Below are positions 1 through 64,000 of a stretch of DNA of 64,000 nt, in pieces (the first letter of the stretch is position 1; each line of letters opens with the position of its first letter). This DNA is from Methylovirgula sp. HY1 (GTDB taxonomy: Bacteria > Pseudomonadota > Alphaproteobacteria > Rhizobiales > Beijerinckiaceae). Position numbers and translations under genes: made by a program. The stretch lies in NCBI RefSeq assembly GCF_019343105.1, contig NZ_CP073764.1:930001-994000 (forward strand), in the 5' to 3' direction. Under the pieces are notes generated by a model. That model made no database searches and was not told the origin of the DNA. It was given only the letters and a program-made list of their open reading frames with translations.

Positions 1-685
<685 letters not shown>

Positions 686-722
686 GGCTTGGCTCCTCTA
701 ACCCCTTTTTTCGACTGGACGC

Positions 723-2798
723 TCAGGCGTATTTGGCCTGTACCTTGGCCGCTTCACCCGCGGGCACCTGCTCATAATGGTCGAACTGCATCGTGTAATT
801 GGCTCGTCCTTGCGAGAAGGACCGCAGCTGATTGACGTAGCCGAACATATTGTTAAGCGGCACCATGGCGTTGATGACCACTGCATTGCCACGCATATCC
901 TGGCCCTGCACTTGGCCGCGGCGGGCGAGAAGATCGCCCATCACCGAACCCGTATAGTCTTCCGGCGTCGTCACTTCGACCTTCATGATCGGCTCGAGCA
1001 GAACCGCATTACCCTTTTGCAGAGCTTCGCGGAACGCCGCGCGAGCAGCGATTTCGAAGGCCAGCACCGACGAGTCGACTTCGTGATATGCGCCGTCGAT
1101 CAAGGTGGCCTTGACGTCGACGACCGGGAAGCCGGCGAGAATGCCGGAACCCATCACGCTGTTGATGCCCTTTTCGACGCCCGGAATATATTCCTTCGGC
1201 ACGGCGCCGCCGACGATCTTCGATTCAAAGGCTGAACCGCCGCCCGTCTCGTTCGGCTCGAAGATGATCTTGACGCGCGCAAACTGGCCTGTGCCACCGG
1301 TCTGTTTCTTATGCGTGTAATCGATTTCCACCTTCTTGGTCATCTTCTCGCGATAGGCGACCTGCGGCTGGCCGATATTGGCATCGACCTTGTAGGTACG
1401 CTTGAGAATATCGACCTTGATGTCGAGGTGGAGCTCGCCCATGCCCTTGAGAATGGTCTGGCCGGATTCCGGATCGGTCGACACCCGGAACGACGGATCT
1501 TCGGCGGCAAGCTTGGCGAGAGCGACGCCGAGCTTTTCCTGATCCGTCTTGGTCTTCGGCTCGATCGCGATCTCGATGACCGGATCGGGAAATTCCATGC
1601 GCTCGAGGATCACCGCGTGATTGGGATCGCAGAGCGTGTCGCCGGTGCGCGTATCCTTGAGACCCGCGAGCGCAATAATGTCGCCGGCATAAGCCTCTTT
1701 AATGTCTTCGCGGTTGTTCGCATGCATCAGCAGCATGCGGCCGATCCGCTCCTTCTTGTCCTTCGTCGAATTGAGCACCGTGGTGCCCGAGTCGAGATGG
1801 CCAGAATAGACGCGCGCAAAGGTAATCGTCCCGACGAAAGGATCGTCCATGATCTTGAAGGCGAGCACGGATAAGGGCTCTTCATCGGACGGATGCCGGA
1901 CGATTTCCTCACCCGTGTCGAAATCGACGCCCTTGATCGCCTCGCGATCGAGGGGCGAAGGCAGATAATCGACAACCGCGTCGAGTAGCGGCTGAACACC
2001 CTTGTTCTTGAACGCGGAGCCGCAGAAAACCGGGACGAAGGCGACGGTCTTCACCGCCTTACGGATCAGGCTCTTCAGCAAAGCCTCGTCCGGCTCGCCA
2101 CCGTCGAGATAGGCGGCCATCGCATCATCATCGAGTTCGACGGCGGCTTCGATCAGCATCTGCCGATATTCGACAGCCTTGTCGAGAAGCCCCGCGGGGA
2201 TCTCTTCGTCGTGATAGTTGGCGCCGAGCGCTTCATCTTCCCAGACGACGGCCTTCATGCGAACGAGGTCGATGATCCCCTTGAAATCCGTCTCCGACCC
2301 GATCGGCAATTGCACGCAAACCGGACGTCCGGCAACCTTGGTCTTGATGTCCTCGACGCAGCGGAAGAAGTCGGCGCCGATCTTGTCCATCTTGTTGACG
2401 AAGACGATGCGCGGCACATTATATTTATCGGCTTGACGCCAGACGGTTTCGGTCTGCGGCTCGACACCCTGGTTGCCGTCGAGCACACAGACGGCACCGT
2501 CGAGAACACGCAGCGAGCGCTCCACTTCGATGGTGAAATCGACGTGGCCGGGCGTGTCGATGATGTTCAGACGCTTGCCGTTCCAGAACGTCGTGGTCGC
2601 CGCCGATGTGATGGTGATGCCGCGCTCTTGTTCCTGCGTCATCCAATCCATCGTGGCGGCGCCCTCATGGACTTCGCCGATCTTATGCGACTTGCCGGAA
2701 TAGTAGAGGATGCGCTCGGTCGTCGTCGTCTTGCCCGCATCGATATGGGCCATGATACCGAAATTTCGGTAGTCTTGGATCGGATGAACGCGCGGCAT
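723..2798 (-). CDS. fusA: elongation factor G
   Basis: This is the translocase GTPase of translation, 691 residues, the normal length. The N-terminus [20 protein letters not shown] carries the G1 motif [12 protein letters not shown], the G2/G3 region around [14 protein letters not shown] and DTPGHVDFT, and [10 protein letters not shown] as G4. Domains II to V follow to the end. It lies between rpsG (37 bases upstream) and tuf, the usual str operon position. Nothing in it is unusual. Confidence 0.98.
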
Positions 2799-2834
2799 GA
2801 GAGCAGTTCCTTCAAAGACGACGAAGTATTAGGT

Positions 2835-3305
2835 CTACCAACGGTAATGCGAGAAGGCGCGGTTGGCTTCCGCCATCCGGTGCGTGTCTTCACGCTTCTT
2901 CACGGCATTGCCGCGATTATTCGCAGCATCCATGATTTCCGCCGAAAGGCGGTCAACCATGGTCTTGTCGTTGCGGCCGCGCGCCGCGGTGATGATCCAG
3001 CGGATGGCCAGGGCCTGCCGGCGCTCGGGCCGCACCTCGACCGGAACCTGATAGGTCGCACCACCAACACGGCGCGAGCGCACCTCGATCGCCGGAGCGA
3101 CATTTTCCAAGGCCTGGCGGAAGAGCGGCAAAGGCTCGGCGCGCATCTTCCCCTCGATGATGTCGAAGGCTCCGTAGACGATCGTTTCGGCGACCGACTT
3201 CTTGCCGTCATACATGATCGAATTCATGAATTTGGCGAGAATGACATCACCGAACTTGGCGTCCGGAATGATTTCTCGCTTCTCGGCCCGATGGCGGCGC
3301 GACAT
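2835..3305 (-). CDS. rpsG: 30S ribosomal protein S7
   Basis: A 156-residue primary 16S rRNA-binding protein of the small-subunit head. [12 protein letters not shown] at the N-terminus and the conserved core [16 protein letters not shown] are family hallmarks. It is the second gene of the str operon, 165 bases after rpsL. In other bacteria S7 is the autoregulator of this operon; no S7 operator was recognised by eye here. Confidence 0.98.
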
Positions 3306-3470
3306 GTCCTTCGTCCTTAACCTGTTCGAAACTCAGCTTGCGGCTTCCGGGTGTGCCGTTCGGCATCCGTCACCACGTTTCGAGCGCCCATAATCGCGCG
3401 CCCAATAGTCTAATTTAGACCGACACAGCGGCAATGCGAACCAAAACCCGCACGCCGCGCGCACAGCCCC

Positions 3471-3842
3471 TTACTTCGGCCGCTTGGCACCATATTTCGA
3501 ACGGCGCTGCTTACGGTTCTTCACGCCCTGCGTATCGAGTACGCCGCGGAGAATATGATAGCGCACGCCAGGCAGATCCTTGACGCGGCCGCCGCGGATC
3601 ATCACCACCGAATGTTCCTGCAGGTTATGGCCTTCGCCCGGAATATAGCCGATCACCTCAAAGCCGTTGGTCAGCCGCACCTTGGCAACTTTACGCAAAG
3701 CCGAATTCGGCTTCTTCGGCGTCGTCGTATAGACGCGCGTGCAGACGCCACGCTTCTGCGGGCAGGCGCCGAGATGGCGGGCCTTTTCGCGATAGACCTT
3801 TTCCTGCCGCGGCTTGCGGATCAACTGACTGATCGTCGGCAT
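3471..3842 (-). CDS. rpsL: 30S ribosomal protein S12
   Basis: A 123-residue decoding-centre protein and first gene of the str operon. The conserved [13 protein letters not shown] and GGRVKDLPG segments are intact. The two lysines most often altered in streptomycin-resistant mutants are the wild-type residues, so the sequence gives no sign of that resistance. Confidence 0.98.
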
Positions 3843-4174
3843 GCTTTGCCTTGCCTCTTCGCCTTAATCTATACCTTTAAGCTCATGCGCCGACCCTAGC
3901 CGACACCGATCTTAATCCAATCTCGCTCAGCGCACCGACGGACAGCACCTGCCCGGCAACGCAAAAGAATCAGCGCCTTCAGCCCCTTCAAGGGCATCTG
4001 GCGCTGGTACGAGCAGAGGAACACGACAATGCCGCGTTCATGCCTTCCGAGGATTGCGGAGACCGCTATCCATGATGACTGACAGTCGCTGAGACGACAG
4101 CGTTTAGGTTCACATGGCTTCGGGACGTGCCGTCCTGAACAGAGAAGAACCTACGGCCTATCGAAAGTGTACGG

Positions 4175-4203
4175 AACTTAATGTCGTCGCCGCTCGCCGT
4201 CAA
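4175..4203 (-). promoter_or_regulatory. candidate sigma-70 promoter of the str operon
   Basis: Read leftward, TTGACG (4198-4203) is separated by 17 bases from TAAGTT (4175-4180), about 330 bases before rpsL. It lies in the 594-base gap 3843-4436 between rpsL and rpoC. Apart from this promoter I see no gene in that gap; the short open frames there have no recognisable protein content. Confidence 0.5.
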
Positions 4204-4436
4204 CCCCTTTGCACTGCGAAATCAGTGGTGTTCAATTGGTTAATTGCTTGCCGCGCTCTTTGGCCCGCAAACGAGCCAAATACAGCGCATTCAGCGACGC
4301 CCCCCGTGTCTTGAGCTGTTTGCAGGGCAAACCGCACGAAGACACGGGATTGATCGAGCAACAAGCGCCTTACCGCCGTCTTCGAGGCGGCCACACAGCG
4401 GCCGCGCCGAAAGAGCGGATGAAACCATGGCCAAAA

Positions 4437-8741
<4,305 letters not shown>

Positions 8742-8863
8742 TCACGCCAAAACATAGAGAAGCGCGGCGTGAGCACCTGATGGAGTCCTGCCGCGCAAAC
8801 AGCGTCGCGGCAGGCATTGAGCGGACGCGACCCATCCGCCCTCGAGTCTACGATATCTCGCAC

Positions 8864-11800
8864 CTATTCCGCGGCCGCCGCAGTCGGCGGCAGCAGATTG
8901 GTCGGCGGTGGCTCGATCGCCGATTTCAGCTCAACATTGAGACCGAGCGAGCGCATCTCCTTCACCAGAACGTTGAAGCTCTCGGGAATGCCCGATTCAA
9001 ACGTATCCTCTCCACGCACGATCGATTCATAGACTTTGGTTCGGCCGGCCACGTCGTCCGACTTCACCGTCAGCATTTCCTGCAGCGTATAGGCGGCGCC
9101 ATAGGCTTCGAGCGCCCAGACCTCCATTTCGCCGAAGCGCTGGCCACCGAACTGCGCCTTACCACCGAGCGGCTGCTGAGTGACGAGGCTGTAGGGACCA
9201 ATCGAACGCGCATGAATCTTGTCGTCGACGAGATGATGCAGCTTCAACATATAGATGTAGCCGACCGTCACCTTACGATCGAACGTATCGCCCGTGCGCC
9301 CGTCGAAGAGCGTCACCTGACCGGACCGATCGAGACCGGCCCGCTCCAGCATTTCGCAAATGTCGGGCTCATGCGCGCCGTCGAAGACCGGCGTCGCGAT
9401 GGGCACACCGCGGCGCAGATTCTCGCCGACTTCGAGCAAGGTCGTCTCGTCGAGCGCCTCGATCTCTTCCTTGGCGCCATAGATATCGACAAGCTCGTGC
9501 CGCAGCGGTCTGGCGTCCTTGTTCTTCAAATAGGCGTTGACCGCCTTGGACACCTGCTTGCCGAGACCCGCGCAAGCCCAACCGAGATGCGTTTCGAGAA
9601 TCTGGCCGACATTCATTCGGCTCGGCACGCCGAGCGGATTGAGAACGATATCGACCGGCGTGCCGTCGGCGAGGAAAGGCATATCTTCCTGCGGCACGAT
9701 CTTCGACACGACGCCCTTGTTGCCATGGCGTCCCGCCATCTTGTCGCCCGGCTGGATCTTGCGCTTGACCGCGACGAAGACCTTGACCGTCTTCATCACG
9801 CCCGGCGGCAACTCGTCGCCACGCTGCAATTTCTCGACCTTGTCGAGGAAGCGGCTTTCCAGCCCCTTCTTCGCCTCGTCGTATTGCTTCCGCATCGCCT
9901 CGATTTCGATCATGAGCTGATCGTCTTCGACCGCGAAAGTCCACCATTGCGAGCGCGGATAGCTTTCGAAGCTCTCCTTGCCGAGGATCGTCTCTTTCTT
10001 GAAGCCTTTCGGGCCGGCGACCGCCACCTTGCCGCTCAGCAGCTCCGAGAGGCGGCTGTAGACGTTGCGGTCGAGGATCGCGAGCTCGTCGTCGCGGTCC
10101 TTAGCGAGCCGCTCGATTTCCTCGCGCTCGATCGCCTGGGCGCGCTCATCCTTTTCGACGCCATGCCGGTTGAAGACACGCACTTCGACGATCGTGCCCT
10201 GGACGCCCGGCGGCACGCGCAGCGACGTATCGCGCACGTCGGAAGCCTTTTCGCCGAAGATCGCGCGCAAAAGCTTTTCTTCCGGCGTCATCGGGCTCTC
10301 GCCCTTCGGCGTGATCTTGCCGACGAGAATATCGCCAGCCTGAACTTCCGCACCGATATAGACGATGCCCGCCTCGTCGAGATTCTTCAGCGCCTCTTCC
10401 GAGACGTTCGGAATGTCGCGCGTGATCTCTTCCGGGCCGAGCTTGGTATCGCGCGCCATCACCTCGAAATCATCGATATGGATCGAGGTGAAGACATCGT
10501 CCTTGACGATCCGCTCGTTCAAGAGAATCGAATCTTCGAAGTTGTAACCGTTCCACGGCATGAAGGCGACGAGCACGTTGCGGCCGAGCGCGAGATCGCC
10601 GAGTTCCGTCGACGGACCGTCGGCAATGATGTCGCCCTTGCGCACGAAATCGCCGATCCGCACCAGCGGCTTCTGATTGATGCAGGTCGATTGGTTCGAA
10701 CGCTGGAACTTCATCAGCCGATAGATGTCGACGCCGGGCTTGCCGCCGTCGGTTTCCTCGGTGGCGCGCACCACGATACGGGTCGCATCGACCTGATCGA
10801 TATAGCCGCTGCGCCGCGCCGCGATCGCCGCGCCGGAGTCCCGGGCCACGACAGATTCCATACCGGTGCCGACGAGAGGCGCATCCGCCTTGATGAGCGG
10901 CACCGCCTGGCGCTGCATGTTCGAACCCATCAGCGCGCGGTTGGCGTCGTCATTCTCAAGGAATGGGATGAGCGCCGCGGCGACGGAGACGATCTGCTTG
11001 GGCGACACATCCATGAAATCGACGCGGTCAGGCGTGATCATCACGACGTCGCCGGAATGCCGGCAGACCACCAGATCTTCCGTCAGGGTACGATTCTTAT
11101 CGACCGGAGCATTGGCCTGGGCGACGTAATATTTGCTCTCTTCCATAGCCGAGAGATAGATGACCTCATCGGTCAAGCGGCCTTCCTTGACGCGGCGATA
11201 GGGCGCTTCGATAAAGCCGTATTTGTTGACGCGCGCGAAAGTCGCGAGCGAATTGATGAGGCCGATGTTCGGACCTTCCGGCGTCTCGATCGGGCAGATA
11301 CGGCCATAATGGGTCGGATGCACGTCGCGGACTTCGAAGCCCGCGCGTTCGCGCGTTAGTCCGCCCGGGCCGAGCGCCGACAGACGCCGCTTATGGGTGA
11401 TTTCGGACAGCGGATTGGTCTGGTCCATAAATTGCGACAATTGCGACGAGCCAAAGAACTCGCGCACCGCCGCCGCCGCCGGCTTGGCATTGATGAGATC
11501 CTGCGGCATCACCGTATCGATATCGACCGAGGACATGCGCTCCTTGATCGCCCGCTCCATCCGCAACAGACCGAGGCGATATTGATTTTCCATCAATTCG
11601 CCGACCGAGCGGACACGCCGATTGCCGAGATGATCGATGTCGTCGATCTCGCCGCGGCCATCGCGCAAATCGACGAGCGCGCGCACGACCGCGACAATGT
11701 CCTCCTTGCGCAGGGTGCGCATGGTATCCGGCGCATCGAGATCGAGACGCATGTTCATTTTCACGCGGCCGACGGCCGAGAGATCATAACGCTCGGAATC

Positions 11801-13006
11801 GAAGAACAACGAATGGAACATCGCCTCCGCCGTATCGAGCGTCGGCGGTTCGCCCGGCCGCATCACGCGATAGATGTCGAAGAGCGCGTCCTCGCGCGAA
11901 TTATTCTTATCGACCGCCAGCGTGTTGCGGATATAGGGGCCGACATTGACGTGATCGATGTCGAGGATCGGCAATTCGTCGAATCCCACTTCGATCAGCG
12001 ACGGCAAGGTCTTCACCGTGATCTCGTCGCCGGCTTCGGCAAAGATCTCGCCGGTCGCCGGATCATAGAGATCCGAAGCGATGTAATTGCCGTAAAGATC
12101 GGCATCCTGGACCTTGATCGCCTTCAGCCCCTTTTCGACGAGCTGCCGGCCGGCACGTACGGTGAGCTTCTTGCCCGCTTCGAGCACGACTTCGCCACTA
12201 TCGGCGTCGACGAGATCGATGCTCGCCTTCATGCCCTTCATCCGTTCGGGATCGAAAGGCAGCCGCCAGCCGTCACCGTCGCGGGTATAGGTCAGCGTAT
12301 TATAGAAAGTGCGCAGAACCTCTTCGCCATCCATGCCCAGAGCATAGAGTAGCGAACTCACCGGAATTTTGCGGCGGCGGTCGATGCGCGCATAGACGAT
12401 GTCCTTGGCGTCGAATTCAATGTCGAGCCAGGAACCGCGATAAGGAATGATGCGCGCGGCAAAGAGCAGCTTGCCGGAGGAATGACTCTTGCCTTTGTCG
12501 TGGTCGAAGAAGACACCCGGCGACCGGTGCATCTGCGAAACGATGACACGTTCCGTGCCATTGACGATGAAGGTGCCATTCATCGTCATGAAGGGCATGT
12601 CGCCCATATAGACGTCTTGTTCCTTGATGTCCTTGACGGATTTCGCGCCCGTGTCCGGATCGACATCGAACACGATGAGGCGCAGCGTGACTTTCAGCGG
12701 CGCGGCGAAAGTCATGCCGCGCTGGCGGCACTCGTCGACATCATATTTCGGCGGCTCGAATTCATAGCGAACGAACTCGAGCAGCGCGACGCTGTTGAAA
12801 TCGGAAATGGGGAAGACCGATTTGAAGACGGCCTGCAGACCTTCCTCGAGCCGACCGCCTTGCGGCTCGTCGACCATCAGGAACTGATCATAGGAGGCCT
12901 TCTGGACTTCAATCAGATTCGGCATCTCCGCGACTTCGCGGATATGCCCGAAAAATTTGCGAACGCGCTTCCGGCCACTGAAGGTTTGCGCAATTGATTG
13001 AGCCAT
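8864..13006 (-). CDS. rpoB: DNA-directed RNA polymerase subunit beta
   Basis: The beta subunit of core RNA polymerase, about 1380 residues. The start [20 protein letters not shown] is preceded by GAGGAGCAAT; the longer in-frame extension has no ribosome binding site. The rifampicin-binding region reads [13 protein letters not shown] and then [13 protein letters not shown], with no common resistance substitution. C-terminal motifs such as [14 protein letters not shown]-type sequence (here [14 protein letters not shown]) are intact. Confidence 0.97.
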
Positions 13007-13316
13007 ATTGCTCCTCGCATCTGATAGGCGGCGGGGCCATGGCCTCAACACCGCACAAAGATCGCGTCCCCGGAACCCGGTTCACGCGGCGGGACTTGGG
13101 ATCCCGTCATTTTTCACGTCCACAGCGTGCTTCCCGCCGCGTCTCGGCAGCAAAGTTCTCGTCAAGCACGCCGTAGAAAATCCGACCCAGTCTTCAAGCA
13201 GGGACACGCTCATTGGTTGGCCGACACGCCCTTCCTGTCGCGACATCCGCGTCCACTCAGCATAGCCGCCAGGGCGGAATATTTGCCGGCGGCTTCATTG
13301 AAAGCAACGCCGATGC

Positions 13317-13374
13317 GGTCCCGGAGCAAGCTCCGGGACCGTCCAAACGAAAATGGGATCGACTTTGCGATCCC
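13317..13374 (-). terminator. two tandem hairpins between rplL and rpoB (candidate attenuator)
   Basis: 13317-13340 is a perfect inverted repeat of two 11-base arms (GGTCCCGGAGC and its complement) around two bases. 13355-13374 is a 7-base stem (GGGATCG/CGATCCC) with a 6-base loop. Read leftward, the second hairpin is followed by ATTTTCG, a short T-rich tail. They sit just after the rplL stop in the 376-base rplL-rpoB gap. In enterobacteria a partial terminator here lowers rpoBC transcription relative to the ribosomal genes; the same role is inferred. Confidence 0.5.
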
Positions 13375-13382
13375 GCCGCAAC

Positions 13383-13760
13383 TCACTTGAGCTCGACCTT
13401 CGCGCCGGCCTTCTCGAGAGTCGCCTTGATCTTTTCGGCCTCATCCTTCGGAATGCCTTCCTTGACAGGCTTCGGCGCACCCTCGACGAGATCCTTCGCT
13501 TCCTTGAGGCCGAGGCCGGTCACGGCGCGAACTTCCTTGATCACTTCGATCTTCTTGTCGCCAGCGCCGACAAGCATCACGGTGAATTCGGTCTGCTCCT
13601 CGACCGGAGCGGCGGCCGCGCCACCCGCCGGGCCAGCGGCGACGGCAACAGCGGCGGCGGCCGAGACGCCCCACTTCTCTTCCAGCATCTTGGCGAGTTC
13701 GGCAGCCTCGAGCACCGTGAGGCTGGACAGGTCATCGACGATTTTTTCCAGATTGGCCAT
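13383..13760 (-). CDS. rplL: 50S ribosomal protein L7/L12
   Basis: A 125-residue stalk protein that recruits translation GTPases. The N-terminal dimerisation domain ([20 protein letters not shown]) leads into an Ala/Gly-rich hinge at about residues 38-52. The globular domain follows with [20 protein letters not shown]. It lies 57 bases after rplJ, as expected for the L10-L12 pair. Confidence 0.98.
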
Positions 13761-13817
13761 TGAAACAGTTCCTTTGATTTTGGTCGTAGCTTTGGGCTGA
13801 AGATCGCAGATCGGCGC

Positions 13818-14336
13818 TCAGGCCGCCGCGTCCTTTTCGGCATAGGCTTTGACAACACGGGCGAGTTTGGCCGCCGGTGCAGTCGAGAGCTGAGCGAGTT
13901 TGGTGGCCGGCGCCTGAATGAGACCAATGAGCTTGGCCCGCAATTCATCCAGCGACGGCAAGGTCGCAAGCGACTTGACCGCTTCGGGGTCGAGCACCGT
14001 CTTGCCCATGGCGCCGCCGAGAATCACGAGCTTGTCGTTATCCTTGGCGAAAGCCACGGCCGCCTTGGGTGCCGCAACCGGATCGGTCGAATAGGCGAGC
14101 AAAGTGGGGCCCTTCAAAAGCCCCGCGACGGAGGCAAGCTCCGTCCCGTCGAGCGCGATCTTGGTCAGCCTATTTTTCGTCACTTGGACGGTTGCGCCGG
14201 CGGCGCGCATTTGTTTGCGCAGCGCCTGCATTTGGGCCACCGTCAAGCCCGAATAATGCGCCACCACCACGACTGACGTCTGTTGCAAGACGTCGTGCAA
14301 AGTGGTGACGAAAGCTTTCTTTTCAGCTCTGTCCAC
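13818..14336 (-). CDS. rplJ: 50S ribosomal protein L10
   Basis: A 172-residue stalk base protein that binds 23S rRNA and carries L7/L12 dimers on its C-terminal helix. I place the start at the GTG ending at 14336 ([17 protein letters not shown]), which gives the usual family length; the open frame extends 77 codons further upstream into unrelated sequence. In the core, [20 protein letters not shown] and [14 protein letters not shown] are typical. Confidence 0.95.
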
Positions 14337-14830
14337 TATACTCTCTCTGTCTGCGCGGGCACGGGCCCGCAGGTTGCGTCTGCCGGCCCGCAACAACCGA
14401 GAAACCCGGCTGTATCGGTACGGCGCCACGCCTGTCCTCCGGAACGCCCACGACGCTCCGGACAGAGGGATGCGACCAAAATCAAAGGTTGCAGGAGACT
14501 GCCGCACCTGCGCTTTCATATCGGTATCAACCCCGTCTATGCTGGCGCCCAACCTGCCCGGCGCCAATAACGGAACCGAACGAAGCCTTGGACATTAAGT
14601 CCGTACATAGGCCTCCCGATCTCTTGACTGAAGAAATCGCGGAGGTCGCCGATACGGACACCGGCAGTCTCGGACAGGACACGACCAGATAGGACCGAAG
14701 CAAAACTCCGATCCCCCGGCCGCTCCACCGCATTCGGTTCAGTCCCCAACCGGTACGCCCGGTACGGCAACGTCGTCAAACACGGAAGTTGAATAGAGTC
14801 CAGGGTCATAATCCGACATCGGCGACCCCG
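14337..14830 (-). promoter_or_regulatory. long leader of the rplJL-rpoBC transcript
   Basis: No convincing gene occupies this stretch between rplA and rplJ. With the promoter proposed at 14838-14866 it would be transcribed as an untranslated leader of roughly 490 bases. In other bacteria the L10-L12 complex binds such a leader to autoregulate; I did not identify the exact binding site by eye. Confidence 0.4.
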
Positions 14831-14837
14831 AACTCCC

Positions 14838-14866
14838 TATGTAGACTGATCCCACGCTGATGCCAA
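14838..14866 (-). promoter_or_regulatory. candidate promoter of rplJL-rpoBC
   Basis: Read leftward, TTGGCA (14861-14866) and TACATA (14838-14843) are spaced by 17 bases, within the gap between rplA and rplJ. This is the expected place for the separate promoter of the L10 operon. Confidence 0.45.
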
Positions 14867-14935
14867 GGGGGTGAATCCGCGTTTTTCCAGCTTGTCAAGC
14901 AGGCGCGACGCCCTGGCTTTGGACAGGCAGACGCC

Positions 14936-15631
14936 TCAGCTCATGACCGTACCCGGGTCCACCTTGACTCCCGGACCCATGGTCGATGAAATAGCAACCC
15001 TTTGAATATAGGTGCCTTTGGCGCCTTGCGGCTTAGCCTTGGCAACTGCGTCGACAAAGGCCGCGATGTTTTCGAGCAGCTTGCCTTCTTCGAAGGAAAC
15101 CTTGCCCACGCTGCCTTGAATGATGCCGGCCTTTTCCACACGGAATTCGACGGCGCCGCCCTTCGAGGCCTTGACCGCTGCCGTAATATCCATGGTCACG
15201 GTTCCGACCTTGGGGTTGGGCATCAAGCCGCGCGGACCGAGCACTTTGCCCAGGCGGCCGACGAGCGGCATCATATCAGGCGTCGCGATGCAGCGGTCGA
15301 AGTCGATCGTGCCACCCTGCACGGTGGTGACCAATTCCTCGGCCCCGACAACATCGGCTCCAGCCGCCTTGGCTTCGTCCGCCTTCGCGCCGCGGGCGAA
15401 AACCGCGACACGCACGGTGCGCCCGGTTCCGTTCGGGAGATTGACGACACCGCGGACCATCTGATCCGCATGTTTGGGATCGACGCCGAGATTCATGGCG
15501 ATTTCGATCGTTTCGTCGAACTTGGCAGTGGCCCGCTCCTTGACGAGCTTCACCGCCTCGGCGACCGGATAGAGCTTAACGCGGTCAATGCCTTCGCGCG
15601 ATTTGGCAATGCGCTTTCCAATGTGACCCAT
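14936..15631 (-). CDS. rplA: 50S ribosomal protein L1
   Basis: A 231-residue protein of the mobile L1 stalk, and usually the repressor of its own L11 operon. [20 protein letters not shown] starts the protein; the rRNA-binding core includes [19 protein letters not shown] and GTVTMDI. It follows rplK by only 4 bases, so the two are co-transcribed. Confidence 0.98.
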
Positions 15632-15635
15632 TGCT

Positions 15636-16064
15636 TCACTCCACCACTTCGAGGCCGATCGAGCGCGCCGAACCCATGATCATTTGGGAAGCGGCCTCGA
15701 CGCTTGCGCAATTGAGGTCAGGCAGTTTCTTTTCGGCGATCTCGCGGATCTGCGCCTGGGTGACCTTGCCGACGAAGCCACGTCCCGTGGTCTTGGAGCC
15801 GGACTGAATGCCAGCCGCCTTCTTCAGGAAATAGGTCACGGGCGGGAGTTTCAGCTCGAAGGTGAAGGAGCGGTCCGCAAAGGCCGTGATGACGACCGGG
15901 ATCGGTGTCCCCTTCTCCATCTGCGCGGTCTTCGCATTGAAAGCCTTGCAGAATTCCATGATGTTCAAGCCGCGCTGGCCAAGCGCGGGGCCGATCGGCG
16001 GCGACGGATTAGCAGAACCCGCCGGCACCTGAAGCTTGACATAGCCGGTGATCTTTTTTGCCAT
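15636..16064 (-). CDS. rplK: 50S ribosomal protein L11
   Basis: A 142-residue protein of the GTPase-associated centre. The N-terminus [20 protein letters not shown], the proline-rich [20 protein letters not shown] segment and a C-terminal rRNA-binding domain are all present. The 328-base gap 16065-16392 upstream holds no gene I can support. It has one long-range inverted repeat (16284-16291 with 16316-16323), which may end nusG transcription. Confidence 0.98.
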
Positions 16065-16392
16065 TTAACTCTCCAACAAAACCCAGCCAAGCGTCGAAGC
16101 ACCTGATCGGTGGGTTGCGGTTGCGTGGTCGGACGGGAGATCCGGCTGGCGACCGGGCCCGTCTCCCACGCATCGAAGTTCCGTCCTGAAAAGCCAAAAG
16201 ACTTTCAAAAGCGAGACATCGGACGAATCCCATGCCCCGTCGGAACGGCACCTGTCTTCTGTTCAGAATTCTCTGTGCAGAAGCGAGGCTTTCTACACAT
16301 TCGCCGGACGAAGGCAAGCCTCGTCCACACCTTCGAGCGCCGGAAAGCGCATTTGACGCGCGTCGGCCGCGCTCGAAACGCCGGGGCGCGCG

Positions 16393-16923
16393 CTAAACCT
16401 TCTCGACCTGGCCATATTCCAGTTCGACCGGGGTCGGGCGGCCGAAGATCGACACCGCGACCTTGACCCGCGAGCGTGCCTCGTCGACCTCTTCGACGAC
16501 CCCGTTGAAGGACGCGAAGGGTCCGTCGGCGACCCGCACGGTCTCGCCGACCTCATAAGAGATCGAGGACTTCGGCCGCTCGACACCGTCTGCGACCTGC
16601 CCCTTGATGCGATCCGCCTCGGCGTCCGAGATCGGCATCGGCTTCTTGTCAGCGCCGAGAAAACCGGTGACCTTGGGCGTGTTCTTGATCAAGTGGTAGA
16701 TGTCGTCGCTCAAGTCGCATTTGACGAGAACATAGCCCGGAAAGAACTTGCGCTCGGAGCTGACCTTGCGGCCCTTGCGCACCTCGACCACTTGCTCGGT
16801 CGGCACCAAAACTTCTTCGAACTTATCGGCAAGACCGCGCTGCGCCGCTTGCTCGCGGATCGACTCGGCCACTTTCTTTTCGAAATTGGAATAGGCGTGG
16901 ACGATGTACCAGCGCATGCTCAT
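16393..16923 (-). CDS. nusG: transcription termination/antitermination protein NusG
   Basis: A 176-residue protein that couples RNA polymerase to Rho or the ribosome. The NGN domain starts at [20 protein letters not shown], and the KOW domain is at the C-terminus ([20 protein letters not shown]). The start chosen is MSMRWY at 16923, where GAGG lies six bases upstream; the second ATG (16917) is a possible alternative. It is 52 bases after secE, the classical secE-nusG pair. Confidence 0.95.
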
Positions 16924-16975
16924 GACCGACCTCGGCTGCTCCTCGACATTCATAGGCTAAATCCAAAGGCCAACA

Positions 16976-17167
16976 TCAATGGCCGAGTTTCAAGATCAAA
17001 CTGACCATAAGCCGCAGCGACTGATCGACCGCCAGAAAGAACAGGCTGGTAAAAACCACCAAGATGATGACGAGCCCGGTGGTGATCAGGGTCTCGCGCC
17101 GCGACGGCCAAGTCACCTTATCGGCTTCGGCGCGGACCTCTTGGAGGAATCGGAAGAGATTAGCCAT
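16976..17167 (-). CDS. secE: preprotein translocase subunit SecE
   Basis: A 63-residue single-spanning subunit of the SecYEG channel. MANLFRFLQEVRAEADKVTW is followed by PSRRET, the conserved cytoplasmic signature, and then one transmembrane helix (TGLVIILVVFTSLFFLAVDQ). I start at the ATG of MANLF because the extra upstream codons are not family-like; the ribosome binding site is weak. The gap 17168-17576 up to tRNA-Trp contains no recognisable gene. Confidence 0.95.
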   Translation of the reverse strand: MANLFRFLQEVRAEADKVTWPSRRETLITTGLVIILVVFTSLFFLAVDQSLRLMVSLILKLGH

Positions 17168-17576
17168 CGGTATCGCGAAACTCGCTGCTGCAGGATAGGT
17201 AAAACGCGAAGAGACGAGCGCCCGCGGTGCCAAATAGGGCAAGCGGAGCGGACCCCTCCGCCATCAGCCTGCCCGAAGCCCGGATTTCACGGGACAGACT
17301 TGTCACGGGACCAGACTTGGCGTCTCCGCGCCCTACCCGCAAGCCCTCGACAGGGCTGCAAAATCCAAGCTTACGGCGCGGCCGAGACGCCCGAGATCGA
17401 GACGCTGCGAGCCAAAAAAGCTGCGGCGCGGAACCAACCGGCCACGCGCCACCTCATCGAATCCTATATAACGATCGAAAATCGCCGCGCCAAGAAGAAT
17501 TTAGCGCGTTTTCCTGAAAGCAAAGGCGGATTTACGCCTCTCATGGGGTGCTTTCAGCCCCTATTCGCAGATGAAG

Positions 17577-17654
17577 TGGCAGGAGAGGAGGGACTCGAAC
17601 CCCCAACCCCCGGTTTTGGAGACCGGTGCTCTAACCAAATTGAGCTACACTCCT
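17577..17654 (-). tRNA. tRNA-Trp (anticodon CCA)
   Basis: The leftward sequence folds into a cloverleaf. AGGAGTG is the 5' acceptor strand, GCTC/GAGC the D stem and CCGGT/ACCGG the anticodon stem around loop CTCCAAA; TTCGAGT is the T loop. The 3' CCA is encoded. One T-T mismatch occurs in the acceptor stem (position 6-67). tRNA-Trp before secE-nusG is common in alphaproteobacteria. Confidence 0.96.
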
Positions 17655-17664
17655 AATATTTGTC

Positions 17665-17694
17665 AGTTTAGCCGGAGGACCCTTGCCGAGGCAA
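17665..17694 (-). promoter_or_regulatory. weak candidate promoter for tRNA-Trp
   Basis: Read leftward, TTGCCT (17689-17694) and TAAACT (17665-17670) are separated by 18 bases, and the -10 box lies about 10 bases before the tRNA. Confidence 0.3.
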
Positions 17695-17745
17695 GCGGGG
17701 TTTCATTCCAAGCCCGCTGTTCGGTTGCAGTTTTTTTATGAAAGT

Positions 17746-18066
17746 CTAAACCGGCTCGACCCAGACCGCCGTGCCATAGGCCAAAACCTCGGTGATGCCG
17801 TCCATGATCTCATTGGCATCATAGCGCATGCAGATGACCGCATTGGCGCCGCCTTGCCGCGCATGTTCGCACATATGGTCGAAGGCCTCCTGCCGCGCGG
17901 TCTCCGCCAAATGCACATAGGCACCGAGCTTGCCCCCGAAAATCGACTGAATCCCGCCGACGAAATTGCCGATCACGCTGCGCGAACGCACCGTGATTCC
18001 GCGCACGAGCCCAAGATGGCGGACAATCCTATAGCCAGCGACTTCATTGCTGGTGGCGACGATCAT
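17746..18066 (-). CDS. YbjQ/UPF0145 family protein
   Basis: A 106-residue soluble protein of the heavy-metal-binding-domain/YbjQ family, whose function is not established. The core GLVRGITVRSRSVIGNF, GARQGGANAVI-like region (here HARQGGANAVICMRYDANEI) and C-terminal LAYGTAVWVEPV match the family well. The ATG at 18066 follows GGAGGGG by three bases. It sits between tuf and tRNA-Trp with no operon partner of obvious related function. Confidence 0.85.
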   Translation of the reverse strand: MIVATSNEVAGYRIVRHLGLVRGITVRSRSVIGNFVGGIQSIFGGKLGAYVHLAETARQEAFDHMCEHARQGGANAVICMRYDANEIMDGITEVLAYGTAVWVEPV

Positions 18067-18146
18067 GAGCCCCTCCCCTTCATGTCCACCCTGGCGGCTG
18101 CCGTAATTCTTGTTATGGCGATGACAGCGACGGCGATGACGGTTTG

Positions 18147-18177
18147 GTGAAGGAACGCCCATTAGGCATTCCTTCAC
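18147..18177 (-). terminator. hairpin after tuf copy 2
   Basis: GTGAAGGAA and TTCCTTCAC pair over 9 bases. One C-A mismatch and three further pairs follow, around a 5-base loop. It begins 19 bases past the tuf stop codon. No run of T follows in the leftward direction, so it may act as a 3' end stabiliser or a weak terminator rather than a classic intrinsic one. Confidence 0.45.
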
Positions 18178-18195
18178 TGGATCATTGGTGTTGGC

Positions 18196-19386
<1,191 letters not shown>

Positions 19387-19466
19387 AGACACGCATCCCG
19401 TCGTTTCGCGCTCATGTCACACTATGTGCCGCAGCGCCCGCTTCGGGCAGTCCGGCAAAGCGCCGC

Positions 19467-19496
19467 GTTATGTTAGCGCCACGCCGGCAAAGTCAA
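19467..19496 (-). promoter_or_regulatory. candidate promoter of tuf copy 2
   Basis: Read leftward, TTGACT (19491-19496) is 18 bases from CATAAC (19467-19472), about 80 bases before the start codon. An alternative -10 box, TAACAT, lies three bases closer to the -35 box. Confidence 0.4.
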
Positions 19497-19502
19497 GCAG
19501 GC

Positions 19503-19805
19503 TCAAGCCGTCAGCAAAGTACCCTGGGCGTCGAAGCGCATTTCGGTCGTCTCTTCATCCATATAGATTTCGGCCCGGCGCAACACGCCGTCGGCGTCAT
19601 ATTCATATTTGTGCGAGATCTCGATCTCGGCATAAACCATCTTCTCGAAGCCGAGGAGCCGCTCCTGCGCGTCGAACCGCGCGATAATGAAGGTGTTCCG
19701 ATTGCTCAAATCCGCCAATTCCAGCGGATTGACCAGCCTGACTGGCGGCTTCACGCCCGTATAAGAGACGAAATAACGGATTTGTTCGTTTGGATTCTCG
19801 CTCAT
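19503..19805 (-). CDS. small conserved hypothetical protein
   Basis: About 100 residues starting MSENPNEQIRYFVSYTGVKP. It has no signal peptide or membrane segment and is rich in beta-strand-like alternation (FDAQERLLGFEKMVYAEIEI). I recall similar uncharacterised proteobacterial proteins (possibly the DUF6156 family), but cannot confirm this. The start follows AGG by about nine bases. The 659-base gap 19806-20464 up to coxB contains no convincing gene or obvious sigma-70 promoter, although the promoter of the cox-xox operon must lie there. Confidence 0.6.
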   Translation of the reverse strand: MSENPNEQIRYFVSYTGVKPPVRLVNPLELADLSNRNTFIIARFDAQERLLGFEKMVYAEIEISHKYEYDADGVLRRAEIYMDEETTEMRFDAQGTLLTA

Positions 19806-20464
19806 TTGTCCATACCTGCTTTGGCTTGGATCTGCCGCCGTGGGATCCCCTCTCGCCATGCGACACCCGCGCCACATGACCGTTCGATGACACGATATAG
19901 TAGAACCAAAGGCGCGGCGCCGACAATGGTCACGCTATTACCGACTGCTTTGGACCAAGTTGCCGGCCGGAGAAACAAACGGCCGAGGGCGTAATCTCTC
20001 GCGCCTTGGTCCTACGCGACCGAGCGCATCGCAAAGCCGATGCCGGCTCCAACCTGGACAGTCGATCGCGATCGCCGTGCCGCATTGCCACGGCATTCGG
20101 CGTCGCGTTTCGACCTCCAGCCGCCGACCCAAAAGCTTCTCGGCGACTGGCACTGCTACGCGCGCCCCATGCAAAGCTCGCCGCGGCGAAATTCCCGCGC
20201 GAAAACGCGATCGTAAAATAACGCTGCACGCGGGTGAACTTTCCCAATTTTGCGACGTTACGCTGCCGACACCAAACGAGCCCTCCTCCGAGATCTCGCG
20301 CCTGCGCACACATCTCTTAGCTGCATAGGAAAATTGAGCATGGCAATGTTCCGCGCTCTCTTTCGACGCGTGCGTAGCGGCATGGCTCGGCGGTGTTGCA
20401 ATTCTCATGCGACCATCGCTGCGCAACGCGCAGCGAACCGCCTGGCTTGCAAGTGCTGCGCCCG

Positions 20465-21487
20465 ATGAGCATGCCGCCTACACACACCCTGCTCGCGACG
20501 ATCATACTCCCGCATCTTGTCGACGCCCCGACACCGCTCACCTTCATGCGCGGCTATGGCTCGAAAACCTATCCCGTGACCGCCTTGACCTGGGGATTGC
20601 TCGCGATCTCCATCATCGTGGTCATTATCATTACGGGCTTGGTCGTGGCCGGCGCTTGGCGTCGACGTGCCAGATCCAGCGACGGCATTGCACAAGTCCC
20701 CGTCAACCGGGGTGCCAGTGGAGTCGGATCGGTCGCGATCGCCGTCGGCATCTCATCGCTCGTCCTGCTCGGATCGGTCATCTGGACCGTCGTGGTTCTG
20801 GCCGACATCAATGCGCCAGCCCGCAAGCCAGCCCTCACGATCGAAGTCACCGGACAGCAATGGTGGTGGAAGGCGCGCTACCTCGGCAACGATCCATCGC
20901 GCGTGCTGACCACGGCGAACGAGATCCACATCCCGACAGGACAGCCGATCCGCATCAAGCTTTTGAGCGCCGATGTCCTCCATTCATTCTGGGTCCCCGC
21001 TCTGACCGGCAAGACCGAAACCGTGCCGGGCCAGACCAACGTCACCTGGCTCGAAGCGGATCGTCCTGGCGTCTACGCCGGCCAATGCACGCTGTATTGC
21101 GGCAGGCAGCATTCGCACATGGGCTTTCTGGTCGTCGCGCAAAAGCCTGCTGCCTTCAAAGCCTGGCTCAATGCCGAGATCAAACCAGCCGCCGCGCCGC
21201 CGCCCAGCGACACCACTGCGCTGCGAGGCGAGAAGGACTTCGTATTTCATTGCGGCACCTGTCACACGGTCCGCGGCACCGACGCGGGTGGCACCGTCGC
21301 GCCCGATCTCACCCATGTGATGAGCCGCGCGATGCTGGCCGCGAACACATTGCGGAATACGCCGGCAAATCTCGCCGGTTGGATCGCCAATCCACAAGCG
21401 CAGAAGCCAGGAACCAAGATGCCGACTCTTTATCTCTCGGGGCCGCAACTCAACGCCATCGTAACTTATGTCCGAACTCTGAAGTGA
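20465..21487 (+). CDS. coxB: cytochrome c oxidase subunit II fused to cytochrome c (caa3-type)
   Basis: About 340 residues. It has two N-terminal membrane helices (near residues 35-58 and 85-110), a periplasmic CuA domain and a C-terminal cytochrome c. CuA ligands are H173 (VLHSFWVP), C208, C212, H216 and M219 in CTLYCGRQHSHM. The usual Glu two residues after the first Cys is Leu (L210). Haem c is bound by CGTCH at 263-267, with a plausible Met ligand in GTKMPTLYLS. The start is uncertain: the ATG at 20465 lacks a clear ribosome binding site. First gene of the operon; coxA begins 9 bases after it. Confidence 0.9.
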   Translation: MSMPPTHTLLATIILPHLVDAPTPLTFMRGYGSKTYPVTALTWGLLAISIIVVIIITGLVVAGAWRRRARSSDGIAQVPVNRGASGVGSVAIAVGISSLVLLGSVIWTVVVLADINAPARKPALTIEVTGQQWWWKARYLGNDPSRVLTTANEIHIPTGQPIRIKLLSADVLHSFWVPALTGKTETVPGQTNVTWLEADRPGVYAGQCTLYCGRQHSHMGFLVVAQKPAAFKAWLNAEIKPAAAPPPSDTTALRGEKDFVFHCGTCHTVRGTDAGGTVAPDLTHVMSRAMLAANTLRNTPANLAGWIANPQAQKPGTKMPTLYLSGPQLNAIVTYVRTLK

Positions 21488-21496
21488 GGCGATGCC

Positions 21497-23443
21497 GTGA
21501 CATCCTTGGACGTCGACAGAACGCCACGCACCGCTGTTGCCACCGCCGATCTTCGGCAACGGCTCAACGAAATCTGGGAAACGAAACCAGGCATCATCGG
21601 CTGGCTGTCGTCCGTCGACCATAAAGAGCTCGGACTCCGCTACATCGTCACCGCCTTCATCTTCCTGCTCGCAGGCGGCGTCGAAGCGCTGGTCATGCGT
21701 CTGCAGCTTGCCGGCCCCAACGAACATCTGCTGACGCCCGAGCAATATAACCAGCTGTTTTCCACGCATGGGATGACGATGATCTTCCTCTATGCGATGC
21801 CGATCCTTTCAGGTTTCAGCAATTTTCTCTTCCCGCTCGTTCTCGGGTCGCGGGATATGGCGTTTCCGCGGCTCAACGCGTTGTCCTATTGGATCTATGT
21901 CGCCGCCGGCATCTTCATGTATGTCGGCTTCCTGATCGGCGCCGGCCCGAACAATGGCTGGTTCAACGACGCGCCCTACTCGTTGCGGTCCTATAATCCG
22001 GGCCTCAACATGGATTTCTATTCGCTCGGGATGATCTTCCTCGGCATATCGACGACTGTCGGCTCCACCAATTTCGTCGTGAGCTTCTTCCGCACCAGAG
22101 CTCCCGGCATGTCGATCAATCGCACGCCGGTCATCGTCTGGGGCACATTGACGGCCTCCGTCGCAAATCTTCTTGTCGTGCCTTCGGTCAGCCTAGCGTT
22201 TTTCCTGCTCTGGATGGATCGCCAGTTTGGCACGCGTTTCTTCGATGTCTCGGAAGGCGGCCAGACTCTGCTGTGGCAGCATCTGTTCTGGATGTTCGGG
22301 CATCCCTGGGTCTATGCGATCGTGCTTCCGGCGATGGGTATGGTCTCGGACGGGCTGCCGGTGTTTTGTCGGCGTCCGCTCGTCGGCTACACGCTGGTGG
22401 TGCTCGCCACCGTCGCGACAATGATCGTCGGCTTCGGCGTCTGGGTCCACCATATGTTTGCGACCGGGCTTCCCAATCTCTCGCTCGCATTCTTCGGCGG
22501 CGCATCGATGGCCATCACCATACCGAGTTCGGTCTCGGTCTTTGCCTGGATCGCGACGATCTGGCTCGGGCGGCCAGTCATTACCACCGCCTTTCTGTTC
22601 TTTTCGAGCATGATCATTCTGTTCGTCATCGGCGGCGTCTCCGGTTTCATGACAGGCTCGGTGCCGGTCGATTGGCAATTGACCGCCACCTATTGGATCG
22701 TCGCGCATATCCATTACGTGTTGATCGGCATCAATCTCTTCCCGGTCGTCGGCGCTCTCTACATGTGGTTTCCGAAATTTACCGGGCGGATGCTCGACGA
22801 AAGGCTGGGGCGCTGGAATTTCTGGACGATGTTCATAGGCTTCAACATCGCATTCCTGCCGATGCATTTGACCGGTCTCTTGGGCATGCCGCGCCGGATC
22901 TACACCTACGGCGGCGACATGGGCTGGAATGCGCTCAATCTCATCTCGACCATCGGCGCGTTCATTCTCGCGATCGGCGTGCTGCTGCTCCTCATCAATG
23001 TCGCGAGAAGTCTGAAGTTTGGTCCGATCGCAGGTCCAAATCCTTGGGATGCGCCGACGCTCGAATGGTCGGTTCCATCCCCGCCGCCGCCCTATAATTT
23101 CGCGGTGATCCCGATCGTCGCGAGCCGCCACCCGCTTTGGGAAGACCGCCTACACGAAACCCCGGCTCGCTCATCGCTCAACACCGGCTTGGTTCTCGAC
23201 GACGGCCGCGAGACGATCGGAACTTCAGCGCTCGACGGCGAACCCGATGTCATTCTCGAGATGCCCGGCGACTCGATCGCGCCGCTCGCCCTGACCGTCG
23301 CGCTTTCGATCGGCTTCACTGGTTTGCTGATCAATGCCTGGTGGCTCGCCGGAGTCGGGGCCGTCGCGGCGATCGTCGCCATTCTCGTCTGGCTGTGGCC
23401 GGAACGCAGCCTCAATCAAGTGGCGGGGTCTACCAATGGCTGA
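21497..23443 (+). CDS. coxA: divergent cytochrome c oxidase subunit I
   Basis: The catalytic haem-copper subunit, 648 residues from a GTG start. Haem and CuB histidines are present: THGMTM, H269 in GHPWVY, H318-H319 in VWVHHMF, and H404/H406 in VAHIHY; Y273, the cross-linked Tyr, is kept. The D-channel entry Asp is present (GSRDMAFPR). However W271 replaces the conserved Glu of HPEVY, S347 replaces the K-channel Lys, and T396-A397 replace the His-Asp that bind Mg. After the normal core, a 110-residue tail carries two more hydrophobic helices. It overlaps coxC by 8 bases. Confidence 0.92.
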   Translation: MTSLDVDRTPRTAVATADLRQRLNEIWETKPGIIGWLSSVDHKELGLRYIVTAFIFLLAGGVEALVMRLQLAGPNEHLLTPEQYNQLFSTHGMTMIFLYAMPILSGFSNFLFPLVLGSRDMAFPRLNALSYWIYVAAGIFMYVGFLIGAGPNNGWFNDAPYSLRSYNPGLNMDFYSLGMIFLGISTTVGSTNFVVSFFRTRAPGMSINRTPVIVWGTLTASVANLLVVPSVSLAFFLLWMDRQFGTRFFDVSEGGQTLLWQHLFWMFGHPWVYAIVLPAMGMVSDGLPVFCRRPLVGYTLVVLATVATMIVGFGVWVHHMFATGLPNLSLAFFGGASMAITIPSSVSVFAWIATIWLGRPVITTAFLFFSSMIILFVIGGVSGFMTGSVPVDWQLTATYWIVAHIHYVLIGINLFPVVGALYMWFPKFTGRMLDERLGRWNFWTMFIGFNIAFLPMHLTGLLGMPRRIYTYGGDMGWNALNLISTIGAFILAIGVLLLLINVARSLKFGPIAGPNPWDAPTLEWSVPSPPPPYNFAVIPIVASRHPLWEDRLHETPARSSLNTGLVLDDGRETIGTSALDGEPDVILEMPGDSIAPLALTVALSIGFTGLLINAWWLAGVGAVAAIVAILVWLWPERSLNQVAGSTNG

Positions 23444-24038
23444 TGCAGTGCTCGAGCCACGTCCTCTGCCGGTCGGAGGCGCCATCGGGCGCACCGGTGT
23501 CGGCTGGTGGGGCCTGCTTTGTTTTCTCGCAACCGAGGCATCGCTCTTCGGCTATCTCATTTTCAGCTACACCTATATCGCCGTCCAGATCGACCCGGCG
23601 GCGGCGGCGCAAGCGCGGCTGTCCTTCACCTTTGCTCTGCCGATGACGATCGTCGTCATTGCCAGCAGCGCTGTCCTTTACTTGGCCGAACGCGCCATTG
23701 CGGCAAATCGCAAAGGCCAGCTTTTGGTGGCGCTCGTCGTCGTCCTCGCTTTTTCGATCACCTTCGTCGCGCTCGAAGCCTTCGAATGGAAGTCGCTGCG
23801 CTTCACCCTGACGTCGAACGCACTCGGCTCCGCCTATTTCGTTACGACAGGAACGCATCTGGCGCATTTCGTTCTCGGCATCGTCGCAACCGTCTTCGCC
23901 ATCGTCTGGGTCGTGCTCGGCTATTTCGACGCGGTACACAAGTCGCCGCTGCTGATCCTGTTCGACTATTGGCATTTCGTCCATGCGGTCTGGGGCGTGA
24001 TCTTCATCGCACTCTACATCGTGCCATATCTCGGGTGA
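23436..24038 (+). CDS. coxC: cytochrome c oxidase subunit III (short, five-helix form)
   Basis: A 200-residue membrane protein with five predicted helices. WWGLLCFLATEASLFGYL contains the conserved family Glu, and the last helices carry GTHLAHFVLG and DYWHFVHAVWGVIF, which identify subunit III. Canonical subunit III has seven helices; the missing first two may be supplied by the two extra helices at the end of CoxA. It starts inside the coxA stop region (ATG at 23436), suggesting translational coupling. Confidence 0.9.
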   Translation: MADAVLEPRPLPVGGAIGRTGVGWWGLLCFLATEASLFGYLIFSYTYIAVQIDPAAAAQARLSFTFALPMTIVVIASSAVLYLAERAIAANRKGQLLVALVVVLAFSITFVALEAFEWKSLRFTLTSNALGSAYFVTTGTHLAHFVLGIVATVFAIVWVVLGYFDAVHKSPLLILFDYWHFVHAVWGVIFIALYIVPYLG

Positions 24039-24043
24039 CCGCC

Positions 24044-24481
24044 ATGACCTTGACCGAGTCCGCGCATCCTTCACCGCAACGACGACGTGTCGGTCTCGTC
24101 TCTCTGGCGATAGGCCTGACCGGCGCGCCAGCCGCCTGGGTCACGCAGCTCGTGGTGAATTACGGCCTTTCCAGCTACGCCTGCTATCCGGCTTCAGTGC
24201 CGCGTGGCCATGTTCTGCCAGGGTGGGAAAACGTCCGGATCGCTTTGCTCATCATCAATCTGCTTGCCCTCATGCTGGCCGTCGGCACCACCTTTTTATC
24301 GTATCGCAATTGGGTTGCGACACGCGATGAGCATCCTGGCGCGCTCGACGATCTCGTCGCGGCCGGCGAAGGTCGGACCCGCTTCATCGGCCTCGCGGGC
24401 GCGATATCCGGCATTGGCTTCGCTTTGGCGATCGTCTTCGATTTGATCGCCGTGCTGGGGGTTCCGCAATGCAGCGGCTGA
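24044..24481 (+). CDS. uncharacterised membrane protein in the cox-xox operon
   Basis: 145 residues, not recognised. Three hydrophobic helices are visible: about residues 17-42 (VSLAIGLTGAPAAWVTQLVV), 66-88 (IALLIINLLALMLAVGTTFL) and 115-138 (FIGLAGAISGIGFALAIVFD). Two cysteines, one in the YACYP loop and one in the C-terminal PQCSG, could form a periplasmic pair. It begins 5 bases after coxC and overlaps the next gene by 13 bases, so an accessory subunit or assembly factor of the oxidase is likely. There is no copper- or haem-binding motif. Confidence 0.7.
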   Translation: MTLTESAHPSPQRRRVGLVSLAIGLTGAPAAWVTQLVVNYGLSSYACYPASVPRGHVLPGWENVRIALLIINLLALMLAVGTTFLSYRNWVATRDEHPGALDDLVAAGEGRTRFIGLAGAISGIGFALAIVFDLIAVLGVPQCSG

Positions 24482-24840
24482 GCGCCCTCCTCGCCATTCT
24501 CTGCGTCTTGCCACTGTCGGCCTGCGACGGCCGCTTCGCATCGCGGACCATCGTTGTCGGCGGCAATCCGCAACGCGGCGCTGCGGCGATCCGCAACGTC
24601 GGCTGCGGAATATGCCATGCGATTCCCGGCATCGAGGGCGCAAATGGCAAGGTCGGACCGCCGCTCGACAATATTGGCCAACGCATGTTCATCGCCGGCA
24701 TCATGCCAAACACGCCAGACAATATGGTTGTCTGGCTCATGACGCCGCAAAGCATCGTCCCTGGAAACGCAATGCCGAACTTGGGTTTGAACGCTCATGA
24801 AGCACGCGACATCGCAGCCTATCTCTACACGTTGCGCTGA
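24469..24840 (+). CDS. monohaem cytochrome c, predicted lipoprotein
   Basis: 123 residues. A lipoprotein-type signal (LLAILCVLPLSAC) would leave the mature protein lipid-anchored at Cys19. One haem site, CGICH, is followed by a likely Met ligand in GNAMPNLGLN. It probably passes electrons to the oxidase. From about VGCGICH to the end it closely matches the C-terminal half of the next gene, including at DNA level. Confidence 0.85.
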   Translation: MQRLSALLAILCVLPLSACDGRFASRTIVVGGNPQRGAAAIRNVGCGICHAIPGIEGANGKVGPPLDNIGQRMFIAGIMPNTPDNMVVWLMTPQSIVPGNAMPNLGLNAHEARDIAAYLYTLR

Positions 24841-24893
24841 GCGCAGCGGCTTTATTCGCATCGACCCGAAATCCGCATTGGGAAGGATTTTTC

Positions 24894-25700
24894 ATGTCGT
24901 CTCGCTTTCCCGTTCGTGAGCGTCGCATACTGGCTTTCGCGCTCGCCGGAGCCGCGTTCGGTCTCGTGGCTTTCGGTAGTCAAAGAAGCAACGCGGCAGG
25001 CGCTTCGGTGCCGTCGCCTGGCCGGCCGTTGAAAGTGCCTGTCACCAAGCTCTTTCCCGGCGGCGGATCACCGCCGCCGCAGATCGCCAATGCCAAAAAA
25101 TATGAAAGCAATCCGGTCGCCATCGCGGCCGGAAAGGCGATCTTCAATTCCTACAATTGCTCGGGCTGCCACTTCCACGGCGCCGGCGGCATGGGACCGC
25201 CGTTTATGAACGGCGGCCATTTCATCTATGGCGGCGAGATCGATCAGATCTTCGCCTCCATTTATCAGGGCCGGCCGAACGGCATGCCCTCTTGGGGCAG
25301 GACGATTCCCGTGCCGATGATCTGGGATCTGGCGGCCTATGTGAAAGCCCTATCGCAGCCGGCGGAACTCCAGGAGACGGGTGGACCGCCATTGCCCCGG
25401 CCCAATCCGGCTGTTCCCGGCGGCAATGCGCAGCATGGCGCCGAACTCGTCACCAACAATGGGTGCGGCGCCTGTCACCAAATCCCCGGCATTCGGAGCG
25501 GCGTTGGAAAAGCCGGACCGCCGCTGAATGGCATCGCCGGCCGCACGGTCATCGCCGGCGTCATGCCGAACACACCCGCCAATATGATCGCCTGGATCGA
25601 AAATCCGCAGGCCATCGTCCCCGGCAACGCTATGCCAAACTTGGGATTGAACGACAATGAAGCACGTGACATCGCAGCCTTTCTCTACACGTTACACTGA
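24894..25700 (+). CDS. dihaem cytochrome c built from two neighbouring cytochrome types
   Basis: 268 residues with an N-terminal signal (AFALAGAAFGLVAFGSQRSN) and two haem sites: CSGCH near residue 91 and CGACH near 193. The first half resembles the xoxG-type cytochrome at 27572-28126 (KLFPGGGS, YNCSGCHFHGAGGMGPPFMN, IYQGRPNGMPSWGR). The second half resembles the lipoprotein cytochrome at 24469-24840 (GPPL, VMPNTP, IVPGNAMPNLGLN, ARDIAAFLYTL). It is probably a periplasmic electron carrier linking dehydrogenase and oxidase. Its last 44 bases overlap the start of xoxF. Confidence 0.88.
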   Translation: MSSRFPVRERRILAFALAGAAFGLVAFGSQRSNAAGASVPSPGRPLKVPVTKLFPGGGSPPPQIANAKKYESNPVAIAAGKAIFNSYNCSGCHFHGAGGMGPPFMNGGHFIYGGEIDQIFASIYQGRPNGMPSWGRTIPVPMIWDLAAYVKALSQPAELQETGGPPLPRPNPAVPGGNAQHGAELVTNNGCGACHQIPGIRSGVGKAGPPLNGIAGRTVIAGVMPNTPANMIAWIENPQAIVPGNAMPNLGLNDNEARDIAAFLYTLH

Positions 25701-27597
25701 TCGTATCGGTCCTCTGCAGGCGGCGCCGACAAAGGATTTTTGCGTCGCGCGCGCGCGACGATGGTCGGGCGGGGCGAGCGCTGTCGCGCTGCTGATGCTT
25801 CTGCCGCAAATGGCCGCCGCGCAGAATGCGGCTGCGCCGGCGCCAGCCCAAGTTCCGGCCGATGCGTCGACAAAAGCGACAATTCCGGCCTTCGTCAGAA
25901 AAGACGACGGTCAATGGATCATGGCCGCGCAAAATTATGCGAATACGCGCTATTCGACGCTGAAGGAAATCAACGCCGACAACGTCAAAAATCTCCAGGT
26001 CGCCTTCACTTTCTCGACCGGGGCCGACAAGGGCCAGGAGGCGGCGCCGCTCGTCGTCGACAATACCATGTATATCGTCGGTCCCTATCCGAACAATCTC
26101 TTCGCCTTGGATCTGACCAAGCCCGGAGCGCCGCTGAAATGGGCATATGAGCCACATCCGGAGCGCGCGAGCCAAGGTGTCGCCTGCTGCGACGTCGTCA
26201 ATCGCGGCGCGGCCTATGACGACGGCAAGATCTTCTACAATACCCTCGACGATCATACCGTCGCGGTCGACGCGAAGACCGGCAAGCAAGTCTGGAAAAC
26301 CAAACTCGGCGACATCAACAAGGGCGAAACCATCACCATGGCGCCGCTCGTCGTCAAAGGCAAAGTCATGGTCGGCGATTCCGGCGGCGAGCTCGGCGTC
26401 CACGGTTGGCTGACTGCGCTCGACGAGAAGACAGGCAAGATCGCTTGGCGCGCCTATAGCACCGGTCCCGACAAGGATGTCCTGATCGGGTCGGATTTTC
26501 ATCCCTATTATGCCTCGGACAAAGGCAAGGATCTCGGCGTCTCGACATGGCCGCCAGGGGCCTGGAAAACCGGCGGCGGAACGGTCTGGGGCTGGCTCGC
26601 CTATGACCCCAAACTGAACCTGCTTTATTACGGAACCGGCAATCCGGGCCCATGGAACCAGGAGCAACGGCCGGGCGTGAATAAATGGACATCGGGAATC
26701 TTCGCCCGCGATCCCGATACCGGCGCAGCCAAATGGTTCTACCAATATACGCCGCATGACGAGCATGATTACGACGGCATCAACGAGAGCCTGCTGCTCA
26801 ACATGCCCATCGATGGAAAGAACCGAAAGGTGCTCATCCATCCCGACCGCAACGGGCACATGTATGTCATCGACCGCGCCACCGGCCAGGTTCTGCAGGC
26901 GCATACTTATGGCGTGGTGAACTCGACAAAGGGCGTCGACCTCAAGACCGGCGCGCTGATGCTCAATCCTGAAAAGGAAACGAAGCTCGGCACTGTCGTG
27001 CATGACATCTGCCCGACAGCCTCTGGCACCAAGGATTGGGAGCCTTCATCCTTTTCGCCGCTCACCGGCCTCATGTATGTGCCGCATGAAAATCTGTGCA
27101 TGGATTGGGAGGATGTGCAGGTCAATTACATCGCCGGCACGCCCTATGTCGGCGCCAATGTCGTCATGAAGGCCGGCCCCGGCGGCAATCGCGGCGAACT
27201 CACGGCTTGGGACCCGATTCAAGGCAAGCCCGTCTGGCAGATCAAGGAGGATTTGCCGGTGTGGAGCGGCACTGTCGCCACGGCCGGAAACCTCATCTTC
27301 TACGGCACCATGGACGGCTGGTTCAAAGCCGTCGACGCGCGGACCGGCGCGTTGAAATGGAAGTTTAAGCTCGGCTCCGGAATCATCGGTCAGCCGGTTG
27401 TCTACAAAGGTCCGGACGGGCACGAATATGTCGCCATCTTGGACGGCGTCGGCGGCTGGGCCGGGGCGATCGTCTCCGGCAATCTCAATCCCAAGGATCC
27501 GACCGGAGCGCTCGGCATGGTCGGCGCCATGGCCGACCTCAAACAGAAGACCACGCCAGGAGGGATGCTCTATGTTTTCGCGCTTCCCCACGCCTGA
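25657..27597 (+). CDS. xoxF: PQQ methanol dehydrogenase, lanthanide (XoxF) type
   Basis: A periplasmic quinoprotein alcohol dehydrogenase, 646 residues including a long N-region and hydrophobic signal (GASAVALLMLLPQMAAAQ). Adjacent C177-C178 (ACCDVVNRG) form the vicinal disulfide. E245 (GGELGVHG) and N329 (YYGTGNPGPWN) are metal ligands; D371 is the catalytic Asp, and D373 two residues later (DEHDYDGIN) is the extra Asp that marks lanthanide enzymes, where calcium MxaF has Ala. No MxaI-type subunit follows. The start is uncertain, since the ATG lies within the previous gene and lacks a ribosome binding site. The XoxF clade was not determined. Confidence 0.93.
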   Translation: MKHVTSQPFSTRYTDRIGPLQAAPTKDFCVARARRWSGGASAVALLMLLPQMAAAQNAAAPAPAQVPADASTKATIPAFVRKDDGQWIMAAQNYANTRYSTLKEINADNVKNLQVAFTFSTGADKGQEAAPLVVDNTMYIVGPYPNNLFALDLTKPGAPLKWAYEPHPERASQGVACCDVVNRGAAYDDGKIFYNTLDDHTVAVDAKTGKQVWKTKLGDINKGETITMAPLVVKGKVMVGDSGGELGVHGWLTALDEKTGKIAWRAYSTGPDKDVLIGSDFHPYYASDKGKDLGVSTWPPGAWKTGGGTVWGWLAYDPKLNLLYYGTGNPGPWNQEQRPGVNKWTSGIFARDPDTGAAKWFYQYTPHDEHDYDGINESLLLNMPIDGKNRKVLIHPDRNGHMYVIDRATGQVLQAHTYGVVNSTKGVDLKTGALMLNPEKETKLGTVVHDICPTASGTKDWEPSSFSPLTGLMYVPHENLCMDWEDVQVNYIAGTPYVGANVVMKAGPGGNRGELTAWDPIQGKPVWQIKEDLPVWSGTVATAGNLIFYGTMDGWFKAVDARTGALKWKFKLGSGIIGQPVVYKGPDGHEYVAILDGVGGWAGAIVSGNLNPKDPTGALGMVGAMADLKQKTTPGGMLYVFALPHA

Positions 27598-28126
27598 CTG
27601 GCGCCTCGCGACTGTCGCTCTGCTCGGCGCCGCTTTCGGATTCGCCGGTTTCGGCATGGAGAAAAGCAAAGCGGCTGACACCCTACCGACCACGGCGAGC
27701 GAACCGGTGAGCGTGCCCACCACCAAGCTCTTTCCAGGCGGCGGATCGCTGCCGCCCGAAGACCCTAATGCCAAGCGATACGCAGCCGATCCGCAATATA
27801 TCGCGACCGGGAAGAGGCTGTTCAACTGGTACAATTGTTCCGGCTGCCATTTCCATGGTGCCGGTGGCATGGGACCGCCCTTCATGAATGGCGGCCATTG
27901 GATCTATGGCGGAAGGCTCGATCAGATTTTCGCATCGATCTATCAAGGCCGCCCGAACGGGATGCCGTCCTGGGGCCGAAAAATACCGACCGAACAAATC
28001 TGGTCGCTTGCCGCCTATGTGAAGGCACTGTCGCAGCCATCACAACGCAAGGAGACTGGCGGTCCGCCATTGCCGGCAACTCATGCACCACCGCCGCAGC
28101 CTGAAAATTCCGGGAAAACCCAATGA
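27572..28126 (+). CDS. xoxG: cytochrome c electron acceptor of XoxF
   Basis: 184 residues with a signal sequence (RLATVALLGAAFGFAGFGME) and one haem motif, CSGCH, followed by GAGGMGPPFMNGGHWIYGG. AGGAGGG sits 8 bases before the ATG, which lies inside the xoxF 3' end (26-base overlap). Position directly after xoxF identifies it as the partner cytochrome. It is a paralogue of the N-terminal half of the dihaem cytochrome upstream. The C-terminus is a proline-rich tail. Confidence 0.85.
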   Translation: MFSRFPTPDWRLATVALLGAAFGFAGFGMEKSKAADTLPTTASEPVSVPTTKLFPGGGSLPPEDPNAKRYAADPQYIATGKRLFNWYNCSGCHFHGAGGMGPPFMNGGHWIYGGRLDQIFASIYQGRPNGMPSWGRKIPTEQIWSLAAYVKALSQPSQRKETGGPPLPATHAPPPQPENSGKTQ

Positions 28127-28944
28127 TGAAACAAGGCCTCTGCTTCCTCCTGCCAGGCGCCCTCGCGATCGGCATCGCCCATGCGCAGGCGCGCGAATTG
28201 CGCGTCTGCGCCGATCCCAACAATCTTCCCTTCTCGAACGTGAAGGGCCAAGGATTCGAGAACAAGATCGTCGATCTGATCGCCAAGGATCTCGCCGCAA
28301 AAGTCCAATATACGTGGTGGGCGCAGCGGCGCGGCTTCGTCCGCAAGACGCTGAAAGCCGAAACATGCGATCTATGGCCTGGAATTGCCACGAAAGACGA
28401 TATGGTTGCGACCACGCAGCCCTATTATCGTTCGACCTATGTTTTCGTGACCCGCGCGGATCGACATCTCGACATCCATTCTTTCGACGATCCAAAGTTG
28501 CGGCACTTGAAGATCGGCGTCGAGATGGTCGGCTATGATGCGCAGAATACGCCGCCCGCCCATGCATTGGCGCGACGCGGCATCACGAAGAATGTCCGCG
28601 GCTTTCTTCTCTTCGGCGATTATCGGACGCCCAATCCACCGGCTTCCATCGTCCATGCCGTTGCCGATGGAAGCATAGACGTTGGCTTGGTGTGGGGACC
28701 TCTCGCCGGCTATTTTGCCAATAAGGAACCGGTAGCTTTGACGGTCACGCCGGTTGAACCGGCGCAAGACGGCACGCAATTCCCGATGACGTTTAACATC
28801 TCGATGGGCGTGCGGCACGGCAACGGCGCATTGCAGACCGAAATCGATCGCGAACTCCGCCGCAACAAATCCAAGATCACGGCCATTCTCGCCGCGTATC
28901 ACGTGCCAACGCTGGCAGAAATACCCGCCCATCCAGAAAATTGA
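28123..28944 (+). CDS. xoxJ: periplasmic solute-binding-like protein XoxJ
   Basis: 273 residues with a signal peptide cut after AHAQA, then a family 3 solute-binding fold starting ELRVCADPNNLPFSNVKGQG. Proteins of this MoxJ/XoxJ group sit beside methanol dehydrogenases and are thought to help mature or activate them; solute transport is unlikely because no permease genes are nearby. It overlaps xoxG by 4 bases and ends the operon. The 324-base gap 28945-29268 after it shows nothing recognisable. Confidence 0.88.
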   Translation: MMKQGLCFLLPGALAIGIAHAQARELRVCADPNNLPFSNVKGQGFENKIVDLIAKDLAAKVQYTWWAQRRGFVRKTLKAETCDLWPGIATKDDMVATTQPYYRSTYVFVTRADRHLDIHSFDDPKLRHLKIGVEMVGYDAQNTPPAHALARRGITKNVRGFLLFGDYRTPNPPASIVHAVADGSIDVGLVWGPLAGYFANKEPVALTVTPVEPAQDGTQFPMTFNISMGVRHGNGALQTEIDRELRRNKSKITAILAAYHVPTLAEIPAHPEN

Positions 28945-29268
28945 GCGGCTCTTTTCGTGCGCTCGGCTGGGCTATCCAGCATAACCGAGCATAGTGGAAC
29001 TGACGGCTTATCGATGCGTTTGCCAGCGTGGCTGCAGACACCGCGGCCCGTGGAAGCAACTGCCGAACTGCGGCTTTGGCGATGGACTGAAGCTGGGTTC
29101 GAGCGCGAGACAAGACATTGACGTCTGTGTCACGGGCGCCGAGGCGATCCACGACTTGGCGCACCTGCCGAACGATTACCTTGGGCTCATCGCCCTGATC
29201 TCGGCAGTGGAGTCGCGCGCTGCATATGTCGAATATGCGCAATGATCAAGGCAACAAAGGAGAATCAT

Positions 29269-29466
29269 ATGAATTGGGATCGGGTCCAAGGAAATTGGAA
29301 ACAGTTCACCGGCAAGGCCAAAGAGCAATGGGGTAAGCTGACCGACGACGATATTTCGCAGATCAACGGCAATCGCGAGCAGCTCGAAGGCAAGCTGCAA
29401 GCACGCTATGGCTATGCGAAAGATCAAGTAAAGCAGCAGGTCGACACTTGGCTCGATCGGCAGTGA
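29269..29466 (+). CDS. CsbD family stress-response protein
   Basis: 65 residues, highly polar and predicted helical: MNWDRVQGNWKQFTGKAKEQ, then WGKLTDDDISQINGNREQLE. This is the standard CsbD signature. Members are induced by general stress in many bacteria, but their molecular role is unknown. AAGGAG lies 7 bases before the ATG. It is a single-gene transcript closed by a strong terminator. Confidence 0.93.
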   Translation: MNWDRVQGNWKQFTGKAKEQWGKLTDDDISQINGNREQLEGKLQARYGYAKDQVKQQVDTWLDRQ

Positions 29467-29520
29467 GCCGCTGAAGCCGTCTGTCATCCCACAGCTCATA
29501 GTTTCTGAGCGAATAAAGAA

Positions 29521-29557
29521 CCCGCGGCGTGTGACAGACGCCGCGGGTGCGGATTTT
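29521..29557 (+). terminator. intrinsic terminator after csbD
   Basis: Ten-base arms CCCGCGGCGT and ACGCCGCGGG pair around a 7-base loop, followed after 5 bases by TTTTT. This is the cleanest intrinsic terminator in the window. Confidence 0.85.
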
Positions 29558-29628
29558 TCAGAACTCTTATTAGCAAGATCTTTGGATGCGCATTCAAAAA
29601 ATCTGACTGTCTAAATATTTGATTTTGT

Positions 29629-29702
29629 TGGAGCGGGTGAAGGGAATCGAACCCTCGTATTCAGCTTGGAAGGCTGCTGCTCTACCATTGAGCTACACCC
29701 GC
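29629..29702 (-). tRNA. tRNA-Gly (anticodon TCC)
   Basis: The leftward sequence gives acceptor arms GCGGGTG/CACCCGC, a D arm around GCTC/GAGC, and anticodon loop CTTCCAA. The T loop is TTCGATT, the discriminator T and the 3' CCA are encoded. Confidence 0.97.
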
Positions 29703-29829
29703 GAGAAGGCCGTGCTCCGTCTCACCCATCAGGGCGATATCGCCAGCCTCGTTTGGTCTCGGCAAGGCCAGAGATATACGGAGGATCTCGGAGCCTGTCA
29801 AAGCCATGCGGCTCACTGATGCGCCGGCG

Positions 29830-31077
29830 CTATCCGCCCCAGCCGGCCATCAGCCACCATGTCCCCATGACAAGACTGATGAGCGTGACCGGCAGACCGA
29901 TTTTCATATAGGTGAAGAACGAAATCTCGATGCCGGCACCCTTTGCCCGCTCGGCAATGATCAGATTGGCAACCGAGCCCAGCAAAGTGAGATTGCCGGC
30001 GAAAGTCGAGCTCATGGCAACGATGCGCCAAGCGGCATCGGCATGCGGCAGCCTGTCGATAAAGGGTTGCAGCACCAAAATCGCGGGTACATTGCTGACG
30101 AGATTGGAGAGAAGCGCCGTCACCGCCGCGAGGCTCCAGCCATTTTCGAGATGCAAGGCGGCCACCGCTTGCATGACAGGTGGAGTCAACAGGTTCTGCC
30201 GCGCCGCCGCCGTCACGACGAACAGCCCCGCAAACATCAGCAGCAGCCCGCCGTCGATCCGCGTATAGATTTTTCGCGATTTGACCGCGCGTGTGAAAAA
30301 TAAGAGCGACGCGCCGATGATCGCCGCTTCAGCCATGGGAACATTGATAAAAAAAGCAATGACGACGCCGAGACACACGCTCAGCGCCTTGACCACCTGG
30401 GCGGTGTGCCAACGCGGCTTCGACGGCACGGGCTGCTGCACAAAGGGCGTCGCAAATTCCCGCCGATAGACGAGCGCCACGATCAAAATGACTGCCACCA
30501 GCGCAACAAACGCCGGCGGCGCCAGCCGCGCCGCGAAACCTCCATAAGACAGATGCGCGTCGAGACCGATGATCATGTTCTGCGGATTTCCGGTGAGCGT
30601 CGCAGCGCTGCCGGCGTTGGACGCCATGGCCGTGGCCAGCAGATAGGGCAGCGGATCACGCTTCAGCCTGCCCACCACATCGATAACGAGCGGCGCCATG
30701 ATGAGACAGACGGCATCGTTGACGAGAAACGCCGACAGCACGCCGGCGACCGCGACGATCCCGCAGAGAAGCGCCATGGGCGAGCCGGCGCGCATCACCA
30801 CGAAAGTGCTGACGAGCCGAAAGAAGCCCGCCAACTGCAGATGCGCTATGATCGCCATCATGCCGAGAAGCAGCACAATCACATTGAGATCGACGGCCTT
30901 GAACGCCGCATCGAGGCCGATGGCACCGACGGCCAACATGAGGCTCGCGCCGACCAGAGCGATGCCCGTGCGATCGAGCCGAAAAAAAGGCAGCCGGCCG
31001 AGCGCCATGCCGAGATAGGTCACGGCGAAGATCACAAGCGTAGCGATGGCTTTAACGTCGGGCACCATGTGCGTCAT
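29830..31077 (-). CDS. ArsB/SLC13-type membrane permease
   Basis: A 415-residue polytopic inner-membrane protein of the ion transporter superfamily that includes ArsB, NhaD and SLC13. About ten to twelve hydrophobic helices are visible. The family loop SAFLVNDAVCLIMAPLVI and the repeat ATAMASNAGSAATLTGNPQN match anion-permease re-entrant loops; a matching pair occurs near the C-terminus (SNLVSNVPAILVL and FAGNLTLLGSVANLI). The substrate cannot be told from sequence: no arsR, arsC or arsA gene is adjacent, so arsenite export should not be assumed. Confidence 0.8.
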   Translation of the reverse strand: MTHMVPDVKAIATLVIFAVTYLGMALGRLPFFRLDRTGIALVGASLMLAVGAIGLDAAFKAVDLNVIVLLLGMMAIIAHLQLAGFFRLVSTFVVMRAGSPMALLCGIVAVAGVLSAFLVNDAVCLIMAPLVIDVVGRLKRDPLPYLLATAMASNAGSAATLTGNPQNMIIGLDAHLSYGGFAARLAPPAFVALVAVILIVALVYRREFATPFVQQPVPSKPRWHTAQVVKALSVCLGVVIAFFINVPMAEAAIIGASLLFFTRAVKSRKIYTRIDGGLLLMFAGLFVVTAAARQNLLTPPVMQAVAALHLENGWSLAAVTALLSNLVSNVPAILVLQPFIDRLPHADAAWRIVAMSSTFAGNLTLLGSVANLIIAERAKGAGIEISFFTYMKIGLPVTLISLVMGTWWLMAGWGG

Positions 31078-31337
31078 GCAGGTTTCTCTGTCGCGACCTG
31101 GCGTTAAACCACCGCCTCATCCTCAACTTCGGCAGATTGCCGCGGTTGCCGCAAAGCAAGCTGTGAAGACGAGGGCCTCACAGTCTACCGCCGATGTGCA
31201 AGCGGAGGACGAACCGGCTGTTGGCCGGTCTCTAAACGGATCGACGACCGGGCATCTTGGCAGGCTCCGGCGCATGGGCTGCGCCGATCGGCTATTCCGG
31301 CACCACCCTTGGAGGGTTTTCCTCTCGATTCGGTGGA

Positions 31338-31400
31338 ATCGGATATATCCGATGTCTAAAATTACGGAAAAGTCGTGCAACTTTTCCGGAACATGCTCTA
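31338..31400. repeat. dispersed palindromic repeat, copy 1
   Basis: ATCGGATATATCCGAT (31338-31353) is a palindrome followed by TGTCT. Then 31365-31388 is a 9-base stem CGGAAAAGT/ACTTTTCCG, ending in GAACATGCTCTAG. It lies between the ArsB-like gene and the ExoR-like gene, about 30 bases past the latter's stop codon. The same modules recur at 35032, 55667 and 57481. Confidence 0.8.
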
Positions 31401-31432
31401 GGCGGTGGCTGGGCAGAAGACTTTTCGATGCC

Positions 31433-32284
31433 CTATTGGCGCCTTTTCTTGAAATCGGCGAGATAGAGCGCTGCAACCTGCTTGTCCGCATCGCTCGCCG
31501 CCGCAGCCGCCTTGGCGTAGAGATCATCGATCCATTTGTTCTTCGTGGACTGCCCTGCGTTGTTATGAGCGAGCGTGAGCCACATCAGACCCAGGCCGCG
31601 CTGACGCGGCAGACCGTCCCGGCCGGTGAAGAGCAATTGGCCCAACAAAGCCTGCGATTGGCAATGGCCTTTTTCGGCGGCGAGATGCAGCCAGCGCGCC
31701 GCTTGGCGGACATCCTTGTCGGCGACGCCGGCGACACCATCGAGATAGATGCGCGCAAGATTATATTGCGCGTTCGGGTCGCCGAAGTAGGTCGCCGCAT
31801 ATTGGAACATCTCGATCGCCCGCATGGGCTCAGGCGCGATCTTCGTATTGGCGATTCCGTTCAGATTATAAATCCCGACCGCCACGAAAGCGCTCGAGAC
31901 GACCGCCACCTCACGTGGATTAGAATTGTCTTCGTCGTAATTGGCGACGATCTGCGAAAAGTAATGATAGGCCTTGATGTCGTCATGCGGGACGCCATCG
32001 CCATCGGCATACATTTTCGCCAGTTTCCAGCGCGCCAGAGATTCGCCGCCGGCGGCCGCATATTTCAAGGCCTCGACGGCCGAGCGCGAATCGCCGCTTC
32101 GGAAATCTTCGAGACCAGCACGCAGGGCCGCTTGCGGATTTTTGAAGATCGGCAACGGCTTGTTGGCCGCGGCAACATCCGTGCTGCCGTCGAAGGCCGT
32201 CGCATTGGATCCGCCGATCACCGCGGCGGACGCCACGGCAAATCCGACCAACGCCAGACGAAAGAGCACCCTAGGCGTCCACAT
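31433..32284 (-). CDS. ExoR-like periplasmic Sel1-repeat regulator
   Basis: 283 residues with a signal peptide (MWTPRVLFRLALVGFAVASA...) and Sel1-type repeats: DSRSAVEALKYAAAGGE, MFQYAATYFGDPNAQYNLAR, and AARWLHLAAEKGHCQSQALL. Order and spacing of repeats resemble rhizobial ExoR, the periplasmic inhibitor of the ChvG/ExoS sensor kinase that controls exopolysaccharide and acid-response genes. No chvG/chvI is visible in this window. The start at 32284 was chosen because it begins the signal peptide and has GAGG nine bases upstream. The 716-base gap 32285-33000 before mntR holds nothing I can support. Confidence 0.75.
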   Translation of the reverse strand: MWTPRVLFRLALVGFAVASAAVIGGSNATAFDGSTDVAAANKPLPIFKNPQAALRAGLEDFRSGDSRSAVEALKYAAAGGESLARWKLAKMYADGDGVPHDDIKAYHYFSQIVANYDEDNSNPREVAVVSSAFVAVGIYNLNGIANTKIAPEPMRAIEMFQYAATYFGDPNAQYNLARIYLDGVAGVADKDVRQAARWLHLAAEKGHCQSQALLGQLLFTGRDGLPRQRGLGLMWLTLAHNNAGQSTKNKWIDDLYAKAAAAASDADKQVAALYLADFKKRRQ

Positions 32285-33000
32285 GACACTGCGCCTCACC
32301 TGCCACACCGGACCAAGGGCCGATCCGATCTCACGCCACCCCGAGTCTCTGCTGTTTCTCCGCTGCCAGCCTTGCGCAGCGGCGTCGAGACAGGCGTTAA
32401 CCGGCGACAGCATGTTCTGGAGCCTTCCAACGTTATTCGCGATAGACGCAGGAATTCCCGCAACCGAAATGCCTCGACAAGCATTGATGGTAAAAAAACT
32501 GCTGAAAAATTTATGCCTGACGATGACACGCGCCCTCATGATCCCATCCCGCTCACTCACAATATTCGATGACCCGCATTGGGACATTTCGTGCCGCGCG
32601 GGGAAGCGGGCGAGCAACTCCACTCAGTTTTCAGACTCTTCCGACAGTGTTTCGTGCTGCCTTGAAAAGCTTTCCCTTAAAACACGTTCAAATTAGCGGG
32701 CGGTTTATGGCTGAAAAGCGGCCTTCTTCTTGCCGACGGAAGGCGCGCCGCAGATGCATCCAAGCTGTGGCGCAATTGTCACTGTTTACGAGGCAAAACA
32801 GCGCTCTGAATGCGCACAGATCAACGAAAGCTGCGGACTTCGGTTCCTGAGGATTCGGCTACGCGATTGGCGTCTGCCTTTGAAACCGGTGTCGGTGCGC
32901 AAAATCATTGGATCGGCGCAGGGGGCATGGAACGCGGGGCGTTCCTAAAAGCTCGGAATGCTTTGCGATGCTCATTGCTGGCGCTGAGCGCGCGCGGCCG

Positions 33001-33456
33001 CTACGCGCGCCCTAGAAACCGTGCGAAAGCCGCGAGAGCGGTGTCGGACACGTGGTGCTCGATACCTTCGGCATCGAGCTCAGCGCTGTGCTGCGGCACG
33101 CCGACCGCGACGAGCAGATCGACGACCAGCCTATGGCGGGAGCGCACGCGCGCCGCGAGATCGACGCCTTGCGGGGTGAGAAAGACGCCGCGATAAAGTT
33201 TCGACGTCGCCAGACCTTCGCGCTTCAGCCGAGCGATGCTCTTGATCGCGGTGGCGTGCGAAACGCCGAGCCGCCGCGCAATGTCGGTCGGACGCGCCTC
33301 GCCCTGCGAGCTGAGAAGATCGTCGATGAGCTCGACATAATCCTCGAGCACCGCCGAGGCCTGAGCCGAACGGGCTTTTTCAAAGCGCTCCGCTTGCACA
33401 GATTCCGCCGGAAGCTCGCTAGAAAATGACGCTGCCGTCCCGTTTTTTGTGCTCAT
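33001..33456 (-). CDS. mntR: manganese-responsive transcriptional regulator MntR
   Basis: 151 residues of the DtxR/MntR family. A winged helix spans about residues 37-100 (LLSSQGEARPTDIARRLGVS, HATAIKSIARLKREGL), followed by the metal-binding dimerisation domain with HRLVVDLLVAVGVP and AELDAEGIEHHVSDTAL. It lacks the SH3-like third domain, as in MntR. It is divergent from mntH across a 200-base intergenic region, the usual arrangement of repressor and target. Confidence 0.9.
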   Translation of the reverse strand: MSTKNGTAASFSSELPAESVQAERFEKARSAQASAVLEDYVELIDDLLSSQGEARPTDIARRLGVSHATAIKSIARLKREGLATSKLYRGVFLTPQGVDLAARVRSRHRLVVDLLVAVGVPQHSAELDAEGIEHHVSDTALAAFARFLGRA

Positions 33457-33558
33457 TGGGCTGCCATCCCTTGCCGGCGGGCACGTCTGAAGTCCGTCAT
33501 TCGAAAATTATAAGTTTAAGTCAACGTCAAAATGCTTGCCGTTTTTGTAGCCTACACT

Positions 33559-33570
33559 ACATTTTAATGT
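33559..33570. promoter_or_regulatory. candidate operator between mntR and mntH
   Basis: ACATTTTAATGT is an inverted repeat of ACATT arms in an AT-rich patch of the mntR-mntH intergenic region, 87 bases before mntH. Its position suits MntR binding; the match to any published motif was not tested. Confidence 0.3.
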
Positions 33571-33656
33571 ACTGCCAACGATAGGTCGGCTAGGCATCAT
33601 ATCTGCCGAAAGCCATAATCGCCGTGCTGCACCACGACCGCATTAAGGGAAACGGG

Positions 33657-34973
33657 ATGACCGATACGCTTGTAGATGCGCGTCCGATCAGCGGCAGCAG
33701 CTCTCGGACGCAGCGCGCCATTCGCGAAGTATTGGACGGCCGGCGCCGTGGCCTGCGGGCGTTTCTGCCAATGGCCGGCCCCGCGGTGATCGCGTCGATC
33801 GCCTATATCGACCCGGGCAATTACGCGACGAACATCCAGGCCGGCGCGAAATACGGCTATGGCCTGCTATGGGTCGTCGTGCTGGCGAATCTGATCGCGA
33901 TGCTGTTTCAGGCCTTATCGGCAAAACTCGGCATCGTGACCGGCCGCAACCTCGCCGAAGTCTGTCGCGAGCAATTGCCGCGGCCTCTCGTCATCGGCAT
34001 GTGGATCGTCAGCGAGATCGCCGCAATGACGACGGATCTCGCCGAATTTCTCGGCGGCGCGATCGGCCTATCGCTTTTGTTCCATCTGCCCCTTTTTTGG
34101 GGCATGGTCGTCACCGGCATCGTCACCTACGGACTGCTAACATTCGAGCGGCACGGCTTTCGGCCCCTCGAACTCATCATCGGCGCCCTGGTCGCCATCA
34201 TCAGCCTTTGTTATCTGATCGAAATGTTCATCGTTCCGGTGGACTGGGCGAGCGCGGCCTATCACACGGTCATGCCGCAGCTCCAAAATGCCGCTGCGAT
34301 TACGATTGCCGTGGGCATCATCGGCGCCACCGTCATGCCGCATGCGATCTATCTTCATTCCGGGCTCACCCAAGCGCGCATGCCCGTCGAGACCGATGCC
34401 GATCGCCGCAAGATTCTCAAATTCTCCAATCGGGAAGTCGTCATCGCGCTGACGCTCGCCGGCGCGGTCAATATGGCGATGGTGATCATGGCCTCCGGTG
34501 CCTTTCACCAGGGCCACAGCGACGTTGCCGAGATCGAGACCGCCTATCACACGCTGACGCCGCTCCTGGGGGCTGGCGCCGCGACCATCTTCCTCATTTC
34601 CCTGCTCGCCTCCGGCGTGTCGAGTTCCGCCGTCGGCACGATGGCCGGCCAGATGATCATGCAGGGCTTTGTCGGGTTTCGCATTCCGGTCCTGATCCGG
34701 CGTCTCGTCACCATGATCCCGGCCTTCGTCGTCGTCGGACTCGGCGTCAACTCGACCAATGCGCTGATCATCAGCCAGGTCGTTCTCAGCCTTGCCTTGC
34801 CGGTGCCGATGATTGCGCTTTTGATCTTCACCCAGCGGCGCGACATCATGGGCAATTTCGCCAATGGGCTTGTGGTGCAGATCGCGGCATGGGTGGGAAC
34901 CGCGCTGGTCCTGAGCCTCAACATCATCCTTTTGCTGCAGACCTTCGGAATTCCCGTGCCGCTTCTCGGATAG
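33657..34973 (+). CDS. mntH: NRAMP manganese/divalent metal transporter MntH
   Basis: A 438-residue proton-coupled Mn/Fe importer of the inner membrane with about eleven helices. The metal-binding DPGN (AYIDPGNYATNIQAG) in helix 1 and VMPHAIYLHS in helix 6 are intact. AAGGGAAACGGG precedes the ATG at 33657. Divergent mntR and the palindrome between them indicate repression by manganese. Confidence 0.95.
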   Translation: MTDTLVDARPISGSSSRTQRAIREVLDGRRRGLRAFLPMAGPAVIASIAYIDPGNYATNIQAGAKYGYGLLWVVVLANLIAMLFQALSAKLGIVTGRNLAEVCREQLPRPLVIGMWIVSEIAAMTTDLAEFLGGAIGLSLLFHLPLFWGMVVTGIVTYGLLTFERHGFRPLELIIGALVAIISLCYLIEMFIVPVDWASAAYHTVMPQLQNAAAITIAVGIIGATVMPHAIYLHSGLTQARMPVETDADRRKILKFSNREVVIALTLAGAVNMAMVIMASGAFHQGHSDVAEIETAYHTLTPLLGAGAATIFLISLLASGVSSSAVGTMAGQMIMQGFVGFRIPVLIRRLVTMIPAFVVVGLGVNSTNALIISQVVLSLALPVPMIALLIFTQRRDIMGNFANGLVVQIAAWVGTALVLSLNIILLLQTFGIPVPLLG

Positions 34974-35031
34974 GGTCGGATTGGTCTTTGCCGAAAGGGC
35001 GATGGCTAGGCGGCAGGCAGCCCGCCCTCTC

Positions 35032-35205
35032 GAGCATGTTCCGGAAAAGTCGAATGACTTTTCCGATTTTAGACATCGGATAGATCCGAGTTCTCACTTT
35101 TTAGACATCGGATATATCCGATGTCTGAGTGATGAGACCATGCTCCAGCTTATTGATTTGGAGCGCTTTTCTCTCGATCGGATGAGTCCATCCGGTCGGA
35201 AAACG
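35032..35205. repeat. dispersed palindromic repeat, copy 2 (compound)
   Basis: The longest copy. It contains GAGCATGTTCCGGAAAAGT with its complementary arm, a degenerate copy (35071-35094) and a perfect 24-base copy (35103-35126) of an ATCGGATATATCCGAT-centred palindrome. Then comes CCATGCTCCAGCTTATTGAT, and finally an arm pair GGATGAGTCCATCC ending GGAAAACG. Its right end abuts the stop codon of the reductase gene at 35206. Confidence 0.85.
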
Positions 35206-36231
35206 CTAGGCGGTCGCCTGCAATTGTTCCGCCGGCGCCGCGGCCTCGGGAAACGTCGGATAAAGCCCTTTCGTCCGGCCCAATTGCTGAATCAGGCCGA
35301 GCACGGCATCGATATAGGGCGTCGGCACCTCGGTGATCCGTCCCATTTCCTGCACAGCCGACACGAGCGCGTCGATCTCGAGCGCCCTTTCCTTCAACAG
35401 GTCCTGAAGCATCGATGTCTTATGGGCGCCGACCTTGGCCGCGCCGTCGATCCGGCGATCGACATCGACGCGGAAATTCGCGCCCAATTTCTCGCCGATC
35501 GTCTGGGCTTCGAGCATCATATTGCGCGAGAGCGCCCGCGTCGCCGGATCGGTCGCGACAATGTCGAGCGTCGCCTGCGTCAGCGCGGAAATCGGATTGA
35601 AGCAGAGATTGCCCCACAGCTTGACCCAGATGTCGTCACGAATGTCGTCATAAATCCGAGGCTTCAATTCGGCTGCCGTGAACGCATCGGCCAGAGCCTG
35701 GACCCGCTTGCTCGGCTGCCGGTTCGGTTCGCCGAGGCCGAATTGATTGCCATAAATATGTTTGATGACGCCCGGCTCCAGCGTTTCGGTGGCCGGATAG
35801 ACCGTGCAGCCGATCACCCGCTCCGGCCCGATCGCATTCCATTGCCGATTGTCGAGATCGACGCTCGACAGGCGTTTATTGGCATAGGGGCCCTCGAGCC
35901 CGTAAAAATACCACCACGGCACGCCGTTTTGTGCCGTCACCACGGCGGTTTCAGGCCCGAGCAAAGGCCGGAGGTCTTCCGCCGTCTCCCACCCTTGATG
36001 AGCCTTCAGGCCGATGATGACATAGTCTTGGACACCGAGATCCGCCGGGTTTTTGCTCGCCGGCATGGATTCGACATAGACCTTCTCGCCGATCCGTAAT
36101 TCGCATCCCTTGGTCTTGATCGCCTCGAGCTGCGCGCCACGGGCGACGAGCGAGACATCTACACCCGCCCGCTTGAGCATGACCCCCATATAGCCGCCGA
36201 TCGCGCCGGCACCGTAAATGCAAATTTTCAT
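35206..36231 (-). CDS. 2-dehydropantoate 2-reductase family protein
   Basis: 341 residues. The Rossmann motif GAGAIGG (MKICIYGAGAIGGYMGVML) opens an NADP-binding domain; the C-terminal helical domain has the conserved KLWGNLCFNPISALTQAT. The family reduces ketopantoate to pantoate for coenzyme A synthesis, but many paralogues act on other substrates. No pan genes are near, so ketopantoate specificity is uncertain. An upstream open stretch of 89 codons was excluded because it is not family-like. Confidence 0.8.
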   Translation of the reverse strand: MKICIYGAGAIGGYMGVMLKRAGVDVSLVARGAQLEAIKTKGCELRIGEKVYVESMPASKNPADLGVQDYVIIGLKAHQGWETAEDLRPLLGPETAVVTAQNGVPWWYFYGLEGPYANKRLSSVDLDNRQWNAIGPERVIGCTVYPATETLEPGVIKHIYGNQFGLGEPNRQPSKRVQALADAFTAAELKPRIYDDIRDDIWVKLWGNLCFNPISALTQATLDIVATDPATRALSRNMMLEAQTIGEKLGANFRVDVDRRIDGAAKVGAHKTSMLQDLLKERALEIDALVSAVQEMGRITEVPTPYIDAVLGLIQQLGRTKGLYPTFPEAAAPAEQLQATA

Positions 36232-37558
36232 ATCGCGGTCGAACTCTCTCTGTAGACAATGGCTGGCACGCGCAGGTGCATTCGCCGAATGCTCCTCGCT
36301 TCCAATTCTCAACGGAAGGGGTATTGCTCGGATCGCTTCACGCGCTCCCCATGGCAGAGTTGGCACGCAGCGACCGATCGGACCGTCTCTCCGGCCCCGA
36401 TGGAAGCGCTTTCGACGCCCTCGCCAGCTCGCGTAAGCGTGACGACTGTTGTTGGCCCCACCCTCCTCCGCATGCACATGGCCCGAATGTCGCCGCATAG
36501 GGCTGACGGCTGACGGTCCGAGACCGTCCTGCCATGAGATATACTGTCTACCGCTGTCTTACATGCATCATAATAAATGGCCAAGCATGTCAATCTACCG
36601 ACGGCGCCGTCTCACCCTGCGTCGCTGCTGGTTTTTTTTAAGTCATGAGTCAATTAAATTGAATGCCGCGGTCAAGATCCGCTCGGCAAACACCTTATGG
36701 AGTCGCTTCGAGCAGAAAACCTGCCTATGCGCCCGCGCCGATCGGTCGGGACTACCTTGGGGCGACTGCATCGCCCTGACAGGTTTTCGGCACGCTCGGC
36801 CAGACGATTTTTTCAAAACCACCGCATCGGTCACATCCCGCCAAAGCGAGCGCACCGATGATCAGAGCTAAAAAGCAAAGAATCCGACGTCCCAAAGCAA
36901 GCCCCCCATGCCCCGCGAAACTTAACATAGGCTCTTAAAGCACGCACGCGCGCTCTTCCCATGGATGCTTGGAAGGCTTCTTCGATGCTCTAACTGAGCT
37001 ATGTCTAGCAATATTTTGATTATAAAAGAATTTATACGGTTTGGAGCGGCAATTTACGACACGGCCCGGCGCCGTCGTCTCAGGAAAATAAATATATTAT
37101 TTTATAACAATAACTTATGTTTATATTTTCATCTTCTACAATAAGCTAGCTCATTCCATCTTGGCAGTTTCATTCATTTCAGGCATGCAATCGATTGAGC
37201 AAGTTTTAACCCGAACCCGCTAGGGTTCGCCTCGAGATTTCTATGTGGTCTTCGAGACCTCGGCCCAAAAAAGCGGCCCAACACTGCTCAATTTGGCCAA
37301 GAATAAGATGAGGACAGCGGAAGCTGGTTTTGGATTGCCTCGAATGACGCAGCTTGCGGCATTCGAGTCTGCATCGCGCGCTATGCCTCGGTTGGAATCG
37401 GTTACGTTTCGAAAGCTTCAGATGTGCCGATGTCTCGATCCGATTCTAGGATTGCAGCGATCCAAGGCTGAGGTCGCCAGCGGCGCGCCGGCGCATCATC
37501 CGCCGCATCCAAACGCGGCACGGCGCAAAATCTCGGGCAAACGAAGATGGAGTCGGTG
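36232..37558. other. gene-poor, partly AT-rich intergenic region
   Basis: About 1.3 kb without a gene I can support. 37010-37160 is markedly richer in A and T than its surroundings (runs such as AAATATATTATTTTATAACA). A tRNA-like fragment lies at 36964-37008, and GAACCC/GGGTTC form a small hairpin near 37213-37228. This looks like decayed sequence rather than a coding region. Confidence 0.5.
36964..37008 (-). pseudogene. tRNA-like fragment, resembling tRNA-Gly(TCC)
   Basis: Read leftward, TAGCTCAGTTAGAGCA matches a tRNA D arm with a shortened loop. It is followed by GAAGCCTTCCAAGCATC, an anticodon-arm-like stem with one mismatch and loop CTTCCAA, as in the intact tRNA-Gly at 29629-29702. Four extra bases separate the arms, and no T arm or matching 3' acceptor strand follows. 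Confidence 0.45.
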
Positions 37559-38008
37559 ATGGACACGGACATGAAAGTGCCTGAGACAGGCATGGACAAA
37601 CGGGCAAACGACCGGATTAGAAGTTTTCTGCGCGCCCAGATCATCTTCAACAATCGCATGACGACGATCGATTGCATCGTCAAAAACATCTCTCAAAGCG
37701 GCGCCAGAGTCGCCTTGAACGATACTTTGGCGGTACCGACCGAATTCGACATCTATATTCCTCAGCGCGGCCGCAGCCATCATGCAAAGCTGGTTTGGCG
37801 CGATAAGGATTCGATCGGCGTCGATTTCATCGATGCGCAGCCGGCGCCACCGCCCACCCCCGCGGCGCCAGCGCCGGCGGAAATGTCGGCGTTCGGCGAG
37901 GCCAGAATACGGGAACTCGAAGTTCAGAACGCGGAATTGAAAATACGGATTCGCGAACTCTCCAAAAGGCTCCAAGATCTCGGCCAGGAGCCCGACAATA
38001 CCATGTGA
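37559..38008 (+). CDS. PilZ domain protein
   Basis: 149 residues. A PilZ domain covers about residues 12-95, with an arginine-rich N-terminal stretch (RANDRIRSFLRAQ) and the motif NISQSGARV matching the c-di-GMP-binding D/N-x-S-x-x-G. A proline/alanine linker leads into a C-terminal heptad-like coiled coil (IRELEVQNAELKIRIRELSK). GGAG six bases before the ATG at 37559 decided the start; an ATG at 37547 is also possible. The output process is unknown. Confidence 0.82.
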   Translation: MDTDMKVPETGMDKRANDRIRSFLRAQIIFNNRMTTIDCIVKNISQSGARVALNDTLAVPTEFDIYIPQRGRSHHAKLVWRDKDSIGVDFIDAQPAPPPTPAAPAPAEMSAFGEARIRELEVQNAELKIRIRELSKRLQDLGQEPDNTM

Positions 38009-38041
38009 ACGCGGCTGTACCGAACGGCGATCACATTGCGA

Positions 38042-38725
38042 TCAAGCAATTTCGACGACATGGCCTTCCTGCAGAGTTACCCGCCGGTCCATTCGCGCCG
38101 CCAGATCCATATTATGCGTCGCGAGAAGCACCGCGAGGCCGGTCTGTTTGACCAAGGTTTCGAGCGCCGTAATCACATGATCCGCCGTCACCGGATCGAG
38201 GTTTCCCGTGGGCTCGTCGGCAAGCAGAATGCCGGGCGTGTTGGCAACGGCGCGGGCAATCGCCACCCTTTGCTGCTCACCGCCGGATAATTGCGCCGGC
38301 CGATGCGTCGCGCGCTCGGCAAGGCCGAGATAGGCGAGCAGGTCCGCGGCCTGCGTCCGCGCCTGCTTGCGCGACAGGCCATGAATCATCTGCGGCAACA
38401 TGATGTTCTCGATCGCCGAGAACTCCGGAAGCAGATGATGAAACTGATAGACAAACCCGATCGTATCGCGCCGCAACGCCGTGCGCATATCGTCCGGCAT
38501 ATGCACGGTCGGCTCCGCGCCGATATAGACTTCCCCCTCATCCGGGCGTTCCAACAGCCCCGCGATATGCAGCAGCGTCGATTTACCGACCCCCGATTGT
38601 GCGACCAGCGCGACGGATTGGCCGGGGAACAAGGTGAAGTCCGCGCCGCGCAGCACGGCAAGCGAGGTTGCACCTTGCTTGTAGCAACGGACGACTTTTT
38701 CGATTTGAAGTACGGGTCGCGTCAT
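38042..38725 (-). CDS. lolD: lipoprotein-releasing ABC transporter ATPase LolD
   Basis: 227 residues. Walker [10 protein letters not shown], signature [13 protein letters not shown] and Walker [11 protein letters not shown] are intact. It energises extraction of lipoproteins from the inner membrane for delivery to LolA. It follows the permease gene by one base, with overlapping functions in one operon. Confidence 0.95.
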
Positions 38726-38726
38726 G

Positions 38727-39995
38727 TCACTCGTAGCGTAGCGCTTCGACCGGATCGAGCCGCGCCGCCCGCCAAGACGGGTAGATGGTGGCGAGGATCG
38801 AAAGGACCAGGGTCATGCCGACGACGGAGATGACATCGCGCGGATCGACAATGGCAGGAAGCTGCGACAGGAAATAGAGTTCGGCCGGAAAGAAATTCGC
38901 GTGAAGAAGGCGATTCAGCATCTCTCGAATCGTCTCGACATTGTCGGCGACGGCAAGGCCGAGAAGAAAGCCGGCAAAAGTGCCCGCGATGCCGATCGAA
39001 GCGCCGGTGATCAAAAAGATCCGCATGATCGCACCGCGCGTCGCCCCCATCGTGCGCAGAATCGCGATGTCGTGGCTCTTGTCCTTCACCAGCATGATCA
39101 GGCCGGAGATGATGTTGAGCGCTGCGACCAAGACAATCAGAGTGAGGATGACGAACATCACATTGCGTTCGACGTTGAGCGCGTCGAAGAAGGTGCGGTT
39201 GCGCTGACGCCAGTCGGTCATGATCACCGGCTGCTGAACTGCGGTCTGTATGGCCGCGCGCATGGCGTCGATCTTCTCCGGATCGTGCAAAAAGATCTCG
39301 ATGACGCTCGCCTGCTTATCCTTATTGAAGAAAGCCTGCGCCTCAGACAGCGGCAGATAGACGAAAATGCTGTCGAACTCCGCCATGCCGATCTGGAAAA
39401 TCGCGACCACCGTGTAAGACTTCACCCGCGGCACCACGCCAAACGGCGTTTGCGCCCCGGAAGCCGTGATGATTTTGATCTTGTCGCCAACCCGCAGATT
39501 GAGATTATCGGCGAGTCTCTGCCCGATCGCGGCGCCGCCCGAGGCGGCAAATCCCTTCAGCGTGCCGCTCTTCACATGGCCGGCAATGCCGGGCAGATGC
39601 GCGATGTCGGACCCCGGCACACCGCGCACCAAGGCACCGGCGCCATTTTGCGCGAATGAGGACGAAACGAACGCCGAACCCTCGACCATCGGAATCGCGA
39701 GATCGACGCCCGGAACGCTCAGGGCACGCTTGGCGACGAGATTATAATCCGTGAGCGGCTTATCCGCCGCCTGCAGAAAAATATGGCCGTTGATGCCGAC
39801 GATCTTGTCGAGTAGTTCCTTATGAAAACCGTTCATCACCGACATCACGACGATTAACGTGGCGACGCCCAACATGATGCCGAGAAACGAAAAGCCGGCA
39901 ATGACGGAAACATAGCCTTCCTTGCGCCGCGCCCGCAGATAGCGCATGGCGATCATCCATTCGAACAAGGAAAAGGGGCGCGTGCCAGCCGTCAA
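38727..39995 (-). CDS. lolC: lipoprotein-releasing ABC transporter permease (LolC/LolE family)
   Basis: 422 residues with one N-terminal helix, a large periplasmic domain, and three C-terminal helices ([20 protein letters not shown] and following). Only one permease gene accompanies lolD. That fits the single LolF-type homodimer reported for some bacteria, rather than a LolC-LolE pair; a second gene elsewhere cannot be excluded. It sits downstream of proS by 42 bases. Confidence 0.9.
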
Positions 39996-40037
39996 TTCAA
40001 CTTCCTCATCTTGGCCGAGCCGGCGCCATGCGGGGAC

Positions 40038-41363
40038 TCACGTTTTTGCCGTCAGCTTGGCGATCGCAGCGTCGATCGATAGATTTTCGCGTGCGCCCGT
40101 CGCCCGCGTCTTCAATTCGACGGTCCCCGCCGCCAGGCCCTTTGGCCCGACAATCAGCTGATACGGCAGGCCGATCATGTCCAAAGTCGCGAATTTCGCT
40201 CCCGGCCGCTCGTCCGTATCGTCATAAAGCACATCGATCTTGGCCTTTTCGAGCGCCTGATAGATTTGCAAGGATGCCGCATCGCTCGCCGCGTCACCGA
40301 CTTTGAGATTGGCGATCCCAACCCGGAAGGGCGCGACTTCTTCAGGCCAGATGATTCCAGCTTCATCATGATTGGCCTCAATCAAGGCGCCTACGAGGCG
40401 AGAAACGCCGACACCATATGAGCCCCCCATGAAGGGCCGCTCGACGCCGTCGGACCCGGTGATCAGAGCCCGCATCGGCGTCGCATATTTGTCGCCGAAA
40501 TAAAACACCTGCCCGACTTCGATGCCGCGCCTGTGGATGCGCTTTTCTTCCGGGGTCTCGCGTTCGAATGTCGCCGCATCATGCACATCTTCGGTCGCGG
40601 CATAAAGCGTGGTCCAATCCTGCACAATCTGCGCAAGATCGCTGTCATAGTCGATGCCGGCATCTGGAATCGGCAGATTGAGAACGTCCGCGTTGCAATA
40701 GACACCCGACTCGCCGGTCTCAGCCAAAATAATGAATTCATGGCTCAGATCGCCGCCGATCGGGCCGGTCTCGGCCTGCATCGGAATGGCCTGCAAGCCC
40801 ATGCGCGCGAAGATCCGCAAGTAGGCGACGAACATGCGATGGTAGGAACGCCGCGCCGCCGCTTCGTCAATATCGAAGGAATAAGCATCCTTCATCAGAA
40901 ACTCGCGGCCCCGCATGACGCCGAATCGCGGCCGCTGCTCGTCGCGGAATTTCCATTGGATGTGGTAGAGGATCTTCGGCAGATCGCGATAGCTTTTGAC
41001 ATAGGCCCGAAAAATTTCGGTGATCATGTCTTCATTGGTCGGCCCATAAAGCAATTCGCGCTCATGCCGATCCTTGATTCGCAGCATCTCCGGCCCATAG
41101 GCCTCATAGCGCCCGGATTCGCGCCAGAGATCGGCGAGTTGCAATGTCGGCATCAAAAGCTCGATCGCACCGGCCCGATCCATTTCTTCGCGCACGATCT
41201 GCGTCACTTTCTGCAGCACTTTGAAGCCGAGCGGCAGCCAAGCATAAATGCCGGCCGCCTCCTGCCGGATCATGCCGGCGCGCAGCATCAAACGATGCGA
41301 AACGATCTCGGCTTCCTTCGGCGTTTCACGCAGGATCGGCAAAAAATAACGGGACAGACGCAT
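40038..41363 (-). CDS. proS: prolyl-tRNA synthetase, short bacterial form
   Basis: A class II synthetase of 441 residues. Motif 2 is seen as [20 protein letters not shown] and motif 3 as [14 protein letters not shown]; the C-terminal anticodon-binding domain follows. The editing insertion of E. coli-type ProS is absent, as is normal in alphaproteobacteria. Editing of Ala-tRNA-Pro may then need a separate protein. Confidence 0.96.
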
Positions 41364-41460
41364 GGATGGGGCTCGAAAAGAGAACAGCGGCAGCAGCCGG
41401 AGCGGTCGCTTTTAATAGGCGCCGAAACAATCGCAAAAGAAAAGAAAAGACAAGAGCGCT

Positions 41461-43299
41461 TTATTCCACCGTGACGCTTTTCGCCAGATTGCGCGGCTGA
41501 TCGGCATCCTTGCCCATGAAAATCGCCGTATGATAGGCGATCATTTGCACCGGCACGGCATAGACGACCGCCGAGAAATGCGGCGCCATCTCCGGCATGG
41601 TGATCGTTTCGACTTCGCCGCCGAAATCATGCGATGCGGCAGCATCCGTGATGAGGATCAACCGACCGCCCCGCGCCGCGACCTCCTGCATGTTCGATAG
41701 TGTCTTGTCGAAGACATTGTCATGCGGCGCCAGCACGATGACCGGCATGTCATTGTCGACCAGGGCGATCGGCCCATGCTTCAATTCGCCGGCCGCATAG
41801 CCTTCAGCGTGAATATAGGAAATTTCCTTCAGCTTCAGCGCGCCTTCGAGCGCCAGCGGATAGGAGGTACCGCGGCCGAGATAGAGAACGTCGCGGACAT
41901 GCGCGAAGTCGCGGGCGAGCGCTTCGATCCGCACCTCGCGCTTCATCGCTTCCGCCATCAGACCCGGCACGGCCATCAGTTCGGCCACATATTGCGCTTC
42001 TTCTTTTGCGTCGATGGCGCCCCGCGCGCGGCCGAAGGCGAGCGCGAGGCAGGCGAGCACGGCGAGCTGACAGGTGAAAGCCTTGGTCGAGGCGACGCCG
42101 ATCTCCGGCCCCGCCAGCGTCAGAGCGGCGACATCGCTTTCGCGCGCCATCGTCGAACTTGCCACATTGACGACGCTCAGGACTTTCTGGCCTTGCGCCT
42201 TGGCATAACGCAGGCAGGCGAGCGTATCGGCCGTCTCGCCCGACTGCGAAATCAAAAGCGTGAGGCCGCCGCGTTCCATTGGTGGCTCACGATAGCGAAA
42301 CTCGGAGGCGACTTCGATCTCGACCGGCAGCCGGGCAAAACGCTCGAACCAATAGCGCGCGACGAGCCCGGCAAAATAGGCCGTGCCGCAAGCGGCGATC
42401 GTCAGCCGCGGCAATTGCGCCGCGTCGACAGGCAATGTGAAAGGCAAAGCGACAGTCCCGGCCGACATGTCGAGATAACGTCCGAGCGTGCGGGCGACGA
42501 CCTCCGGCTGCTCGTGAATCTCTTTCGCCATGAAATGCCGGTAATTGCCCTTATCGACGAGCAGCGCCGAAGCGAGTGTCTTGACGCGGCGGCGCTCGAC
42601 CGGCTGATTATGCAGGTCGCGAAATTCGGCGCCTTTGGCGCGCGACAAAATCACGAAATCCCCGTCGTCGAGATAAGCGAGTTCATCGGTGAAGGGTGCC
42701 AGCGCCAGCGCATCCGAGCCGACATAGAGCTCGTTTTGGCGCTCGCCCGCGCCGAAGCCGACGACGAGCGGCGCACCGTCGCGCGCGCCGATCAAAAGAT
42801 CATCTTCACCGTCGAACAGGACGGCGAGCGCAAAGGCGCCTTTGAGGCGCGGCAGGCTCGCAGCCACGGCATCGACCGGCGCCAAGCCCCCTTCCATCGC
42901 CTCCGCAAAGAGATGCGCGATCACTTCGGTATCCGTGTCGCTTTCGAAGACATGGCCCTTGCCGCGCAGTTCGTCGCGCAGCTCGCGGAAATTCTCGATG
43001 ATACCATTATGGACGACGGCGACCTTGCCATTGGCATGCGGATGCGCATTGGCTTGTGTCGGCTTGCCATGTGTGGCCCAGCGTGTATGGCCGATCCCGC
43101 AGGCGCCGAACAGCGGCTCCGCGGCGAGGCAGCCTTCAAGATTTTTGAGTTTGCCGGCGGCGCGCCGGCGCGCGAGATGACCGTCTTCGAGCGTCGCGAT
43201 GCCGGCCGAATCATAGCCGCGATATTCGAGCCGCTTCAACGCTTCGACGATCGCGCCTGCGACAGGCCCCTGCCCCAGGATGCCGACAATTCCGCACAT
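41461..43299 (-). CDS. glmS: glucosamine-6-phosphate synthase
   Basis: 612 residues. The N-terminal glutaminase begins with the catalytic Cys (MCGIVGILGQGPVAGA); two SIS domains follow with SQSGETADTLACLRYA and the C-terminal RNLAKSVTVE. It makes glucosamine 6-phosphate from fructose 6-phosphate and glutamine, the first step towards UDP-GlcNAc for peptidoglycan and LPS. It lies 60 bases after glmU, in the same pathway. Confidence 0.97.
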   Translation of the reverse strand: MCGIVGILGQGPVAGAIVEALKRLEYRGYDSAGIATLEDGHLARRRAAGKLKNLEGCLAAEPLFGACGIGHTRWATHGKPTQANAHPHANGKVAVVHNGIIENFRELRDELRGKGHVFESDTDTEVIAHLFAEAMEGGLAPVDAVAASLPRLKGAFALAVLFDGEDDLLIGARDGAPLVVGFGAGERQNELYVGSDALALAPFTDELAYLDDGDFVILSRAKGAEFRDLHNQPVERRRVKTLASALLVDKGNYRHFMAKEIHEQPEVVARTLGRYLDMSAGTVALPFTLPVDAAQLPRLTIAACGTAYFAGLVARYWFERFARLPVEIEVASEFRYREPPMERGGLTLLISQSGETADTLACLRYAKAQGQKVLSVVNVASSTMARESDVAALTLAGPEIGVASTKAFTCQLAVLACLALAFGRARGAIDAKEEAQYVAELMAVPGLMAEAMKREVRIEALARDFAHVRDVLYLGRGTSYPLALEGALKLKEISYIHAEGYAAGELKHGPIALVDNDMPVIVLAPHDNVFDKTLSNMQEVAARGGRLILITDAAASHDFGGEVETITMPEMAPHFSAVVYAVPVQMIAYHTAIFMGKDADQPRNLAKSVTVE

Positions 43300-43359
43300 T
43301 CAGTCTTCCTTTGCAGCCGTCTTTATCTGCAACGTCGCGACAGCCGGCGCGCCGCCACT

Positions 43360-44715
43360 CTATTTCTTATGCTTGGCACGAAAGGCTTTCGCCCAACCCG
43401 GCTTTTGGATTTGCCTAGCCCGCGCAAGCACCAGCGCATCGGCCTCGACATCGTCGGTTATGACGGAGCCTGTCCCGACATAGGCGCCGGCGCCGATCGT
43501 CACCGGCGCGACAAGCGCCGAATTGACCCCGATGAAAGCGCCTTCTCCCACCTCGGTCTTGAATTTCGTGAAGCCGTCATAATTGCAGGTGATTGTTCCT
43601 GCCCCAATATTGGTGCGGGCGCCGATCGTCGCGTCACCAATATAGGCGAGATGATTGGCCTTGACGCCGACGCCGAGCCGAGCCGCCTTCACCTCGACGA
43701 AATTGCCGATATGCACGCCCGCGCTGAGTTCCGCACCGGGACGTAGCCGGGCGAACGGCCCGATGATGCAATCTTCCCCGACCTTGGCGCCGTCGAGATG
43801 GGAAAACGCGCGGATCACGCTGCCTGCCCCGACCGATACGCCAGGACCAAAAAAGACATGGGGCTCGATGATCACGTCAGCCGCCAATTCAGTATCGAAA
43901 CTAAGATGCACGCTGCCCGGATCATGGAACGTGACGCCCGCCTGCATCGCGTCCGCCCGATAGCGGCTTTGCAAAACGGCCTCCGCCTCGGCCAGCTGCT
44001 GCCGGTCGTTGATCCCCAAGACCTCATCAGCGGCGACTCGCGACGCCGCCGCGCCGAGCTTCCTGGTCCGCGCCATGGCAACCGCATCGGTCAAATAATA
44101 CTCGGCCTGAGCATTCGTATTGCCGATCGACTCGAGAAGGCCAAGAGCGTGCTGCCCGGCCAGGGCCATGACGCCGGCATTGCAAATGTCGAGACCAAGC
44201 TCGCTTTCATGCAGATCCTTGTGCTCGCGAATGGCGATCAGATTGTCGCCCTCGAGAATCAGGCGGCCATAGCCTTTCGGGTCCTTCGCCGCAAAGCCGA
44301 GGACGACGACGGCCGCGTCCCCGTCTGCGAGGCCACCGCGCAGGTTTGAATAAGTCGCCGGACGTATCAACGGCGTATCGGCGAAGGCGATGAGCAGGTC
44401 ATCGAAGCCTTCGGCAAACGCAGCCTTGGCAGCAAGGACCGCATGCGCGGTTCCCAGCGGTGCCGATTGGACAAAAATTTCGGCGGATGGCGCGGCGCGC
44501 TTTGCTTCGGCGGCAACAGCCTCCTGTCCGGCACCGACAACGACCGCTATTCGGTCAGCCCCCGCTGTCGCAACCGATGCGAGCACATGCGCCAGCATGG
44601 AGCGTCCAGCGAGTTCATGCAGCACTTTGGGCTTGCGCGACCGCATCCGCTTGCCTTCGCCAGCGGCCAGAATCACGGCAAGGCAACGGCGGCGCATGGG
44701 CTCGGAAAATGTCAT
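43360..44715 (-). CDS. glmU: bifunctional GlcNAc-1-phosphate uridylyltransferase/acetyltransferase
   Basis: 451 residues. The uridylyltransferase has LAVILAAGEGKRMRSRKPKV; the C-terminal left-handed beta helix has hexapeptide repeats, including HIGNFVEVKAARLGVGVKAN and the catalytic-region NCNYDG-like TITCNYDGFTK. It completes UDP-GlcNAc synthesis. A nearby upstream ATG is MRRRCLAV at residue 7. The 385-base gap to divergent opgG (44716-45100) has a short palindrome at 44959-44973 and no gene. Confidence 0.97.
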   Translation of the reverse strand: MTFSEPMRRRCLAVILAAGEGKRMRSRKPKVLHELAGRSMLAHVLASVATAGADRIAVVVGAGQEAVAAEAKRAAPSAEIFVQSAPLGTAHAVLAAKAAFAEGFDDLLIAFADTPLIRPATYSNLRGGLADGDAAVVVLGFAAKDPKGYGRLILEGDNLIAIREHKDLHESELGLDICNAGVMALAGQHALGLLESIGNTNAQAEYYLTDAVAMARTRKLGAAASRVAADEVLGINDRQQLAEAEAVLQSRYRADAMQAGVTFHDPGSVHLSFDTELAADVIIEPHVFFGPGVSVGAGSVIRAFSHLDGAKVGEDCIIGPFARLRPGAELSAGVHIGNFVEVKAARLGVGVKANHLAYIGDATIGARTNIGAGTITCNYDGFTKFKTEVGEGAFIGVNSALVAPVTIGAGAYVGTGSVITDDVEADALVLARARQIQKPGWAKAFRAKHKK

Positions 44716-45100
44716 GGACTCTTGCTCCTCGCCGACGAAAAGCGCATTCGCATCGTGCTCCCTCGAATCTCAAGTTCTTCGATCATAGGTTTCAGATCCG
44801 GCGCATCGGCGAACGATGCGGCATCTGGTCTCATTCGGCGCCGGACGAAAATGACGTTTCCGGCTGGCGAACATAGCGCAGAGCTTGCAGCATCGCGGGA
44901 GATGGCCCAAACCAAGGCACATCCAAAAGGTCGCCGCACCGACACGGCGGGGGATAATGGGATCGTCGATCCCGTTTAAAGCGCAACCCTGCCGAAAAGT
45001 CCTTAAAAAGCCATCCCGTCATGACCGTGAATGGGATATACACGACAGATCCCGTCAATTCCAAGCAACAGCTCCCCAGCGGGACCAGCCAGTCCATTTT

Positions 45101-46654
45101 ATGTTCGAGCGTCGAGATGTGTTGAGATTGGGCCTTGGCGGCTTAGCGGCCGGGGTCGAACTGTCTTTTTTTCCTTCCGCCGACGGCGCGGAGGCGCCAG
45201 CTGCGCAGCAGGGCTTTGCGCTCGGCGCCCCGACGCCTTTTCATCCGGGCGCGGTCGCCGCTGCCGCGCGCGAAGCCGCGAAACAGCCATATAAGAAGCT
45301 GCCGAACAATCTTCCCGATCGTTTGCGCAATCTGACCTATGACCAATATGTGGCGATACGCGTCAAGTCGAGCGCACGGATATGGGCGAATGAAAATCTC
45401 GGCTTCGCGCTCGAGCCCCTGCACCGCGGCTTTATTTTTTCGGCGCCCGTCGAGATCAATCTCGTCTCTCAGGGCCAGTCGCGGCGCGTCATCTACAACA
45501 ATTCGCAATTCGACTTCGGCAAGCTCGGCGTTCCCTCGATCGGCGATATCGGCTTTTCCGGATTTCGCGTTCTGGTGCCGCAAAGCGGGCAAAAGCTCGC
45601 CGAAATAGCCACCTTTCAAGGGGCGAGCTTTTTTCGCGCCATTGCTCAGGGCCAGCGCTTCGGCACGATGGCGCGCGCCCTATCGATCAAAGTCGCCGAC
45701 CCGCGCGGCGAGGAATTTCCGACGATTCGGACCTTTTGGGTCGAACGTCCGAGTCTCGCCACCAATGCGCTCGTCATTCATGCTTTGATCGACTCGCAAA
45801 GCGTCACGGGCGCCTATCGCTTCACCCTGCATCCGGGCGAGGCGACGATCATCGACACGGAATGTACTTTGTTCGCCCGCACCAAAGTCGATAATTTCGG
45901 CCTCGCCACGATGAGTTCGACCGTGTTGAGCGACGCCATAGACCATCGCCGCCCGGATGATACGCGTCCGATAATCGCCGACATTGCCGGTCTGCAGATG
46001 TATACGGGTAAAGGGGAATGGCTCTGGCGTCCGGTCTCCAACCGGGAAACCTTGCAGATCTCCACCTTTGTCGATGAAAATCCGCGCGGCTTCGGCTTTC
46101 TTCAACGTGACCGTCGCTTTGCCGATTATCAAGACGACGACCAGCATTGGGAGCTGCGGCCTTCGTTGTGGATCGAGCCGATCGGCGATTGGGGTGCCGG
46201 TGGGATGGAACTCATCGAGATTCCTAGCGACTCGGAAGCTAATGATAATATCATTGCGTATTGGCGGCCGCAGCAAAGCTTAGCTGCGGGCAGCGAAACG
46301 GCATTTGCATATCGGCAGTTCTGGTGCTGGAACCCGCCCGAACGCCCGGCATTGGCCATTGTGACAGATACCCGTTCCGGACGCGGTTCCACCGCAAAGC
46401 GACGGCGTTTTCTTGTCGAATTCAAAGGGGGTGTTCTGGGCGATCCGCAGCAAAGTGCGGCGGCAAAGCCGGTTCTCACCGCAGCGCCGGGGACCATTAC
46501 CCTCATTCGGACCTATCCGGCGCCGAATAATAAATCTTACCGGATCTTGTTCGAGATCGATCCGGGCAACGAGACATCCAGCGAATTGCGTCTCGTGCTC
46601 GAGGTCGCGGGCAAGCCCATCAGCGAGACTTGGCTATACCGATGGACGCGCTGA
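45101..46654 (+). CDS. opgG: periplasmic glucan biosynthesis protein OpgG/OpgD
   Basis: 517 residues. The N-terminus (MFERRDVLRLGLGGLAAGVE) looks like a twin-arginine signal with RRDVLRLG. The mature part begins near FALGAPTPFHPGAV and contains family segments YDQYVAIRVK, FDFGKLGVPS and FWVERP. It acts on osmoregulated periplasmic glucan chains made by OpgH. The upstream extension of 72 codons was rejected because it precedes the signal. Its last 13 bases overlap opgH. OpgD, which also uses a Tat signal, cannot be excluded. Confidence 0.88.
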   Translation: MFERRDVLRLGLGGLAAGVELSFFPSADGAEAPAAQQGFALGAPTPFHPGAVAAAAREAAKQPYKKLPNNLPDRLRNLTYDQYVAIRVKSSARIWANENLGFALEPLHRGFIFSAPVEINLVSQGQSRRVIYNNSQFDFGKLGVPSIGDIGFSGFRVLVPQSGQKLAEIATFQGASFFRAIAQGQRFGTMARALSIKVADPRGEEFPTIRTFWVERPSLATNALVIHALIDSQSVTGAYRFTLHPGEATIIDTECTLFARTKVDNFGLATMSSTVLSDAIDHRRPDDTRPIIADIAGLQMYTGKGEWLWRPVSNRETLQISTFVDENPRGFGFLQRDRRFADYQDDDQHWELRPSLWIEPIGDWGAGGMELIEIPSDSEANDNIIAYWRPQQSLAAGSETAFAYRQFWCWNPPERPALAIVTDTRSGRGSTAKRRRFLVEFKGGVLGDPQQSAAAKPVLTAAPGTITLIRTYPAPNNKSYRILFEIDPGNETSSELRLVLEVAGKPISETWLYRWTR

Positions 46655-48870
46655 CCAGTTTGCAATCCCTCGACACAGGCGCCGGCGCCCAGGAGCGCGC
46701 GTCTCCCGATCAGGATCGGCCGGCCCATATCTGGACCCCGGCCATGCCAGGCGAATCGCCGATCGCCATGCCGACCCAGAGCCTGTTTCATTTCGACCGC
46801 GCCAAAGACCGCGGCCGGCCCCCGCCGCGCTCGGGGTTTTGGACTTGGGTCGCCCGCCTGCTCATCTTCGGCGGCGCTTTCGCTCTGACCAGCTATGGCG
46901 CCTATGAAATCTATGAAGTCGTCTCGGTCGGCACGATCACGGCGCTCGAATGGGCATTGGTCACTTTCTTCGTCGTCAATTTTTCCTGGATCGCACTCGC
47001 CTTTTCAGCCGCGCTGGTCGGGTTCCTGTGGCTGCTTTTCGCCGCCCCCAAACCGCCGCCCGTGCCCGCCCAACTCAGCGAACGCACGGCCATCGTCATG
47101 CCGATCTATAATGAAGCGCCGGCGCGGGTCTTCGGCGCTCTGCTCGCCGTCCACGCGGAAGTGGAGGCGACCGGCCTCGGCGATGCCTTCGATTGGTTCT
47201 TGCTCTCGGACACGACCAATCCGGAAATTTTCATCGCCGAGGAACATGCCTTCATCGCATTGCGCCGCAAGCTCGGCCCGCGCGCGCGCATCTATTACCG
47301 GCATCGTCCCAAGAACATCGCCCGCAAGGCCGGCAATATCGGCGATTTCGTCAGCCGCTGGGGTGGCCGATACGCCCATATGGTCGTCCTCGATGCCGAC
47401 AGCCTGATGACCGGAGAGGCGATTGTCGGGCTTGCCGCCGCGATGGAAGCCGATCCGGGCGCCGGCATCATCCAGACCTTGCCGCTGATCATCAATCGCA
47501 ACACGCTGTTTGCACGCGTGCAGCAATTCGCGGCGCGGATCTATGGCCCTGTCATCGCCGCGGGCCTCGCCTGCTGGATGGGCCGAGACGGGAATTATTG
47601 GGGCCATAATGCGATCCTTAGAACGAGCGCCTTCGCCGCCCATTGCGGCCTGCCGAATTTGGGCGGCCGGCCACCCCTCGGCGGTCATATATTGAGCCAT
47701 GATTTCGTCGAGGCGGCGCTGATCCGGCGGGCGGGCTACGCTGTCTATATGCTTCCCGGCATTACCGGCAGCTATGAGGAAAGTCCGCCGACCCTGATCG
47801 ACCTCGCGGCCCGCGACCGGCGCTGGTGCCAAGGCAATCTTCAGCACACGCGCGTGTTGCCGGCGGCTGGCCTCGCCTTGGCGTCCCGCCAGCATCTCGC
47901 CACCGGCATTATGGGCTATCTGGCTTCGCCGCTCTGGATGCTGCAGCTCCTCGTCGGCATCATCCTGGTCTTCCAGGCGAGCTATATAAGGCCGGAATAT
48001 TTCACCAGCGAGTTCACGCTGTTTCCAGCTTTTCCACGCTTCGACGCGGAACGGTCCTTGGCCCTGTTCGCCCTCACTATGGCGATCTTGCTGGCGCCGA
48101 AGCTCTTCGGCCTCATCCTGTCCCTACTCGACGGGCCGACGCGGCGCGGATGCGGCGGCGGCATCTTGCTCATCATCTCGACCCTTTTCGAAATCGTGAT
48201 GTCGGCTTTGCTGGCACCGATTCAGATGCTGATTCAAACCGGCCATGTCGCGCATTTTCTCTTCGGCTTCGACACCGGCTGGAATCCGCAGCGCCGCGAT
48301 GACGGATCGATGCCTTTCGTGGCCATTGTCCGGCGCCACCGATCGCATGTCGCGATGGGTTTCCTGACATTGATCGCCGGCCTCTTGATTTCACCCTCCC
48401 TGGTCGCCTGGATGTCCCCGACCATTCTCGGTCTCGTGCTCGCCATCTTCATTTCTTGGGCGACCGGCGAATTGGCCTTCGGCCGCGCACTGCGCCGCGC
48501 CGGTCTTTTGATCACGCCGGAAGAAAAACATAAGCCGGCGGTGGTACGCCGCGCCAATCAGCGTGCCAAGGAACTCGCCAATGCGACAGCCGCGGCCGAT
48601 GGTCTGCTGAGCCTCTATTCCGACGGTGAATTCCGCGCCCTTCACGTCGCCATGCTGCCGCCAGGCCCGGCGCGCCGGCGCGGCGACATATCGCCGGAAT
48701 GGGCACTCGCCGAAGCCAAGCTCTTGGAGGCGACAACGATCGACGAGGCAATCAGTTGGTTGAAACCCATTGAGCGCATGATCATCATGCTCGACGCCGT
48801 GCTTATTGCAAAGCTCGTCGAACTGCCCCCGAACATTGCGACCGACACGGCGCTGCGCCAGGCCGGCTAG
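46642..48870 (+). CDS. opgH: glucan glucosyltransferase OpgH
   Basis: 742 residues. It has two N-terminal membrane helices (about 65-130), then a GT2 domain with DTTNPEIF, LDADS, and the RDRRWCQGN motif; several C-terminal helices follow. It polymerises the glucan backbone from UDP-glucose at the inner membrane. The ATG at 46642 lies within the opgG 3' end, so the pair is translationally coupled. Confidence 0.92.
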   Translation: MDALTSLQSLDTGAGAQERASPDQDRPAHIWTPAMPGESPIAMPTQSLFHFDRAKDRGRPPPRSGFWTWVARLLIFGGAFALTSYGAYEIYEVVSVGTITALEWALVTFFVVNFSWIALAFSAALVGFLWLLFAAPKPPPVPAQLSERTAIVMPIYNEAPARVFGALLAVHAEVEATGLGDAFDWFLLSDTTNPEIFIAEEHAFIALRRKLGPRARIYYRHRPKNIARKAGNIGDFVSRWGGRYAHMVVLDADSLMTGEAIVGLAAAMEADPGAGIIQTLPLIINRNTLFARVQQFAARIYGPVIAAGLACWMGRDGNYWGHNAILRTSAFAAHCGLPNLGGRPPLGGHILSHDFVEAALIRRAGYAVYMLPGITGSYEESPPTLIDLAARDRRWCQGNLQHTRVLPAAGLALASRQHLATGIMGYLASPLWMLQLLVGIILVFQASYIRPEYFTSEFTLFPAFPRFDAERSLALFALTMAILLAPKLFGLILSLLDGPTRRGCGGGILLIISTLFEIVMSALLAPIQMLIQTGHVAHFLFGFDTGWNPQRRDDGSMPFVAIVRRHRSHVAMGFLTLIAGLLISPSLVAWMSPTILGLVLAIFISWATGELAFGRALRRAGLLITPEEKHKPAVVRRANQRAKELANATAAADGLLSLYSDGEFRALHVAMLPPGPARRRGDISPEWALAEAKLLEATTIDEAISWLKPIERMIIMLDAVLIAKLVELPPNIATDTALRQAG

Positions 48871-48874
48871 TATA

Positions 48875-48891
48875 TTTAGTATGATTCTAAA
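48875..48891 (+). promoter_or_regulatory. Irr-type iron control element upstream of the FTR1 gene
   Basis: TTTAGTATGATTCTAAA matches the known rhizobial iron control element TTTAGAA-N3-TTCTAAA with a single mismatch. It starts 5 bases after the opgH stop, 345 bases before the permease start, and ends 15 bases upstream of the candidate -35 box. Confidence 0.65.
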
Positions 48892-48906
48892 GTTGCCGCA
48901 TAGCGC

Positions 48907-48934
48907 TTGCGATGAAGGGCGATAGGCGTATAGT
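48907..48934 (+). promoter_or_regulatory. candidate promoter of the FTR1 permease gene
   Basis: TTGCGA (48907-48912) and TATAGT (48929-48934) are spaced by 16 bases, just downstream of the Irr-type box. No other gene lies in 48935-49219, so a leader of about 280 bases is implied, or a second promoter closer to the gene. Confidence 0.35.
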
Positions 48935-49219
48935 TATTAATACGCGTTGCGATGCTGTGAAGAGATCGCATGCAACATGCTCCGTGATGCCGGGCATAGC
49001 CGACATCTGCTAACGAGAGCGGCTTTCCAAACGGTTGCATGTCGCGTGCAGCCCGAAGCCCCTGCGGCAGGACTTCCTGCGCGCATCTCGCCAACGGTCG
49101 GAGGCGGCGAGACGTTTTGCCCGCGGAGCATGCCGGATTTGCGCGGCGGTACCGGAACGCTGCCGCGAAGTGAAGCGCTTCGGCCGCGAGTCGGCAGCAG
49201 TTTAAGGGAAGGTCCGCGC

Positions 49220-50053
49220 GTGCTCGGTGCTCTTATCATCGTCTTCCGCGAAGTGGTCGAAGCCGGTCTGATCGTCGGCATTGTCTTGGCCGTCACGCAA
49301 TCCATTCCGCGACGAATGCCTTATATTCTCGGTGGCTTGGTTGCCGGGCTCGGCGGTGCGGGTCTCGTCGCGGTTTTCGCCGGCGAGATGTCCGCGATGA
49401 TCGCCGGCTCTGGACAGGAAGTCTTCAATGCGTCGATCCTGTCGCTCGCGGTCGCGATGCTTACCTGGCACAATGTCTGGATGGCGCGGCATGGCCGCGA
49501 GATCACGGCGAGCCTGACGGAAATGGGCCGCGGTCTGCGCGACGGCTCGCAGACATTGCTGGCGCTGGCCATCGTCGTCGCCGTCGCGGTTCTCCGCGAA
49601 GGCTCGGAAATCGTGCTCTTCCTCTATGGAATTGTTCTTTCCCAAGGAACGACCGGCATCGCCGTGCTGACCGGCGGCCTCATCGGCCTGGCTCTCGGTA
49701 TCGGCCTTGCCTTTTTGACATTCAAAGGCCTGATCTCCATTCCCATGCGGCATTTGTTCCGCGTCACCACGCTCTTGATCTCCTTTATGGCGGCGGGCAT
49801 GGCGGTGCAGGCTGTCGCCTTTCTCGAACAAGCGGATCTGGCGACACAGCTCGATCGGGTCGTGTGGAACACCTCGGCCATCGTGTCGGACAACAGTCTT
49901 TTCGGCCGCGTCCTGCATACATTGCTCGGTTATACGGACCGGCCGACGCAACTGCAGCTTCTCGTCTATATTGTCACGCTGACAACGATCTTCGGTTTGA
50001 TGAAGCTGTTTTCTCCGCCGCCGAAGCCGGTCACGCAGCTCGCGGCAAGCTGA
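49220..50053 (+). CDS. FTR1 family iron permease
   Basis: 277 residues, about seven helices. Two REXXE iron-binding motifs are visible: FREVVEAGLIVG in helix 1 and VLREGSEIVLFLYG in helix 4, the defining feature of FTR1/EfeU. The start is the GTG at 49220 (VLGALIIVFREVVEAG), with AAGGGAAGG seven bases upstream. No ferroxidase or EfeO/EfeB gene is adjacent. The Irr-type box upstream argues for iron regulation. The 366 bases after it (50054-50419) hold nothing recognisable. Confidence 0.88.
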   Translation: MLGALIIVFREVVEAGLIVGIVLAVTQSIPRRMPYILGGLVAGLGGAGLVAVFAGEMSAMIAGSGQEVFNASILSLAVAMLTWHNVWMARHGREITASLTEMGRGLRDGSQTLLALAIVVAVAVLREGSEIVLFLYGIVLSQGTTGIAVLTGGLIGLALGIGLAFLTFKGLISIPMRHLFRVTTLLISFMAAGMAVQAVAFLEQADLATQLDRVVWNTSAIVSDNSLFGRVLHTLLGYTDRPTQLQLLVYIVTLTTIFGLMKLFSPPPKPVTQLAAS

Positions 50054-50419
50054 AAGCCTCACCGTGGAAGATCCCGCATCATACGCGGCAATTTGGCGCG
50101 TAGACGCCCCGTTCAAGGCGGGATGCGCCGCAATCCGGCCCCTTGCAATCCCGTTGCGTCCTGTCGATATAGAGTTTAAGAGCATTGCGTGATCGAGGCG
50201 CATCGATTCATCATGCTTCGCTTCGGGATGCGCCCGAGTTGCCGGCGCGACCACCGATGGACAGCGACGCATAGCCAAGAGAATTGCGTCGACAGGTCGG
50301 CAAGCGCGCTTCGCATATTTTTTGCTTAGCAATCCGAGACCTTGGCGAGCGTCCGCAGCGTGGCGGCCACCGACCGCCCTATCAGGCGGCCTCCTCCGTT
50401 GGCTGCTTTCAGGAACAAT

Positions 50420-51898
<1,479 letters not shown>

Positions 51899-51955
51899 AC
51901 AGCGCGGGTCCGATGACCCGGCACATTTCTCGCCGGCCTGCTTTGCCGTGAATTT

Positions 51956-52465
51956 TTACTGAAGTTTGTCCGCCGCGGCTTTGCAGACGATTTCGTCCTG
52001 GCCGCCCGTGCCGCCGCTACAGCCGACGGCGCCGATGATCTTGCCATTCTCGATGAGCGGGAGACCGCCGGGCGATGCGACCAGGGTGCGGTCGAGCGTC
52101 GCGACATAGGAATGGCCGGTTTCGAATGCGTGAAAGAAGAGGGTTGTGGAGCGGCGAAACCGCGCCGCGGTCCGCGCTTTATTCCGCGCGATCACGGCAG
52201 CAGCCGCCATGGTGCCGTCCATCTTTTCCAAGAAGATGAGATCGCCCGCCGGATCGACGACGGCGATCGCTTCTTTCCAGTCGTGCTTTCGCGCTTCGGC
52301 TTCGGCGGCACGCGCGAGTTCGCGCGCCCGGCTCAGAGTGATGGATGGCCCGTACGGCGTCGCGAAAGGCATTCGGTCCACTACCGACGCAGGTGACTGC
52401 GCCACGGCCGCACTTCCCCCTGCTACCAGCATGCCAGCCGCAACATACAAGCTCAATGAACGCAT
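51956..52465 (-). CDS. secreted GlcG/HbpS-type protein
   Basis: 169 residues with a signal peptide (MRSLSLYVAAGMLVAGGSAA, cut near VAQS). The mature part has the family core LSRARELARAAEAEARKHDW, KEAIAVVDPAGDLIFLEKMD, and GGLPLIENGKIIGAVGCSGG. HbpS members bind haem extracellularly and GlcG members are of unclear role, so haem binding is possible but unproven here. Confidence 0.78.
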   Translation of the reverse strand: MRSLSLYVAAGMLVAGGSAAVAQSPASVVDRMPFATPYGPSITLSRARELARAAEAEARKHDWKEAIAVVDPAGDLIFLEKMDGTMAAAAVIARNKARTAARFRRSTTLFFHAFETGHSYVATLDRTLVASPGGLPLIENGKIIGAVGCSGGTGGQDEIVCKAAADKLQ

Positions 52466-52481
52466 GTGCCCGCCCACACAT

Positions 52482-52516
52482 AGAAAAACGTTCAAAATCA
52501 ATAAGCTGGAGCATGT
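52482..52516. repeat. dispersed palindromic repeat, partial copy 3
   Basis: AAAACGTTCAAAATCAATAA followed by GCTGGAGCATGT matches the right part of the copy at 63774-63842 and, inverted, of copy 2. It lies between the GlcG/HbpS-type gene and sufA. Confidence 0.7.
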
Positions 52517-52553
52517 CTCAAGCCGCCCCGGATAACCGGGACAAAACGCTCCG

Positions 52554-52952
52554 TCACATCGCTTCGGGAGAACCCGTTGCCGAGCCGAGACTGGCTTGAT
52601 CGACCGGCGTGATGGAAACCGACTCGCCGCAACCGCAAGATCCCGTTTGATTGGGATTTTTGAAGATGAAGCCGGCGCCGAGCTTATTGGCCTCGAAATC
52701 CATCTCGGTACCGAAGAGGAACATGAGCGCCTTCGGGTCGATCACGATCTTGACGCCCTTGTCTTCGACAACCTCGTCGTAAGGCCCGATCGTGTCAGCG
52801 AAGTCGAGCGTGTAGCTCATGCCGGCGCAGCCGCCGTTCTTGATGCCGACGCGGAGCGCCGCAGCCTGCTTGTCGGGCGCCGAAAGAAGCTCATGCGCCC
52901 GCTTGGCCGCAGCCTCGGTCATCGTCAGAATCGAAAAATTCCCTGTCGCCAC
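52554..52952 (-). CDS. sufA: A-type iron-sulfur carrier SufA
   Basis: 132 residues. Three conserved cysteines are present: GGCAGMSY and the GSCGCGESV pair. It accepts clusters from SufBCD and passes them to apoproteins. I start at the GTG ending 52952 (VATGNFSILTMTEAAA) because AGGAG lies six bases upstream; an ATG 24 codons earlier gives an atypical N-terminal extension. It is separated from the rest of the suf operon by three unrelated genes and about 2.8 kb. Confidence 0.9.
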   Translation of the reverse strand: MATGNFSILTMTEAAAKRAHELLSAPDKQAAALRVGIKNGGCAGMSYTLDFADTIGPYDEVVEDKGVKIVIDPKALMFLFGTEMDFEANKLGAGFIFKNPNQTGSCGCGESVSITPVDQASLGSATGSPEAM

Positions 52953-53094
52953 GTCAATCTCCTGCACGCCGCCCGCACCGCTTTCGCCACTCAATGGGAA
53001 CGACGAAGCAATGGCTGAACTCATTCAGCTTACTATATAGGGCGGCGTAATGCATCTCGGCAGGGGCGACCTAGGCCGCCCCTGGCAAAAAGCT

Positions 53095-53721
53095 TCAGGC
53101 TGCCGCGATCATGCCCGCCTTTTTGAGGGCACGGGCGACCAAGGCCACCCGCCGCCCCTGCCAGCGGGCCGCATCGAGATCTTCGGTGCTCGGCAGCTTT
53201 GCCTGATTAAGAGAAACCGAGGTCGCCCCATAAGGCGTGCCGGCCTTGAACATGGCCGCATCGGCATAGCCGGTGGGCACGATGATCAGTCCGAGATGCG
53301 CCAGCGGGGCATACATCGACAGCAATGTCGACTCATTGCCGCCATGCGGGGTCGAGGTGGAACAAAAGACGGAGCCTGCCTTGCCGTTCAATTTGCCCTG
53401 AAACCAAAGCCCCCCGAGCGTGTCGATATAGGCCTTCAATTCCGACGACACATTGCCGAAGCGCGTCGGCGTGCCGAAAATGATGCCATCAGCCCAGGCA
53501 GCATCCTCCGCGGTCGGGGCGGCATAAAGCGCATTCATCGCCGTCGCACTCTCTTGCCATCCCGGCGCTTGCGCCATGACCTCGGGACCGACGAACTCGC
53601 GCGCCCGGCGCAAGCGCACATCGGCGCCCTCTTTCGCAGCGCCCTCGGCAACCGCCTTGGCAAGGGCTTCGGTTACGCCACTACGCGAATAGAATGCGAT
53701 CAACACATTGATATCGGGCAT
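53095..53721 (-). CDS. wrbA: WrbA-type NAD(P)H:quinone oxidoreductase
   Basis: 208 residues of the flavodoxin fold. The FMN phosphate loop is FYSRSGVTEALAK; PTRFGNVSSELKAYIDTLGG and the WrbA-specific STSTPHGGNESTL are present. It reduces quinones by two electrons, limiting oxidative stress. It ends a two-gene leftward unit with the pirin gene, 27 bases apart. Confidence 0.9.
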   Translation of the reverse strand: MPDINVLIAFYSRSGVTEALAKAVAEGAAKEGADVRLRRAREFVGPEVMAQAPGWQESATAMNALYAAPTAEDAAWADGIIFGTPTRFGNVSSELKAYIDTLGGLWFQGKLNGKAGSVFCSTSTPHGGNESTLLSMYAPLAHLGLIIVPTGYADAAMFKAGTPYGATSVSLNQAKLPSTEDLDAARWQGRRVALVARALKKAGMIAAA

Positions 53722-53748
53722 GATTATCAAAGCTCCAGAGAGATTGGA

Positions 53749-54645
53749 TTAAAAGCGGCCGCCGCGGTAATCGGCGATCGCTTGTTTGATTTCGGCCTCT
53801 GTCGTCATCACGAACGGCCCGTATTTCGCGACCGGCTCGCGCAAAGGCTTGGCGGCGGCAAATAAGAGGCGCGCGCCGGCTGCGCCGACGTCGATGACGA
53901 CTCTGTTGCCACTCGAAAGAATGCCGAGACGGCCACTCTGAAGCCGCGCCGCTGTTTCCCGCTCTCCGACCTTCACCTCGCCCTCATAGGCATAGAGAAA
54001 GGCCGTGTGATCGGCGGGCACCGCGAGTTCACATGCCGTATTGGGCGCAGCCACGATGTCGAGATAGATCGGCGCCGTCGCGCCAGTCTCCACTACGCCG
54101 CGACGCCCGGCAATCTCGCCGGCCAGGATCTTAGCCTGCACGCCAGCGGCGAGATCGATCGATGGGATCTCTTCGGCAGCGACATCGCGATAATGCGGTG
54201 CACACATCTTGTCGCGCGCCGGCAGATTGAGCCAGAGCTGAAAGCCGCGCATCAGCCCGTCCCTCTGCTCCGGCATTTCCGAATGCACGATGCCGCGGCC
54301 GGCCGTCATCCATTGCAACGCGCCCGGCCCCAGCAGGCCGACGTTCCCTTTGTTGTCGCGATGCCGCAAAGCCCCGGCGAGCATATAGGTCACGGTCTCG
54401 AAGCCGCGATGCGGATGATCCGGAAATCCAGCGATATAGGCGTTGGGATCGTCCGAATTGAAGGCGTCCAGCATCAAAAACGGATCGAGATCGGGCAGCG
54501 CCGGCTGGCCGATGATCCGGTTGAGCTTCACGCCAGCGCCATCCGACGTGGCCATGCCCTCTACGATCGACACGATTGCGCGCGCCGTCCCCACCGCCCC
54601 CAGGGGACCACTCATGCTCCCGCCGCTGACATGGTTTGCGCCCAT
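53749..54645 (-). CDS. pirin family protein
   Basis: About 298 residues, bicupin. The metal-binding HPHRGFETVTYMLAG and the second pair in TAGRGIVHSE (His and Glu) are intact. Some pirins act as quercetinases or redox-sensitive regulators; the role here is unknown. The start at 54645 (MGANHVSGG) is tentative, and MSGPLG at 54615 is an alternative. It is divergent from the LysR gene 105 bases away. Confidence 0.87.
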   Translation of the reverse strand: MGANHVSGGSMSGPLGAVGTARAIVSIVEGMATSDGAGVKLNRIIGQPALPDLDPFLMLDAFNSDDPNAYIAGFPDHPHRGFETVTYMLAGALRHRDNKGNVGLLGPGALQWMTAGRGIVHSEMPEQRDGLMRGFQLWLNLPARDKMCAPHYRDVAAEEIPSIDLAAGVQAKILAGEIAGRRGVVETGATAPIYLDIVAAPNTACELAVPADHTAFLYAYEGEVKVGERETAARLQSGRLGILSSGNRVVIDVGAAGARLLFAAAKPLREPVAKYGPFVMTTEAEIKQAIADYRGGRF

Positions 54646-54750
54646 TGCTCGCTGTTCCTCGTCTATCCAGGCGCGAAGATAGGTGTTTACGAGAACACCG
54701 CATATTGTCATCTGAAGAACCAGACTGTTGTGCTAATCGGAACAATAGCC

Positions 54751-55668
54751 ATGCAAAGTCTCGAGGATGTGCTGGCTTTCGTGCGGGTCGTCGAAACCGG
54801 CGGCTTCAGCCGCGCGGCGGACCGGCTCGGGGTATCGAAATCGATCGTCAGCCGCCGCGTCGCCCGGCTCGAAACCGAGCTCGGACTCCGGCTCATCAAC
54901 CGCACCACCCGCGGTATCGCCGCGACCGAAGCGGGCCTCGAATTCAAAAATCGCTGCGTGGATATTTTGAACCAGTTGGAGGCGGCCCGCGACGCCGTCA
55001 CCTGCCGCGAGAAAGCCGTCGCAGGAACCTTGCGTCTCGCCGTGCCCTTATCCTTCGGCATCGCCCGGCTGGCGCCGGCCATCGCCGCCTTCGCCGCCAA
55101 ATATCCACGCGTCTCGGTCGATCTTTCGGTCAGCGACCGTTTCGTCGATCTCGTCACCGAGGGCTTTGACGCGGCCATTCGCATCGGCGTCCTGCCCGAT
55201 ACGAGCCTCATGACGCGGCGGCTTGGCGCGGTCCAATCGCTCTTGGTTGCGAGCCCCGCCTATCTCAAGGAGCATGGAATGCCCGAAAAGCCGCAGGCCC
55301 TCGCCGACCATGACTGCCTGATCTATTCGGGAGGGTCGCGCGACAGCTGGCAATTTCGCGCTGGCCGAAAATGGATCGCCTTGCGCCCGCAAGGTCGTTT
55401 CCGTGCCGATAATGGCGAAGTCTTACGCGCCGCCGCGCTTGCCGGTCTCGGCATCAGCGCGCTGCCGGATTTTCTCGTCGACGCAGCGTTGGCGCAAGGC
55501 ACTTTGGTGCGGCTGTTGGAGGCCTATCCGATGCCGGACGCCGGGATTCATCTCTTGCGCCCGGCCGGTGGACCGGCCTCGGCGCGGCTGCAAGCGCTGA
55601 GCGATCATTTGGCCGAATGGTTTGCGGCCCAAGCACAGACCACATCCGTCGCGACCGAGTTCATCTAG
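54751..55668 (+). CDS. LysR family transcriptional regulator
   Basis: 305 residues. The helix-turn-helix is in residues 1-60 (GGFSRAADRLGVSKSIVSRR), followed by a LysR substrate domain (GTLRLAVPLSFGIARLAP). Divergence from pirin-wrbA suggests it controls that pair, probably in response to a quinone or electrophile; this is inference from arrangement. Its TAG stop codon lies in the CTAG at the edge of a palindromic repeat. Confidence 0.9.
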   Translation: MQSLEDVLAFVRVVETGGFSRAADRLGVSKSIVSRRVARLETELGLRLINRTTRGIAATEAGLEFKNRCVDILNQLEAARDAVTCREKAVAGTLRLAVPLSFGIARLAPAIAAFAAKYPRVSVDLSVSDRFVDLVTEGFDAAIRIGVLPDTSLMTRRLGAVQSLLVASPAYLKEHGMPEKPQALADHDCLIYSGGSRDSWQFRAGRKWIALRPQGRFRADNGEVLRAAALAGLGISALPDFLVDAALAQGTLVRLLEAYPMPDAGIHLLRPAGGPASARLQALSDHLAEWFAAQAQTTSVATEFI

Positions 55669-55712
55669 AGCATGTTCCAGAAAAGTTGATCGACTTTTCC
55701 GGATCATGCTCC
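55667..55712. repeat. dispersed palindromic repeat, copy 4
   Basis: GAGCATGTTCCAGAAAAGT and ACTTTTCCGGATCATGCTC pair almost fully as a long hairpin around TGATCG. It overlaps the lysR stop codon and sits 50 bases from the end of sufT, so it may also act as a bidirectional 3' hairpin. Confidence 0.85.
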
Positions 55713-55762
55713 AAAAAGCGAAACGCGCTCTTCCCACAGTTCGGAGAGGAGCGCGCAGCAAC

Positions 55763-56155
55763 TCACAGCATATCGAGCGACACTCGCGCCTCGTCCGACA
55801 TCCGCCCCTGATCCCAAGGCGGCTCGAACACGATGTTGACGATGACGCCAAGCGTACCGGGAACAGTGCCGATCGCCGTCTCGACCGAGCGGGTGATCTC
55901 ACCGGCGACGGGGCAGCCCGGCGCGGTCAGGGTCATCTCGACCCGGATCAGCCGGTTCTCGTCGACATCGACCTTGTAAATGAGGCCGAGCTCGTAAATG
56001 TCGCAAGGAATTTCCGGGTCGAAGATGGTCTTGAAAGCGGCGACCATATCGCCTAGCAGGCGATCGCGCTCCGCTTGCTGCACATCCGACGAGAAGATCC
56101 ATTGCGGCTCGTTCGGCACGGCTTCTTGAGCTTCCAGAGTGTCCAATTCAGCCAT
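55763..56155 (-). CDS. sufT: SufT-like iron-sulfur assembly protein (MIP18/DUF59)
   Basis: 130 residues. The DUF59 core is FDPEIPCDIYELGLIYKVDV followed by MTLTAPGCPVAGE, with the conserved Cys. Family members help maturation of iron-sulfur proteins, and this is their normal place at the end of alphaproteobacterial suf operons, 13 bases after sufS. Confidence 0.92.
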   Translation of the reverse strand: MAELDTLEAQEAVPNEPQWIFSSDVQQAERDRLLGDMVAAFKTIFDPEIPCDIYELGLIYKVDVDENRLIRVEMTLTAPGCPVAGEITRSVETAIGTVPGTLGVIVNIVFEPPWDQGRMSDEARVSLDML

Positions 56156-56168
56156 GGCAGGCTCCTGT

Positions 56169-57413
56169 TCAGGCGAAGAGACCTTCCGCTTTGCGCAAGG
56201 CTTCAGCGAGTTTGTCGACTTCCTCGAATGTATTGTAGAGCGCGAAAGACGCCCTACAGGTCGAGGTCACACCAAATCTGGCGAGCAGCGGCTGCGCGCA
56301 ATGCGTGCCGGCCCGTACCGCGACGCCCGAACGATCGATGATCGTCGCGACATCGTGGGCATGCGCATTCTTCATCTCAAAGGACAGGATTGCGCCCTTG
56401 CCTTTTGCCCGGCCGAAGATTTTGACCGAGTTAATGCGTGAAACAACCTCATGCGCATAGTCGCTCAGCGCCATCTCATGCGCATGGATCTTATCCCGGC
56501 CAACCGACCGCATATAATCAAGAGCCGCGCCAAGACCAACCGCCTGGATGATCGGCGGCGTGCCAGCCTCGAAACGATGTGGTGGTTCATTATAGGTGAT
56601 GCGGTCGCGCGTCACCTCGTTGATCATCTCGCCGCCCCCGAGAAATGGCGGCAGCTTTTCTAGCCATTCCTTCTTGGCATAGAGCGCGCCGATCCCGGTC
56701 GGCCCATAAAGTTTGTGACCGGTCACGACGTAAAAATCAGCGTCGAGATCGCGGACGTCGACCTCGAGATGCACGGCGCCTTGCGACCCGTCCACCAGAA
56801 CCGGAATGCCGCGCGCATGGGCGATCTTCACGATCTCCTTGATCGGGGTCACCGTACCCAGCATGTTGGACATATGAGTAATGGCGACGATCTTAGTTTT
56901 CTCGGTCAGCGACTTTTCGAATTCCTCGAGAAGAAAGTTGCCGTCATCGTCGACATCGACCCATTTCAGGACCGCGCCCTTGCGTTCACGCAGAAAATGC
57001 CAAGGAACGATATTGGCATGATGCTCCATGATCGAGAGGACGATTTCATCGCCCTCTTTGATGAAGGCCTGGCCGAAAGACGACGCGACCAGATTGATCG
57101 ATTCCGTCGCCGATTTGGTGAAGATGATTTCATTGACGGTTTCGGCGTTCAGAAAGGCTCTGACGCTTTCCCGGGCCGCCTCGAAGGCATCGGTCGCGGC
57201 ATTCGCAAGGTAATGCAGGCCACGATGCACATTGGCATATTCATGATAAGTCGCATGCACCATCCGGTCGACGACCTGCTTCGGCTTTTGCGCCGAAGCC
57301 GCATTGTCGAGATAGACGAGCGGCTTGCCATAGACCTCGAGGGAGAGGATCGGGAAATCCTCGCGGATGCGCATGACGTCCAGCGGCGCGTCCGCAACGA
57401 TATGCTTGTTCAT
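56169..57413 (-). CDS. sufS: cysteine desulfurase SufS
   Basis: 414 residues, group II. The PLP lysine is in VVTGHKLYGPTG and the active Cys in RAGTHCAQPLL. The enzyme supplies sulfur from cysteine to SufBCD, usually via SufE or SufU; neither is visible here. AAGGAGCAGGTCA precedes the ATG at 57413. A palindromic repeat separates it from sufD. Confidence 0.95.
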   Translation of the reverse strand: MNKHIVADAPLDVMRIREDFPILSLEVYGKPLVYLDNAASAQKPKQVVDRMVHATYHEYANVHRGLHYLANAATDAFEAARESVRAFLNAETVNEIIFTKSATESINLVASSFGQAFIKEGDEIVLSIMEHHANIVPWHFLRERKGAVLKWVDVDDDGNFLLEEFEKSLTEKTKIVAITHMSNMLGTVTPIKEIVKIAHARGIPVLVDGSQGAVHLEVDVRDLDADFYVVTGHKLYGPTGIGALYAKKEWLEKLPPFLGGGEMINEVTRDRITYNEPPHRFEAGTPPIIQAVGLGAALDYMRSVGRDKIHAHEMALSDYAHEVVSRINSVKIFGRAKGKGAILSFEMKNAHAHDVATIIDRSGVAVRAGTHCAQPLLARFGVTSTCRASFALYNTFEEVDKLAEALRKAEGLFA

Positions 57414-57480
57414 TGACCTGCTCCTTGCTCGATGGCCGGAGGTGCCGACCGTCGAGCTCTCCTGTCCCTGTCGCGCCCTT

Positions 57481-57527
57481 GAGCATGTCCCGGAAAAGTT
57501 GAAACTTTTCCGATAATGGCCATGCTC
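57481..57527. repeat. dispersed palindromic repeat, copy 5, inside the suf operon
   Basis: GAGCATGTCCCGGAAAAGT pairs with ACTTTTCCG, then GGCCATGCTC closes the outer arm. It fills part of the 158-base gap between sufD and sufS. As RNA it would form a hairpin within the suf transcript. Confidence 0.85.
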
Positions 57528-57571
57528 TTCTTCGATGTCGAGCCGATCTCTCCCGTCACGCAGGATCGGCT

Positions 57572-58906
57572 CTACGCCTTCACGCGCGCTGCGAGCCAAG
57601 CCGCGATCTCGGCCCGAAATGCTGTGACGAGACCTTCGTGCGGGATCTCGTCGGCGAGTTCGCCGCCGAATGCGTCAAGCAGCAGCGACTCCGCCTCCGA
57701 ATAGGGCAGCCCCCGCGCCTGAAGATAAAAGAGCTGCTCATCGTTGAGGCCACCGCACGTCGTGCCATGGCCACAGGCGACATCATCGGCGAAGATCTCG
57801 AGCTCCGGCTTGCTGTTCATCGCCACCATGTCGGTGAGCAACAGAGCCTTGCAGAGCATTTTGCCATCGGTCTTTTGGGCCGCCGGCGCGACATGGATCT
57901 TGCCTTGGAACACTCCCACCGCCTCGTCGTCGAGGATGTAGCGGAAAGTCTCGCGGCCTTCACAACCCGTCGCACAATGCTGCACGAAAAGGGTCGTGTC
58001 GGCATGCTCGCGGCCGCGCAAAAGCGACACGCCGCGGAGCGCCGCCTTCGTATCTTCCCCGTCGAAGCGCATGAAAATCTGCCGCCGCACCAGACCGCCG
58101 CCGGTGATCAGCGCAAAACTGTCGAAATTGGCCTTGGCGCCGAGCTTCACCATGAAGCTTTCGAGTCGGACACTGCCCGGCACAGTATCCGTCAAAGACA
58201 GAGTGTGCCCGACGTCCGCTTCATCGCCGACCACCATGACGAGACCATTGTTTGTCTGCCCCGTACGGGCGCCATCGCCAAAGCTCGCCTCGCTCAGCAC
58301 CACCGACGCGCCCGCGCCGACAACCATGAGCGTGCGCGAGAAGCGCGCCACCGGCGTCGCCGACGCCGTCGCATAGATGAGATGGATCGGCGCGGCGAGC
58401 TTGGTGCCGGGCGCAACCTCGATGACCGCGCCATCCTGCATGAGCGCCGCGTTGAGCGCCACGATCGCGTCCGTGCTGCCAGTCCAGGCCGCGGCCAGAT
58501 GCGCGATGATCTCGGGCCGCCCTTCGGCGAGAGCAGCAGCGAGCGAGGTCACTTTGACACCTTCCGGCAAAGGCGCCGAAAGTTCCGGCGCGAAAATGCC
58601 ATCGACAAGCACGAGGCTTTGTGCCGGGAGCCCGGTTTCCGCCATGCTTTTGCGGAGCGCGGCCAGTGCATCGGCACTCGGCGCCGGCGCGATCGGCAGC
58701 GCTTCGCGCATCAGAGCCCGAAGATCAGTGTAATGCCATGCTTCGATTCGGCGATGCGGCAGGCCTGCCTGAGTAAAAGCTTCGAAGGCCGTCTCGCGGA
58801 GCTTCGCGACCTCGGTCGTGCCCGGCAAATTCGCCTTGACAACGCCAAAAGCTTCGACGAGCGCAGTCTCCGCCGCGGTGCGGGTGGATATGATCTGGGC
58901 GGTCAT
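57572..58906 (-). CDS. sufD: Fe-S scaffold complex subunit SufD
   Basis: 444 residues, beta-helix protein of the SufBCD scaffold. The C-terminal family motif is clear: MNSKPELEIFADDVACGHGT followed by TCGGLNDEQLFYLQARGL. It lies 15 bases after sufC. Confidence 0.95.
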   Translation of the reverse strand: MTAQIISTRTAAETALVEAFGVVKANLPGTTEVAKLRETAFEAFTQAGLPHRRIEAWHYTDLRALMREALPIAPAPSADALAALRKSMAETGLPAQSLVLVDGIFAPELSAPLPEGVKVTSLAAALAEGRPEIIAHLAAAWTGSTDAIVALNAALMQDGAVIEVAPGTKLAAPIHLIYATASATPVARFSRTLMVVGAGASVVLSEASFGDGARTGQTNNGLVMVVGDEADVGHTLSLTDTVPGSVRLESFMVKLGAKANFDSFALITGGGLVRRQIFMRFDGEDTKAALRGVSLLRGREHADTTLFVQHCATGCEGRETFRYILDDEAVGVFQGKIHVAPAAQKTDGKMLCKALLLTDMVAMNSKPELEIFADDVACGHGTTCGGLNDEQLFYLQARGLPYSEAESLLLDAFGGELADEIPHEGLVTAFRAEIAAWLAARVKA

Positions 58907-58921
58907 GACGGCGGCGCCTTC

Positions 58922-59677
58922 TTATACGAGTTCCGGTTCGTTGACGTAATCCTTGTAGCCGCTCTTCTCGAGTTCGAGCGCCAACTCCTTGCCGCCGGTC
59001 CGCATGATGCGTCCGCCCGCCATGACATGCACGGTATCGGGAACAATATAGTCGAGAAGCCGCTGATAATGGGTGATGACGAGGAAGCCACGATTCGGGG
59101 ACCGCAACGAATTGACGCCTTCGGCGACGATCCTCAGCGCATCGATGTCGAGGCCGGAATCGGTCTCGTCGAGAATACCGAACGACGGCTGCAGCAGCGC
59201 CATTTGGAGAATATCCATGCGCTTCTTTTCGCCGCCCGAGAAGCCGACGTTGAGCGCCCGCTTCAACATGTCGGATTTGATACCGAGCTTGTCGGCGGCT
59301 TCCTTGACGCGCTTCATGAAGTCGGGAGTCGACAATTCGGCCTCACCGCGCTGCTTGCGCTGCGCGTTGAGCGCCGCCTTGAGGAAGGTCATGGTTGCGA
59401 CGCCGGGAATTTCGAGCGGATATTGGAAAGCGAGGAACAAGCCCTTGGCGGCGCGGACATCCGGAGGCAAATCGAGCAGATTGACGCCGTTCAGCAGGAT
59501 CTCGCCGGATTCGACATCATAGCCGCTGCGGCCAGAGCAGACATAAGATAGCGTCGACTTGCCGGTGCCGTTTGGCCCCATCAGCGCCGCGACTTCACCA
59601 TCCTTGACCGTAAGGTTGAAATCCTTGAGGATTTTTTTCTCGCCGATCGACACATTGAGGTTTTTGATTTCGAGCAT
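58922..59677 (-). CDS. sufC: Fe-S assembly ATPase SufC
   Basis: 251 residues from [20 protein letters not shown]. Walker [10 protein letters not shown], signature [14 protein letters not shown], and Walker [11 protein letters not shown] are intact. It powers the SufBCD scaffold in the cytoplasm. The start was chosen by AGGA eight bases upstream; MTAMLEIK is three codons longer. A 242-base gap separates it from sufB, unusually wide for this operon. Confidence 0.95.
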
Positions 59678-59919
59678 GGCTGTCATCCTGCCTGTAGTAT
59701 TGGTCGGCGATCCACGTCGCCGCGTCTGGCGTTGCCGCTTGCTTTTGTTGATATTGTTCCCCTCGGTCATGGCTGGAAGGAAGCCACGGCCAGAGGGACG
59801 GCTTGCGCCGGTTGACGCCTTCGCGACATCACCATCGACGTTATGTCGGCAACGATGTCGGCATCGCGCCTACGGCGACCGGCCGGGTGATTTCGCCCCG
59901 GCCGCATTGCCCGCGCTGT

Positions 59920-61419
59920 TTAGCCGACGCTGCCTTCGAGCGAGACAGCGATCAGCTTTTGCGCTTCGACTGCGAATTCCATCGGCAATTGCTGCAGCAC
60001 ATCGCGTACGAAGCCATTGACGATCAGAGCGGTTGCCTCTTCGGCCGAAAGCCCGCGCTGCATGCAGTAGAAGAGCTGATCCTCGGAAATCTTCGAGGTT
60101 GTCGCTTCATGCTCGAACTGCGCCGACGGGTTCTTCGATTCGATGTAGGGAACCGTATGCGCGCCGCAGGTGTCGCCGATGAGCAGCGAGTCGCAATTGG
60201 TGAAATTGCGTGCGCCGGTCGCCAGACGATGCGCTGACACCTGACCGCGGTAGGTGTTCTGCGACTTGCCGGCGGAAATGCCCTTCGAAATGATCCGGCT
60301 CGAGGTGTTCTTGCCGAGATGGATCATCTTGGTACCGGAATCGACCTGCTGGCGGCCGTTCGAAATCGCGATCGAATAAAATTCGCCGCGCGAATTGTCG
60401 CCGCGCAAAATGCAGGACGGATATTTCCAGGTGATCGACGAACCCGTCTCGACCTGGGTCCAGGAGATCTTTGAATTGGCACCGCGACAATCGCCACGCT
60501 TGGTGACGAAATTATAGATGCCGCCCTTGCCGTCGGAATCGCCCGGATACCAGTTCTGCACCGTCGAATATTTGATCTCTGCGTCGTCGAGCGTGACGAG
60601 TTCGACGACCGCCGCATGCAGCTGGTTTTCGTCGCGCTTGGGTGCCGTGCAGCCTTCGAGATAGGACACGTAAGCGCCCTTATCGGCGATGATCAGCGTG
60701 CGCTCGAACTGACCCGTGTTCTGCTCATTGATGCGGAAATAGGTCGACAGTTCCATCGGGCATTTCACACCCGGCGGGATGTAGACGAACGAGCCATCGG
60801 AAAACACCGCGCTATTCAACGTGGCGTAGAAATTATCCGTCGTCGGCACCACCGAGCCGAGATATTTGCGCACCAATTCCGGATGCGTCTGCACGGCTTC
60901 CGAGATCGGACAGAAAATGACGCCGGCCTTGGAGAGCTCTTCCTTGAAGGTCGTGACGACCGAAACAGAGTCGAACACCGCGTCGACTGCGATCCGCCGC
61001 TCGGGGATCGCCTCGCCATCTTCGTCGAGCTGCTGAACACCGGCGAGGATCGCCTGTTCCTTCAGCGGAATGCCGAGCTTCTCATAGACCCTCAGCAATT
61101 CCGGATCGACTTCGTCGAGCGATTTCGGACCGGCTGCCGTCTTCGGCGCCGAGTAATAATAGAGGTCTTGATAATCGACTGGCGGATAATCCACCCGCGC
61201 CCAAGCCGGCTCGCGCATCGTGAGCCAGCGCCGATAGGCCTCGAGCCGCCATTCGGTCAACCATTCCGGCTCATTTTTCTTGGCCGAAATGAAGCGGACA
61301 ATGTCCTCGCTCAGACCCTTCGGAGCCTTGTCGGATTCGATGTCCGAAGAAAACCCGTATTTATATTCGTCGACCTCGATCGATTTGACGCGATCGATTG
61401 TTTCCTGCACCGCAGCCAT
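59920..61419 (-). CDS. sufB: Fe-S scaffold complex subunit SufB
   Basis: 499 residues. Core segments MSKISED-type region (here [20 protein letters not shown]), [20 protein letters not shown] and [20 protein letters not shown] are conserved. It is the main scaffold subunit on which clusters form. It follows the cysteine desulfurase gene by 71 bases. Confidence 0.96.
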
Positions 61420-61490
61420 ACTATTCTCCTCACCTTCGCGGTTTCAAGGACCGCTGGTTCAGACTTAAAGCCGCCGGTTTCCCGACCGCC

Positions 61491-62669
61491 TCATGCCGCA
61501 GGCTTCACCTGCCGCGCCTTAACAGTTCGAACCGACTTTTCAAAAGCCTGCCCGAATAGGGCCAAATCCTCGGCCCGCGAATCCCACCCAAGGCTCAACC
61601 TGATCGCGGATTGCGCCAATTGCGCCGAAACGCCCATCGCCTCGAGAACATGCGAGCGCCGCACTTTGCCCGAAGAACAAGCGGAACCCGATGAAACCGC
61701 AACACCTTCCATGTCCAGAGACATAAGCAAGACCTGTGCCTCTATGCCAGGGACTGCGAAATTGATCGTGTTGGGCAAGCGCGGCGCTGTCGCTCCGAAA
61801 ACCACGACATCGGGCGCAATCTGCGCGATGTCCCATTCCAGCCGATCGCGCAGGGCGCCCAATCGGCTCGCGAGGTCCGCTCTATCGCGGGCCGCCGCTC
61901 GAGCGGCGGCGGCAAAGCCCATGATCGCAGCGATATTCTCGGTCCCGGCGCGCAAGCCGCGCTCCTGGCCACCGCCGCGCACCATCATATTCCTAATGTG
62001 ATAGCCGCCCGGGACAAAACAAAGGGCACCTACCCCTTGCGGGCCACCGAATTTATGCGCCGATATGGCCAGTGCGTCGGCATTGAGCGCAGCAAAGTCG
62101 CAAGCAATGCGTCCCGCTGCCTGCACGGCGTCGCAGATGACCACGCCGCCGGCCGCGTGAATCATGCCGGCCGCCTCGGCAACGGGCTGGATAACACCGG
62201 TTTCATTATTCGCTGCCTGGAGCGCCAGCATGATCCGGCGTCCAGCATGACGCTCGAGCGAAGCCGCGAGCGCCGCCAGATCGAGGCATCCATCAGCTGC
62301 CAGCGGGAGACTTTCCGCCGCCTCGGCAGGAAATCTATGGCCATTCAGAACGCAGGCATGTTCGCCGCCGCCCATCAGCAGCACCTCGAAGGGCGCGCTA
62401 CCGTGCCCCGCGATTTCAAGAGACGGCGTCAGGACGAGGTTCAAGGCCTCGGTCGCGCCTGAAGTGAAGATCACATGCTTTGCCGCAGTCCCGACGAAAG
62501 CGGCGATCTCATCACGCGCTGTCTCGATGCGGGCGCGCGCAGCACGGCCTTCGCCGTGCACCGAAGACGCATTGCCCAAAAGATCCAATCCGTCGAGAAA
62601 AGCCGCCCGCGCTTCCGGTCGCAGCGGCGTCGTCGCATTGTGATCGAGATAGGCCCGCAGCTGCGCCAC
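61491..62669 (-). CDS. cysteine desulfurase, IscS/NifS group
   Basis: About 392 residues. YLDHNATTPLRP opens the protein; the PLP lysine is in ISAHKFGGPQG and the catalytic Cys in the flexible SSGSACSSGK loop, marking group I. So this operon encodes two desulfurases of different groups. I prefer the GTG ending at 62669 because AAGGA lies 7 bases before it; a GTG at 62702 adds eleven residues. It is the first gene of the suf operon. Confidence 0.93.
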   Translation of the reverse strand: MAQLRAYLDHNATTPLRPEARAAFLDGLDLLGNASSVHGEGRAARARIETARDEIAAFVGTAAKHVIFTSGATEALNLVLTPSLEIAGHGSAPFEVLLMGGGEHACVLNGHRFPAEAAESLPLAADGCLDLAALAASLERHAGRRIMLALQAANNETGVIQPVAEAAGMIHAAGGVVICDAVQAAGRIACDFAALNADALAISAHKFGGPQGVGALCFVPGGYHIRNMMVRGGGQERGLRAGTENIAAIMGFAAAARAAARDRADLASRLGALRDRLEWDIAQIAPDVVVFGATAPRLPNTINFAVPGIEAQVLLMSLDMEGVAVSSGSACSSGKVRRSHVLEAMGVSAQLAQSAIRLSLGWDSRAEDLALFGQAFEKSVRTVKARQVKPAA

Positions 62670-62850
62670 AGATCGTTCCTTCAACCCCGCCAGAGCAAAC
62701 ACGCGTCAAAATACTTGCCTTCATGCCTGGCGAACGTGCTAGATGGCAAACACGCCGCATCGAAGCGCAGATCTGACGTGCATGAAATGACGCACGTGCT
62801 GGTTCGCGTCAGGGAATCCCGGCGTTGCGGCTCGCGTCAACCCTAAAGGG

Positions 62851-62867
62851 GTTAGAATAATTCTAAG
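62851..62867 (-). promoter_or_regulatory. Irr-type iron control element on the suf promoter
   Basis: TTAGAATAATTCTAA (62852-62866) has fully complementary 7-base arms around one base. It matches the rhizobial iron control element TTTAGAA-N3-TTCTAAA except at the two outermost positions. It begins 4 bases past the candidate -10 box, across the expected transcription start of the suf operon. Confidence 0.7.
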
Positions 62868-62870
62868 TCT

Positions 62871-62899
62871 ATTGTGGCGCTCGTGGACGCGCGAGTCAA
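62871..62899 (-). promoter_or_regulatory. candidate promoter of the suf operon
   Basis: Read leftward, TTGACT (62894-62899) and CACAAT (62871-62876) are separated by 17 bases, about 200 bases before the first suf gene. Confidence 0.5.
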
Positions 62900-63085
62900 G
62901 CGATCGGCTGAGGAATCCGTGCCTTGCGCCACCGGCCGCAATGCCAAGGCCAAGATAGCACATGCGGGCGCCGCCAAGTTCGTGCGACGTCCAATTTCGA
63001 GAGTCGGCCGTTCGGCCGGCTCATTTTCCGGTTCGAGCCGCCAAGCGGGTTCGAGAGATAGACAGCAGGAAACGCAGGAACGACC

Positions 63086-63775
63086 ATGCCAGAGGTCATT
63101 TTCAACGGTCCCGCCGGCCGCCTCGAAGGGCGCTTTCACCCGTCGGCGCAGCGGGGCGCTCCGATCGCCATAATCTTACATCCGCATCCGCAATTCGGCG
63201 GCACGATGAACAATCAGATCGTCTACAATCTCTATTATGCTTTTGCGGAACGGGGCTTTTCGGTTCTGCGGTTCAATTTCCGCGGCGTCGGCCGTAGCCA
63301 GGGCGCTTTCGATCACGGCCAGGGCGAATTGTCGGATGCCGCCGCGGCGCTCGATTGGGTGCAGACGATCAACCCGGATGCGCGGGCCTGTTGGATCGCC
63401 GGCGTCTCCTTCGGCGCCTGGATCGGCATGCAGCTTCTGATGCGCCGGCCGGAAGTCGAGGGCTTCATCTCGGTCGCTCCCCCGGCCAATCGGTTCGATT
63501 TTTCCTTCCTCGCGCCGTGCCCTTCCTCCGGCCTCTTCGTCCATGGCGATCAGGATCGCGTCGCTCCGCTCAAGGAGGTCACCGCGCTCATCGAGAAGCT
63601 GAAGACGCAAAAGGGCATTTTGATCGAGCATGCGGTCATTGCCGGCGCCAATCATTTCTTCGAAAATTGCGTCGAAGCGCTCATCGAAGAAGTCAGCGTC
63701 TATCTCGACCGGAGGCTCGGCAATCCGCCGAAACTGCCGACGCCGACTCGGGCCGAGCCGGCCGAGCGGGGCTAG
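63086..63775 (+). CDS. alpha/beta hydrolase
   Basis: 229 residues. The oxyanion region is LHPHPQFGGTMNN, the nucleophile elbow GVSFGAW (Ser), the acid in HGDQDRV (Asp), and the histidine in GANHFF. No signal peptide, so it is cytoplasmic. The substrate is unknown. AGGAACGACC precedes the ATG. Its TAG stop lies in the CTAG at the start of a palindromic repeat. Confidence 0.87.
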   Translation: MPEVIFNGPAGRLEGRFHPSAQRGAPIAIILHPHPQFGGTMNNQIVYNLYYAFAERGFSVLRFNFRGVGRSQGAFDHGQGELSDAAAALDWVQTINPDARACWIAGVSFGAWIGMQLLMRRPEVEGFISVAPPANRFDFSFLAPCPSSGLFVHGDQDRVAPLKEVTALIEKLKTQKGILIEHAVIAGANHFFENCVEALIEEVSVYLDRRLGNPPKLPTPTRAEPAERG

Positions 63776-63842
63776 AGCATGTTCGACCGGATGGACTCAT
63801 CCGGTCGACAAGAAAACGCTCAAAATCAATAAGCTGGAGCGC
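63774..63842. repeat. dispersed palindromic repeat, copy 6
   Basis: AGAGCATGTTCGACCGGATG with ACTCATCCGGTCGA forms a hairpin. It is followed by AAAACGCTCAAAATCAATAA and GCTGGAGCGC, shared with copies 2 and 3. It fills the space between the convergent hydrolase and anmK genes. Confidence 0.85.
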
Positions 63843-63844
63843 GC

Positions 63845-64000
63845 TCACTCCGGCGCCGCGACACATCCCCCTTGCAAGGGCGCCTTGACACCTGTCGTCG
63901 TCGGAAAGCTGATCGGCATATCCTTCAGGCGCCGCACGGCGAGATAGGCGAAGGCCTGCGCTTCCATGCCGTCGGCCGACCAGCGAAGCGAATCCGCGAG
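63845..64000 (-). CDS. anmK: anhydro-N-acetylmuramic acid kinase (C-terminal end only)
   Basis: The last 51 residues of a leftward gene cut by the window edge. They read LADSLRWSADGMEAQAFAYL, then AVRRLKDMPISFPTTTGV and a short tail. DGMEAQAFAYLAVR and the SFPTTTGV ending match the C-terminus of AnmK, which phosphorylates anhydro-MurNAc during cell-wall recycling. The call rests on a short segment. Confidence 0.8.
   Translation of the reverse strand, partial: LADSLRWSADGMEAQAFAYLAVRRLKDMPISFPTTTGVKAPLQGGCVAAPE

Follow-up and report, generated by a model that had tools for sequence, protein, structure and literature searches.

A gene for a lanthanide-type methanol dehydrogenase that runs together with genes for a terminal oxidase raises the question of whether the two serve one respiratory chain, and of what kind of oxidase would end it. 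Such a locus lies in the 64,000-nucleotide stretch of the Methylovirgula sp. HY1 genome analyzed here (contig NZ_CP073764.1, positions 930,001 to 994,000; hereafter the window); the genome comprises 3.74 Mb in two contigs. Nine genes, all open and all on the + strand, occupy positions 20465–28944. They encode a CoxB–cytochrome c fusion (caa3 subunit II, 20465–21487), CoxA (648 aa with a C-terminal extension, 21497–23443), CoxC (subunit III, 200 aa, 23436–24038), a 145-aa membrane protein with three long predicted helices (24044–24481), a mono-haem cytochrome c of 123 aa with the lipobox LSAC (24469–24840), a di-haem cytochrome of 268 aa (24894–25700), XoxF (25657–27597), the cytochrome c XoxG (27572–28126), and the periplasmic binding protein XoxJ (28123–28944). 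Family matches were obtained to COX2 and Cytochrom_C (CoxB, above the CoxB cut-off), COX1, COX3 (CoxC), PQQ dehydrogenase, and the MoxJ-type family TIGR03871 (XoxJ, above cut-off). The preliminary description had reported nine co-directional genes with gaps of no more than 53 bases and five haem c motifs, and recounting the open reading frames, junctions, and motifs gave the same figures. The successive spacings were +9 (coxB–coxA), −8 (coxA–coxC), +5 (coxC–small protein), −13 (small protein–cytochrome), +53 (cytochrome–di-haem cytochrome), −44 (di-haem cytochrome–xoxF), −26 (xoxF–xoxG), and −4 (xoxG–xoxJ), so that five of the eight junctions overlap. CxxCH occurred once each in CoxB, the 123-aa cytochrome, and XoxG, and twice in the 268-aa cytochrome. 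Consensus scans gave no excess of promoters (two hits versus 3.4 in shuffled sequences) or terminators (nine versus 8.3), and Rfam at gathering scores returned two tRNAs and nothing else.

The dehydrogenase was assigned to the PQQ-dependent methanol/ethanol family by TIGR03075 (642.9 bits against a cut-off of 480), and its closest solved match was 4mae, with D371 and D373 aligned to the DYD of that structure. The extra Asp that had been singled out earlier is thus present two residues past D371, but it is no special feature of this enzyme, being the lanthanide signature of XoxF enzymes in general (PMC10875860). The residue between the two Asp residues is Tyr372 in the window; Trp takes this place in one of six rows (L036) of group A1 and in Methylobacterium group 5. 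For the XoxF tree, 78 of 134 rows were retained after removal of those at least 86% identical to others or with short flanks. The window sequence fell in a 58-row clade (SH-aLRT 97) together with L119, Methylobacterium oxalidis, while the root split was weak (34) and the oxidase-linked row L232 stood apart from the clade on a long branch. We take strain NBRC 107715 to be the same as DSM 24028, which links L119 to the published M. oxalidis XoxF3. The sole XoxF of that species is described as XoxF3 (PMC8561711), and because the window enzyme shares a clade with L119, the sole labelled reference, we call it XoxF3-type. The genome contains three matches to fae and two to pqqD, which fit methanol use; one of the former and one of the latter lie on the second contig (G000:C2). 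Published data on the clade point both ways: XoxF3 of Methylocella silvestris is barely expressed and not lanthanide-responsive (PMC9291206), which counts against an important role, whereas that of OB3b rises with cerium (PMC12482762), which counts for one.

The interpretation in the preliminary description was supported in part. Its claim that this dehydrogenase gene sits with a terminal oxidase held, with xoxF adjoining caa3-type oxidase genes, and so did the proposed check that the adjacency be conserved in relatives; the single transcript and the supercomplex suggested there are proposals. We assembled 134 distinct XoxF-like sequences from scanned loci and additional genome loci; of the 433 relatives in the scan of genome contigs, the best 80 were retained, with Mesorhizobium over-represented. 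CoxA proteins at least 60% identical to that of the window are hereafter referred to as type A, and the other XoxF3-linked oxidase lineage, under 60% identity, as type B. Among 101 distinct XoxF sequences of at least 56% identity, coxA was found within 10 kb in 83 (including L230, scored by a coxA fragment) and was absent in two (L051 and L088), the flanks being too short in the other 16; the adjacency was therefore kept in 83 of 85 decidable cases, 22 with a type A and 61 with a type B oxidase. Below 56% identity, two sequences adjoined type A oxidases (L232 and L235), 25 adjoined none, and six were undecidable; a check at the DNA level of 25 distant MDH loci, each covering about 8 kb, gave no coxA, coxB, or coxC hit that exceeded 60 bits. 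Linkage was also regular in 199 genomes of the family, where all 24 listed XoxF matches of at least 58% identity (E 1e-160 or better) had coxA within 4 kb (in G103 as a fragment alone), as did G218 with an XoxF of 53% identity. In an even draw of 398 Pseudomonadota genomes, with three candidates scored per genome so that some matches may be missed, all eight matches (E 1e-190 or better), the window included, had coxA within 3 kb. Gene order varied between loci while the linkage stayed, and recurrence across genomes argues that the adjacency is not due to chance.

The adjacency of xoxF3 and cox genes is already published. Acidobacterial xoxF3 genes occur with genes for CoxI–III, CtaG, CytC, XoxG, and XoxJ (PMC10875860, which cites Keltjens 2014 for cox genes in a few xoxF3 operons), and a figure legend in PMC11845868 names cox and CtaG, with Methylocella silvestris among the species. 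The window cluster resembles these in its XoxF3-type dehydrogenase, XoxG, XoxJ, oxidase subunits, small conserved protein, and other cytochromes c. It differs from them in that the cox genes come first and run into the xox genes, that none of the nine proteins matches the CtaG family, and that it encodes a di-haem fusion cytochrome and a CoxA of a GHPWVY lineage, the cited descriptions of the clusters containing no mention of such residue changes. It likewise resembles COX operon type a-II, in which COX1 has 630–670 aa and a COX4-like C-terminal extension and PQQ dehydrogenases are often near (PMC4013037): the window COX1 has 648 aa and an extension, COX3 is shorter than the mitochondrial form, and xoxF lies 2.2 kb away. 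The cluster is thus a fresh member of a published arrangement. Missed by the preliminary description, and not found in the literature searched, are the altered set of proton-pathway residues in the oxidase, the disagreement between XoxF and oxidase trees, and the fusion of XoxG to a cytochrome. An NRAMP transporter gene at 33624–34973 lies 4.7 kb past xoxJ. NRAMP genes have been tied to xoxF3 regions (PMC10875860), but a xoxF3-linked role for this gene was rejected, as the other loci, none of which reaches further than about 9 kb from xoxF, gave only three weak hits at E 1e-5 (L114, L082, and L111).

We then focused on the residues by which the oxidase would move protons. The best solved matches of the window CoxA were family A oxidases, and the top alignment paired GHPWVY with GHPEVY and IPSSVSVF with VPTGIKFF. 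Thus, Trp (W271, codon 22307–22309, +) occupies the position of the D-pathway Glu and Ser (S347, codon 22535–22537, +) that of the K-pathway Lys, while the D-pathway entry Asp (D120, codon 21854–21856, +) is kept. Like family A oxidases of subfamilies A1 and A2, the window enzyme has the CuA motif, the haem and CuB ligands, the active-site Tyr, and the D-pathway Asp; unlike them, it lacks the K-pathway Lys, and its motif FGHPWVY is neither that of A1 (XGHPEVY) nor that of A2 (YSHPXVY) (PMC8361435). In a survey of 120 distinct CoxA sequences, the 24 type A rows (the window and 23 distinct relatives) all had Trp at the Glu position and none had Lys, which was replaced by Ala in 16, Ser in five, Thr in two, and Gly in one; the D-pathway Asp was kept in all 23 rows with a letter there. 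Five further type A rows also had Trp, one of them probably the L112 contig again. At position 63 (21683–21685), all 23 type A rows with a letter have Glu, which appears once among the three commonest residues listed for the other groups.

The XoxF-linked CoxA sequences under 60% identity showed a different pattern. In 59 of these 60, Gln replaced the Lys; the exception, L058_5308 (35% identity), is the second oxidase in its locus and has Asp, Glu, and Lys. The 59 all kept the Glu, and the entry Asp was lost in 56 of the 58 with a letter (Asn in 45, Ala in five, Ser in four, Thr in two) and kept in two; linked oxidases keeping the Asp are L095, L218, and L296. A further 32 CoxA sequences without the Lys and without an XoxF seen nearby kept the Asp in 22 cases and had lost it in 10, five of which (L151, L153, L156, L158, and L162) adjoin XoxF by coordinates. 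The remaining four rows, three of them the other CoxA proteins of the window genome, kept all three residues. The haem and CuB His ligands and the active-site Tyr were kept in all rows with letters. In the enzymes studied, Asn for the D-pathway Asp or Gln for the Glu impaired activity and blocked the uptake of protons, while pumping can be uncoupled by changes close to the Asp (PMC8361435). Loss of the K-channel has been described for archaeal family A oxidases (PMC8239418); the window lineage shares with these a K-pathway loss inside family A, but is bacterial and dehydrogenase-linked and has an altered D-pathway as well. It also departs from the a-II description, in that one a-II-like lineage here lacks both Glu and Lys; the word "proton" is absent from the main text of PMC4013037. 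The literature searched contained no account of proton-pathway residues in XoxF3-linked oxidases; an earlier mention may exist, for example in supplements or in Keltjens 2014.

Linkage to xoxF as the sole cause of these changes was ruled out by type A oxidases without xoxF (L279 and L280) and by Asp-less type B-like oxidases without XoxF3. No xoxF lies within about 8 kb of the type A oxidases of genomes G532 and G534; that of G532 adjoins a cytochrome that contains three cytochrome c stretches. Type B-like oxidases that lack both the Asp and an accompanying XoxF3 were found in L281–L284, L286, L246, L248, and L249, and in L247 with a 43% PQQ dehydrogenase alone; those of L281–L283 adjoin other cytochromes c or a molybdopterin oxidoreductase. 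Since such unlinked rows carry the same residues, the pattern follows the oxidase lineage and not strictly XoxF. Judged by their neighbours, these oxidases seem to serve as terminal modules in a number of periplasmic systems, XoxF3 being the main partner seen. Stretches with oxidases lacking xoxF and placed next to the three-stretch cytochrome or the molybdopterin oxidoreductase are L279:10935–12713 and L281:11383–13977.

CoxB carries the CuA motifs GQCTLYCGRQHSHM and DVLH and the haem motif CGTCH, giving subunit II the CuA site and the haem c that characterize caa3-type oxidases. In an alignment of 25 type A and 88 other sequences, the commonest CuA and haem variants listed keep Cys, His, and Met; no conserved acid was found at the K-pathway entry in the 25 type A rows, where the alignment is loose. 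The 145-aa membrane protein had no Pfam or NCBIfam match at E 0.001, and its predicted fold (pLDDT 82.7) had no PDB match at E 0.001. No family was common to more than two of 16 members among its relatives, which occur mostly in type A clusters, with weak hits in the type B loci L115 and L123.

The di-haem cytochrome combines an XoxG-like N-terminal domain with a domain like the cytochrome encoded at 24469. The N-terminal domain is sister to the XoxG of the window (support 95/96), the C-terminal domain falls among single-haem cytochromes at a position that the tree does not resolve, and the gene is 75–76% identical at the DNA level to both xoxG and the 24469 cytochrome gene. From these comparisons we interpret the protein as a copy of XoxG joined to a copy of the lipoprotein cytochrome encoded next to it. 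A search of 199 genomes of the family and 11 of the genus gave a full-length match in the window genome only. The gene was seen in none of 19 loci inspected, of which four (L039 from G004, the nearest relative, and L046, L049, and L096) start too close to xoxF to tell, and G005 and G006 have the window gene order minus this gene. No such fusion was found in the literature searched. That XoxG and the next cytochrome occur naturally fused suggests electron exchange between the two.

To compare the histories of dehydrogenase and oxidase, we set the XoxF tree against a CoxA tree of 69 of 120 rows, built with the D/E/K columns masked and after removal of rows that shared at least 80% identity with a retained one or had fewer than 380 filled columns; both trees were quick searches without bootstrap. 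Type A oxidases formed one clade (support 100), sister to unlinked and type B rows (96). On the XoxF tree, however, partnership with type A requires six changes, the partners lying in three separate groups besides L232. In L050, which is probably one contig with L242, an XoxF of the window's group lies next to a type B cluster, and genomes G020 and G145 each contain two XoxF–cox clusters that differ in their oxidase, which is type A in one and type B-like in the other. The disagreement points to exchange of oxidase partners, which is the simplest reading of the trees, and it was not found in the literature searched. We considered and rejected the view that two independent origins of the pairing are proven: the CoxA tree splits types A and B by unlinked rows, yet a single origin on the CoxA side, with A and B held together, was not rejected by the AU test (p 0.172).

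Taken as a whole, the locus probably encodes a dedicated XoxF3-type chain in the periplasm that carries electrons from methanol to oxygen and ends in a caa3 oxidase with non-canonical and probably weak or no proton pumping. XoxF would oxidize methanol with PQQ and a lanthanide. Its electrons would pass to XoxG, or else to the XoxG-like part of the di-haem protein, and next to the lipoprotein cytochrome or the copy of it within the fusion; the cytochrome domain of CoxB would then relay them to CuA, haem a, and haem a3–CuB, so that bc1 is bypassed. With the K-pathway Lys and the D-pathway Glu absent, protons must enter by another route, and the oxidase would take them up in a non-canonical way; judging from its residues, it probably pumps fewer protons or none and conserves less energy, although compensating residues could restore pumping. 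Because the electrons of XoxF would not pass through bc1, such a chain would put speed before yield and may act as a rapid sink dedicated to electrons from methanol. A broader and more tentative proposal, which we hold at less than even confidence, is that the oxidases dedicated to periplasmic dehydrogenases, XoxF3 above all, comprise two family A lineages in which the Lys was lost and the D-pathway was independently dismantled, in one lineage through Glu to Trp and in the other, at the opposite end, through replacement of the entry Asp by Asn, Ala, Ser, or Thr. This would leave naturally decoupled or single-path enzymes that were traded among methanol dehydrogenases as low-coupling electron sinks. 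This proposal would place the oxidase of the window outside A1 and A2.

The oxidase may instead be a normal pump in which other polar groups typical of type A, such as E63, N224, and T219, stand in for the Glu and Lys. E63, invariant in type A and rare among the commonest residues elsewhere, is a possible substitute proton group, D120 is kept, and A2 enzymes provide a precedent by swapping the Glu for a Tyr–Ser pair (PMC8361435). The YSHP motif of that precedent, however, was found in none of the CoxA rows listed, and the loosely aligned K-pathway entry of CoxB offered no conserved acid, so that we regard normal pumping as possible but rather unlikely. If the adjacency reflected a transferable respiratory island only, electrons from XoxF would enter the general cytochrome c pool and reach any oxidase. 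The disagreement of the trees and the three other CoxA proteins of the genome, with all canonical residues, would be expected under such an arrangement; against it, the linkage persists across gene orders and two oxidase lineages, genes overlap, and XoxG is fused to a cytochrome. We consider an island without functional wiring unlikely, since linkage in varied order, gene overlaps, and the fusion point to direct wiring.

A different question is what the proposed chain oxidizes. Its main substrate might be another alcohol or an aldehyde, with the wiring unchanged; XoxF3 systems are without experimental study according to PMC10875860, and the data for OB3b and Methylocella concern expression. 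The nearest solved relative, 4mae, is nevertheless a methanol dehydrogenase and the genome has fae genes, which makes another main substrate the most doubtful of these alternatives.

The D- and K-pathways are the two well-characterized proton routes of family A, and two of three classic proton-moving residues are missing here, which is of consequence because these residues bear on the energy saved. A natural lineage without Glu and Lys is a ready test of the groups that pumping needs, and because the usual partner of the type A oxidase is known, the energy yield per methanol is measurable. The biochemically unstudied XoxF3 clade in turn gains a concrete electron acceptor to test. Members of the lineage without Glu and Lys were seen among Alpha- and Gammaproteobacteria, as well as in one MAG with the label Deltaproteobacteria. 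In the type B lineage, a coxA gene next to an intact XoxF of the window's group was found split into two frames (L050:12996–14955 and L242:2450–4445).
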